Source: Acidimicrobiia bacterium (GTDB lineage Bacteria; Actinomycetota; Acidimicrobiia; Acidimicrobiales; Aldehydirespiratoraceae). From it: 40,837 bases of DNA. The notes under the pieces are model-generated. The model worked only from the letters and a program-made list of their open reading frames with translations. It did not search any database and was not told where the DNA came from. This document shows, piece by piece, positions 1 through 40,837 of this stretch (position 1 is its first letter; each line of letters starts with the position of its first letter). The DNA lies in NCBI GenBank assembly GCA_024421095.1, contig JAHQYM010000012.1, positions 1 to 40,837 of the forward strand, given 5' to 3'. The position numbers and the translations under genes were made by a program.

Positions 1-1004
1 GCTCGATCGAACTGCCGAGCGGAGACGCCGAAGTAACCACGATCTACTCCGGCACCGGCCCACTCGCCGATCCCGAAACCGAACAGCTATCGGAGATCAT
101 CGCCCGATTCAACGAACGCTTCGGCACGGACTGGACCAAAGAAGACCAACTCATGTTTCGAGCCGCCGCCGCAGACTTGGTCTCCGATATTGAGATTCAG
201 AACCAGGCAACCAACAACGACGAGGCCACGTTTCGCGACCATGTGTTCCCCGCGCGGTTCCAAGACGCACTGCTGTCACGCCTCGACCGCAACGACAAAC
301 TGGTCTTCAGCTATCTCGACAACAGCGAGTTGCAAGCCGCACTCATCGATGTGTTCGCCCCCGACGTGCAAAAACGTGCGACCGTCGCCCGACAACGAAC
401 CTGCCCGATCGGCGACCTGCTCGGACCCGACCGCGAGTCCCTCTACCTGGAATACAAATCCACGCTGCGCTGGGACATCAACGCACAGCGCAAAGGGGGC
501 GTTACCGAGGACACCGCCATCAAGACCATCGCCGGTTTCGCCAACTCCAGATTCGGTGGCACCCTGCTCATCGGCGTGGCCGACGACGGTTCCGTCCACG
601 GCTTGGAGGCCGACTACGCCACCTTCACCAAACGCGGCGAACGGGGCGACCAAGACCTATGGGGCCAACACCTGCAGAACCTCATCCGCTCCCGTCTCGG
701 CGATACCGCCCTGACGCTCGTCGACTGGGAGTTCCACACCGTGCGCGGAAAGCAACTCGCCCGCATCAGCATCGAACCGTCCGGCCATCCCATCTGTGAA
801 CGCAAAGGCGACCAAGAGATCTTCTGGAACCGCACCCCCACCTCCACAGTCTCCATCACCGATCCCGCCGAACGAGACAAGATCATCGCCCACCGCTGGC
901 ATCCCACCTCCCGGACATCCTCACCACATACCGCCAACCGCGGCACACACATACTCAAAACACCAAATACCAACCGCGCAACCAAACCAACGACAAAACA
1001 CTAG
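1..1004 (+). CDS. Type I restriction R-like C-terminus fused to an AlbA_2 (Schlafen-type) domain, 5' partial
   Basis: The reading frame is open from the left edge (first full codon at position 3) to TAG at 1002-1004, so only the C-terminal third or so of the protein is here. An ATG at 153 is internal. The first ~120 visible residues (FNERFGTDWTKEDQ, then helical Asp/Arg-rich text around FSYLDNSELQAAL) resemble the C-terminal helical region of HsdR-type restriction/translocase subunits. They are followed by an AlbA_2 putative DNA-binding domain: LEYKSTLRWD, then IAGFANSRFGGTLLIGVADDG and GLEADY. The fusion suggests a DNA-processing or defence protein; the motor domains would lie to the left. 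The last ~40 residues after DKIIAHRW are low-complexity (Thr/Pro/His) and coincide with the start of a 232-bp tandem duplication, so the natural end may have been altered. The HsdR assignment is from pattern memory and less certain than AlbA_2. Confidence 0.65.
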   Translation, partial: SIELPSGDAEVTTIYSGTGPLADPETEQLSEIIARFNERFGTDWTKEDQLMFRAAAADLVSDIEIQNQATNNDEATFRDHVFPARFQDALLSRLDRNDKLVFSYLDNSELQAALIDVFAPDVQKRATVARQRTCPIGDLLGPDRESLYLEYKSTLRWDINAQRKGGVTEDTAIKTIAGFANSRFGGTLLIGVADDGSVHGLEADYATFTKRGERGDQDLWGQHLQNLIRSRLGDTALTLVDWEFHTVRGKQLARISIEPSGHPICERKGDQEIFWNRTPTSTVSITDPAERDKIIAHRWHPTSRTSSPHTANRGTHILKTPNTNRATKPTTKH

Positions 1005-1328
1005 TTCGAGAACGCGCCGCCAGAAATATTGCCATCTCCACGCGGATTACAAGATCAGTGGGCCAGCAGCGCAACGGATCGCTGCCACAACCAACCTCGC
1101 CGAACGAGACAAGATCATCGCCCACCGCTGGCATCCCACTTCCCGGACATCCTCACCACATACCGCCAACCGCGGCACACACATACTCAAACCACCACCT
1201 ACCAACCCCGCAACCAAACCAACGACAAAACACTAGTTCGAGAACGTGCCACCAGAAATATTGCCATCTCCGCCCGGATTACGAGATCAGCGGGCCAGCA
1301 CCGCAACGGATCGCTGCCACAACCAACC
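865..1328. repeat. 232-bp direct tandem repeat, two copies, covering a gene 3' end
   Basis: Copy 1 spans about 865-1096 and copy 2 about 1097-1328. Corresponding landmarks are exactly 232 bp apart (GCCGAACGAGAC at 867 and 1099; AACCAACC at 1089 and 1321). Only scattered substitutions separate the copies. Each copy holds the last ~45 codons of the upstream gene with its TAG stop plus ~90 bp of downstream DNA. Copy 2 keeps the same tail frame open (AERDKIIAHRW to TKH then TAG at 1234-1236) but without a start. No terminal inverted repeats or transposase are visible. It looks like a segmental duplication. Confidence 0.9.
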
Positions 1329-1428
1329 GCCCGTGCAATGACCCACAGCGAAGGGTCGCGTAAACCACATTTGCCGAACCAAACAATGCTGTTGAGTATT
1401 GGCACTCCAACCTCTCTACGCTGCTAGT
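1005..1428. other. 424-bp stretch without a supported gene
   Basis: This stretch contains the rest of repeat copy 1, repeat copy 2 (to ~1328) and about 100 bp of leader in front of the XRE-cupin gene. The short open frames inside it (for example around 1029-1427) are produced by the repeat and have no start signals or recognisable domain. A possible -10 element (TACGCT, 1417-1422) sits six bases before the GTG at 1429. Confidence 0.6.
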
Positions 1429-1431
1429 GTG
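1417..1431 (+). promoter_or_regulatory. Possible leaderless promoter/start for the XRE-cupin gene
   Basis: TACGCT at 1417-1422 fits the TANNNT -10 pattern and lies six bases before GTG 1429. A TTGAGT at 1392-1397 is a poor, over-spaced (19 bp) -35 candidate. No Shine-Dalgarno sequence precedes either the TTG at 1399 or the GTG at 1429. A leaderless message starting at GTG is common in actinomycetes, so this is a reasonable but unproven choice. Confidence 0.35.
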
Positions 1432-2094
1432 CCCGAAGAGCAAATTGAACCAACGGAATCGCTTGTCACCAAGACCGCGAGGCCGGGTCGCCTAACAGCA
1501 GATGAGGTTTGCGACAGCGTCGGTCGGCGGGTTCGGGAACTGCGAGTTGGCATGGGTTTGACTATGGAGCAGTTTGCGGACGCTGCGGGCCTCTCCACAG
1601 GCATGCTCTCAAAAGTCGAACATGGCCAGACCTCACCGAGTTTCAGCACCTTGATTGCTCTTGCCGATGCTGCTGAAGTGCCCTTCACCGCTTTTTTTCG
1701 GGGGTTAGACGAGGAACGAGACGCAGTTGTAGTACCAGCGGGACAAGGCATGGAGATCATTCACGAAGGCGCTGGACCAGGGCGGGTTTACCGAGACTTG
1801 GGTTCATTGCGGGGCCCAACTCGTGAAATCGAGTCGCTTTATGTGACGATTACCGAACCAGACGAGGTGTTCCCGTTGTTCCAACATGGGGGTGTGGAGT
1901 TCATCTACATCCTTGAAGGTTGCGTTGAATACGGCTACGGCACCAAACGTTACCTACTTCAAACCGGGGATTCCATGCAATTTCGTGGTGAAGTCACCCA
2001 TGGCCCCACCGCGCTCATTGACCTTCCCCTACGGTTCCTTTCGCTGAAGGTGGCACCGCCTCCAGACCCCTCACCGACAAACTCAACCGCCTAA
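1429..2094 (+). CDS. XRE-family transcriptional regulator with C-terminal cupin domain
   Basis: 221 aa from GTG 1429; an upstream in-frame TTG at 1399 would add ten residues but has no ribosome site. Residues ~25-85 form an XRE helix-turn-helix (VRELRVGMGLTMEQFADAAG, then LSTGMLSKVEHGQTSPSFSTL). Residues ~140-205 are a cupin_2 barrel (FIYILEGCVEYGYGTKRYLL, then GDSMQFRGEVTHGP). This HTH-cupin layout is typical of small-molecule-responsive repressors such as the PuuR/SinR-like group; the ligand cannot be read from the sequence. The gene converges on the response regulator gene at 2091-2462, and the two stop codons share the bases CTAA (2091-2094). An internal Ser/Pro-rich tail follows the cupin. 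The partner operon and target promoter are unknown. Confidence 0.85.
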   Translation: MPEEQIEPTESLVTKTARPGRLTADEVCDSVGRRVRELRVGMGLTMEQFADAAGLSTGMLSKVEHGQTSPSFSTLIALADAAEVPFTAFFRGLDEERDAVVVPAGQGMEIIHEGAGPGRVYRDLGSLRGPTREIESLYVTITEPDEVFPLFQHGGVEFIYILEGCVEYGYGTKRYLLQTGDSMQFRGEVTHGPTALIDLPLRFLSLKVAPPPDPSPTNSTA

Positions 2095-2462
2095 GGCAGG
2101 TGTTTCCCGACCGCAGCCAACAGCACAGTGTTTTGGGCAGGTTTACGAAGCACCTCATCGGCACCCGCAGTGCTTGCCAACCCGATAGCGAACTCGGGGC
2201 TTTGGTGCATTCCCCCAGCCGACAAAGCCACAATACCGCCATGAGGCCACGCCCAACGCAAAGCCTTGATGTACTCCAACACTGTCATCGTGGGCATCAA
2301 AGCTTCGGTCACCACCACGTCTGGTTTCACCGAGGCCATCAGCTTCAATGCCATCTCAGCGCCGTTCGCTTCGATCACCTCATGGCCTTGAGCCACCGCA
2401 AACAAGCGCGTGAAACCGAAGCGCACGTTTGGGTCGTCGTCTGCCACCAACACTGTTGCCAT
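2091..2462 (-). CDS. Single-domain receiver protein with Glu at the phospho-acceptor site
   Basis: 123 aa, a stand-alone CheY-like receiver with no output domain. The acidic pocket is present (DDD at residues 8-10), as are the conserved Ser (VALSAGG) and the Lys-Pro pair (LRKP). The residue expected to be the phosphorylated Asp is Glu53 in the stretch VVVTEALMP; the codon is GAA, read from TTC at 2304-2306. In the family this position is normally Asp, and Glu often mimics the active state. The gene follows the histidine-kinase-like gene by three bases and is surely co-transcribed with it. Its 3' end overlaps the stop of the convergent XRE-cupin gene. It may act as a constitutively on, or phosphorylation-independent, protein partner; this is inference. 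Confidence 0.8.
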   Translation of the reverse strand: MATVLVADDDPNVRFGFTRLFAVAQGHEVIEANGAEMALKLMASVKPDVVVTEALMPTMTVLEYIKALRWAWPHGGIVALSAGGMHQSPEFAIGLASTAGADEVLRKPAQNTVLLAAVGKHLP

Positions 2463-2465
2463 GCT

Positions 2466-3485
2466 TCACACTCCCTCGCCACTTTCTGGTTGATAACGAG
2501 GAATGAGGACTTCAAAAGTTGAGCCCTCATCAACCACCGAGGTTGCATGGATCACACCTGACCAGCGATGGGCTTGTTCATAGGCAATGGTGAGCCCCAA
2601 ACCCGTAGCACCTTCAGCCGACTTGGTGGTGAAGAACGGATCGAACACTTGCTCGCACACGTCTTCGCTCATACCGCTGCCAACATCAGCCACGGTAACA
2701 CAGAAAAATGTGCCAGCCGAAACACCTTTCTTGCGCGCTTCGGGTTCGTTGAACACGTGAGACGAAAACCCCACCACAACCTCATCGCCAGGTTCGCTGG
2801 CTTGCACCGCATTGGTCAACAAAACCGTGAACACCGAATCGAAATCTTCGTGGTTGACCTTGATGGTGCCGCCATCTTCGACAAATCGGGTGGTGATAGC
2901 AACCTCATTGCCGAGCGAGTTCTGCACCTGCGAAACCACCCGAGACAAACCTTGCGACAAGTCGATCTCGGTAGCTTCACCTAAACCACCCGTGGGGTTC
3001 GCCAAGGAACTCTCCAAGATTTTGCAACCACGTTCGGCCACCAAACGAATGCGCTGCAAATTCTCATTGGGGGTAACAGCGCTATTTTCTTGTTCAAGTT
3101 CTAACTGCGACAAGGTAACAATCGGTTGGAGAACATTGTTGAGTTCTCGGGTGAGACCGCCAGCGAGCTGGCCCAACGCCGCCATCTTGTAAGCCTCACC
3201 GATTTGTTCTTCCATCGCTTTACGGTCTTCAATCGCTTTGTTGAGCTGCCCCACGGTCTGCGCCAAACGGTCGTTGAGATGGGTCACTTCTAGCCAACGC
3301 CGCACCGCAAACCACGAGGTCACCAACGCTAGAGTTGGCACAGCAGCGAGCAACTCAACGAACACGAAACCTTCACGGTTATCCGTGTAGTCGGCAACTG
3401 TCTGATACAAGTCGATGCTGACAAAGAAGAAAAAGATGACAATGCAGGCGATCGCACCGAAAATCATGTCTCTTCGAGCACTCAT
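2466..3485 (-). CDS. Membrane histidine-kinase-like protein lacking the acceptor His
   Basis: 339 aa. There are two membrane segments (~7-27 and ~40-61) with a short loop, a coiled-coil linker (~65-100), a dimerisation-like helix pair and an ATPase domain. The NtrB-type H-box reads AALGQLAGGLTRELNNVLQ, where the family has GG(I/L)AHDFNN. Residue 113 is Arg (CGA, from TCG at 3147-3149) instead of the phosphorylated His. The ATP-binding boxes look intact: N box LLTNAVQAS (Asn225), G1 DVGSGM (Asp267), F box FDPFFTTKS and G2 ATGLGLTI. AAGGAGT lies a few bases before the ATG, a strong ribosome site. It is the first gene of a pair with the Glu-substituted receiver at 2091-2462, so both phosphotransfer residues are missing. 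It could be a pseudokinase, or use another donor or acceptor. Confidence 0.85.
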   Translation of the reverse strand: MSARRDMIFGAIACIVIFFFFVSIDLYQTVADYTDNREGFVFVELLAAVPTLALVTSWFAVRRWLEVTHLNDRLAQTVGQLNKAIEDRKAMEEQIGEAYKMAALGQLAGGLTRELNNVLQPIVTLSQLELEQENSAVTPNENLQRIRLVAERGCKILESSLANPTGGLGEATEIDLSQGLSRVVSQVQNSLGNEVAITTRFVEDGGTIKVNHEDFDSVFTVLLTNAVQASEPGDEVVVGFSSHVFNEPEARKKGVSAGTFFCVTVADVGSGMSEDVCEQVFDPFFTTKSAEGATGLGLTIAYEQAHRWSGVIHATSVVDEGSTFEVLIPRYQPESGEGV

Positions 3486-3496
3486 ATTTACTCCTT

Positions 3497-3544
3497 CACT
3501 TTCTTCAAAGACAACAGTGGCACTTTCTTCGAGGACTATAGTGG
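3497..3544. repeat. 24-bp imperfect tandem repeat upstream of the kinase-like gene
   Basis: Unit 1 (3497-3520) and unit 2 (3521-3544) both begin CACTTTCTTC and end AGTGG. They agree at 20 of 24 positions. Each unit has CACT at one end and AGTG at the other, so each could bind a dimeric regulator. The pair fills the gap between the pyrE-like stop and the kinase-like ribosome site. Confidence 0.75.
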
Positions 3545-3554
3545 TTGGCCTCTG

Positions 3555-4124
3555 TCATAGCGGGTCAATCCCGAGAGACTTATACGTGGTCATCGGGAAA
3601 TAGGCGCACCCCAAATCCGCGAACTTAGGGCCAGCGTTCTCACCACGATCCACAAGCGTCACCGCAGCCACGATTGCAGCGCCGCTATGAGCAACGATGT
3701 CGTATGCCTGAAAAATTGATCCCCCAGTAGTTACCGCGTCGTCAACCAACAACACTTGGTCTGACCGGCCGATCCGTGCGCCCTCAATCTGGCGCCGGGT
3801 GCCTCGACCTTTCGGGGATTTGCGAACGATAAACCAACTGCAATCCGCCACCGCGGCGATCCCCACCGCGAGCGCGTCTGCACCAAGCGTCAACCCTCCA
3901 ACCGCGTTGAAACGATGCCCGGCATTATGAACCGTCTCAACAATCGCGCTAGCAGCCACACGCAAATCGCTCCACGCCGCCAACGCTTCTTTGCCGTCAA
4001 CGAAATCTGCCGACATAGCGCCAGACGCTAACTCAATCGGCGTATCCAAACGATGCAACCCTTTCGTTCGGATAATCTCCAATAGCTGTGCGCTCAACTG
4101 ATCTTGGCGAAGATTTGATGCCAC
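3555..4124 (-). CDS. pyrE: Orotate phosphoribosyltransferase-like protein
   Basis: 189 aa from GTG 4124, chosen because TAGGAGGGG lies 6-7 bases upstream; an in-frame TTG at 4145 lacks such a site. Type I phosphoribosyltransferase fold: the PRPP-binding motif VLLVDDAVTTGGS is at ~124-136, and a Lys/Arg flexible-loop stretch (VRKSPKGRGTRRQIEG) at ~100-115 is typical of orotate phosphoribosyltransferases. The expected reaction is orotate + PRPP to OMP + pyrophosphate in the cytosol, pyrimidine synthesis step five. It sits alone among znu and two-component genes rather than in a pyr operon, so a salvage-type or regulatory PRTase is a weaker alternative. It is 52 bp downstream of znuB on the same strand and may be read through from it. 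Confidence 0.8.
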   Translation of the reverse strand: MASNLRQDQLSAQLLEIIRTKGLHRLDTPIELASGAMSADFVDGKEALAAWSDLRVAASAIVETVHNAGHRFNAVGGLTLGADALAVGIAAVADCSWFIVRKSPKGRGTRRQIEGARIGRSDQVLLVDDAVTTGGSIFQAYDIVAHSGAAIVAAVTLVDRGENAGPKFADLGCAYFPMTTYKSLGIDPL

Positions 4125-4176
4125 GCTTACCCCTCCTAAGTGCAACTACCAAAGACTAGGCGTTTTCGCTCACGGT

Positions 4177-5034
4177 TTAGCGACGCACATTGATTCCGTT
4201 GGCGACGGCCGTCGACATCAACACAAAAATAAAGATGACAACGCTCGTCAAAGCCATCGTAGCCCCCGCTGCGGTGTCGTGATGGTAGCTCACGAGCAGC
4301 CCCAACAAGGTTGACAACCCACCGATAAGCGTGGCCAAAACCATAATACGCGGCACTCGCTTCACCAACAACATCGCCGTGGCTGGCGGAGCGATCAGGA
4401 ACGCAAAAACCAACATGTTGCCGACCGCTTCGAAGGACGCGACGATGGAAGTAGCCACCAAAACCAAAAGCAAGGCGTGCGCCAAACGTGGCCTCAAACC
4501 CAACACTTGCGCTTGCGCTTGATCGAAGGTCATAACCAAAAACGCACGGTAAAAGATAGTAACGCCAAGGAGCGAAACACCGGCTGCGATCGCTTGCCGT
4601 CTGAGATCTGCGTCATCAACACCGCTTATTGAACCAAACAGGAAACGGTTTAGGTCACCGCTATATGAACCTGACGAACTCGACATGATGACCACCGCCA
4701 AAGCCAAGAAACCGACAAATAACACGCCAATTGAGGTGTCTACCGGCAAAGAAGAATAACGGCGGATCACGTTGATCCCCAAAACCATCGCCAACGCTGC
4801 AGCGAACGCCCCGATCGTAGTACTGAGCCCCAAAATGAAAGCCACCGCGATGCCCGGCAAAACCCCATGAGCTAACGCATCGCCCAAGAAACTCATACCC
4901 CGCAACACCACCCAAGTGCCCACCACCGAAGTGGTGAGCACCGCCAACAAGCCAGCGTAAAGCGCGCTACGCATAAACTCATTAGAACTGAATGGGTGCA
5001 ACCACCAATTCAGCGGATCGACCAAAAACTCCAT
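4177..5034 (-). CDS. znuB: Zinc ABC transporter permease (ABC-3 family)
   Basis: 285 aa, an integral membrane protein with about eight hydrophobic helices (for example ALYAGLLAVLTTSVVGTWVVL, IGVLFVGFLALAVVIM, TMALTSVVIFIFVLMSTAVA). The sequence FLGDALAHGVLPGIAVAFIL near residue 50 is the characteristic ABC-3 permease stretch. This is the membrane channel for Zn2+ or Mn2+ import, working with the binding protein (5068-6342) and the ATPase (6963-7763). AGGTG sits a few bases before the ATG. It lies 33 bp downstream of znuA in the same operon. Zinc is favoured over manganese because of the His-rich partner and the adjacent Zur-like regulator. Confidence 0.9.
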   Translation of the reverse strand: MEFLVDPLNWWLHPFSSNEFMRSALYAGLLAVLTTSVVGTWVVLRGMSFLGDALAHGVLPGIAVAFILGLSTTIGAFAAALAMVLGINVIRRYSSLPVDTSIGVLFVGFLALAVVIMSSSSGSYSGDLNRFLFGSISGVDDADLRRQAIAAGVSLLGVTIFYRAFLVMTFDQAQAQVLGLRPRLAHALLLVLVATSIVASFEAVGNMLVFAFLIAPPATAMLLVKRVPRIMVLATLIGGLSTLLGLLVSYHHDTAAGATMALTSVVIFIFVLMSTAVANGINVRR

Positions 5035-5067
5035 ACCACACCTAAGTTACCGAACTCAGCAGCTAAG

Positions 5068-6342
5068 TTAGGTTAATGCATCGGTAATCAACTGAGCGTT
5101 GGTTCGCATAAAACCAAGATAGTCTTCGGCACCACTCCCCGCCGGGCCGAGACTGCCGGTATACAGCGTTACCACTTCAACGGCTCCGACTCGTGCGGCT
5201 AGCACCTCGGCATCATCGCTGTTGTGCAGGTTTTCCGCGAATATTGCCGGCACGCCTTCATGCTCGATCACCTCAGCAAGTTCAGCCAACTGGGCCGGGT
5301 TGGTTTCTGCCATCGTGCTAGTTGAGGGGATTACCGTTCCGACAATTTCAAATTCGTAGCGATCTGCGAAATAAGCCAAAGCGTCGTGGTTGGTGATGAG
5401 TTTGCGGTTGCTTTCAGGGATTTGCCCGAGCAACGCGGAAATCTCGGCATCAAGAGAATCGAGTTCGGACGAATAGTCGTTCAAGCAAGACGCCACTGCA
5501 TCGCTGTCAAGCCCAACGTGTTCAACTGCGAGTTGTTGTAGTTCCGAAAGCGTTTCTTTGACGCGTTGCGGATCGAACCAAACATGTGGGTCCCCAGCTT
5601 CGTGGCCGTGGTCGTCCACTTCCCCTCCTGTTTCCTCGTGGCCGTGGTCGTCCTCGTCCACTGCGTCGTGGTCTTGACCGTCCACCTCCGATTCGTCGTG
5701 ACCGGCTTCCTCGACATCCTCTTCAGCTTCGTGATCGTGACCGTCCTCCTCCACTTCCTCTTCAGCTTCGTGGCCGGGGTCGTCCACGTCCCCTCCTGTT
5801 TCCTCGTGGCCGTGACCGGATTCCTCTGCTGCCGCCTCGTGGCCATGACCGTCCACCTCCTCTGCTGCCTCTTCCGCACCGTGGCCGTGGGCACCGGACT
5901 CTGTTCCGGTCAAGACGGTGCTCGCATGTTCAGCCGCTCTAAACACTGGCGTACCGTTTTGCTCAACTGCAATGAGCGTGTCTTCAAGACGCTCTTCGAG
6001 ACCTAACCCATTAGCCACTACCAGAGCAGCATTCTCCATGCGTTCACGGTCTTGCAGCGAGGGTTCGTAATTGTGGGGATCACCGCCATCTGGGATTAGC
6101 GTTGCAACATTGATGTCTCCGCTACAAAGCACGTTAGAGACGATGTCTGACCAAATTCCCGTCGTCACCAGAACTGTTGGTTTCGCGGCACCAGTACTCG
6201 CCGCGGTGCCTTCTTGTTGTGTTGCATCGCCACAAGCAGAAACCAGCAAAGACAGCGCCGCTAGGTTCGCTGCAATAACCAAGATTGTTTTCTTGCGTGA
6301 TACGCGGTGGAGCCGTTTGGGGACGACTTTGAATTGTTTCAT
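5068..6342 (-). CDS. znuA: Zinc-binding lipoprotein of ABC transporter with long His/acid-rich loop
   Basis: 424 aa from ATG 6342 (AAAGG lies about nine bases upstream; an in-frame upstream start at 6372 would run into the Zur box and is not preferred). Lipoprotein signal with lipobox LVSAC at ~35-39. Cluster A-I fold landmarks: VTTGIWSDIVSNVL, GGDPHNYEPSLQD (first His ligand), GDPHVWFDP (second), ITNHDALAYFADRYEFEIVG (third) and IFAENLHN. Between the first and second ligands lies a ~105-residue linker with 15 His in GHGHE/GHDHE units separated by Asp/Glu runs, encoded at about 5586-5900 by a degenerate DNA repeat. Such loops capture or buffer zinc outside the cell. This linker is unusually long and itself internally duplicated (HGHEETGG occurs twice). 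It is transcribed divergently from zur with a Zur box between. Confidence 0.92.
   Translation of the reverse strand: MKQFKVVPKRLHRVSRKKTILVIAANLAALSLLVSACGDATQQEGTAASTGAAKPTVLVTTGIWSDIVSNVLCSGDINVATLIPDGGDPHNYEPSLQDRERMENAALVVANGLGLEERLEDTLIAVEQNGTPVFRAAEHASTVLTGTESGAHGHGAEEAAEEVDGHGHEAAAEESGHGHEETGGDVDDPGHEAEEEVEEDGHDHEAEEDVEEAGHDESEVDGQDHDAVDEDDHGHEETGGEVDDHGHEAGDPHVWFDPQRVKETLSELQQLAVEHVGLDSDAVASCLNDYSSELDSLDAEISALLGQIPESNRKLITNHDALAYFADRYEFEIVGTVIPSTSTMAETNPAQLAELAEVIEHEGVPAIFAENLHNSDDAEVLAARVGAVEVVTLYTGSLGPAGSGAEDYLGFMRTNAQLITDALT
5586..5900. repeat. Degenerate repeat encoding the His/Glu/Asp-rich ZnuA linker
   Basis: The + strand shows repeated GTGGCCGTGGTCGTCC-like units (near 5603, 5640, 5810 and 5848). 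On the coding strand these give GHGHE/DHGHEE motifs. The segment coding EETGG-x-VDD-x-GHEA appears twice. The periodicity also opens long spurious frames on the + strand, which are not genes. Confidence 0.75.
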
Positions 6343-6379
6343 GTCTAATAACCTTTCGCTAATTGAGCACAAGTGCTTC

Positions 6380-6394
6380 TGATAATGATTATCA
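6380..6394. promoter_or_regulatory. Zur/Fur box, perfect 7-1-7 palindrome
   Basis: TGATAATGATTATCA at 6380-6394 is TGATAAT, one base, ATTATCA: a perfect inverted repeat that matches the Fur-family operator pattern. It lies 37 bp before the znuA ATG and 20 bp before the zur ATG, so one dimer site could control both divergent arms. The nearby regulator and the zinc transporter make Zur the best guess for the bound protein. Confidence 0.85.
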
Positions 6395-6414
6395 TTCTAT
6401 AAACGGAGAATGCG

Positions 6415-6888
6415 ATGCCAACCACCCACACAGAAAAAGAACGAAGCGAATTGCACCGCCGAGTAGGTGAACGCCTTTCCGAGGACGACCACCGCTACAC
6501 GACCTCTCGACAACGACTAGTAGACGCATTAGCAGATTCCACTCGCCCGCTCACCTTGCCCGATATCACCAAGATCGCACCCGATCTAGCCGCCAGTTCC
6601 GTTTATCGAAACCTTGAGATGCTCGAACGTGCCGGTGTGGTACGTCGCATCAACAGCGGCGGCAACCACGCCCACTTTGAACTAGCCGAACCGTTAATCT
6701 CACACCACCACCATCTCGTCTGCACAGATTGTGGTGGCATCACCGACATTCACCTTAAAGACGAACTTGAACAGACGTTAGTTGAGGCGCTCAACGCCAT
6801 CGCCCAAACTCATGGCTTCAAACCCCAAGACCACAACCTTGACCTCCACGGCGCATGCGCGCTGTGCAACGAGCACAAACCGGCCTAA
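6415..6888 (+). CDS. zur: Fur-family metalloregulator, probably Zur
   Basis: 157 aa; GGAG at 6405-6408 precedes the ATG. N-terminal winged helix (residues ~25-90; RYTTSRQRLVDALADSTRPLTLPDI, then SSVYRNLEMLERAGVVRRI), then a dimerisation domain. Metal-site features: HHHH at 97-100, CTDC (Cys103, Cys106), and CALC near the C-terminus (Cys148, Cys151), giving the two CxxC pairs of the structural zinc site. HFELAE and DIH match the sensory-site region. It represses znu genes with zinc as co-repressor in known systems. The divergent znuA and the downstream znuC 74 bp away support Zur over Fur, although a ferric-uptake role cannot be excluded. Confidence 0.9.
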   Translation: MPTTHTEKERSELHRRVGERLSEDDHRYTTSRQRLVDALADSTRPLTLPDITKIAPDLAASSVYRNLEMLERAGVVRRINSGGNHAHFELAEPLISHHHHLVCTDCGGITDIHLKDELEQTLVEALNAIAQTHGFKPQDHNLDLHGACALCNEHKPA

Positions 6889-6962
6889 ATTGGATGCTGT
6901 TGATACCTCATGCCACGATCTCCCAAACACACACGCCGACATAGCGAACGCTAGCAACCACA

Positions 6963-7763
6963 ATGACCTTGCGTGTTCAGAAGCTGACCGTACGCTTCGA
7001 CGATATCAAAGCTCTCGACCAAATAACCCACACCTTTGAACCGGCGACAGCAACCGCGGTCATGGGCGTAAACGGATCTGGCAAGACTACCTTGCTGGAG
7101 ACCATCGCCGGCTTACTCAAACCGACCTCAGGCAGCATCGAAGGTGTGCCCCAAAAGCTCGCTTACGTGTGCCAACATCATCGCAGCACCTGGATGCCGC
7201 TCACTGCCGGCGAAGTGCTGGCCATGGGTCGATATCGTGAACGAGGGCTAATTGGTTGGCTGACAGCTAAAGACAAAGCGAAGATGCACGAAGCTGGCGA
7301 ACGGCTCAACATCAATCATCTTCTCAATCAAAGTTTCGGTGAACTCAGCGGCGGGCAGCAACAACGCGTGCGCATCGCCCAAGGCTTGGCCGCAGAACCC
7401 CAACTATTGCTACTTGATGAGCCGATCACTGGGGTTGACATCCCTAGCCAAGAACGCATCTTAGCGGTGATCGAAGACTACGCTCAGCAAGGCACCACCG
7501 TCATCGTCACCACCCACCATCTCGATGAAGCTCGGCATTGCGATTCGGTGCTGTTGCTCGCCAACCGCCTCATAGCTTCTGGCAACCCCAACGAAATATT
7601 AACCGAGGAACGCCTCCGAGATGCCTTCTCGGAACGACTATTGGGAGACCACAGCGAACACCGCCACGATCAAGACATGATCATATTAGACGACCACGCG
7701 CACGGCGGGAACGCGCACGGCGGGCACAGCCAAGTGCAACAAGCGCATGGCCAAACTCATTAA
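6963..7763 (+). CDS. znuC: Zinc ABC transporter ATP-binding protein with His-rich tail
   Basis: 266 aa. Walker A GVNGSGKT (35-42), Q-loop VCQHHRSTW (~70), signature LSGGQ (128-132), Walker B LLLLDEP (148-154), H-loop VTTHH. It energises metal import through the permease encoded at 4177-5034, although it is on the opposite strand and in the zur arm of the locus. The last ~38 residues (from DHSEHRHDQD) contain nine His in AHGG/HGGH groups. A His-rich cytosolic tail is not part of the core ABC domain and could hold zinc at the cytosolic face. No ribosome site is obvious before ATG 6963. The 74-bp gap from zur has no second Zur box. Confidence 0.9.
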   Translation: MTLRVQKLTVRFDDIKALDQITHTFEPATATAVMGVNGSGKTTLLETIAGLLKPTSGSIEGVPQKLAYVCQHHRSTWMPLTAGEVLAMGRYRERGLIGWLTAKDKAKMHEAGERLNINHLLNQSFGELSGGQQQRVRIAQGLAAEPQLLLLDEPITGVDIPSQERILAVIEDYAQQGTTVIVTTHHLDEARHCDSVLLLANRLIASGNPNEILTEERLRDAFSERLLGDHSEHRHDQDMIILDDHAHGGNAHGGHSQVQQAHGQTH

Positions 7764-7791
7764 CCTGAGATAGCTCCTTAGGTGGGGTTTT
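7763..7791 (+). terminator. Possible intrinsic terminator after znuC
   Basis: ACCTGAG (7763-7769) pairs with CTTAGGT (7777-7783, one G-U pair) around a seven-base loop. It is followed by GGGG and then TTTT (7788-7791). It lies between the convergent znuC and LCP genes. The stem is short and the T-run only four bases. Confidence 0.35.
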
Positions 7792-9379
7792 GACAAGTCC
7801 CCGCAAGAGACGCATTGGTTTCGCTTCCAACACCTTGAAGCGCTTCGTCAACCGCCTCACGCACTAGCGAAATTGGTGCTCGGCCTGCCGGAAACTCTGG
7901 GGGAATGAAGTTAACGGTAACAACTTTAGAGGTATCAAGCTTGCGGGCAATGCTCACTAATTCGTCAAGCCGTTCCAGAGGAATATCTGTTTTGACGTGA
8001 TCAGAAATAATGTTGGCTAGATCAATAAAATTGGCGAGCAATTCAGGGATAGATACTTGGTTGATGAACGCTTCGACCACGCAACGTTGCCGGGCCATGC
8101 GGCGGTAGTCAGACGATTGGCGTCTGGAGCGAACATAAGCAAGCGCTGTTGAGCCGTCAAAACGGTACTCGCCTGGCTCAACCTCAATATTCAGCGGCTC
8201 ACCATCACGCACCACAGGTTTGATACGGTCGTTGATCCGTTCGGTCACACGAACGTCAACACCGCCGAACAAATCGATGGTTTCGATGAAACCTTCCATG
8301 TCAATCAAAACGTAATACTGCACAGCAATACCAGTGAGTTGCGCGATAGCCGACTTAATCGCTTGGCCTGCCGGGTCGCTTGCGTCTGGAAAAACCTCGG
8401 GGTTTCGCGAACCGAGCGAATAGACGGAGTTGGCGAGGCCTACGTGACCTTCAGGCCATCTCTCCGCTGCCGGCGTTCCTTCAGGAAAGGGTAAACCTCG
8501 CCATTCTCGGGGGATGTTGAAGGCCGCGGCTTCGCCCGTTGCCACGTCAATAGAAACTAAGATTATCGTGTCGGTGCGCACTCCGCTGCGATCAAATCCT
8601 CCGTCACCACCAAGCAAGGCCACGGTCAAGCGTTCTTCGCCATCCCAAGTTGCTGCGGGTACCGTGGTCGCAACAACCGCTTCGGTCGTAGTCGTTATTG
8701 TGGAGGTTGACTGCGGGGCTGGTGGCGCGGCTGGCGGCGTGGTCGGGGTCGGGGTGTTCGGGGCAGGGTCTGAGTTTGTCGGGGCAGGGTCTGCATTTGA
8801 CGAAGGGGCGCGGTTTTCTTCAACGGTGCCCGGTGCGGGGACGACACTTGTCGCTGAGCGGGTGCCTTCGTTGATCGGTGTCGGCGTGGCGGTCTCGGTG
8901 GTTGTGGCGGTGAAAACGTTGTAGAGAAGGTCTATTTGGGCAACGGAATAGCGCACCACAAACCAGTGCGGTACGGCAATAATTGCAGCGCACATCACCA
9001 GCGTTGTGGTCGCGGCCAGCCGGTATCGCCAACGGCGAATTCGCTGCGGCCTAGGCCAAGAATAAGCCGACATATAGGCATCAACGGCAACCCAAATCCG
9101 AAAAGACAGCGCCAACGCCGCAAACGCGATGACCGCCCAAAGGTGTGTTCTAGAAACCGTCCAGACGAGTAAAGTAGTGCGACTGCGGGTGCCCACGTAG
9201 ACGACCAGCCCCGCACAAATCAAGAGCGTGCTCAACAAAAGCAGCCAAGCGCGGCGGTTGCGGTGCCCAAAATGCCCTAGCCCGGGCCAAATCACCGACA
9301 ACGCCGCAGCCATCAACGGATGCGGCCCGTGCGGGCGCTTTATCGGCTTGTCTTGAGCGTTGGTGTCCAGTTCTTGCAC
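7778..9379 (-). CDS. LytR-CpsA-Psr (LCP) family cell-wall glycopolymer ligase
   Basis: 533 aa from GTG 9379. N-terminal cytosolic stretch, four hydrophobic segments between ~20 and 155 (an unusually multi-helix N-terminus for an LCP protein), then a ~90-residue Thr/Pro/Ala linker (~160-250), then the extracytoplasmic LCP domain (~255-480). Domain landmarks: VALLGGDGGFDRSGVRTDTIILVSID, AAFNIPREWRGLPFP, IKSAIAQLTGIAVQYYVLIDMEGFIETIDLFGGVDV and GSTALAYVRSRRQSSDYRRMARQR. The Arg-rich last motif and Asp residues are those that bind the polyprenyl-pyrophosphate donor in the family. The likely role is attachment of a secondary polymer to peptidoglycan. Its 48-bp gap to the upstream DUF4032 gene suggests shared transcription. 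Confidence 0.88.
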   Translation of the reverse strand: MQELDTNAQDKPIKRPHGPHPLMAAALSVIWPGLGHFGHRNRRAWLLLLSTLLICAGLVVYVGTRSRTTLLVWTVSRTHLWAVIAFAALALSFRIWVAVDAYMSAYSWPRPQRIRRWRYRLAATTTLVMCAAIIAVPHWFVVRYSVAQIDLLYNVFTATTTETATPTPINEGTRSATSVVPAPGTVEENRAPSSNADPAPTNSDPAPNTPTPTTPPAAPPAPQSTSTITTTTEAVVATTVPAATWDGEERLTVALLGGDGGFDRSGVRTDTIILVSIDVATGEAAAFNIPREWRGLPFPEGTPAAERWPEGHVGLANSVYSLGSRNPEVFPDASDPAGQAIKSAIAQLTGIAVQYYVLIDMEGFIETIDLFGGVDVRVTERINDRIKPVVRDGEPLNIEVEPGEYRFDGSTALAYVRSRRQSSDYRRMARQRCVVEAFINQVSIPELLANFIDLANIISDHVKTDIPLERLDELVSIARKLDTSKVVTVNFIPPEFPAGRAPISLVREAVDEALQGVGSETNASLAGTCQNPT

Positions 9380-9427
9380 GCTTTATCTTGCCACGAAAGG
9401 ATGCAACACCAACGAAAGCTATTTCTG

Positions 9428-10696
9428 CTAGAGATTGTGTTGGTGGGGGGCGGCTTCGGGTTCGGGAGCGAAACCCGGGCAACCAGCGTCAAACCAACTT
9501 TGCAGCGCGACTTCTTGACCTAGATCGGCACCAGCCGCATTGGAAGCATGGAAACGGTAGTTTAAGAAATCACAATATGCTTGCAAAATGTTGTCTTGGT
9601 CTGTCTTTTCACGTATCTGACGGCTTGCGGGTTCCCATCGCTCGGTACGCCAACGTATCGCCGCTAAAGCCATGCCTCTGCGTTTTTTGCTAACCAAAGC
9701 GGCTGCACGCACACCTGCGGTGCTTGCGGGTTTACCGCCTTGACTCGCTGCGAAATGGTAGATATCGCTCAGCAAATGACGCGCTTGCCACTCCGATGCT
9801 TCAATACCAGTCATCTGGCGCAGACGACTTGCGTAATGATTGCGTGGGCCGACATTCGGTTTGAGCCGCAACTTGGTGCCTTCTTCAGTGGGGATCAGAT
9901 CGATTTCATCAACCGTGAAACCCAAGTCGTTAAGTTGGCGGACACGTTCAGGAATTCGGTAGCGCTCATTCGCGGCGATTATCGTTTCGCTCGTGGTTTC
10001 GTCCCAAAGCCATTCGTACCAACGCGCCATTTCTTCACCAAGACAGATGTCGGCTTCATCAATATCAACCCCGCGTGAAGCTGCGATATCGGCCATCCCT
10101 CCAGCCACATTCACCACCATCAATTCGATATCGTGTTGGCGTTGTCCGGCACTGAGTTCAGGGTGCAGTTGAGCTGTTTCGGCATCAACCATCAAGGCTT
10201 CGATAGCCATCGCGTCATGCTTGAACAGCACGTTCGATAGTGAACAGTCGCCCCAGAAACAACCAGCCAAATGTAGTTCCACAAGCAGACCAGCAAACGC
10301 CGCGAGCATCTGTCGGCGCCGCTCACCGAAACCCGCTCCCTCCAACAGTTCACGGTAAGAAAAAGAAAAATCAACGTATTGCGTGATCAAAGCCGCCGAT
10401 CGTTCAGCACCTGGATCGCCGTAGCGCTCTTCAACCAAACCAACCGCGGTTACCGCCGGTGCCTCTAATCGTTCCAATGCTCGCAGGACTCGATAGTCGT
10501 TAAGCGCGGCTTTGTAAGGCAGTTCCTTGATAACGTAAATGCCCTCTTCGTAATCAACGAAGCGCACTTCATGGCGAGAGATACCCTTAGGCAAACTAAG
10601 CAGACGGGGCGTATCCCAATCCACAATGGATTGTTCCCAAGCGAGATCCAAAAAATCTGGATGCCCTGAACGAACCGTGATACTAGGTCTAGACAA
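9428..10696 (-). CDS. DUF4032 / kinase-like protein
   Basis: 422 aa; the first codon is TTG (CAA at 10694-10696) with TTAGGTAG just upstream and no better start nearby. The N-terminal half resembles the lipopolysaccharide-kinase/protein-kinase fold: EEGIYVIKELP (a Lys in the ATP-site strand), then LVELHLAGCFWGDCSLSNVLF, where WGDxxxxN stands for the catalytic HGDxxxxN loop, then ALMVDAETAQ as the metal-binding DxE. The C-terminal half (~220-330) matches the actinobacterial DUF4032 pattern with RYRIPERVRQLNDLGFTVDE. The substrate is unknown. Its position upstream of an LCP ligase suggests an envelope-related phosphotransfer, which is inference. Confidence 0.75.
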   Translation of the reverse strand: MSRPSITVRSGHPDFLDLAWEQSIVDWDTPRLLSLPKGISRHEVRFVDYEEGIYVIKELPYKAALNDYRVLRALERLEAPAVTAVGLVEERYGDPGAERSAALITQYVDFSFSYRELLEGAGFGERRRQMLAAFAGLLVELHLAGCFWGDCSLSNVLFKHDAMAIEALMVDAETAQLHPELSAGQRQHDIELMVVNVAGGMADIAASRGVDIDEADICLGEEMARWYEWLWDETTSETIIAANERYRIPERVRQLNDLGFTVDEIDLIPTEEGTKLRLKPNVGPRNHYASRLRQMTGIEASEWQARHLLSDIYHFAASQGGKPASTAGVRAAALVSKKRRGMALAAIRWRTERWEPASRQIREKTDQDNILQAYCDFLNYRFHASNAAGADLGQEVALQSWFDAGCPGFAPEPEAAPHQHNL

Positions 10697-10729
10697 AGCT
10701 ACCTAAGTGAGTTGGCTTTCTGGAGTTTG

Positions 10730-10803
<74 letters not shown>

Positions 10804-10808
10804 CCTCA

Positions 10809-10836
10809 AAGATAGCAGCCATTTCAATAACCACAA
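10809..10836 (-). promoter_or_regulatory. Probable promoter of the fMet tRNA gene
   Basis: Reading the - strand: TTGTGG (complement of 10831-10836), a 16-bp spacer, TATCTT (complement of 10809-10814), then five bases to the tRNA 5' end at 10803. Spacing and position suit a sigma70-type tRNA promoter. Confidence 0.5.
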
Positions 10837-10848
10837 CCCGAATCTGGA

Positions 10849-11508
10849 TTAACTCCAAGCTTCTGGATCTGCGGGATCGCCGTTGAGCACAATGTCGTTG
10901 AATCCGGGGTCTGGTGAGACGCTCACATCCGCTCCACCCCAGATATTGGCCGCAGTAGCCACCTCAGCTCGAGCACCACCAGTGCCCCATTGAACGAAAG
11001 CCAAAATGTTGTCTGGTGAACCGAAATCGTTGTCGTTGGCATACAGCGCAGCCTCACCGCCGGCCTTTCTCAGCCCGCCAACCGCCGCTGCCGGAACCTC
11101 AAAAATATCGCCCGCGGCTATCACACCATTAGGCACCTGAGCACCAAGGTCACTGTATTGCGGGAACTGACAGATATAAATTCCCTTGACATCGGCATCA
11201 GTAACACCTCGGTTCTCCACCCGAATAAAACCCCCTTCGCCGAACTCAACTCCAACGATCACCAATTCTCCAAGCGCAGAAGCATCGTCAGGGATAGGGG
11301 TGGTAGTTGAAGTGGTAACCGCAGTTGAAGCGGTTGGCGGAGGCACGGTTGTTTCAGGAACGCTAGTAGTGCTACTTGGTGTGTCGGTGTCGCCAACGGC
11401 ATCGCTAACGGTGTCGCTAGTACAGCTAACCAGCAACAATACTCCCAGCAAAGTTGCCGACATCAGCAATATCCGGCGAGTTGTCCCCGCGTGGCAAAAC
11501 GTCTCCAT
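10849..11508 (-). CDS. Lipoprotein with lamin-tail-like domain
   Basis: 219 aa; AGGAGGTGTC directly before ATG 11508 is a strong ribosome site. Signal peptide with lipobox LLVSC at ~26-30. A Thr/Ser/Pro-rich spacer (~35-75) separates the membrane anchor from a beta-rich domain (~82-200) with LVIVGVEFGEGGFIRVENRG, GIYICQFPQYSDLG, GDIFEVPAAAVG and DNILAFVQWG. These resemble the lamin-tail domain (LTD) found in bacterial secreted proteins. The function is unknown; LTDs often act as surface or nucleic-acid-associated binding modules. It stands alone between tRNA-fMet and the iron transporter, on the same strand as both. The LTD call is from pattern memory. Confidence 0.7.
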   Translation of the reverse strand: METFCHAGTTRRILLMSATLLGVLLLVSCTSDTVSDAVGDTDTPSSTTSVPETTVPPPTASTAVTTSTTTPIPDDASALGELVIVGVEFGEGGFIRVENRGVTDADVKGIYICQFPQYSDLGAQVPNGVIAAGDIFEVPAAAVGGLRKAGGEAALYANDNDFGSPDNILAFVQWGTGGARAEVATAANIWGGADVSVSPDPGFNDIVLNGDPADPEAWS

Positions 11509-11762
11509 GACACCTCCTAGTTTAGTTCAGCCTAGCCGCCCAAAAGCGCTGTCACGCTCATAGAGGGAGTCTCTTCGTTGCCACTAGAGACTCCCCCCAC
11601 GAAACGTCCCGATTGATCCGCCGCAAGTTACGGGCCAGCCGCCGAAGTAGCATCTTGACAACATTTGCAACGAAACAGTGTCGCTTACTTGACACAACTT
11701 GAGTCACCGATGCGACACAAAGGCACAAACAGCCCAAAATTGCGGAAATCTTGTGCCAAAAG
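11509..11762. other. 254-bp intergenic region with three inverted repeats
   Basis: No gene is seen. Inverted repeats: GGGAGTCTC/GAGACTCCC at 11565-11573 and 11587-11595 (9-bp perfect stem, 13-base loop); GTGTCGC/GCGACAC at 11678-11684 and 11712-11718; and GGCACAA/TTGTGCC at 11722-11728 and 11751-11757. The last sits just past the permease stop and is listed as a terminator candidate. The remaining DNA is the leader of the lipoprotein gene. Confidence 0.7.
11716..11757 (-). terminator. Possible terminator after fbpB
   Basis: On the - strand, GGCACAA (11757-11751), a 22-base loop and TTGTGCC (11728-11722) are followed by TTTGTG. It begins 6 bp after the permease stop codon. The loop is large and the U-tract weak, so Rho-independent activity is only plausible. 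Confidence 0.35.
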
Positions 11763-13361
11763 TCAGTGAACATCCAGGCGACGCAACACAACCGCCCAAG
11801 TAAGCAACGAACTAACCGCAACCAAGGCCAACGAAGCGACCGCGCCTTGAGCCAAAGCCCCCGCATCGCTTGCTGCCCATACCTCGGTCGCCAAAGTATC
11901 AAACCCAACTGGTGCCAAAAGCAAGGTCGCTGGAAGTTCTTTCATGGTTGACAACATCACCAAACCAGCACCAGCAAACAAACTTGGCAGCATCAACGGG
12001 AGTTCAACACTTCGCAAACGTCGCAGCCGACTCGCTCCCAAAGTCGCTGCGGCATCGCTATAAGTCACTGGAACCGCCTCAACCCCTACATGCGCGGCTC
12101 GGCTCGCTTGGGCACCAAAGTGCAGCACATACGCAACAATGAGCAACGGCAAACTTTGATAAAAACGCCCAATGAGCGGCGCATCAAGAACCCAAAAAAC
12201 CAACGAAAGCGCAATCACAATGCCTGGCAAAGCGAACCCTGCTACCACCATGGCGTTGGCAGCCCCGGCCACACGGCTCTGGTAGCGGACAGTCAACCAA
12301 GCGATAGGCAGAACCACAACCACGGCCACGAGTGCGGTAATGAGACCGACTTGCGTGGTATGCCACGCTGGTTCTAATAGTTCACCAAAGCTAACGCTAA
12401 GCCCCACGGTGTCGACCTTGGCAGTAACGCCTCGCCAAGCCCAAACGCCAAGCACCGCTAGCGGCCCAATCAAAGCATTGCCAATAAATAAGCTGACAGC
12501 AACCAACAGTGGCAAACGCCAGCGCTTGAGTGGAACAAGCAATGGGGTTCGACTGGCACTCGTATCTTGGCGCGCCCGACGCCGTACTAGGGCGCGTTCC
12601 CCGACCACCACGCAAAGAGCCAACATCCCCAAGACCAAAGCGAGCCCCATCGACCGTGGCTGATCAAACAATCGGGAGGCATAAATTTCTAGGGTCAACG
12701 TACGGTAACCCAGCAGCGAGACAGCCCCGAAATCGCTGATTGAGTACAAAAACACCAGCATAGTCCCCGCCAAAACGGCGCTTTGCACCTGAGGCAAGAC
12801 AACCGTCACGAAGACTTTCAGCGGTTGACGGCCCAACAAACGAGCAGATTCTTCAAGCGAAGGTGGCAGCGAAGCCATCCGAGCCGCTACCGGTAAATAC
12901 ACGTACGGGTAGGTAAACAGGGTCAACACCAGCCAACTCCCACGAAAACCGCGCATGTCTGGCAAGTTGCCAATTCCCAAAGGCGAAAGTAGTTCTTCAA
13001 CCAGTCCACCAGTTGCGAAACCAGCGATTAGCGCGGTGGCACCCACGAAACTCGGGAAAGCCAACGGGAGCGGTGCGAGCACACGCCAAACACGCCGACC
13101 CCACAGGTCTGTGCGGATTGTCAAGAACGCCAATGTGGTGCCGATCAGAGCCGTTGATGCCGAAACCGCAATACCAAGAAGCAAGGAACGGCGTAACGGT
13201 TCCCAAGTGGACTGCGAAAATATTAGCGATACGAGGTCGGTGCCGAGATCTAAGTTGCGGAGCACTACGTATCCGAACGGCCCCACAAAGACAGCACCAA
13301 TAGCGACCGAAAGCGCCAACAGCGCGGTAGGGGGCCGTCGAAGGTTGGGGTTACCGCTCAA
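11763..13361 (-). CDS. fbpB: Ferric iron ABC transporter permease (fused two-half type)
   Basis: 532 aa, about twelve transmembrane helices in two BPD_transp_1 halves (~1-260 and ~275-530), the usual length and layout for FbpB/ThiP-type permeases. EAA-loop-like stretches are seen in each half: LEESARLLGRQPLKVFVTVVLP and YSDAAATLGASRLRRLRSVELP. The first codon is TTG 13361 inside the end of fbpA (11-bp overlap), with no closer ATG or GTG, so translation is probably coupled. It moves Fe3+ across the membrane with the binding protein encoded upstream and the ATPase encoded at 14488-15600. Thiamine is a family alternative, but the Tyr-Tyr pair in the binding protein favours iron. Confidence 0.88.
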   Translation of the reverse strand: MSGNPNLRRPPTALLALSVAIGAVFVGPFGYVVLRNLDLGTDLVSLIFSQSTWEPLRRSLLLGIAVSASTALIGTTLAFLTIRTDLWGRRVWRVLAPLPLAFPSFVGATALIAGFATGGLVEELLSPLGIGNLPDMRGFRGSWLVLTLFTYPYVYLPVAARMASLPPSLEESARLLGRQPLKVFVTVVLPQVQSAVLAGTMLVFLYSISDFGAVSLLGYRTLTLEIYASRLFDQPRSMGLALVLGMLALCVVVGERALVRRRARQDTSASRTPLLVPLKRWRLPLLVAVSLFIGNALIGPLAVLGVWAWRGVTAKVDTVGLSVSFGELLEPAWHTTQVGLITALVAVVVVLPIAWLTVRYQSRVAGAANAMVVAGFALPGIVIALSLVFWVLDAPLIGRFYQSLPLLIVAYVLHFGAQASRAAHVGVEAVPVTYSDAAATLGASRLRRLRSVELPLMLPSLFAGAGLVMLSTMKELPATLLLAPVGFDTLATEVWAASDAGALAQGAVASLALVAVSSLLTWAVVLRRLDVH

Positions 13362-14418
13362 TGCCGCTTTCTCGGATCAGTTCGATGGTGCCCAACAGAC
13401 CATCCCCGAGCAGATCATAGTCGATTGTTTGCGCCGCGTATCCTTGTAAGGATGGCAGCCCCGCGGGTGCCGCGGTTCCAGCAACGAGTGGATATTCCTG
13501 TGTTTGTTCTGCAAAAGTTGTTTGTGCGTCATCGCTCAGCAAGAAGTTGAGTAGCGATTCACTTGCGGTGGATGCGTCGCTAGTGGACAACACCGCTCCT
13601 GCGGTCACAACCACCAACGAACCAATGTCGTCGACTGAGAAGAAGTGGTTTCTGCTCGCAACTGACGGATCGGCTTCAAGCGCACGCAGGTTGTAATAAT
13701 GGTTGACTAAACCCATGGGTATCTCGCCGCGTCCCACTGCCTCTACGATGGCGGAATTTTTGGGGTAGTTCGGTGACTCGATTGCTGCCATTCCTTCAAG
13801 CCAGTTGCGCGCCGCAAGGTCACCAAGTTCGTTGCGCATTGCCGTGACAAAATCTTGAAACGAGCCGTTGGCGGGGGCAACACCTACTTGTCCACGATAA
13901 CTAGGGTCGGTTAGGTCAAGCACTGATGTAGGCAGGTCGGCGGGATCGACAAGGTTGCTGTTGTAGACGAGTACTCGTACTCGCCCGGTGAGCCCGACCC
14001 AGGTGCGGTCACTCGCCGCAAACCCCGCGTCAACGCGTGCTGTCAGTTCATCGCTGAGGGGGGATAAGCGGTTTTCACCGGCCAAGAATCCGAGCGCTCC
14101 AGGGCTTTGTGAGATGAACACGTCGGCTGGTGTGTTGTCGCCTTCGGTTTGGATTAGCAACGCTAGTTCCGCTGAATCGCCGTAGCGAACGTCAACTTCA
14201 ATGCCAGAGTCGGCGGTGAAGTCATCAATCAGTGGCGCGATGAGTTCTTCGCTGCGCCCTGAGTAGAGGGTGATGCGGTCGGTCGTTGCCGAATCGTTGC
14301 CGCAAGCTGTGATGGTTGCCGCGAAGCCACAGATCGCTATTACTGCAACAGCGATACTGCGTAGCTTGAGGCTTTTTCTGGATTTGATGGTTTTGGTGGT
14401 GTTGGTTGTTTTTTGCAT
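13351..14418 (-). CDS. fbpA: Ferric iron-binding lipoprotein of ABC transporter
   Basis: 355 aa from ATG 14418; a GTG at 14436 is possible but ends up upstream of the signal peptide without better support. Signal and lipobox TITAC (Cys39). The core is a type 2 periplasmic binding protein: RITLYSGRSEELIAPLIDDF, ADVFISQSPGALGFL, YRGQVGVAPANGSFQDFV, then MGLVNHYYNLR, where Tyr241-Tyr242 is the adjacent tyrosine pair that coordinates Fe3+ in FbpA/FutA proteins. It delivers iron to the permease encoded by the overlapping downstream gene. Upstream (14447-14481) are an IdeR/DtxR-like palindrome and a consensus CRP-type site, so both iron and cAMP-type control are likely. The ribosome site is weak. 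Confidence 0.9.
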   Translation of the reverse strand: MQKTTNTTKTIKSRKSLKLRSIAVAVIAICGFAATITACGNDSATTDRITLYSGRSEELIAPLIDDFTADSGIEVDVRYGDSAELALLIQTEGDNTPADVFISQSPGALGFLAGENRLSPLSDELTARVDAGFAASDRTWVGLTGRVRVLVYNSNLVDPADLPTSVLDLTDPSYRGQVGVAPANGSFQDFVTAMRNELGDLAARNWLEGMAAIESPNYPKNSAIVEAVGRGEIPMGLVNHYYNLRALEADPSVASRNHFFSVDDIGSLVVVTAGAVLSTSDASTASESLLNFLLSDDAQTTFAEQTQEYPLVAGTAAPAGLPSLQGYAAQTIDYDLLGDGLLGTIELIRESGIER

Positions 14419-14446
14419 AACCGAGAGGCTAACCACAACTCAGCCA

Positions 14447-14466
14447 ATGTTAGGCATACCTAACAT
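14447..14466. promoter_or_regulatory. IdeR/DtxR-like iron box upstream of fbpA
   Basis: ATGTTAGGCATACCTAACAT is a palindrome with 8-bp perfect arms and a CATA centre. Its core TTAGGCATACCTAA agrees at 12 of 14 positions with TTAGGCTAACCTAA, the inner part of the IdeR/DtxR consensus. It lies 29 bp before the fbpA ATG, where repressor binding would block transcription. Confidence 0.75.
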
Positions 14467-14481
14467 GTGACTTTGGTCACA
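14466..14481. promoter_or_regulatory. CRP-type binding site next to the iron box
   Basis: TGTGACTTTGGTCACA fits TGTGA-N6-TCACA exactly, the consensus of Crp/GlxR cAMP receptor proteins. It shares one base with the iron box and lies 48-63 bp upstream of the fbpA ATG. It could be an activator site or a co-repressor site. The sequence sits in the 69-bp gap between fbpC and fbpA. Confidence 0.65.
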
Positions 14482-14487
14482 GTAGCG

Positions 14488-15600
14488 TTACAAAACCGCC
14501 TCAACCATCAAAGGCTCCCTCTGCACCGACCCCCCATACGCCAAAGTTGCAACACCACTATGACCAACCGCAACATCAGCATCCAACGAAAATCGAGGCG
14601 CGCCAGTTGTTCGACTACGCAGCACCGTCCCTCCCGCCAACAGCACACTCGTCAACGTATCATGACCACAGTAGCTAACATGCACCACCCGACCCCCAAG
14701 ACCCGGCAAGAGCGCAATATCTTCCGGCCTCACTAAAACCTCAACCGGCCCACTCAAGGAGTTTTCAAGCGGCACCCGACCAAGCACAGTGTCGGCATAA
14801 GTTCCTTGCGCATAGCCAGACAACAACTCGGCTTCACCCACAAAAGACGCAACCCAAGGGTCTCGCGGACGCTTATACAACTGCATTGGCGAATCCTGCT
14901 GCACTAGAACACCATCACGCATCACCGCCACCTCATCACCCAACTCGAAGGCCTCCGCTTGATCGTGAGTAACAAAAATCGCGGTAATGTCAAGTTCTCT
15001 AAGAAGCTGTGCAACTTCGGACCGCACACCCACGCGCAAATTTGAATCCAAACTCGAAAATGGTTCATCAAAAAGCAACACTGCGGGACGCGGCACTAAA
15101 GCACGAGCCACCGCAACACGTTGTTGCTGCCCCCCCGAAAGCGATCCCGGCAGACGATCAGCAACGTCTTGCAAGCCGACCAATTCCAACATCTTTAGCA
15201 CAGACTCGCGACCCCGTTCGCTAATCCGACCAAAGCGCCCCCAGCGATCTTTGCGGGGCAAACCATAAGCAACATTGTTCGCCACGCTCAAATGCGGAAA
15301 CAACGCGCCATCTTGAAACACCAAACCCACACGCCGCTTCTCAGGAGCTACGCAAACACTCGAATTCGCCACAAGCTGCGAACCAATCCAAATCTCGCCT
15401 CGCTCCAACGCCTGCAAACCAGCAATGGCACGCAACAAAGTGGTCTTGCCGCACCCACTCGGGCCCAGAATCACCAGATGTTGCCCCGGCCCGGCCACCA
15501 GATCAACACCTTTCAACACTGGAACAGAACGGTTTACCCAAAGTTCGGTGGTTCTAACTACAAGCGCTGGCAACGCACCACGGCTATCTTTGTGAGGCAT
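14488..15600 (-). CDS. fbpC: Ferric iron ABC transporter ATP-binding protein
   Basis: 370 aa. Walker A GPSGCGKT (46-53), Q-loop VFQDGALFPHLSV, signature LSGGQQQRVAVARAL, Walker B VLLFDEPFSSLD, H-loop VTHDQAEAFE. The ~120-residue C-terminal extension (from about PRDPWVASFVGEAE) is the TOBE/FbpC regulatory domain of the POT/CUT1 class, with VLVRPEDIALLPG. It drives Fe3+ import with FbpA and FbpB. It starts three bases after the helD stop, so it may be read from the helD transcript; it also has its own iron box overlapping the start codon. The ribosome site is poor (AAGG only one base from ATG), consistent with coupling or a leaderless message. Confidence 0.9.
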   Translation of the reverse strand: MPHKDSRGALPALVVRTTELWVNRSVPVLKGVDLVAGPGQHLVILGPSGCGKTTLLRAIAGLQALERGEIWIGSQLVANSSVCVAPEKRRVGLVFQDGALFPHLSVANNVAYGLPRKDRWGRFGRISERGRESVLKMLELVGLQDVADRLPGSLSGGQQQRVAVARALVPRPAVLLFDEPFSSLDSNLRVGVRSEVAQLLRELDITAIFVTHDQAEAFELGDEVAVMRDGVLVQQDSPMQLYKRPRDPWVASFVGEAELLSGYAQGTYADTVLGRVPLENSLSGPVEVLVRPEDIALLPGLGGRVVHVSYCGHDTLTSVLLAGGTVLRSRTTGAPRFSLDADVAVGHSGVATLAYGGSVQREPLMVEAVL

Positions 15601-15608
15601 ACCTTACA
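15591..15608. promoter_or_regulatory. Second IdeR/DtxR-like box, overlapping the fbpC start codon
   Basis: TGTGAGGCATACCTTACA agrees with the fbpA box TGTTAGGCATACCTAACA at 16 of 18 positions. It contains the fbpC ATG (15598-15600, complement) and the helD stop codon. A perfect 12-bp palindrome GATAGCGCTATC (15610-15621) lies just beyond it inside the helD 3' end. Confidence 0.6.
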
Positions 15609-17718
15609 TGATAGCGCTATCCGACAACAGTTCAGGTAAAACTTCGCTGAAGACCACCGAGACCCGTTTCGTGGCTCGAGTCAAAGCCACATACAACGAC
15701 CTAAACCCCTCAATTTCCTCATCGACAATTCGTCTCGGCTCAACCACAATCGCAGCATCAACTTCAAGCCCCTTCACCAAACGCACCGGCACAACAATCA
15801 CCTGCTTATCCAACCCCCGGCGGGTCGGCCCGCCAAACTCCAAACCATGTTCAACAAAAGCATCGCTCAGTTGCACGAACTGCGAACCCGCAACGATCAC
15901 CGCAACATTGCCCTCACCAACCGCAGTCAACTCCTCACGCAGCACCCCAACCACCGCGTCCGCAACCGAGCCTTGAGCTTGCACCAACCGCGGCTCATCG
16001 CCATCTTCACGAAGCGGCCTAGGCGGACGCAAACCAGCCGCCGCATACGGCAAAATTCTGCGCGCCAACTTCATCGATGGGCCACAGATACGATAACCAA
16101 CAGTCAATTCGGTGACCCTCGCTTGGTGTTCGTGCCTACCTCGCAAAGCCGCGATCACTGCTTGCCAGTCTTGGTTCGCCCACGCTCCAGTGGCCTGAGC
16201 CACGTCACCCACAACAGTAAACGAACCGTTGAGTGAACGCCGAGCCACCATGCGCAACTCCAACGGCGAAAGGTCTTGTGCCTCATCAATGCAGATATGT
16301 CCATAGGTACGCACGGCATCCGCGGCTCGTCTCTTGGGACGGTGACCCAACAAAGCACGCGCTTCGTCAAGCAAAGCCACATCTTGAAAGCTCCACACCA
16401 CCAGCGACGAGTGCTCCAAACGAGGACGATACAGCCGCATAGCCTCCGCATCGCTCAACACGCCACGGCTCGCGGAACGCAACAAAGCTCGCGAACCAAA
16501 CAAGTCATGCAACAAATCCGCCGGAGTGAGCACCGGCCACATCCAATCAAGAGCTAGACGCACATTCAAGTTCTTGTGCAACTGTTCGCGCAGCAACTGC
16601 GGGTCGATAACGGTTCGTCCACTCGCCGCTAAGGTTTCATAAAACAACCCCTCCACAACCTTGCGCCCGGCATTATGGGTGCGGTTACGGTTCCGCGCTT
16701 GCGCCACGATAGCGCGCGACTCAGCCACCGTGATTCGTAGACGTTGCAAGCCAAACCCGAAAACTTGGTCAGTACGCAGTTTGCGTTCACGGTCGGCCAC
16801 GGCTTTGGCAAGCACCTCAAGCATGCGAGGGTCGCCTTTGACGCGCCCGGTTGGTTCATCATCTAAGGCATCCACTTGAACCCGCGGCACCAAGAGGTCG
16901 GCCAACACAGCAATGGTTACTCCCGCCTCACCCAAAGACGGCAACACTTGTTCTGTGTAAGCGATAAACAAACGGTTCGGGGCAACGATAAGCACCCCTT
17001 GGGTTTCTAGAGATATTCGATGGGTATAAAGCAGATATGCGGCGCGGTGCAAAGCAACAACGGTCTTGCCAGTGCCGGGGCCACCCTGCACAATTAAGAG
17101 GCCAGGCATAGGGGCACGTATGATCTGGTCTTGTTCGCTTTGAATTGTGGCGATGATGTCGCCAAGCCGCCCGCTGCGAGCCGCTTCCAGTGCGGCAACA
17201 AGTGCTCCTTCCCCGCGAATGTCTTCAGGGGTTTTGCGATGAGGGTCGGCGAGGTCGCCGAAGAGTTGGTCGTCTATCGCCAGCAGTGTGCGTCCCCTCG
17301 TGGCGAAATGTCGGCAGCGTTCAAGACCCATCGGTTCAAGCCCAGTGGCTCTAAAGAAAGGTTCGGCGATGGGCGCTCGCCAGTCGACCACCGCCGCTCT
17401 TTGGTTTTCGTCCCAAACACCCACCCTGCCGATGTAGTATTTGTCTTTGCTATTCGCGAGGTCTATCCGCCCGAACACCAATGAACGATTGCCCACATTC
17501 AGTTTTTGTAGGCGGTTGAGCGCACCTTGCAACACGGATTCTCGTTCATGGCGGGCTTGGTTGGTGCCACCGCGAGTGGCTTCGAAAATCTCCGTGATGC
17601 GCTGCGCGCGGGTTCTCGAATCTTCAAGACAACGGTGAGCAAAGTCGATATATGCCTGTTCAGCCGCCATTTCTGAGGAGTTGCTCGGAGCCTGTGAGTC
17701 GTGAGGATGTTGCGACAA
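15604..17718 (-). CDS. helD: HelD-type UvrD/Rep superfamily helicase (RNA polymerase recycling)
   Basis: 704 aa from TTG 17718, picked because AAGG lies eight bases upstream and the N-terminus then matches HelD proteins; GTG 17772 and ATG 17670 are alternatives. Landmarks: an N-terminal coiled coil beginning AAEQAYIDFAHRCLEDS, the HelD signature DWRAPIAEPFFRAT, Walker A VQGGPGTGKTVVALHRAAYLL, motif II HICIDEAQDLSP, motif III-like VVGDVAQATG, motif IV-like GYRICGPSM, motif V VKGLEVDAAIVVEP and motif VI LYVALTRATKRV. HelD binds stalled RNA polymerase through N-terminal arms and releases it from DNA; some actinobacterial versions also give rifampicin tolerance. It is adjacent to fbpC (3-bp gap), an unusual pairing. 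Confidence 0.88.
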   Translation of the reverse strand: MSQHPHDSQAPSNSSEMAAEQAYIDFAHRCLEDSRTRAQRITEIFEATRGGTNQARHERESVLQGALNRLQKLNVGNRSLVFGRIDLANSKDKYYIGRVGVWDENQRAAVVDWRAPIAEPFFRATGLEPMGLERCRHFATRGRTLLAIDDQLFGDLADPHRKTPEDIRGEGALVAALEAARSGRLGDIIATIQSEQDQIIRAPMPGLLIVQGGPGTGKTVVALHRAAYLLYTHRISLETQGVLIVAPNRLFIAYTEQVLPSLGEAGVTIAVLADLLVPRVQVDALDDEPTGRVKGDPRMLEVLAKAVADRERKLRTDQVFGFGLQRLRITVAESRAIVAQARNRNRTHNAGRKVVEGLFYETLAASGRTVIDPQLLREQLHKNLNVRLALDWMWPVLTPADLLHDLFGSRALLRSASRGVLSDAEAMRLYRPRLEHSSLVVWSFQDVALLDEARALLGHRPKRRAADAVRTYGHICIDEAQDLSPLELRMVARRSLNGSFTVVGDVAQATGAWANQDWQAVIAALRGRHEHQARVTELTVGYRICGPSMKLARRILPYAAAGLRPPRPLREDGDEPRLVQAQGSVADAVVGVLREELTAVGEGNVAVIVAGSQFVQLSDAFVEHGLEFGGPTRRGLDKQVIVVPVRLVKGLEVDAAIVVEPRRIVDEEIEGFRSLYVALTRATKRVSVVFSEVLPELLSDSAIM

Positions 17719-17810
17719 AATGTGAACCTTCGGCAAGTGCTTGGCGATGAAATACCCGCGATTAGGGGACACTTAGCCTAGCGGAGCGCGAACCCTCATA
17801 GGCTTAGGGG

Positions 17811-18764
17811 ATGTTATCTATTGGATTGATTCTCGGAGCGGGTGGCATGGTGGGCGACCCGTGGCATTGCGGAGTTTTGTCGCGCTTGAGTTCAGCAACG
17901 GGCTGGGACCCTCGTGCTGCCGACCTGATCGTTGGAACTTCAGCCGGTGCCTTTACTGCGGTAAGTTTGCGTAGCGGTGTTGCACCAAGCGACCGCGTGG
18001 CGCAACTGCGTGGTATCGCGCCGAGCGCTGAGGCCGCCGAGGTTTATGCACGCGTCACCACACCCTACGCGGAACCAGTTGTGGAGCGGGATTGGCGGCC
18101 ACTTTCGCTTGCTATGTCTGGGCGTGCGCTCTGGCCACCATGGAAGTTTGATCTGGCGCGTCTGGCTTTCGGCCTGTGCCCTCGTGGGACTAGGTCTGGG
18201 GTTGCTTCTGAGCAACGCATCAACGAACTTCATCCTAGCCGTTGGCCAGAATTGCCGACTTGGATTGTTGCGATGCGAACCAGTGATGGACGCCGCATTG
18301 TCTTTGGTCGTGATGATGTGCGGGGGACGATTGGTCAGGCAGTACGGGCTTCTTCGGCGGTGCCGGGAGTTTACTGGCCAGCTCAGGTGGGCAAGACTGA
18401 GTATGTAGACGGAGGGGTGCATTCGGCGACCAATGCCGACCTAACTGCCACCCTAGGTTTTGACTTAGTGATCATTTCCTCGCCGATGACTGGTGAGCAG
18501 ATTAGCAAACCTGGCCGTTTCACGAATCCGTTGCGTAGTTGGTTTACCAACAAGTTGCGCGCCGAGGTTGCCGAACTACGCAAGCACGACACTTCGGTGG
18601 TACTGATCGAGCCAAACAACGAGCACATTGCTCAACTTCTTCGCAGCAACGCAGACCACCGTTTGAACGCTCTGCGAGCCGGTGAAATGGCGGCCGACCG
18701 TTTTCTGGGTTCGCTGAGCGGAATTGGGTTAAAGACGTTATTTTCCGAAACTGCCGATGCCTAG
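17811..18764 (+). CDS. Patatin-like phospholipase
   Basis: 317 aa. Patatin domain: oxyanion loop GLILGAGGMVGDPWHCGVL (residues ~5-23; the canonical GGGxxG is here GAGGMVG), nucleophile elbow GTSAG (Ser44) and catalytic Asp in DGGVHSATNAD (~200). This is a lipid acyl hydrolase of the RssA/YlbK type. Start ATG 17811 follows TTAGGGG. Its 3' end overlaps hemE by 8 bp, so it is translationally linked to heme synthesis genes. No signal peptide is evident. The link between a lipase and heme biosynthesis may only be operonic convenience. It diverges from helD with a ~90-bp gap. Confidence 0.88.
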   Translation: MLSIGLILGAGGMVGDPWHCGVLSRLSSATGWDPRAADLIVGTSAGAFTAVSLRSGVAPSDRVAQLRGIAPSAEAAEVYARVTTPYAEPVVERDWRPLSLAMSGRALWPPWKFDLARLAFGLCPRGTRSGVASEQRINELHPSRWPELPTWIVAMRTSDGRRIVFGRDDVRGTIGQAVRASSAVPGVYWPAQVGKTEYVDGGVHSATNADLTATLGFDLVIISSPMTGEQISKPGRFTNPLRSWFTNKLRAEVAELRKHDTSVVLIEPNNEHIAQLLRSNADHRLNALRAGEMAADRFLGSLSGIGLKTLFSETADA

Positions 18765-19848
18765 CGCGGCGTCCCGCCAAGAGCCCGTCACGGAGCGTTT
18801 TGCACAGCATTGCTTTGTGCAGGCTTGCCGTGGGTTGCCTCATGATCGGGTGCCGGTTTGGTTTATGCGCCAAGCCGGTCGTTCCCTGCCCGAATATCGG
18901 GCGGTGCGTGGTTCGGGTTCAATTCTTGACGCGATCAAAGACCCAGACCTGGCAACGGAGATCACCCTTCAGCCGGTGCGCCGCTACGGTGTGGATGCGG
19001 CGATTTTGTTTTCAGACATTGTGGTGCCCGTTCACGCCGTGGGCTTCGGGGTTACGGTCACGCCCGGTGTCGGCCCCGAGGTGCAACACCCTTTCCGCAG
19101 CGCCTCCGATCTGCAACGGTTGCGTCCGCTTGATCCCGAAACCGACACGCCCTATGTGCTTGAGACAGTGCGTCTGTTGGTGGATGAGTTGAAAGTGCCG
19201 TTAATCGGTTTCGCTGGTGCACCCTTTACCGTGGCTGCTTATTTGATCGAGGGGCGGCCCTCGCGTGATTATTTGCTTGCGAAATCGTTGATGTTCAATG
19301 CTGAAAAACTTTGGCACGGGTTGCTTGATCGTCTCGCTGATCTGGCCATTGCGTCTTTGCAATCGCAGGTTGAATGCGGGGCGGTTGCAGTGCAATTATT
19401 TGATTCTTGGGCCGGGGCGTTGTCGGCGGAGCAATACAAACGTTACGTCGCGCCGCATTCGGAGAAGGTGTTCGAGGCCTTAGCAACTAGCGGCGTGCCC
19501 AGAATCCATTTTGGTGTCAACACTTCTGAATTGTTGAATTTGTTGGCCGCTGTGGGTGCCGACGTTGTGGGTATTGATTGGCGGGTGCGTATTGATGATG
19601 CCCGCGCTCGCCTCGGTGATGCTGTGGCGTTGCAGGGCAACCTTGACCCGGCAGCGGTGGTGGCCGGTGTTGGCCCAGCGTTGGCTGGAACCCGCGAGGT
19701 GTTGGCTGCCAACGGGGGCCACCCAAGCCACATATTTAACCTTGGCCACGGCGTTGTGCCTCAATGTGACCCTGATGTTTTAAGTGAAGTGGTGCGGGTT
19801 GTGCATGACGAAGGCAAGGTTGGGTCACTTACGCATGCACCGCAATGA
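18757..19848 (+). CDS. hemE: Uroporphyrinogen decarboxylase
   Basis: 363 aa, the normal length. Signature VPVWFMRQAGRSLPEYRAVR, with the Arg residues that bind the acetates, appears near residue 33; further motifs are AAILFSDIVVPVHAVG, PLIGFAGAPFTVAAYLIEG and FNLGHGVVPQCDPD. It converts uroporphyrinogen III to coproporphyrinogen III in the cytosol. ATG 18757 overlaps the patatin gene by 8 bp. Its TGA overlaps the start of the oxidase gene (ATGA at 19845-19848), so the two heme enzymes are made together. Confidence 0.96.
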   Translation: MPSAASRQEPVTERFAQHCFVQACRGLPHDRVPVWFMRQAGRSLPEYRAVRGSGSILDAIKDPDLATEITLQPVRRYGVDAAILFSDIVVPVHAVGFGVTVTPGVGPEVQHPFRSASDLQRLRPLDPETDTPYVLETVRLLVDELKVPLIGFAGAPFTVAAYLIEGRPSRDYLLAKSLMFNAEKLWHGLLDRLADLAIASLQSQVECGAVAVQLFDSWAGALSAEQYKRYVAPHSEKVFEALATSGVPRIHFGVNTSELLNLLAAVGADVVGIDWRVRIDDARARLGDAVALQGNLDPAAVVAGVGPALAGTREVLAANGGHPSHIFNLGHGVVPQCDPDVLSEVVRVVHDEGKVGSLTHAPQ

Positions 19849-21212
19849 ACGCTCGCACAATAATTGTTGGGGGTGGTATCAGCGGTTTGGCTGCGGCTCA
19901 CCAACTGCATCAACAAGATGACGATTTCGTTTTGTTGGAGGCAAGCCGGCGCTTAGGCGGAAAAATTGCTAGTGGACCCGTGCAAGGTTGCGACTTAGGT
20001 TTCGATGTTGACTGTGCCGCCGATGGGTTCTTAGCTCGCGAACCAGAAATGTCGGATTTGTGTCGCGAGCTTGGCCTGGGCGGCGATCTCGTGTCACCAG
20101 CCTGCAGCGGTGCCTTTATCTGGGTAAACCAAGCGTTGAGGCCCATCCCCGCGAGCGTCTTGGGAGTACCAGTTGATCCTGATGCGTTGCTCGGGGCTGG
20201 GATCGTGTCAGACCCGGGTATTGCTGAGTTGCGCGCACGTGGATTTGCTGACCACAAGGCGCTAGTGGGCGACAGCACGGTCGGCGAAGTGGTTAGGGCG
20301 CGTGCCGGTGACGAAGTATTTGAACGCCTAGTTGACCCTTTACTTGGTGGCATTAACGCCGGCAACGCCGACAATCTAAGTATCTGTGCAGGAGCAGTGG
20401 CATTGGCGGACGCGGCCCGCAAAGGCGGCTCCTTCCTTGAAGCACTGCGCGCACAGCGAAACTCGCGGGCATCAGGCCCGGTTTTTCACGGGGTCAAAGG
20501 TGGAACTCAACGGATCATTGAAGCGCTGCAAACTGAACTCAATGAACAGATTATCTTGGAGACACCTGCGGTCGGGCTTGCACAGCACGGCAAATTATGG
20601 AGAGTGGCAACACCGACCAGCTATTTCGAGGCTAGCCGCGTGATCATTACCACGCCGAGTTTTGTGAGCGCCAAGTTGCTTGAACCTCACTGCCGCGAAG
20701 CAGCTTGGATGCTATCTCAACTGCCGTATGCGGACGTTGCCGTGTTGACTTTTGTGGTTCGTCGTGAGCACGTCAGCCACAACCTGAACGGTGCCGGATT
20801 TTTGGTGCCGCGAGATCAAGGAATGTTGATGACCGCTTGCTCTTGGTCGTCATCGAAATGGGCTCACTACAACGATGGCATCCACGCCATCTTGCGGGTA
20901 TCGGTGGGGCGCATCGACGACCGCCGCTGGCTCAACCTCAGCGAACCCAAACTCGTGGCCACCTTGCGTGAAGAATTAGCGGCAACCATTGGCTTAGCAG
21001 GCCCCAGCCACGTGCGCGTGACGCGTTGGCCACAGAGCCTGCCGCAATATTTCCGTGACCACCTGCAACGCTGCGACACCATCGACACGTTGTTGCAACG
21101 CCACACAGCCGGCGTGTCTGTCAGCGGTGCAGCACTGCGCGGCCTGGGTCTACCAGCCTGCGTGCGCCAAGCCCGACAACACGCCGCTCAACCGCAGGAA
21201 GCTAACCCCTAA
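19845..21212 (+). CDS. hemY: Protoporphyrinogen/coproporphyrinogen III oxidase (FAD)
   Basis: 455 aa. N-terminal FAD-binding Rossmann motif IIVGGGISGLAAAHQL (Gly9-Gly14), then LLEASRRLGGKIAS. Internal landmarks DEVFERLVDPLLGGINAGNADNLSICAG and a C-terminal GVSVSGAALRGLGLPACVRQARQ second FAD motif, all typical of HemY/CgoX. In actinobacteria this enzyme usually oxidises coproporphyrinogen III in the coproporphyrin-dependent heme pathway, so CgoX is the more accurate name if that pathway is confirmed. It directly follows hemE. It converges on the ABC permease gene with overlapping stops, the same CTAA arrangement as at 2091-2094. Confidence 0.92.
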   Translation: MNARTIIVGGGISGLAAAHQLHQQDDDFVLLEASRRLGGKIASGPVQGCDLGFDVDCAADGFLAREPEMSDLCRELGLGGDLVSPACSGAFIWVNQALRPIPASVLGVPVDPDALLGAGIVSDPGIAELRARGFADHKALVGDSTVGEVVRARAGDEVFERLVDPLLGGINAGNADNLSICAGAVALADAARKGGSFLEALRAQRNSRASGPVFHGVKGGTQRIIEALQTELNEQIILETPAVGLAQHGKLWRVATPTSYFEASRVIITTPSFVSAKLLEPHCREAAWMLSQLPYADVAVLTFVVRREHVSHNLNGAGFLVPRDQGMLMTACSWSSSKWAHYNDGIHAILRVSVGRIDDRRWLNLSEPKLVATLREELAATIGLAGPSHVRVTRWPQSLPQYFRDHLQRCDTIDTLLQRHTAGVSVSGAALRGLGLPACVRQARQHAAQPQEANP

Positions 21213-22459
21213 GCGCCCGAAGCGCGCAGAGACTCGACTGGTTCTAAACGCGAAGCACGCCACGCCGGATACAACCCCGCCAGCAAACCCACAACCGCGC
21301 CTAACAACGGCGCGCCCAAAGGCACCCGCGCATCAAGCACCGGAATCCAATCATTGGATGCCGACACAGCCACCACTACCAACACCCCAGCGCTCGCCCC
21401 GATAACTCCACCAAACAAACCAATACCGGTCGACTCGAGCAAAAACTGCGAAGCAATGTGCCTACGACTCGCACCAAGAGCGCGGCGCAAACCTATCTCA
21501 CCTACCCGTTCAAGCACCGAAACCAGAGTCACATTGGCGATACCTATTGCGCCAACGAGCAACGACACCGCACCCAACACCAAGAACAAGGCGTTCACAT
21601 CACCCTCAACTTGAGTTTGCAAACTGTCAAGCGACGGTGGCGATTGCACCCTCACCTCCGAAGGGTCGTTCGGGGACACTGCAATCGCCGCTTGCGAAGC
21701 GATCAACTCCGCAGCGCCTACCTCAGTGTCGATTTGGATCGTCGTGGGCGACTCGAGTTGATAGAGTTCACGGGCCGTTCCCTCGGGCACGATCACCGAG
21801 TTGAGCAAGTCGCTTTGGCGCAACAGATCATCAACAATACCGATCACCACGAAACTTAAATCACCCACAAAAATCACCGGCTGTTGACCAACCCGGGTAA
21901 TATTCAAGCGCCGCGCCGCACCCACTCCTAGCACTGCCACCCGATCCGCCCGCTCCGAATGGCCCTGGTCAAACCAACGCCCCGTAGCGAGTTCAGCGCG
22001 GCTAGCTGCGAACAGACCAGGCGACACCGCAATCATCGGAATTTGAAACTCGGTTTGACCCAACGGATCGTTGAGAGGCACCGACCTAGTGAGAGCCGTA
22101 CCGATGTTGACATCGGCCATTGAACCCGCCGCGACCACGCCATTGAGCCGCTCCAGCCGTGTCTCGGAATCCCACGGCAGTTGCACCCGTGGGGCGTTGT
22201 CACCAAAAAACCCTCGTTCGGTGGTCACCACAACCGAAGTCGCCGATAATTCATTGAACGTTGAAATGATCTGATTTCCCGCGGTTTGAGCCACTCCGAG
22301 CGTAGCCACCAAAGATGCAATGCCGAGTACCGCGCCGAGCACCGTCAACAACGCTCGACCGGGCCTAGCGAACAATCCTGCGAGCGCCTCAGCAATCAGG
22401 TCTCGCAAATCGAAACGCGCCTTGCTGACACGCTCCACCTGATTAGCGGTCTGTTTCAT
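21209..22459 (-). CDS. MacB/FtsX-type ABC transporter permease
   Basis: 416 aa. Helix at ~30-60 (RPGRALLTVLGAVLGIASLVATLGVA, the MacB N-terminal pattern), a large extracytoplasmic MacB_PCD domain (~60-285), then three C-terminal helices of the FtsX domain (LFLVLGAVSLLVGAIGIANVTLVSVLERVGEIGLRRALGAS, then two more up to LLAGLYPAWRASRLEPVESLR). Such permeases do not carry substrate through the membrane; they couple ATP hydrolysis to periplasmic or extracellular partners. Its ATG overlaps the ATPase stop (ATGA, 22456-22459). It is the last gene of the five-gene operon. Confidence 0.9.
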   Translation of the reverse strand: MKQTANQVERVSKARFDLRDLIAEALAGLFARPGRALLTVLGAVLGIASLVATLGVAQTAGNQIISTFNELSATSVVVTTERGFFGDNAPRVQLPWDSETRLERLNGVVAAGSMADVNIGTALTRSVPLNDPLGQTEFQIPMIAVSPGLFAASRAELATGRWFDQGHSERADRVAVLGVGAARRLNITRVGQQPVIFVGDLSFVVIGIVDDLLRQSDLLNSVIVPEGTARELYQLESPTTIQIDTEVGAAELIASQAAIAVSPNDPSEVRVQSPPSLDSLQTQVEGDVNALFLVLGAVSLLVGAIGIANVTLVSVLERVGEIGLRRALGASRRHIASQFLLESTGIGLFGGVIGASAGVLVVVAVSASNDWIPVLDARVPLGAPLLGAVVGLLAGLYPAWRASRLEPVESLRASGA

Positions 22460-23157
22460 CGGGTTAGCTCTGACGTGGTTTCCACTCGCCCGTCTTCAAC
22501 TTCCACAATACGGTCGGCCCGTAGACCAACACGGGGGTCATGTGTCACCACCACGATGGTAAGGCCATCAGCACGTAACTCGTCGAAGAGGTCCAGGATC
22601 GAACTACCGGTGTTCGTGTCGAGGTTGCCAGTCGGCTCATCGCAGAGCAGCACCGTTGGTTGGGGCGCAATCGCCCTAGCAATCGCTACTCTTTGACGTT
22701 CACCACCCGAAAGTTTGGTCGGCAAGAAACTAGCCCGATGGCTCAGGCCAACACGCCCCAACGCGGCCAAGGCGAGTTGCCGGCGTGAGGAGCGAGGCAT
22801 GCGATTATAAAGCATCGACATGACCACGTTCTCAGTCACGTCACGATGCGCTAGCAAGTGAAACGCTTGGAAGATAAAACCGATCCGATGAGCTCTAAGC
22901 CCAGTGCGGCGGCTTTCGCTGAGCTTGTGCGAGTCGACTCCGTCAAAACGGTAGCTTCCCGAGGTTTGCCTATCTAGCAAAGCCATGATGTTCAATAGGG
23001 TGGACTTGCCACTTCCTGAGGGCCCCATGATCGACACGTAGTCCCCTCGATAAATTTGCAGCGACACATCAAGCAATGCGTGTATCGCAGCCGGCCCCGC
23101 ACCAAAGACGCGCCCAACTTGATCCAACTGCATTATCGGAGCGGCCTTCTCAACCAC
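22456..23157 (-). CDS. MacB/LolD-type ABC transporter ATP-binding protein
   Basis: 233 aa from GTG 23157, which overlaps the adaptor's stop (GTGGTTGA, 8 bp); ATG 23133 is an alternative. Walker A MGPSGSGKSTLLNIM, Q-loop IFQAFHLLAHRDVTENV, signature LSGGERQRVAIARAI, Walker B VLLCDEPTGNLD, H-loop VTHDPRVGLRADRI. This is the ATPase half of the exporter whose permease follows by ATGA overlap. The PTGNLD and LLAHRDVTENV stretches are of the o228/MacB class, which powers lipoprotein release, peptide export or envelope signalling. Confidence 0.92.
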   Translation of the reverse strand: MVEKAAPIMQLDQVGRVFGAGPAAIHALLDVSLQIYRGDYVSIMGPSGSGKSTLLNIMALLDRQTSGSYRFDGVDSHKLSESRRTGLRAHRIGFIFQAFHLLAHRDVTENVVMSMLYNRMPRSSRRQLALAALGRVGLSHRASFLPTKLSGGERQRVAIARAIAPQPTVLLCDEPTGNLDTNTGSSILDLFDELRADGLTIVVVTHDPRVGLRADRIVEVEDGRVETTSELTR

Positions 23158-25114
23158 CGCTTGCAACCCCCACGACCACCAAATCGCCGCTTTCAAGCTC
23201 GCCATCTAGTGGGGTTACCTCAACTTGGCCTCCGCTGGACAGCCCCGGTTCCACAGATACGAAACGGGTACTGCCGTCGGTTTGTTCCACTTCAAGGTTG
23301 GTGGAACCATCGCCTGTGGCCGAAAGCGCGGCGTTGGGCACCACTAGGACTGGCCCGTCCGTGCCACCAACCGGAATCACAACTTTCACGTTCCTGCCCA
23401 CCAGTTCATCGGGTATCTCATCAGCAACGAGTTCCACATAATGCCGGTCTGCTGGCAGATTGCGTGTGCCGGCTCTCTGCTCAAGGAGCCGAACTGTTCC
23501 TTCAATGGGTTCTCCGACCGCCCGGTCTTCAATGCGAACTGCTATTCCTTCGCTGATGCGGTCTACATCACGTTCAGATACGGAACCTCGAAGGGCTAAC
23601 TCGGAGCCGGTGACCGTCATGAAAGATCCCGCAATGATGCTTCCACGCTCAGTCGTCAACAGATCAACTCTCACCGGCAAACGCTTCAGAAAGATGATTT
23701 CGCCAGCCGGGAGCCACACTCCAGTTGTATTCTCCAAGTCGGTCAAGTCAGTTTCAGCAGCGTTTAGTTCACGCCGTGCCGCCAGCACTTGTTCTTGGGC
23801 ATCGCTAGTGTCTGGGGGTTGCAACATGTCTTCAAGGGTTTGTTGAGCCGCAGCTACGTTGTCTTGTGAGCGGCGCACTGCCAATGCAGCTTGCGCTTGA
23901 GAGTTCTCGGTGTTGTTTGACAGGTCGGTTTCTGCTTGCGGCAACTCCAGCTTTTTCAGGTCTTGTTGCGCTTTGGTGAGGTCATCGGTTGCATCGCTGA
24001 GGCCATTATCTGCTTCGGTTACGGCCCAGTTTGCATCGGTAACCGCTTGCCGAGCGTTTTCTAAGGCTCGTTCGGCAGCTTCAAGTGTGCTGCGCGCGCC
24101 CGCTACCGCAAGGCGCAGCTCTTCTTGTTCGGCGGCGGTGGGGACGGTGCCGCTATCTGGGTGAACGCCACTTGTGGCGCTCTGCATTCGTGTTTGTGCT
24201 TGGGTGTAGGCGTTCGCAGCACGGTTACGCGCCAACTCAGCATCAGCAAGGTTCGTTTCGGCAACCAACACTGCCGCTTTACTGTCTGCTAAACCTTGCC
24301 TAGCGGTGCTCACAGCATCGTTGGCTGTTTTGACCGCGTCGGCGGCATCGGTAGTGACCTTTTTGACCGCGTCGGCGGCATCGGTAGTGACCTTTTGCAG
24401 ATCAAGGCGCGCTTGATTGAGAGCTAATTCGGCTTGTACTAGCGCGGTTCGTGCTTGTTGCAGCGCAAGTTCGGTAGGGCCCTTAGCCGCTTCAGTGAGT
24501 GTTTTTTGCGCGTTGGTTAGGGTGGTTCGCGCGCTATTGACCCGGTCACGCGCGCGTTTCAGTGCAAACTCTTCGTCATCGTCGGGGCCATTGGCCCGAT
24601 ACCCGGCTTGTTCATACCAAGCACTCACTGCGGCACCAGTGGCACTGTCCCATACTTGATCGGGGGTTTGATCGAAATGCCCGAGCCTGGCTAACGCGGA
24701 TTCCAATTGTTCGATGTCTGGGCCTTGGTCTTGGGGACGCAGGTCTCGGTAGGCCGGCACCTGACCGACTAGCAGGAACACTGGTCGGCCAGCTATTTCG
24801 ATAGCCACGGCACCTTCGGTTAGTTCAGCGCCTCGTTCTGGTGCCGAGGTCACCACCTGAGTGACTTGACGGTTGCCAATCGCGCCAGATAGCCGCAGCG
24901 CAACTGGTTCGTCATATCCGACATCGGCACGAATGATTACATCAGCAACAAGTTCTTTACGTTCAACTTCAACAGTTATCAACGATGCCGGTGGTGCTTC
25001 GGCTTCTATTGCTGCTTGTTCGGGTGAGGTGATTTGCCGCCCTGCAAACCAACCTGCCGCAGCTATGGCTACAGCTATCGCCACCGCTAATACAGCGGTT
25101 ATTCCCCGACGCAA
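23150..25114 (-). CDS. HlyD/MacA-like adaptor with peptidoglycan-binding domain and long coiled coil
   Basis: 654 aa, long for an adaptor. TTG 25114 is the first codon, four bases after the lipoprotein stop. Single N-terminal helix (~5-25), barrel/lipoyl-type strands, then a PG_binding_1-like domain (~135-175: DIEQLESALARLGHFDQ, GAAVSAWYEQAGY). A very long antiparallel coiled coil follows (~185-450) rich in Ala and Gln, including an exact 11-residue duplication (KVTTDAADAVK twice), then the barrel and membrane-proximal domains (~460-654; VLVVPNAALSATGDG). A MacA-type adaptor normally bridges to an outer-membrane channel. In a monoderm it would span the wall instead, and the PG-binding domain fits that. 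It acts with the MacB-like ABC pair. Confidence 0.85.
   Translation of the reverse strand: MRRGITAVLAVAIAVAIAAAGWFAGRQITSPEQAAIEAEAPPASLITVEVERKELVADVIIRADVGYDEPVALRLSGAIGNRQVTQVVTSAPERGAELTEGAVAIEIAGRPVFLLVGQVPAYRDLRPQDQGPDIEQLESALARLGHFDQTPDQVWDSATGAAVSAWYEQAGYRANGPDDDEEFALKRARDRVNSARTTLTNAQKTLTEAAKGPTELALQQARTALVQAELALNQARLDLQKVTTDAADAVKKVTTDAADAVKTANDAVSTARQGLADSKAAVLVAETNLADAELARNRAANAYTQAQTRMQSATSGVHPDSGTVPTAAEQEELRLAVAGARSTLEAAERALENARQAVTDANWAVTEADNGLSDATDDLTKAQQDLKKLELPQAETDLSNNTENSQAQAALAVRRSQDNVAAAQQTLEDMLQPPDTSDAQEQVLAARRELNAAETDLTDLENTTGVWLPAGEIIFLKRLPVRVDLLTTERGSIIAGSFMTVTGSELALRGSVSERDVDRISEGIAVRIEDRAVGEPIEGTVRLLEQRAGTRNLPADRHYVELVADEIPDELVGRNVKVVIPVGGTDGPVLVVPNAALSATGDGSTNLEVEQTDGSTRFVSVEPGLSSGGQVEVTPLDGELESGDLVVVGVASGG
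24328..24393. repeat. Perfect 33-bp tandem duplication inside the adaptor gene
   Basis: Unit 1 (24328-24360) and unit 2 (24361-24393) are identical. In the protein this doubles the coiled-coil segment KVTTDAADAVK. Eleven residues is a hendecad (three turns), so the insertion keeps the coiled-coil phase. Confidence 0.9.
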
Positions 25115-25117
25115 AGC

Positions 25118-26311
25118 CTAACCTTCACGTTCGGCGCGGAACGCTTCTAATGCCGCCCGGTTTTCAGCTATGAAAATAGCTTCATACTCAAGATAGATGT
25201 CTTGGAGTTGCTCGTTCATACTTTCCGAGCACTCTGCGTTACTTACGGCTAGTCCTCGTTCCTCGTCTTGTAGGGCTGTTAAGGCCTCTTGATCAACGTT
25301 TTGTTGCGCCTGTTGTTCTTGTTGAGCAAAGAAATCTTCTATCTCCGCTTCGGATTTGCTATTAAAGAACTCGTTGACTTCTTCTTCGGACATGCCCTCG
25401 AAAGGGTCTACGAACCCTCCTTGTGAACCGACAATTTCGGTTAAACGATCTCTGAAATCCTGAAAAATGGTTTCATACAAGGCTTCTGGAGTCTCGTAGT
25501 TGTATCCGTTTTGAGCCATGCAGTCGCTCCAGTCCATAAATATCTCCGCACCACGGGGATCCGCTTCCACTTGGGCCTGCAATGACTCAATGTCTAGCTG
25601 TTGAAGCAAATCATTCGTTGCTTCGACCGCATAGACCTCTTCGTTCGCTTCGTCGCGACACCCTAACGTTTCTTCTCGCTCTAAGGAAGGTTCGTCCTCG
25701 TTTGGTACGGTACCCGCTACGTCCGAACTCGCAAAACCTGATTCTTCGAATTGGGGATCAAAGCCGTAGAGAGCTTCGTAGTAAGCAGTTCGTTCAGAAT
25801 CGGAAAGCTCGGTAACAATTGCGTTGTTTGGGTCTACCCATGTTTCGTCTACAAAAGGAGAATCCGTTTCTCCGAAGGTAGTTGAGATCCCAAAGCCGAA
25901 CTCACTTGCAAATTCAAGACCAGAATCGCCTCCACCGAAGAACGTGTCATTGATCGGTGGTGTGGCGGGTATGTACTCGAAACCCTCATTGGCCATACAG
26001 GCGGCAACAAGTTCTTGCACGCGTTGTTCTTGTTGGTTGAAATACGCTGCAGATTCTGCGGGATCTGCGGTGAACGAAAGACCACCGAGATAGTCCTGTA
26101 ATGTTTGCGGTTCATCTCCCGGTTCCGGTTCCTCACTTTCCTGATGATCGGTATCTTCACTTTCGGTAGTTGTGGTTGCTGCGGTGTCTGTCGTCGGTTG
26201 AGCACCGTCTAGTTCATCGGGGTTCTCCGTAGCACTGGTTCCACCGCAAGCTGATGCCGCGAGCATCAAGAACACCACAGCAGCAATAAACGTCATGTAT
26301 TTATCTATCAT
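25118..26311 (-). CDS. Acidic lipoprotein with repeated C-M-x3-G-[FY]-x-Y motif
   Basis: 397 aa from ATG 26311 (GGGGG about seven bases upstream, four bases after the SLH gene stop); longer in-frame starts fall inside the previous gene. Lipobox LAASAC (~18-23), then a Glu/Asp/Thr-rich linker. Two motifs recur: ACMANEGFEYIP in the first half and DCMAQNGYNYETP in the second. A third and fourth Cys lie in LGCRDEANEEVY and NAECSESMNEQL. The motif occurs in lipoproteins next to peptidoglycan-binding adaptors and MacB-like ABC genes in other actinobacteria (my recollection, not checked). No enzyme motif is seen. It is probably the surface ligand-binding or sensing partner of the exporter. Confidence 0.7.
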   Translation of the reverse strand: MIDKYMTFIAAVVFLMLAASACGGTSATENPDELDGAQPTTDTAATTTTESEDTDHQESEEPEPGDEPQTLQDYLGGLSFTADPAESAAYFNQQEQRVQELVAACMANEGFEYIPATPPINDTFFGGGDSGLEFASEFGFGISTTFGETDSPFVDETWVDPNNAIVTELSDSERTAYYEALYGFDPQFEESGFASSDVAGTVPNEDEPSLEREETLGCRDEANEEVYAVEATNDLLQQLDIESLQAQVEADPRGAEIFMDWSDCMAQNGYNYETPEALYETIFQDFRDRLTEIVGSQGGFVDPFEGMSEEEVNEFFNSKSEAEIEDFFAQQEQQAQQNVDQEALTALQDEERGLAVSNAECSESMNEQLQDIYLEYEAIFIAENRAALEAFRAEREG

Positions 26312-26315
26312 TTGG

Positions 26316-27827
26316 TTACCCCCAATAGAGCGTAGTGCTGGTTGATAACTCGGCTGGGCCATCATGTTTACTGTTGGAGTTGCGATCCCAAAATATCTGG
26401 ATTTCTTCGTCCACAATATCGTACCTGCTGGATGTTCGGTTGGGTTTGGCAAGGCCCGGTAACCCAAACGAAACGCTGCCGTTCTCGTTGGTGTATTCAA
26501 CTCGTATCACCCTCAGGACCCCTCCGCTGCGGCTCATCATTACCATTCGTTGACCAGCGGAGTTTGGGCCAACAAGTTGTGCAACAACGCTCACGCCAAC
26601 GCCGAAAGCCACATTGATCGGTTCCGTGGTAGTTATTTGAGTCGGTATTGGCTCCCACTCAAACCGTTTACTAACTTGGATCGGCACCTCAGTGTTATGA
26701 AATTGTTCGCCTAATCTGCCAGTCCAGGCATAAATCCGGTTGAGGACAACTTCAGGATTGTGAATGTTGTGGGTTAGACCCACAGTTACCTCGCCGTTGG
26801 CGTTGGTGCGGGGGTCACCAATATCAATTTCACAATCTTCGGAGGTGCCAGCATCGGCACCATTAACTCGAGCTTCTGGATCTAAGTTGCACAAATGATC
26901 CAACCGCCAACCGAAGTCGGCAAACAGATCGATTAGCAGCCCCGGGTAAGGGGATCCGTCTGGTTTGAGGGCGCGAACAGTTGCAGTTGCTGCTCCTCCC
27001 ACCAAAAGCGATGCGGACGACAAACTCAGTTCTAAGCTGACCGGTGCAACGTTTACCACCTGCATGGTGCGCGCCAAAAACAATGCCATGTCTTCGCGAG
27101 TGACATCGGCGTTGGGAGCAAACGTTTCGGGTGTGACGGGATCCATTATCTTGAGTTGGAGCATCAGTGAGATATCGGTTCGTGCACTTCGGTTGAGCAG
27201 CGACACATCCCCAAGTTGAGAGACACGAGTTGTATATGTTGCCAGATTGGGCAGCGAAACGTCTGTGCGTCTGAGTATGCGTGCTAAGAAATGCGCCATA
27301 TGCACCCGCTGAATATTGTTCGCGGGGCCGAATTCTTCGGCGGTATATCCCCTAGCGATACCAAGTTCATTTAGTTGCGCTACCGCCAGTTTACTTTCGG
27401 GGCTTGCGCTAGCTAAATCGGCAAAAGATTCCTTAGCTTGGTCTGCAAGGGGTAACCCTAGAAGCTTGCTAGCACGAGCCAAGAACAGAGCCATCTGCAG
27501 TCGGGTTACGGATTGTGACGGTGAGTAGGTTGCTGCCGACGTGCCTCGGGTGATGCCATAGTGATAAATGCAGTCGATAGCTGCTCTCGACTCTGCACTG
27601 AGGGTAGCTGTGTCGTTGAACCGCGCTGTTGGAATGTTTGCCCAGCAAGTGTCGACATTTTGGGACGGCGGGGGCTCAGCTGGCGTATCCTGATCTGCTT
27701 GATCTGGCGGTTCTGTGTTCGGTGGGTCACTTGCTTGAGCCGCCGCAAGCGAATGCCCCAGCAAATTCGCTATCAGCAAAGACGTTAGCAACATGCGCCA
27801 AAAAGGGAGGCCAAACCTGCGCTTCAT
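26316..27827 (-). CDS. Secreted SLH-domain protein with Ig-like domain
   Basis: 503 aa. Signal peptide (~10-32, ending LAAAQA). Pro-rich linker (~33-58). Three S-layer homology repeats (~64-250), each with a hydrophobic ALFLAR helix: RLQMALFLARASKLLG, RVHMAHFLARILRRTD and REDMALFLARTMQVVN, with YGITRG and LGIARGY turns. Then a bacterial Ig-like/Big_1-type domain (~258-370: LSSASLLVGGAATATVRALKPDGSPYPG, then TNANGEVTVGLTH) and a further C-terminal beta domain. SLH repeats bind pyruvylated secondary wall polymers, so it is expected on the wall surface. It is the first gene of the operon, transcribed toward the lipoprotein, adaptor and ABC genes. Confidence 0.88.
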   Translation of the reverse strand: MKRRFGLPFWRMLLTSLLIANLLGHSLAAAQASDPPNTEPPDQADQDTPAEPPPSQNVDTCWANIPTARFNDTATLSAESRAAIDCIYHYGITRGTSAATYSPSQSVTRLQMALFLARASKLLGLPLADQAKESFADLASASPESKLAVAQLNELGIARGYTAEEFGPANNIQRVHMAHFLARILRRTDVSLPNLATYTTRVSQLGDVSLLNRSARTDISLMLQLKIMDPVTPETFAPNADVTREDMALFLARTMQVVNVAPVSLELSLSSASLLVGGAATATVRALKPDGSPYPGLLIDLFADFGWRLDHLCNLDPEARVNGADAGTSEDCEIDIGDPRTNANGEVTVGLTHNIHNPEVVLNRIYAWTGRLGEQFHNTEVPIQVSKRFEWEPIPTQITTTEPINVAFGVGVSVVAQLVGPNSAGQRMVMMSRSGGVLRVIRVEYTNENGSVSFGLPGLAKPNRTSSRYDIVDEEIQIFWDRNSNSKHDGPAELSTSTTLYWG

Positions 27828-27873
27828 TTCTTTAGCCTATATGTTCGGCAACGACATTGTGATGGGACTTCCG
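27828..27873. promoter_or_regulatory. Divergent promoter region between the SLH operon and the M1 peptidase gene
   Basis: 46 bp separates ATG 27827 (-) from the preferred ATG 27874 (+). It is AT-richer around TTTAGCCTATATG but no -35/-10 pair is convincing for either strand. If the peptidase message starts at GTG 27859 or ATG 27862 the region is even shorter. Confidence 0.35.
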
Positions 27874-29379
27874 ATGAGCAAGCAAAAAAGAACTGCGAAT
27901 CGCTTCGGGCTGGGTGTAGCCGCGCTTGCAGTGCTAGTGGCCGGGGCCTGCGTTGTTGAAGGTAAAGTCGATGAAGGCGAGAACGATCCGCTGCGAGATG
28001 GCACCGCAAGCAGCCTGCCCGCAGCAGTTGCGCCCAGCGGTTACCCCGGAGCCCCTGGTTTAGGCGACAGTTTCTACCCACAGTTGGGCAACGGCGGCTA
28101 CGACGTGTTGCACTACGCAATACAACTTGATGTTGACCCGATACCAAACACCATCCAAGCCCAAACAACGATAATCGCTGCGGCAACCCAAGATCTATCT
28201 GCGTTCAACCTTGATTTAGCTGGTCTCACCGTTGAATCGGTTCTGGTCAACGACAACGACGCTGAGTTTTCACGCCAAGACACCGAGTTGACAATCACAC
28301 CCGACGCAACGCTGCTCCAAGGAGAAGAATTCTCAACCAAGGTCACGTACTCAGGGTCGCCAATGCCGCTGTCGGATCCGGGCGTGCCGTTCTCGGAGAT
28401 CGGTTGGCACAACCGCGAGGGACTAATCTACACCGCGAGCGAACCTTCGGGTTCAATGAGTTGGTTCCCTTCAAACAACCATCCCACCGACAAAGCAACG
28501 TTCGAAATCCAGATAACTGTGCCCAGCACCTTCACCGCCGCGGCCAGCGGAGTTCTCGTAAACGAAACTCAAAGCGCTCGCCGCACGACCACCACTTGGC
28601 AAATGGATGACCCCATGGCCACTTACCTCACCGCTGTTTACGTGGGTGACTTTGAGCGGGTAGAAAATCGGCAAGCGGACGGGTTGCTGATCCGAGATTA
28701 CGTCCCCCGCGAACATTTCGATGTTGTGGTCGATGCTCTTGCGGAAACCCCGCAAATGATCGAGTATTTCGAGGGTATCTTGGGCCCTTATCCATACGCC
28801 GTTTACGGGTCGGTGGTAATGCCATTTCCGCTTGGTTACGCGCTTGAAAACCAAACCCTTTCACTGCCTGCTCTAGACACTATTGATCCACTAATCGTCG
28901 CCCACGAAATCTCTCATCAATGGATCGGCAACTCCTCAACCGTGGACGATTGGAGCGAGATCTGGCTGCACGAAGGATTCGCGACTTACCTAACCAGCAT
29001 GTATCTTGCCGAACATCACGGTCAGGACATAAACGAGGATATGCGCCGCAACTATGCATTCATGAGCGAGCCTGCTGCCGTTGCACCACAACAGATAAGC
29101 CAAGGGCAGTTGTTTGACGCTTCGGTTTATTTGCGCGGCGCACTGACGCTGCATGCCTTGCGGCAATTCGTGGGAGACGACTTGTTCACAACGATTTTGC
29201 GCACCCACTACCAGCAAAGCATCAACGCCAACACCAACACCGCTGAATTTCTCGCGATCGTTCGTCGGCTAGCGAACCAAGAGGCCGCCGACTTGGTGGA
29301 ACAATGGTTGAACAACGCTTTGATGCCACCATTGCCTCCACCCTTAACCCCACCTCCGAACCTTAATCAGTCGCCGTGA
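27874..29379 (+). CDS. M1-family metallopeptidase, lipoprotein
   Basis: 501 aa from ATG 27874, chosen because a lipoprotein signal then starts immediately (lipobox LVAGAC); upstream in-frame starts overlap the divergent gene. An N-terminal beta saddle is followed by the thermolysin-like catalytic domain. Substrate-binding GYALEN takes the place of the family's GxMEN motif. The zinc site is HEISH (His344, Glu345, His348) with a third ligand in WLHEGFATY, 18-19 residues later. M1 enzymes usually remove N-terminal residues from peptides; this one would act outside the membrane. The fourth M1 domain appears absent, as in short bacterial members. It may process peptides exported or sensed by the divergent operon. 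Confidence 0.88.
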   Translation: MSKQKRTANRFGLGVAALAVLVAGACVVEGKVDEGENDPLRDGTASSLPAAVAPSGYPGAPGLGDSFYPQLGNGGYDVLHYAIQLDVDPIPNTIQAQTTIIAAATQDLSAFNLDLAGLTVESVLVNDNDAEFSRQDTELTITPDATLLQGEEFSTKVTYSGSPMPLSDPGVPFSEIGWHNREGLIYTASEPSGSMSWFPSNNHPTDKATFEIQITVPSTFTAAASGVLVNETQSARRTTTTWQMDDPMATYLTAVYVGDFERVENRQADGLLIRDYVPREHFDVVVDALAETPQMIEYFEGILGPYPYAVYGSVVMPFPLGYALENQTLSLPALDTIDPLIVAHEISHQWIGNSSTVDDWSEIWLHEGFATYLTSMYLAEHHGQDINEDMRRNYAFMSEPAAVAPQQISQGQLFDASVYLRGALTLHALRQFVGDDLFTTILRTHYQQSINANTNTAEFLAIVRRLANQEAADLVEQWLNNALMPPLPPPLTPPPNLNQSP

Positions 29380-29419
29380 GAGTCGGCTTCGTTGGCAGTT
29401 ATCCTCACAAGGTTGCCAA

Positions 29420-30139
29420 ATGTGCCATTCTGTAGATGTGACAAAATCAAAGAACCGCAAAGACATTGCTACCGCGAGTGATTCCCAACCCAAGACAGAG
29501 CCGCGCCCCAAACCGCCTGTTGAACTTTTGCAGCCGCTGATCGCTAAAGACACTGGGCCTGCTAAAGATTGGGCCGAAGCCGCGCAGGCCGATCAGATCG
29601 CTCCTCCGCACGAATTATCTGAGGAGGAAACCCATCTCAAAGTCAAACGCACCTTTTGTTTCGCCGACCTCAGCAAGTTCACCGCGTTCACTCGTAACAA
29701 TGGCCCCCACGCAGCGGTAGCACAGCTTGGCGAATTCCGCCGCATCACTCGCAATGTCGCGGCCAAACGAGGGGTGCGGGTCGCCAAATGGCTTGGTGAT
29801 GGGGTGATGCTTGTGGGCACCGAAGCTAGCCCCACAATTGCGTTAGGAGCGCACCTTGTCTATGCGTTTTCCGACAGCGAAATTCAAGTACGGGTGGGTA
29901 TCGCGGGTGGTATTGCGTTGTTGTTTGAGGGGGACGACTATATTGGTGAGCCGGTGAACCTCGCCGCTAAACTATGCGCCGCTGCCGAACCCGATCAGAT
30001 CTTGGCGGTGGCTGAACTCGCTGATCTGCCAAGCTGGGTCAGTAGCGAAGACAACGTGACTGTGCGCATTAAAGATGTCGGTGCGATTGGGGGTGTGCGC
30101 CGACTCAAAGTGAAGCCACGCACGGCTCAAAAGTCTTGA
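29420..30139 (+). CDS. Class III adenylate/guanylate cyclase domain protein
   Basis: 239 aa; AAGG lies seven bases before ATG 29420. The first ~70 residues are a charged, disordered-looking lead. The cyclase domain (~75-235) keeps both metal aspartates (Asp83 in FADLSKFTAF, Asp127 in KWLGDGVML) and Lys123. It also keeps Asn180 in GEPVNLAAKL, but the Arg that stabilises the transition state is Lys184. It may be a weak cyclase, use another nucleotide, or act as a binding domain. No membrane segment is present. It precedes lnt by 7 bp and is likely co-transcribed. The consensus CRP-type site at 14466-14481 shows that cAMP signalling in this genome is plausible. Confidence 0.82.
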   Translation: MCHSVDVTKSKNRKDIATASDSQPKTEPRPKPPVELLQPLIAKDTGPAKDWAEAAQADQIAPPHELSEEETHLKVKRTFCFADLSKFTAFTRNNGPHAAVAQLGEFRRITRNVAAKRGVRVAKWLGDGVMLVGTEASPTIALGAHLVYAFSDSEIQVRVGIAGGIALLFEGDDYIGEPVNLAAKLCAAAEPDQILAVAELADLPSWVSSEDNVTVRIKDVGAIGGVRRLKVKPRTAQKS

Positions 30140-30146
30140 TGAGAAC

Positions 30147-31667
30147 GTGAGCCACACCCGGGCGCTAGCGGTTGTTGCGGGTTTGTTGATAGCTGCTGGG
30201 CTTCCCCCTTGGGGTTGGTGGCCGCTGACTATTTGTGGTTTGGCGCTTTGGTATCAGGTGTTGGACAGTGGCAACGCGCACAGCCGCTTTGGGCGTTCCC
30301 TGCTCGTTGGTGCGGCTTGGATGTTTCCTAGCACCTTGTGGATGGTAGACCTCACGCCGCTGGGTTGGCCCCTAGCGGCAACCGTTTTCAGTGTGATGTT
30401 TGGCGTGGTTGGTTTGTTGACTCCGAGTGACCGCCGCTACCGCGGTGCGGTGTTTTGCTCGGCCCTTGCCTTGATTGAATTGTTGCGCTGGAACTGGCCT
30501 TTTGGAGGGGTGCCGATTTCTACTTTGGCTATGGTTGGCGTGCAGACACCACTGGCGCCTGCGGCGGGGATTTTCGGGTCGCCTGCACTGGTGGTGCTGC
30601 TGGGTCTTGCAGGGGTGGTATTGGTGGATTTTCGGAGCCGCCGTAAAGCCGCGCTACTGGGTGTAATCGTGCTGGGCGCGGTGCCTTTGGCAGCTTTATT
30701 ACCGTGGTTTGAAACTAATGAGTTGGGCACCATTCGTGTTGCGGTGGTGCAGGGTGGCGGCCCGCAAAATACGCGGGCTGAACTGTGCCAAAACCGTCAA
30801 GTATTTGAGCGCCATATGACCGCGAGCCAGCTCATTACTGAACCAGTTGATTTGGTGTTGTGGCCTGAGGATGTGGTGCATCCCGCGCCTGTTGAGGCAT
30901 CGGCTTCTCGTTGTGCTGAGCCGTTGCTGGGGCGTGACGAAGCTAACCAGCGGATTGCTGAGTTGGCCAACGATCTTGGCGCTGTAGTGCTAACCGGGTG
31001 GTTTGAACGCAGTGCTGATCTCCGTGCCAACCTGAACTATGTGCAAGTGACCAATCCGAACGGTGCAACTGTTGACCGCTACCACAAGGTCCAGTTGGTG
31101 CCGTTCGGTGAGTTTGTGCCCTTACGCAGTCTTATTGCGCGTTTCAGTAATGAACTGCCTAGCCGCGATGTGCGTGCCGGCACTGAACCGGCGGTGCTGG
31201 ATAGTGCATTGGGGCGCCTTGGTGTGGTGATTTCTTGGGAGGTGTTCTTTGATCATCGTGGCCGCGATGCCATCGGCAATGGCGGCGCGGTGCTGCTCAA
31301 CCCCACGAATGGTTCGAGTTATTGGTTGACGATCGTGCAAAGTCAACAGATCGCTTCTAGTCGGCTTCGTGCGTTGGAAACCGACCGGTGGGTTTTGCAA
31401 TCCGCGCCCACTGGTTTTTCTGCGCTGGTGAACCCGTCTGGTGATGTGGTGGCTCGCACTGCGGTTAGCGAACAAGCGGTGTTGATGGAGACGATTGATT
31501 TGCGTGCGGGACGGACTTTAGCGGTGATCCTCGGCGTTTGGCCGGTGTTGATCGGTTCTTTAGTTGTTGTAGCCTTTGCGGTGCTTGACTCGTTACGACA
31601 GAAACTTTACCTATGGTTGAAGCGCCGGACCAAGAAGAAGAAGGCGCGCTTCGCATCGCTTTCTTGA
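30147..31667 (+). CDS. lnt: Apolipoprotein N-acyltransferase-like protein with Ser at the nucleophile
   Basis: 506 aa from GTG 30147. N-terminal multi-helix membrane domain (~1-190), then a nitrilase-fold (CN hydrolase) domain (~195-465) and a C-terminal helix. Family catalytic residues: Glu241 in VLWPEDVV and Lys314 in YHKVQLVPFGEFVP are present. The expected Cys is Ser363 in VVISWEVFF (TCT at 31233-31235), where Lnt proteins have IC(Y/W/F)E. Spacing from Lys to this residue (49) is close to the E. coli enzyme. Lnt adds the third acyl chain to lipoproteins. Either Ser works as nucleophile here or this is a non-catalytic paralogue. Several lipoproteins are encoded nearby. It overlaps the GT4 gene by 55 bp. 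Confidence 0.85.
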   Translation: MSHTRALAVVAGLLIAAGLPPWGWWPLTICGLALWYQVLDSGNAHSRFGRSLLVGAAWMFPSTLWMVDLTPLGWPLAATVFSVMFGVVGLLTPSDRRYRGAVFCSALALIELLRWNWPFGGVPISTLAMVGVQTPLAPAAGIFGSPALVVLLGLAGVVLVDFRSRRKAALLGVIVLGAVPLAALLPWFETNELGTIRVAVVQGGGPQNTRAELCQNRQVFERHMTASQLITEPVDLVLWPEDVVHPAPVEASASRCAEPLLGRDEANQRIAELANDLGAVVLTGWFERSADLRANLNYVQVTNPNGATVDRYHKVQLVPFGEFVPLRSLIARFSNELPSRDVRAGTEPAVLDSALGRLGVVISWEVFFDHRGRDAIGNGGAVLLNPTNGSSYWLTIVQSQQIASSRLRALETDRWVLQSAPTGFSALVNPSGDVVARTAVSEQAVLMETIDLRAGRTLAVILGVWPVLIGSLVVVAFAVLDSLRQKLYLWLKRRTKKKKARFASLS

Positions 31668-32893
31668 CCTATCGCGGCAATCCCCATGTGGGGGGGCAAG
31701 GTGTGTATGTCCGCCATTTGAGCAAGGCTTTGCTAGACTTGGGGCATCATGTTGAGGTGTTGAGCGGGCCTCCTTATCCCGATGTTGACGAGCGTGCCAC
31801 GCTAGTGAAATTGCCGAGTTTGGATATTTGGAGCGCACCTTATCCGATGCGTAAGCCACGGGTTTGGGAATGGAACCATTGGACTGACGTTTTGGAACAT
31901 GCTTCGTTCAGTATTGGCAACTTTTCGGAACCGATGGCCTTTAGTTGGCGAGCCTGGTGTTACCTGCGGCAACGCCGTAATGATTTCGATTTGATTCACG
32001 ACAATCAGACCCTTGGTTGGGGGATTCTCAAATTGGCGCGTGAAGGCTGGCCGGTTATGGAGATGATCCATCATCCGATCACTGTTGACCGCAGGTTAGA
32101 ACTTGAGCATGCCCGCAGTTTCTGGGAAAGATTTGGTAAACGTCGTTGGTATGCATTCACGAAAATGCAACGGCGGGTTGCCCGACGGTTGCCCCAGTTG
32201 TTAACGGTTTCTGAGTCCTCCAAAGCCGATATCTCAGCCGACTACGGTGTTGCTAGCGAGCGTTTGCAAGTGATACCGGTGGGTGTTGATCCCGATTTGT
32301 TTACGCCGTTAGACACTGTTGAACGCCGTGAGGGGCACCTTGTCACCACGGCATCGGCAGATGTGGCGATGAAAGGGTTGAAGTTCCTGCTTGAAGCCGT
32401 GGCCAAGTTACGAACCGAACGCCATATTGAGCTAACCATTATCGGCAAACGCCGAGCCGAAAGCCACGCTAGTGCCGTGCTGTCTCGTTTGGGTCTTGAT
32501 GATTGCGTGAGTTTTGTTTCTGATGTGTCTGACCGGCGTATTGTGGAACTGTATTGCGAAGCAGAGTTGGCTATTGTGCCTTCTCTTTATGAAGGGTTTT
32601 CGCTACCCGCAATTGAAGCGATGGCGTGCGCTGTTCCACTTGTTGCGACCACCGCTGGAGCTCTTCCTGAGGTAGCCGGTAGACATCAGGAGACTTGTTT
32701 CTTGACTGAACCAGGTAACAGCGAAGCACTAGCCGCCACCATTGCCGAGGCGCTTGACGACCCTACATTGCGAACACTGGTCGGTTCACGTGGCCGTAGG
32801 CGGGTGATTGAAAGGTGGTCTTGGTGCCATACCGCGCAACGCACCGTTGAACAATACCGTTCCCTTCTTGATAATCACGATGCTCACCGTTGA
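31613..32893 (+). CDS. GT4-family glycosyltransferase
   Basis: 426 aa; ATG 31613 lies inside the end of lnt. GT-B fold: N-terminal donor-independent half with TYRGNPHVGGQGVYVRHLSKAL (the GGQG acceptor loop, residue ~25), then the C-terminal nucleotide-sugar half with VIPVGVDPDLFTP, the phosphate-binding GKRRAES stretch and the E-x7-E motif EGFSLPAIEAMA (~315). It is a retaining glycosyltransferase, probably at the cytosolic membrane face. Together with the following methyltransferase and prenyltransferase-like gene it forms a compact cluster known in other actinobacteria (from memory) but of unknown product. The donor sugar cannot be inferred. Confidence 0.88.
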   Translation: MVEAPDQEEEGALRIAFLTYRGNPHVGGQGVYVRHLSKALLDLGHHVEVLSGPPYPDVDERATLVKLPSLDIWSAPYPMRKPRVWEWNHWTDVLEHASFSIGNFSEPMAFSWRAWCYLRQRRNDFDLIHDNQTLGWGILKLAREGWPVMEMIHHPITVDRRLELEHARSFWERFGKRRWYAFTKMQRRVARRLPQLLTVSESSKADISADYGVASERLQVIPVGVDPDLFTPLDTVERREGHLVTTASADVAMKGLKFLLEAVAKLRTERHIELTIIGKRRAESHASAVLSRLGLDDCVSFVSDVSDRRIVELYCEAELAIVPSLYEGFSLPAIEAMACAVPLVATTAGALPEVAGRHQETCFLTEPGNSEALAATIAEALDDPTLRTLVGSRGRRRVIERWSWCHTAQRTVEQYRSLLDNHDAHR

Positions 32894-33632
32894 TTTTGAG
32901 CGTTTGGGGTTGCGCGCTGAAGACCGACTGTTAGACCTTGGTTGCGGGCTCGGCCGCCATAGTTTTGAAGCATTGCTTCGTGGTGCTGATGTCATAAGTT
33001 GCGATTTGGCTTTAACCGAGCTGGTGTCTGTTGCCGAAATGTCGAAATTGCTAAGGGCTGACGGCGGTTTTTTGGGTCGACGCAGCCATGTTCTGGTGCA
33101 GGGAGACGGGGCTTTTTTGCCGTTCGCCGACCATAGTTTCGATAAGGTAATTGCGGCTGAAGTTCTTGAGCATGTGCCCGACGACAATGCCGTTCTGCGC
33201 GAACTGCATCGGGTGCTGAAACCTGATGGCGTGTTGGCGGTTACGGTGCCGGCTTGGCTACCTGAAAAAATCTGCTGGAAGATTAGTTCCGAATATCATG
33301 CGCCTGCCGTTGTTGGCGGGCATGTGCGAATTTATGCAGAGAAAGAACTGCGGCAGAAATTGAATGCAGGCGGGTTTAACCCAGGTGTTTCGCATCGCGC
33401 TCATGCTTTACACAGCCCCTACTGGTGGCTTCGTTGCGCGGTTGGTGTCCACAACGAGATACACCAGAATTGGTCTGTGCGTCTTTACCACCGGCTGCTT
33501 GAATGGGACATTGTTGCCGCGCCGTGGCTGACTCGCAGCGCAGAAAAGGTTCTGAACCCAGTGTTAGGTAAGAGCCTGGTGGTTTATGCTATGCGTTCGT
33601 CTAATGCTAAAGAGGTCGCGTTTGTTGCCTAA
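32880..33632 (+). CDS. Class I SAM-dependent methyltransferase
   Basis: 250 aa from ATG 32880, which overlaps the GT4 stop by 14 bp; an in-frame upstream start at 32808 would lie deep in GT4. Motif I LLDLGCGLGRHS (~19-30), acidic motif II ISCDLAL, motif III GDGAFLPFADHSFDKVIAAEVLEHVPD, and LHRVLKPDGVLAVTVPAW: a Methyltransf_11-type core followed by ~90 residues with aromatic content (HSPYWWLRCAVG). Probably methylates the glycosylated lipid or sugar made by the neighbours. It overlaps the next gene. Confidence 0.88.
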   Translation: MLTVDFERLGLRAEDRLLDLGCGLGRHSFEALLRGADVISCDLALTELVSVAEMSKLLRADGGFLGRRSHVLVQGDGAFLPFADHSFDKVIAAEVLEHVPDDNAVLRELHRVLKPDGVLAVTVPAWLPEKICWKISSEYHAPAVVGGHVRIYAEKELRQKLNAGGFNPGVSHRAHALHSPYWWLRCAVGVHNEIHQNWSVRLYHRLLEWDIVAAPWLTRSAEKVLNPVLGKSLVVYAMRSSNAKEVAFVA

Positions 33633-34692
33633 AATTGATGGGGTGTTGTCGGCTGAGCAAATCCGAGTGACGGCGGCCCATATCGCTGAAACGCAACTCA
33701 ACTCGGGCATGATTCCTTGGTTTAGAGGCGGACACGCCGACCCTTGGAACCATGTTGAAGCGGCAATGGCCTTAGACATCGGCGGCTATCGCCGAGAAGC
33801 CGAAGCCGCATACCAATGGCTCAAAGATCGGCAGCGGCCCGACGGTTCTTGGCACCAGTACTACCTTGAACACACCGTTGAACAAGATAAACTTGATACC
33901 AACGTAATCGCCTATGTTGCCACCGGCGTTTGGCATCATTACTTGCATCACCGTGACCGTGGCTACCTTGAAACGATGTGGCCGGTGGTGCACAACGCCA
34001 TTGAATATGTGTTGAGGTTGCAACAACCAAGCGGGGAGATTATCTGGGCCCGTCACCTTGATGGCACACCCTGGACGTTTGCATTGTTGACCGGCTCGTC
34101 TTCGATTGCACACAGTATGCGTTGCGCTCTTGCAATCGCTTCGGAACTTGGTTTCGAACACCCTGGATGGGAACTGTCACTAGCTCGTCTCGCAAGGGCC
34201 ATCCGCTCTGAACAAGACCGTGCGTTTGCGCCAAAACACCGTTGGGCGATGGATTGGTATTATCCAGTGTTGACTGGGGTGATCAGTGGTGATGCCGGAC
34301 GCCGGCGACTTAGCGCGAGGTTCAGAACTTTCTATCTCGGTGACGAAGGTATTCGTTGCGTCAGCGACCGGCCGTGGGTCACTACTGCTGAAACGTGCGA
34401 ATGCGCGATGACCCACTTGAGCGTTGGTGAGTACAGCACGGCAAAGCGTTTATTTGCTGCCGTGCAAAGGTTTCGAGAAGTCGATGGCAGCTATATCACG
34501 GGCATGGTCTTCCCGCAACGTGCGCTGTTCCCCGCCAATGAACGTTCCACCTATTCGGCCGCCGCCGTGCTCTTAACCGCGGAAGCTATTGCGGGTTCAA
34601 GCCCTGCGGCTAAACTTTTTGCGGACCACGCATTTCTACCCCAAATTATTTCGCTTGAACGTGCCGGTTCCGCTTTCACCGTCGCCACCTGA
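33604..34692 (+). CDS. Prenyltransferase/squalene-oxidase-repeat-like (alpha/alpha toroid) protein
   Basis: 362 aa from ATG 33604; TTG 33622 (AAGAGG six bases upstream) is an equally good start and both overlap the methyltransferase. All-helical with QW-like and toroid motifs: AEAAYQWLKDRQRPDGSWHQYYL, NAIEYVLRLQQPSGEIIWARH, MDWYYPVLTGV and CAMTHLSVGEYSTAKRLFAAVQRFREVDGSY. Repeated helix pairs carrying xxGSW are typical of terpene cyclase and prenyltransferase alpha domains and of glycosidase (alpha/alpha)6 barrels. A DxDD catalytic motif is not seen, so cyclase chemistry is uncertain. A glucoamylase-like role on a glycan is the main alternative. It converges with the methyltransferase at 34708 (15-bp gap). 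Confidence 0.7.
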   Translation: MLKRSRLLPKIDGVLSAEQIRVTAAHIAETQLNSGMIPWFRGGHADPWNHVEAAMALDIGGYRREAEAAYQWLKDRQRPDGSWHQYYLEHTVEQDKLDTNVIAYVATGVWHHYLHHRDRGYLETMWPVVHNAIEYVLRLQQPSGEIIWARHLDGTPWTFALLTGSSSIAHSMRCALAIASELGFEHPGWELSLARLARAIRSEQDRAFAPKHRWAMDWYYPVLTGVISGDAGRRRLSARFRTFYLGDEGIRCVSDRPWVTTAETCECAMTHLSVGEYSTAKRLFAAVQRFREVDGSYITGMVFPQRALFPANERSTYSAAAVLLTAEAIAGSSPAAKLFADHAFLPQIISLERAGSAFTVAT

Positions 34693-34707
34693 ACAGCTAA
34701 GGTGCCC

Positions 34708-35328
34708 TCAAGCGACGCAACGAAGAACCCGCAGGGAACCTGTTGCGGCGCTCTCTTTGAATCTCCTTGAAGCTAGCGCCCGACAATAAATCTCATAGGG
34801 CGGACGGCCACCATCAGCGGGGTCGCAGAACACGTCATGGATTACCAGGGTGCCGCCAACCAAAAGGTGCGGCACCCACGTTTCATAGTCATGATGTGCT
34901 GGTTCGGGGCCGTGTCCCCCATCAATAAACACCAGCGCCAAAGGAGTGGCCCAGACCGCTCCGACTACAGCAGAATCGCCAACTATCGCTGCCACAGTTG
35001 GTTCTAATCCAGCGTCACCGATAGTGCGGCGAAAGGTGCTGAGCGTGTCAATTTTGTTGATGCGAGGGTCAACTAGGTCTGCTTCGTGGTGCTCCCAACC
35101 GGCTTGGTTTTCTTCGGAACCACGGTGATGGTCTAACGCAAACAGCACCCGCCCGCCGAGACGGGCCGCCGCTCCAAGATAAATCGTCGACTTACCGCAA
35201 TAGCTACCAATCTCAAGGAAAGGCCCTCGAACGCCCACCGAGGCCGCCGCTTGATACAACGCCATTCCTTCAGCGGCGGGCATGAACCCCCGTGCTGCCA
35301 ACGCGGCTTTGAGTAGCGCAGGGTCCAT
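34708..35328 (-). CDS. Class I SAM-dependent methyltransferase (Methyltransf_24 type)
   Basis: 206 aa. Motif I FLEIGSYCGKSTIYLGAAA (~37-55), LFALDHHRGSEENQAGWEHHE, then IVGDSA, and LALVFIDGGHGPEPAHHDYETWVPHLLVGGTLVIHDVF: the TylF/rhamnosyl O-methyltransferase-like pattern with metal-binding Asp/His residues. Starts directly after the GtrA stop (TAAATG), so the two are one operon. It faces the GT4 cluster and probably completes the same glycolipid pathway, which is inference. Confidence 0.85.
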   Translation of the reverse strand: MDPALLKAALAARGFMPAAEGMALYQAAASVGVRGPFLEIGSYCGKSTIYLGAAARLGGRVLFALDHHRGSEENQAGWEHHEADLVDPRINKIDTLSTFRRTIGDAGLEPTVAAIVGDSAVVGAVWATPLALVFIDGGHGPEPAHHDYETWVPHLLVGGTLVIHDVFCDPADGGRPPYEIYCRALASRRFKESAATGSLRVLRCVA

Positions 35329-35796
35329 TTAGGCAACCTCGGCGATTGGTTCCTCAGGATTCTGTATCGGTTTCGGCCACAACAACCCATCAAGAATAAG
35401 ATACTTCGCCACCCACACAACTCCATAGGCGGCCACCGCTCCGAGCAACACAATGAGCGTGTTGTCGGTGATTGAGGCGAGCGCCACAACGCTTACCGAC
35501 GACAGCACCAAACCCACCAAAGCGATTATCCAGAAAGGCACAATTTCGGACTTCACGCTGTTGTTGCCAAACTGTTGCCAAACCCAGTAGCGGCTAAGCA
35601 AATAAGCGGGAGTGGTGCTGATCATCCACGAGGTCAGGTTCGCCGTAAGCGGCGCGAAGTGCAAAACTTCTAGGGCGAAGGCTAGGGTGCTGAGGCCGAC
35701 CAACACGTTCACCACGGATACCGCACAATAACGCAGTGCCTTCGTTCGATGTCCTCGAACAGCCTCCATTAACCTCGATCGCTTGAGGGTCAACAT
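35329..35796 (-). CDS. GtrA-family membrane protein
   Basis: 155 aa, four predicted helices (~22-42, 50-72, 85-108, 113-135), with the family pattern RYCAVSVVNVLVGLSTLAFAL, then SRYWVWQ. GtrA proteins are thought to flip polyprenyl-linked sugars across the membrane. ATG 35796 lies inside a strong hairpin (35785-35820); ATG 35769, with GAGG just upstream, would give a 146-residue protein that still has all four helices and avoids the hairpin. The gene is immediately followed by a methyltransferase. Confidence 0.85.
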   Translation of the reverse strand: MLTLKRSRLMEAVRGHRTKALRYCAVSVVNVLVGLSTLAFALEVLHFAPLTANLTSWMISTTPAYLLSRYWVWQQFGNNSVKSEIVPFWIIALVGLVLSSVSVVALASITDNTLIVLLGAVAAYGVVWVAKYLILDGLLWPKPIQNPEEPIAEVA

Positions 35797-35820
35797 GGCT
35801 AAGTAGCTTAGTTGACCCTC
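35785..35820 (-). promoter_or_regulatory. Hairpin enclosing the GtrA start codon
   Basis: GAGGGTCAA (35785-35793) is the exact reverse complement of TTGACCCTC (35812-35820). Inside, CTAAG-TAG-CTTAG gives a second stem. In the - strand message the ATG at 35796 is enclosed in this nested structure. It could sequester the start, act as an operator, or terminate the upstream transcript; there is no T-run. Confidence 0.7.
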
Positions 35821-35836
35821 AAGCTAACCGTCGCTC

Positions 35837-35876
35837 GGTGCCGTGGTGCCGTACCGTGGTGCCGTACCGTGGTGCT
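35837..35876. repeat. 13-bp tandem repeat
   Basis: GGTGCCGTACCGT at 35845-35857 and 35858-35870, with partial copies on both sides (GGTGCCGT at 35837, GGTGCT at 35871). It lies in the 115-bp gap between the GtrA gene and the small secreted protein gene. Nothing else is seen in that gap apart from the hairpin. Confidence 0.85.
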
Positions 35877-35911
35877 GGCGGGCAGTTCTGTCTTTCGTTT
35901 TGTGTTGTTGT

Positions 35912-36412
35912 TCAGTTTTGATTGGCTTCCAATTCCGCTTTGGAGATGCTGACCATTTCGATATCGGGTTCCTCAGCAATTCTGAACTCGCTGGGCCGGG
36001 CGCACTGTTCGTCTGCATCGCAGTCGGCTGTACACCAATCATGGAATGGGCTGTTTGGATGCACTTCCTGCGGCTCAGTCGCCTCCGGAGTCGAACCAGT
36101 TTTGCCTGGGTCCCGTTTTCCTGGGTCTCGGCGGGCATCCGCGAGCTTGGAACTAGGTGCATTAGAGGCTGATTCAGTTGAACCAAAAGTTTCAACCGCA
36201 GCAGCAACACACGATTCGTAGCTAACGGACTCCTCAGTCGGAGGCTCATCGCTTAGCGTGTTGGCAGACACCACACCCCAGCTAGCGAGCATCAGGGTCA
36301 TCCCTGCCATCACCGCGAAGATGCTAGCCAGTAAGGGCTGAGCACGGATGTGCCGCCTCAAACTGAAGCCTGGCCGGCCCCTTGCGGGGTTGGATGGATG
36401 GGTGGTAGACAT
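35912..36412 (-). CDS. Hypothetical secreted or membrane-anchored Cys-containing protein
   Basis: 166 aa; AAGGAGA before ATG 36412 is a good ribosome site. A basic N-terminus (PGFSLRRHIRAQ) leads to one hydrophobic helix (~28-50: LLASIFAVMAGMTLMLASWGVV), which may be a signal peptide or anchor. The rest is polar and Glu/Pro-rich with a doubled RDPGK motif. Cys residues lie in ESCVAAAVE and in HDWCTADCDADEQCAR, a compact CxxxC-x5-C group that could form disulfides or bind metal. No family is recognised. It diverges from the OmpR-type regulator and shares the 150-bp region containing phased CTGAG repeats, so it may be a target of that regulator. Confidence 0.7.
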   Translation of the reverse strand: MSTTHPSNPARGRPGFSLRRHIRAQPLLASIFAVMAGMTLMLASWGVVSANTLSDEPPTEESVSYESCVAAAVETFGSTESASNAPSSKLADARRDPGKRDPGKTGSTPEATEPQEVHPNSPFHDWCTADCDADEQCARPSEFRIAEEPDIEMVSISKAELEANQN

Positions 36413-36436
36413 TGAAGTCTCCTTTTTGGTTACCTA

Positions 36437-36453
36437 GCCGGGAGTGTCCCGGC
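36437..36453. promoter_or_regulatory. Perfect 7-3-7 inverted repeat in the divergent region
   Basis: GCCGGGA-GTG-TCCCGGC. In the leader of the - strand gene it would form a tight hairpin just upstream of the AAGGAGA ribosome site; as DNA it could be an operator. Confidence 0.6.
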
Positions 36454-36483
36454 CTTCGGTTAGCCAAAAGATCGCACACCAAC

Positions 36484-36520
36484 CTGAGTTTAAACTGAGC
36501 GAGTCTGAGAGCGTTCTCAG
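36484..36520. promoter_or_regulatory. Phased CTGAG repeats, candidate OmpR-type operator
   Basis: CTGAG occurs at 36484, 36495 and 36505, i.e. every 10-11 bp on one helical face, as tandem OmpR-family sites do. The third forms a palindrome with an inverted copy: CTGAGA-GCGT-TCTCAG (36505-36520). It lies 43-79 bp upstream of the regulator's ATG, suiting autoregulation and control of the divergent gene. Confidence 0.6.
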
Positions 36521-36562
36521 GTTTGGCCAACCGCCGCCGAGCATTCGGGGCAAACTCTAACT

Positions 36563-37231
36563 ATGAAAGTTCTGCTTGTCGAAGACGACCAACGGTTGGC
36601 AACCTCGCTGCGACACGGTCTCGAAGCCGAAGGTTTCTCTGTCGACACGGTGCATGACGGCCTTGACGGCTTATGGCGGGCGCGTGAAGGGATTTATGCT
36701 GCAATCGTTTTAGACATCATGTTGGGGGGCATGAACGGCTACGAGATCTGCCGAACTTTACGCTCCGAAGACAACTGGGTACCGATTCTGATGCTCACCG
36801 CTAAGGATGGCGAATACGACGAAGCCGACGGCCTCGACCTCGGTGCTGATGACTACCTGCGCAAACCCTGCTCGCTGGTAGTGCTTGTGGCTCGATTGCA
36901 CACTCTGATGCGACGGGCCCAAGCTCAACCCGCAATGGATTTGCAGGTCGGCAACTTGAGCCTCAACCCGAACACTCGCCGTTGTCGGCGTGGCGATGTT
37001 GAGATCGAACTCACGGCGCGCGAATTGCTCGTGCTGCACACCTTGATGAACCGGGCACCCGACGTGGTTCCCAAACAGGAACTACTGCACGCGGTGTGGG
37101 GTTTCGATTTCAAAGGCGACCCGAACATTGTGGAGGTTTACATCGGCTACCTGCGGCGCAAGATCGACCGACCTTTCGACACACGCTCAATCCGCACCGT
37201 GCGTGGTGTCGGGTATCAACTAACCCGATGA
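36563..37231 (+). CDS. OmpR/PhoB-family response regulator
   Basis: 222 aa. Receiver domain: acidic pair Glu7-Asp8-Asp9, phospho-acceptor Asp51 in IVLDIMLGGMNGYE, Thr in MLTAKD, Lys in LRKPCS. Winged-helix output domain (~125-222: EIELTARELLVLHTLMNRAPDVVPKQELLHAVWG, then NIVEVYIGYLRRKIDRPFDTRSIRTVRGVGYQL). Unlike the receiver at 2091-2462, all phosphorylation residues are standard. No ribosome site precedes ATG 36563, which may be leaderless. Its TGA overlaps the ATG of the first of three mini-ORFs (ATGA, 37228-37231), which in turn lead to the sensor kinase. Confidence 0.93.
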   Translation: MKVLLVEDDQRLATSLRHGLEAEGFSVDTVHDGLDGLWRAREGIYAAIVLDIMLGGMNGYEICRTLRSEDNWVPILMLTAKDGEYDEADGLDLGADDYLRKPCSLVVLVARLHTLMRRAQAQPAMDLQVGNLSLNPNTRRCRRGDVEIELTARELLVLHTLMNRAPDVVPKQELLHAVWGFDFKGDPNIVEVYIGYLRRKIDRPFDTRSIRTVRGVGYQLTR

Positions 37232-37308
37232 ACTGGATTTGGGCACCTGCGCGGCTGCGGCGGGTCAACTTCGGTAACCGATTGCGGCAACCAAGGCCCA
37301 CACCATGA
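37228..37308 (+). CDS. Mini-ORF 1 (26 aa) linking regulator to the array
   Basis: Starts at the ATG that overlaps the regulator stop and ends at a TGA overlapping the ATG of copy 2. The peptide opens MNWIWAPARLRRVNFGNRL and is Trp/Arg-rich, like the N-terminus of the kinase. It has no ribosome site of its own; AAGG (37293-37296) near its end serves the next start. It is probably a by-product of duplication but is positioned to be translated by reinitiation. Confidence 0.5.
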   Translation: MNWIWAPARLRRVNFGNRLRQPRPTP

Positions 37309-37379
37309 ACTGGAATTGGACACCTCTGCGGCTGCGTGGCGGCACCGCTGATCCGCGCATCGCCGCGGACACACCATGA
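37305..37379 (+). CDS. Mini-ORF 2 (24 aa)
   Basis: Opens MNWNWTPLRLRGGTADP and ends TP before a TGA overlapping the next ATG. The sequence after residue 10 differs from copies 1 and 3, so this copy is older or was replaced in part. AAGG lies eight bases upstream of its ATG. Confidence 0.45.
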   Translation: MNWNWTPLRLRGGTADPRIAADTP

Positions 37380-37456
37380 ACTGGAATTGGACACCTGCGC
37401 GGCTGCGGCGGGTCAACTTCGGTAACCGATTGCGGCAACCAAGGCCCACACCATGA
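37376..37456 (+). CDS. Mini-ORF 3 (26 aa)
   Basis: Opens MNWNWTPARLRRVNFGNRL and differs from mini-ORF 1 at only two residues (Asn4 and Thr6 in place of Ile and Ala). Its TGA overlaps the kinase ATG at 37453. AAGG at 37441-37444, inside its own end, is eight bases before the kinase start and probably serves as its ribosome site. Confidence 0.5.
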   Translation: MNWNWTPARLRRVNFGNRLRQPRPTP

Positions 37457-39066
37457 ACTGGAATTGGACACCTGCGCGGCTGCGGCGGCTACCTCGGTTG
37501 ACCGTGCGTGTACGCATGACCATGCTGGTTGGGGCGGCCGCGATTTTGGTGCTGGTGCCGGCAACCGTGTTTGGGCCCAACTGGGTTGAGCAGGCGCTCG
37601 TTGATGATGTCTTCGACGACGAAGCAGCTTTGCAAGCCGAACTGATTGAACCTCTAGTCGGCCTGATGCGCCAATACGTTGTCGATGATGCAAATGCGAT
37701 TGATGCCGCCCAGTCCGCTGGCAGTGTTTCATTCGCGGCTGATGCAAGACGGCGTGTCTTTGATGCTTTGACCGACCTTGACAATCTCGGCCATCTTGAT
37801 GCCTTATTGCAAGCCACCGAAACCAGCCGGGAGTCGGGGGTGCCGGTGGCGATGAGCGACGGCGCACTGTTGGCGTTTCCGCTCGACAACCACAACGCAC
37901 CTTCGCGGCTTGATTTTGCTGACTTGAATTCTCCGGTTATTAGTGTGTTCAACTTGTTTGACCTCGCCTTCAGGGTGCTTGGTGTCGAGTTGCCGAAGGT
38001 AGAGACCGCCATCAGCGAGTTGGGTACCACAGCCGAAACAGCGAGTGCAGATGCGCTCTTTGTTGGTCAGTCGGTCGCTTTTGCTACTCGCACTTTTGGC
38101 GGAACTGATTTCGTGGTTAGCGCCGATATCAGCAATGTGAACCGCAGCATCAGCCGGGTGGAAGCGATCTTGTGGCGGGTCATCCCGTTGACGATCATCG
38201 TGCAGGTGCTGGTGGCTTGGAAGTTGATCGGGAGGGCGCTGCGCCCAGTTGAGCAAATCACTGCGGAGGTGCGCGAGATTAACGCTGGAACCCTCAGCGA
38301 ACGGGTGGCGGAACCCGGGACAGGTGACGAGATCGACAGATTGGCGGTCACTATGAACATCATGCTGAACCGTTTAGAGGGTAGCGACAACAAACTGCGC
38401 CAATTCGTTTCGGATGCTTCTCACGAACTCAGAACCCCGGTAGCGGTGTTGCACAGTGACGCTGAGGTTGCCTTGCGCCAGCCGGCTCAGACTGAAGTTG
38501 AGGTTCTTGCTTCGGGAGTGCTATTCGAAGCTAAGCGATTGCAGCGCATAGTCGATGACCTGCTGGTTTTGGTTCGCCATGATGAACACCGCAGTTTGTC
38601 GCCGTCTGTGCCGGTCGACCTTGACGAAGTGATTTGGGAGGAGGCGGCGCGCAGTCGTGAGGTGGCGGTGGATGTTGGGGCGGTCTCTGCGGGTAGAGTC
38701 AGTGGTACCCCTGAATCACTGAAGCGCATCGTTGCGCACCTACTTGACAACGCCGCCCACTACGCGAGTGAGCGTATTGCCGTGCGTTTGACCACGCAAG
38801 CGGATTCAAGTTCAACTCTCACCCAAGCCAGAGAAACGGTGTTGACAATAGATGATGACGGCCCGGGTATCGCCGAGGCTGACCGTGAACGAATTTTCGA
38901 ACGTTTCACGCGCCTGTCTGAAGCGCGCAGCCGCGATAGTGGTGGTGCGGGTTTGGGTTTAGCCGTTGTGAAGGCTTTGGTGACGGAACTAAACGGGAAC
39001 ATTGTCGTTGCGGATTCCCCTTTGGGCGGTGCCAGATTTATCGTCACCTTCCCTCGCTATGAGTAA
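37453..39066 (+). CDS. Sensor histidine kinase with HAMP domain
   Basis: 537 aa. Cytosolic Arg-rich lead (MNWNWTPARLRRLPRLTVRV), TM1 (~23-41), an extracytoplasmic sensor region of ~195 residues with many acidic residues, TM2 (~239-259), HAMP (~257-310), HisKA with FVSDASHELRTPVAVLHSD (acceptor His324) and HATPase_c with LLDNAAHYA (N box), DDDGPGIAEADRERIFERF (G1/F boxes) and GGAGLGLAVVKALV (G2). An intact orthodox kinase, partner of the regulator at 36563-37231. Its natural start would once have overlapped the regulator's stop directly; three extra copies of the start region now separate them. It converges on the HNH gene (39120). Confidence 0.93.
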   Translation: MNWNWTPARLRRLPRLTVRVRMTMLVGAAAILVLVPATVFGPNWVEQALVDDVFDDEAALQAELIEPLVGLMRQYVVDDANAIDAAQSAGSVSFAADARRRVFDALTDLDNLGHLDALLQATETSRESGVPVAMSDGALLAFPLDNHNAPSRLDFADLNSPVISVFNLFDLAFRVLGVELPKVETAISELGTTAETASADALFVGQSVAFATRTFGGTDFVVSADISNVNRSISRVEAILWRVIPLTIIVQVLVAWKLIGRALRPVEQITAEVREINAGTLSERVAEPGTGDEIDRLAVTMNIMLNRLEGSDNKLRQFVSDASHELRTPVAVLHSDAEVALRQPAQTEVEVLASGVLFEAKRLQRIVDDLLVLVRHDEHRSLSPSVPVDLDEVIWEEAARSREVAVDVGAVSAGRVSGTPESLKRIVAHLLDNAAHYASERIAVRLTTQADSSSTLTQARETVLTIDDDGPGIAEADRERIFERFTRLSEARSRDSGGAGLGLAVVKALVTELNGNIVVADSPLGGARFIVTFPRYE

Positions 39067-39072
39067 TATCAC

Positions 39073-39106
39073 CAAAAAATGCTGGGTTTACTCGCCTTGA
39101 TAAACC
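39073..39106 (-). terminator. Intrinsic terminator for the HNH endonuclease gene
   Basis: On the - strand, GGTTTA (complement of 39101-39106), a ten-base loop and TAAACC (complement of 39085-39090) are followed by CAGCA and six or more T (complement of the A-run at 39074-39079). It lies 14 bp beyond the gene's stop. Confidence 0.5.
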
Positions 39107-39119
39107 GGCGCTTCGCGTT

Positions 39120-40212
39120 TTAGGTCGGGCGTTGATCTGCTGGGTGGGTTGGGGGTTCATCGTTTGAGGCAACCCGGGGCTGATCTGTTGGCTGGGTCGA
39201 GGGCTTATCTGTTGAGTTGGTCGGGCGTTCAGCCGATGGGTGGGTTGGGGATTCACGCACCGGAACATTCGGGAATTGACCCGGCCGGCTGGTCGAGCAC
39301 CCATCTGACGGGACCTTCGTCGACTCGTCCGACAGAACGGTCGGGCGTTGGTCTGCCGGGTGGGTTGAGGGTTTATCTGTCGAGTTGGTCGGTCGTTCAG
39401 CCGATGGGTGGGTTGGGGGTTCACGCACCGGAACGTTCGGGAATTGACCCGGCCGGCTGGTCGAGCACCCATCTGACGGGACCTTCGTCGACTCGTCCGA
39501 CAGAACGGTTGGGCGTTGACCCGATGGGTGGGTCAAGGGTTCATCGTTTGAGGCAACCCGGGGCTGATTTGCTGGGCGGGTTGAGGGCTTGTCCGCGTAA
39601 AGGGCGGGACGTTGTTCGTTTGGGCGGGTCAAGGGCTTTTCCGTTGAGACGCTCGGGTGCTTAGCTGATGGGTCGTTCAAGGGCTTGTTCACCGAAACGG
39701 TCGGGACCTCACCCGGGTCGGGGGGCGAGGACTCTCCTGACGAGGGACTCTCGGACTTATCTGAAAAAACGGCGGGTCGCTCATTTGATGGGCGGGTCGA
39801 CGACTCACTCACCGAAAAGGGTGGGCGTTCATCTGATGGGCCGTTCAAGGGCGCACCGACCGAAACGGCGGGGAATTCACCGGACCCTCTTGTCGATGGT
39901 TCTCCTGACGAGTTTCTCGCCGACTTATCCATCGCATCCGTTGGGCGCTCATTTGATGGGTGGGTTGGGGGCTCACCGGAACTGTGGGTCGGTGTTTCGC
40001 CCGACGAGTTCTTTGTCGACTCGCCTGATGGGCGTGTCGGGTGCTCTTCTGATGGGTGGGTTGCTGACTTTTCTGGTGAGATTGTCGGCAACTGACCCGA
40101 CGGCCGAATCGGGTGCTCATCCATCGAATCGGTTGGGTGCTCTTCTGATGGGTGGGTTGGGGGCTCACCGGAACTGTGGGTCGGTGATTCGCCCGACAAG
40201 TTCTTTGCCGAC
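39120..40212. repeat. 24-bp-register repeat array in the HNH gene 3' end
   Basis: All larger duplications fall on multiples of 24 bp: 168 bp (39211 and 39379; 39291 and 39459), 192 bp (39981 and 40173) and 384 bp (39161 and 39545). Every one preserves the octapeptide frame. The array opens long spurious frames on the + strand. Confidence 0.93.
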
Positions 40213-40837
40213 TCGTCTGATGGGCGGGTTGTGGGTTGGGTTGGGGGTTTGAGGTAGTATTTGCCGGTGTCGGGGTGTTTGTGGACGTGCCAGCCATCGT
40301 CGTGGATTTTGTGGTGGCAGTCGTTGCACACTAATACGAGGTTTTCTAGGTTGGTGGGTCCGTTGTGTGACCACCAAATAATGTGATGCGCTTGACACCA
40401 CAAAGGGTTAGCACCGCAACCAATGCAGCATTGGTCTCTTGCGATCAACGCGATGCGTTGAGCTTCGGTGGCGGTGCGCACCCGACGACCCAGCCACATG
40501 TCTTGGGTTTTCGTGTCGAAGATTGATGGCAACAAGTTCGCTTCTAACGCTAACTTGTGTAGTTCGGTGATTGGTATTGGTGACCCGTCAACCAACCGTG
40601 GGTTTTCGAGTTGTTGTTTGAGTACGTCGAAATCGGCGATTACTAACAAGTCAGTACCCACAGACCGGCCGTCACTAGTGGGTTCGCTAATCAACTCGGC
40701 TAACGCGTCGGCCATGCGTTGTTGTGGTGTGGCACGGTTGTTGGGGTCCTCGCGATTCCAGAGTTGTCGTTCTTTGGCGGTCAACGCGGTGGCGATACGC
40801 GCTCCGGTGATCTGGTCGAACTCACCTGTCAACACAA
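39120..40837 (-). CDS. DUF222/HNH endonuclease with 45-unit octapeptide tail, 5' partial
   Basis: 571 codons visible; the frame runs off the right edge, so the N-terminal part of DUF222 is missing (GTG at 40833-40835 is internal). Visible: the end of the DUF222 helical domain (LTGEFDQITGARIATALTAKERQLW, then RATPQQRMADALAEL), then an HNH nuclease core of the CxxC...CxxCH type: CCIGCG, CQAHHIIWWSHNGPTNLENLVLVC, CNDCHHKIHDDGW. After YYLKPPTQPTTRPSD the protein continues for 364 residues as 8-residue units such as EPPTHPSE, ERPTNSTD and KPSTHPAD, without one register break. DUF222/HNH genes are multicopy in actinomycetes and often sit next to variable DNA. The function is unknown beyond likely DNA nicking or cleavage. 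The tail is rich in Pro, Ser, Thr and Glu. Confidence 0.88.
   Translation of the reverse strand, partial: VLTGEFDQITGARIATALTAKERQLWNREDPNNRATPQQRMADALAELISEPTSDGRSVGTDLLVIADFDVLKQQLENPRLVDGSPIPITELHKLALEANLLPSIFDTKTQDMWLGRRVRTATEAQRIALIARDQCCIGCGANPLWCQAHHIIWWSHNGPTNLENLVLVCNDCHHKIHDDGWHVHKHPDTGKYYLKPPTQPTTRPSDESAKNLSGESPTHSSGEPPTHPSEEHPTDSMDEHPIRPSGQLPTISPEKSATHPSEEHPTRPSGESTKNSSGETPTHSSGEPPTHPSNERPTDAMDKSARNSSGEPSTRGSGEFPAVSVGAPLNGPSDERPPFSVSESSTRPSNERPAVFSDKSESPSSGESSPPDPGEVPTVSVNKPLNDPSAKHPSVSTEKPLTRPNEQRPALYADKPSTRPANQPRVASNDEPLTHPSGQRPTVLSDESTKVPSDGCSTSRPGQFPNVPVREPPTHPSAERPTNSTDKPSTHPADQRPTVLSDESTKVPSDGCSTSRPGQFPNVPVRESPTHPSAERPTNSTDKPSTQPTDQPRVASNDEPPTHPADQRPT

What the first reader, a model, noticed from the sequence alone, without database searches (positions are those of the whole stretch)
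2091..3485. Two-component pair in which both phosphotransfer residues are replaced
Seen: the kinase-like protein has Arg113 where the H-box His belongs (GGLTRELNN) but intact ATP-binding boxes. The receiver encoded three bases downstream has Glu53 in place of the phospho-Asp (VVVTEALMP). Known: Glu at this position often mimics phosphorylation, and pseudokinases can signal by conformation. That both partners lost the acceptor together suggests co-evolution to a phosphate-independent switch rather than random decay. The open frames, good ribosome site and preserved N, G1, F and G2 boxes argue against pseudogenes.
Basis: partly seen in the sequence, partly recalled or inferred. Interest (0 to 1): 0.78.

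Follow-up and report, generated by a model that had tools for sequence, protein, structure and literature searches.

The report
Conserved kinase–receiver pair lacking phosphotransfer residues
A bacterial sensor and its partner protein, normally wired together by passing a phosphate from a histidine to an aspartate, have both lost those two residues, yet five related species keep the same replacements (arginine and glutamate) under selection, so the pair probably signals by shape and binding rather than by phosphate.

Summary
On the minus strand, a 339-aa two-TM histidine-kinase-like protein (2466-3485) has Arg113 at the phospho-His position. A 123-aa stand-alone receiver three bases downstream (2091-2462) has Glu53 at the phospho-Asp position. 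Four orthologous gene pairs exist, all in the same genus of Acidimicrobiaceae MAGs (kinase 64-68% identical). All keep Arg and Glu, the ATP-binding boxes, the receiver's acidic pocket, Ser81 and Lys107, and the TGA-plus-one-codon junction. Codons at both sites vary synonymously, and dN/dS is about 0.12-0.18 (kinase) and 0.07-0.27 (receiver). Decay and sequencing error are therefore excluded. More distant kinase relatives all have His. The Arg motif occurs nowhere else in 396 genomes of the phylum. A sixth genome of the genus lacks the pair, probably by loss. Each half belongs to a known kind: pseudo-histidine kinase (like DivL) and aspartate-less receiver. A conserved operon with both partners degenerate was not found in the papers searched. 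Best reading: a membrane pseudokinase controls a phosphate-independent receiver by regulated binding; an Arg-Glu contact at the old phosphotransfer point is plausible but untested. No intermediates survive, so coupled loss is not proven.

The parts
2466..3485 (-). Pseudo-histidine kinase, 339 aa: two TM helices with a short loop (about 8-60), coiled linker (62-100), DHp with Arg113 in place of the phospho-His, CA domain with intact N/G1/F/G2 boxes
3147..3149 (-). Arg113 codon (CGA; CGG in the four orthologues) at the phospho-His position
2091..2462 (-). [quoted passage not shown] D8/D9, S81 and K107 retained; nearly invariant block 76-109 (SAGGMHQSPEFA...GADEVLRKPA)
2304..2306 (-). Glu53 codon (GAA; GAA or GAG in orthologues) at the phospho-Asp position
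2463..2468 (-). Gene junction: kinase stop TGA plus one codon, then the receiver start codon in the same frame; the same layout in all five genomes, with a purine-rich ribosome site inside the kinase's 3' end
3497..3544 (.). Two tandem copies (83% alike) of a 24-nt unit just upstream of the kinase start, in the short gap after the phosphoribosyltransferase gene; not evident upstream of the orthologues

Best explanation
A conserved 'double-pseudo' two-component pair. The membrane-anchored pseudokinase senses something through its two TM helices and short loop, binds ATP in an intact CA domain, and changes the shape of its DHp bundle, but cannot phosphorylate itself at residue 113. The co-translated single-domain receiver, frozen by Glu53 in one pocket state, docks on the DHp where a normal receiver would. 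The kinase's conformation decides whether the receiver is held at the membrane or released to act on another protein, probably through its nearly invariant beta4-alpha4-beta5 face. Arg113 and Glu53 would face each other at the former phosphotransfer point and could form a salt bridge. Shown: both substitutions, their joint conservation, intact ATP motifs, purifying selection, operon layout. Inferred: absence of catalysis, docking, salt bridge, release model, output.
For: Arg113 and Glu53 invariant in 5/5 genomes with synonymous codon change. dN/dS 0.12-0.18 and 0.07-0.27. ATP boxes and the receiver pocket residues D8, D9, S81, K107 invariant. Kinase conservation is highest in TM (0.70), linker (0.82) and DHp alpha1 (0.72), lower in CA (0.52), as a conformational relay would require; receiver block 76-109 is 31/34 invariant against 48/89 elsewhere, Fisher p 1e-4, best-window shuffle 7/5000. 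The pair stays together with a 3-nt gap while neighbours change. Precedent: DivL (Tyr at the His site) binds DivK through the normal docking surface without kinase or phosphatase activity (PMC4211667).
Against: No binding, nucleotide or phosphorylation data. The AF2 model of the cytoplasmic kinase plus receiver (in frame, TGA read as Gly) had pLDDT 59 and pTM 0.47, so docking could not be judged. The receiver has no output domain, and no constant neighbour gene names a target. Keeping a full ATP site could instead mean some other catalytic act. The aromatic switch position is Val104, so classical Y-T coupling is absent.
Confidence: 0.55

Rival explanations
1. The two proteins work on other two-component systems rather than as a closed pair: the pseudo-receiver occupies the docking site of an intact kinase and blocks it (as Osp or FixT do), and the pseudokinase acts as the membrane sensor or anchor that controls this inhibitor (DivL-like network).
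For: Osp and FixT are single-domain receivers that inhibit kinases without being phosphorylated (PMC9430884). The genomes hold several other receivers, six besides this one in the window's genome. The receiver has no output domain.
Against: No intact kinase or regulator stays next to the pair; the canonical pair in this window is not conserved in the genus at E 1e-60 while the pseudo pair is.
Confidence: 0.25
2. Chemistry is kept with other residues: Arg113 is phosphorylated on its guanidino group and passes phosphate to Glu53 as glutamyl phosphate.
For: All ATP-binding and receiver pocket residues are retained, so the machinery for phosphotransfer is otherwise complete; N-P to acyl-P chemistry would be conserved in type.
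Against: No HisKA-type kinase is known (to my knowledge) to phosphorylate Arg; Asp-to-Glu receivers are regarded as non-phosphorylated.
Confidence: 0.03
3. An alternative His in the kinase is the phosphoacceptor and the receiver is phosphorylated elsewhere or serves as a non-accepting partner.
For: H69 and H306 are invariant.
Against: H69 lies in the linker 44 residues before the DHp site and H306 in the CA domain; no His at all lies in the DHp helices; the receiver lacks the Asp in all five.
Confidence: 0.04
4. Degenerating pseudogenes or a sequencing error.
For: One genome of the genus lacks the pair, so it is dispensable.
Against: Same residues in five separate assemblies, synonymous change at both codons, dN/dS well below 1, open frames.
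Confidence: 0.02
5. Function is mainly expression-controlled: a constitutively 'on' receiver whose dose is set by transcription, with the kinase acting as a membrane tether only.
For: Constitutively active pseudo-receivers regulated by supply are discussed in PMC12632262. A tandem 24-nt repeat sits in the short upstream region.
Against: Invariant ATP boxes would be unnecessary in a tether. The repeat is not seen upstream of orthologues.
Confidence: 0.11

Closest known systems
DivL (Caulobacter pseudo-histidine kinase, Tyr550 at the His site)
   Same: HisKA-type kinase with the phospho-His replaced and DHp-CA fold retained; the DivL crystal chain 4q20 is hit by the kinase profile (E 4e-6)
   Different: DivL has PAS sensors, carries Tyr, and binds a normal phosphorylatable receiver (DivK~P); here Arg, two TM helices, and a partner that also lost its site
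CckA transmitter domain (PDB 5idj)
   Same: Closest solved relative of the DHp-CA region (E 1e-25)
   Different: CckA is an active hybrid kinase with His
Aspartate-less receivers / pseudo-receivers with Glu (ALR; e.g. ChxR)
   Same: Glu at the phospho-Asp position, the commonest ALR substitution (26%, PMC4395418)
   Different: The characterised ARRs are enriched for orphans (PMC12632262) and ChxR carries a DNA-binding domain; this one is single-domain, keeps both acidic residues, Ser and Lys, and is paired with a pseudokinase
Osp and FixT single-domain receivers
   Same: Stand-alone receiver-like proteins acting without phosphorylation by binding a kinase (PMC9430884)
   Different: They inhibit active kinases; Osp keeps Asp but lacks the acidic pair and Lys, the reverse of this protein

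Membership tests
Active HisKA-type histidine kinase | His in the H-box of the DHp domain | tested here: not met
   Arg113 in 5/5; aligned to CckA His; Pfam HisKA not found
Active HisKA-type histidine kinase | N, G1, F, G2 boxes of HATPase_c | tested here: met
Pseudo-histidine kinase (DivL kind) | HK fold with the phosphoacceptor replaced, conserved under selection | tested here: met
Pseudo-histidine kinase (DivL kind) | No autokinase activity but partner binding | not testable with these tools
   needs biochemistry
Receiver domain PF00072 | Receiver fold/profile match | tested here: met
   E 8.9e-15; natural solved receivers E down to 1e-12
Canonical phosphorylatable receiver | Asp at the end of beta3 | tested here: not met
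   Glu53 in 5/5
Aspartate-less receiver (ALR) / pseudo-receiver | PF00072 match with Asp replaced | tested here: met
   definition PMC4395418, PMC12632262
Aspartate-less receiver (ALR) / pseudo-receiver | Phosphorylation-independent action | not testable with these tools
   no functional data
Cognate HK-RR operon pair | Adjacent, same strand, co-conserved genes | tested here: met
   3-nt gap and same order in 5/5
Cognate HK-RR operon pair | Direct binding of the two proteins | tested here: inconclusive
   AF2 model of the joined cytoplasmic parts too poor (pLDDT 59)

The most novel reading that the evidence does not exclude
A two-component pair in which both partners jointly abandoned phosphotransfer and replaced the His-Asp chemistry by a fixed Arg-Glu ionic contact at the same spot, turning the kinase-receiver complex into an ATP- and membrane-gated binding switch.
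Probability: 0.25. Interest if true: 0.78.

Novelty: new variant of a known kind. Interest (0 to 1): 0.58.

Why it matters
How pseudo-receivers are switched is described as an open question (PMC12632262), and the characterised ones are mostly orphans. Here a pseudo-receiver comes with an obvious, co-conserved pseudokinase, so its input partner can be tested directly, and charge-swap mutants can ask whether a kinase-receiver pair can signal with no phosphate at all.

Tried and rejected
Pseudogene/decay: rejected by dN/dS and joint conservation. Alternative DHp His: none conserved. A broader Arg-variant family: not found in 395 class genomes by profile, nor by the motif in 396 phylum genomes, nor in viral contigs. 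Direct derivation of the receiver from the receiver domain of a hybrid kinase: its similarity to hybrid receivers is weak (best about 3e-8), so its origin is unresolved. Kinase tree: the pseudokinases form one clade (100/100) on a long stem, sister to a small group of His-bearing kinases with 96/84 support, but long branches make the placement unsure. Function by neighbours: the cupin-HTH gene is found in only three of six genomes of the genus, so no steady partner. Structure: the joined cytoplasmic model had low confidence and was not searched further. The two-TM module was compared with relatives: one weak match (E 0.0015) to a GGDEF-EAL protein, one spurious. A literature search for pairs with both sites lost returned none, but the library lacks most subscription journals.

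Full report
Observation. Pfam finds HATPase_c but not HisKA in the first, and Response_reg in the second. The profile alignment with the CckA transmitter (5idj, E 1e-25) puts Arg113 on the phospho-His; the ATP-binding boxes are whole. The receiver has D8/D9, S81 and K107 but Glu53 where its homologues have Asp. As an in-window control, the pair at 36563-39066 is canonical (VSDASHELRTP; IVLDIMLGG), with HisKA found at E 1e-11.

Orthologues. Four orthologous pairs were found, all in the same genus (Acidimicrobiaceae/Acidimicrobiia MAGs VXYK01000014.1, JAPOYA010000013.1, JAPPMP010000008.1, JAHQYN010000022.1). In every one the kinase has GGL(T/V)RELNN and is followed, after TGA and one codon, by a receiver with VVVTEA(x)MP. 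Synonymous changes at the two codons (CGA/CGG, GAA/GAG) and dN/dS of 0.12-0.18 (kinase) and 0.07-0.27 (receiver; the highest value is from one near-identical pair, and values against the window gene rest on nearly saturated dS) show purifying selection. The sixth genome of the genus lacks both genes. On a single-gene tree it groups with a genome that has them (92/93), which suggests loss there, although that assembly is only 93% complete.

Outside the genus. Profile searches of 395 genomes of the class give only larger, mostly hybrid kinases, and every H-box that could be read has His. The pattern GG-x-x-R-[DE]-x-NN occurs in no other genus among 396 genomes of the phylum. All other receivers collected have Asp. 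Published base rates are 0.9% of HisKA domains without His and 2.0% of receivers without Asp (PMC12632262). With independence, a doubly degenerate pair would be about 2 in 10,000. But there is one evolutionary origin here, so joint conservation shows maintenance, not coupled origin.

Anatomy and mechanism. Conservation is strongest in the TM region, linker and DHp alpha1 of the kinase and in residues 76-109 of the receiver (31/34 invariant against 48/89, p 1e-4). The ATP site is kept though the phosphoacceptor is gone. The simplest account is a conformational relay: membrane input and nucleotide state set the DHp shape, which decides whether the frozen receiver is bound or free. In kinase-receiver complexes the His and Asp face each other (general knowledge; the DivL-DivK model in PMC4211667, uses this geometry), so Arg113 and Glu53 would meet there; a salt bridge is an inference. 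I tried to test docking with an AF2 model of linker-DHp-CA joined in frame to the receiver, but it was of low confidence.

Comparison. Each half is a known kind: a pseudo-histidine kinase (DivL) and a Glu-type aspartate-less receiver. What is unusual is that both halves are degenerate in one conserved operon. I found no described case in the searched library, which is incomplete. I therefore rate it a new variant of a known kind. The origin of the receiver, its target and the signal are unknown.

Noticed in passing
window 2463-2468 and the same junction in L024-L027: The kinase stop is TGA in all five genomes and the receiver follows in the same frame after one codon, so TGA read-through would give a hybrid-kinase-like fusion. 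Ordinary re-initiation is more likely, given purine-rich ribosome sites and start codons.
   Followed up: partly
window 853-1316: Tandem duplication of 232 nt (93% alike) covering the 3' end of a Schlafen/AlbA_2 gene and downstream DNA.
   Followed up: partly
window 3497-3544: Two tandem 24-nt repeats (83% alike) directly upstream of the kinase gene; possible regulator site.
   Followed up: partly
window 5068-6372 (-), repeats about 5696-5871: ZnuA-like binding protein with a His/Asp/Glu-rich low-complexity insert encoded by 33-39-nt repeats, next to an ABC-3 permease, a Zur/Fur-like gene and an ABC ATPase.
   Followed up: no
window 36563-39066: The canonical response regulator/HAMP kinase pair in this window has only one relative (40% identity) in the genus at E 1e-60, so the degenerate pair is better conserved than the intact one.
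   Followed up: partly
L025 6500-10600, L026 6570-10400: Downstream of the pair in relatives lie a cupin-HTH regulator, a glutamine-synthetase-like gene and glutamine amidotransferase/GXGXG-like genes; only the cupin-HTH gene is next to the pair in the window.
   Followed up: no
receiver residues 81-92 (window about 2187-2222, minus strand): The beta4-alpha4 loop (SAGGMHQSPEFA) is about four residues longer than in CheY-like receivers and is invariant; a candidate interaction site.
   Followed up: partly
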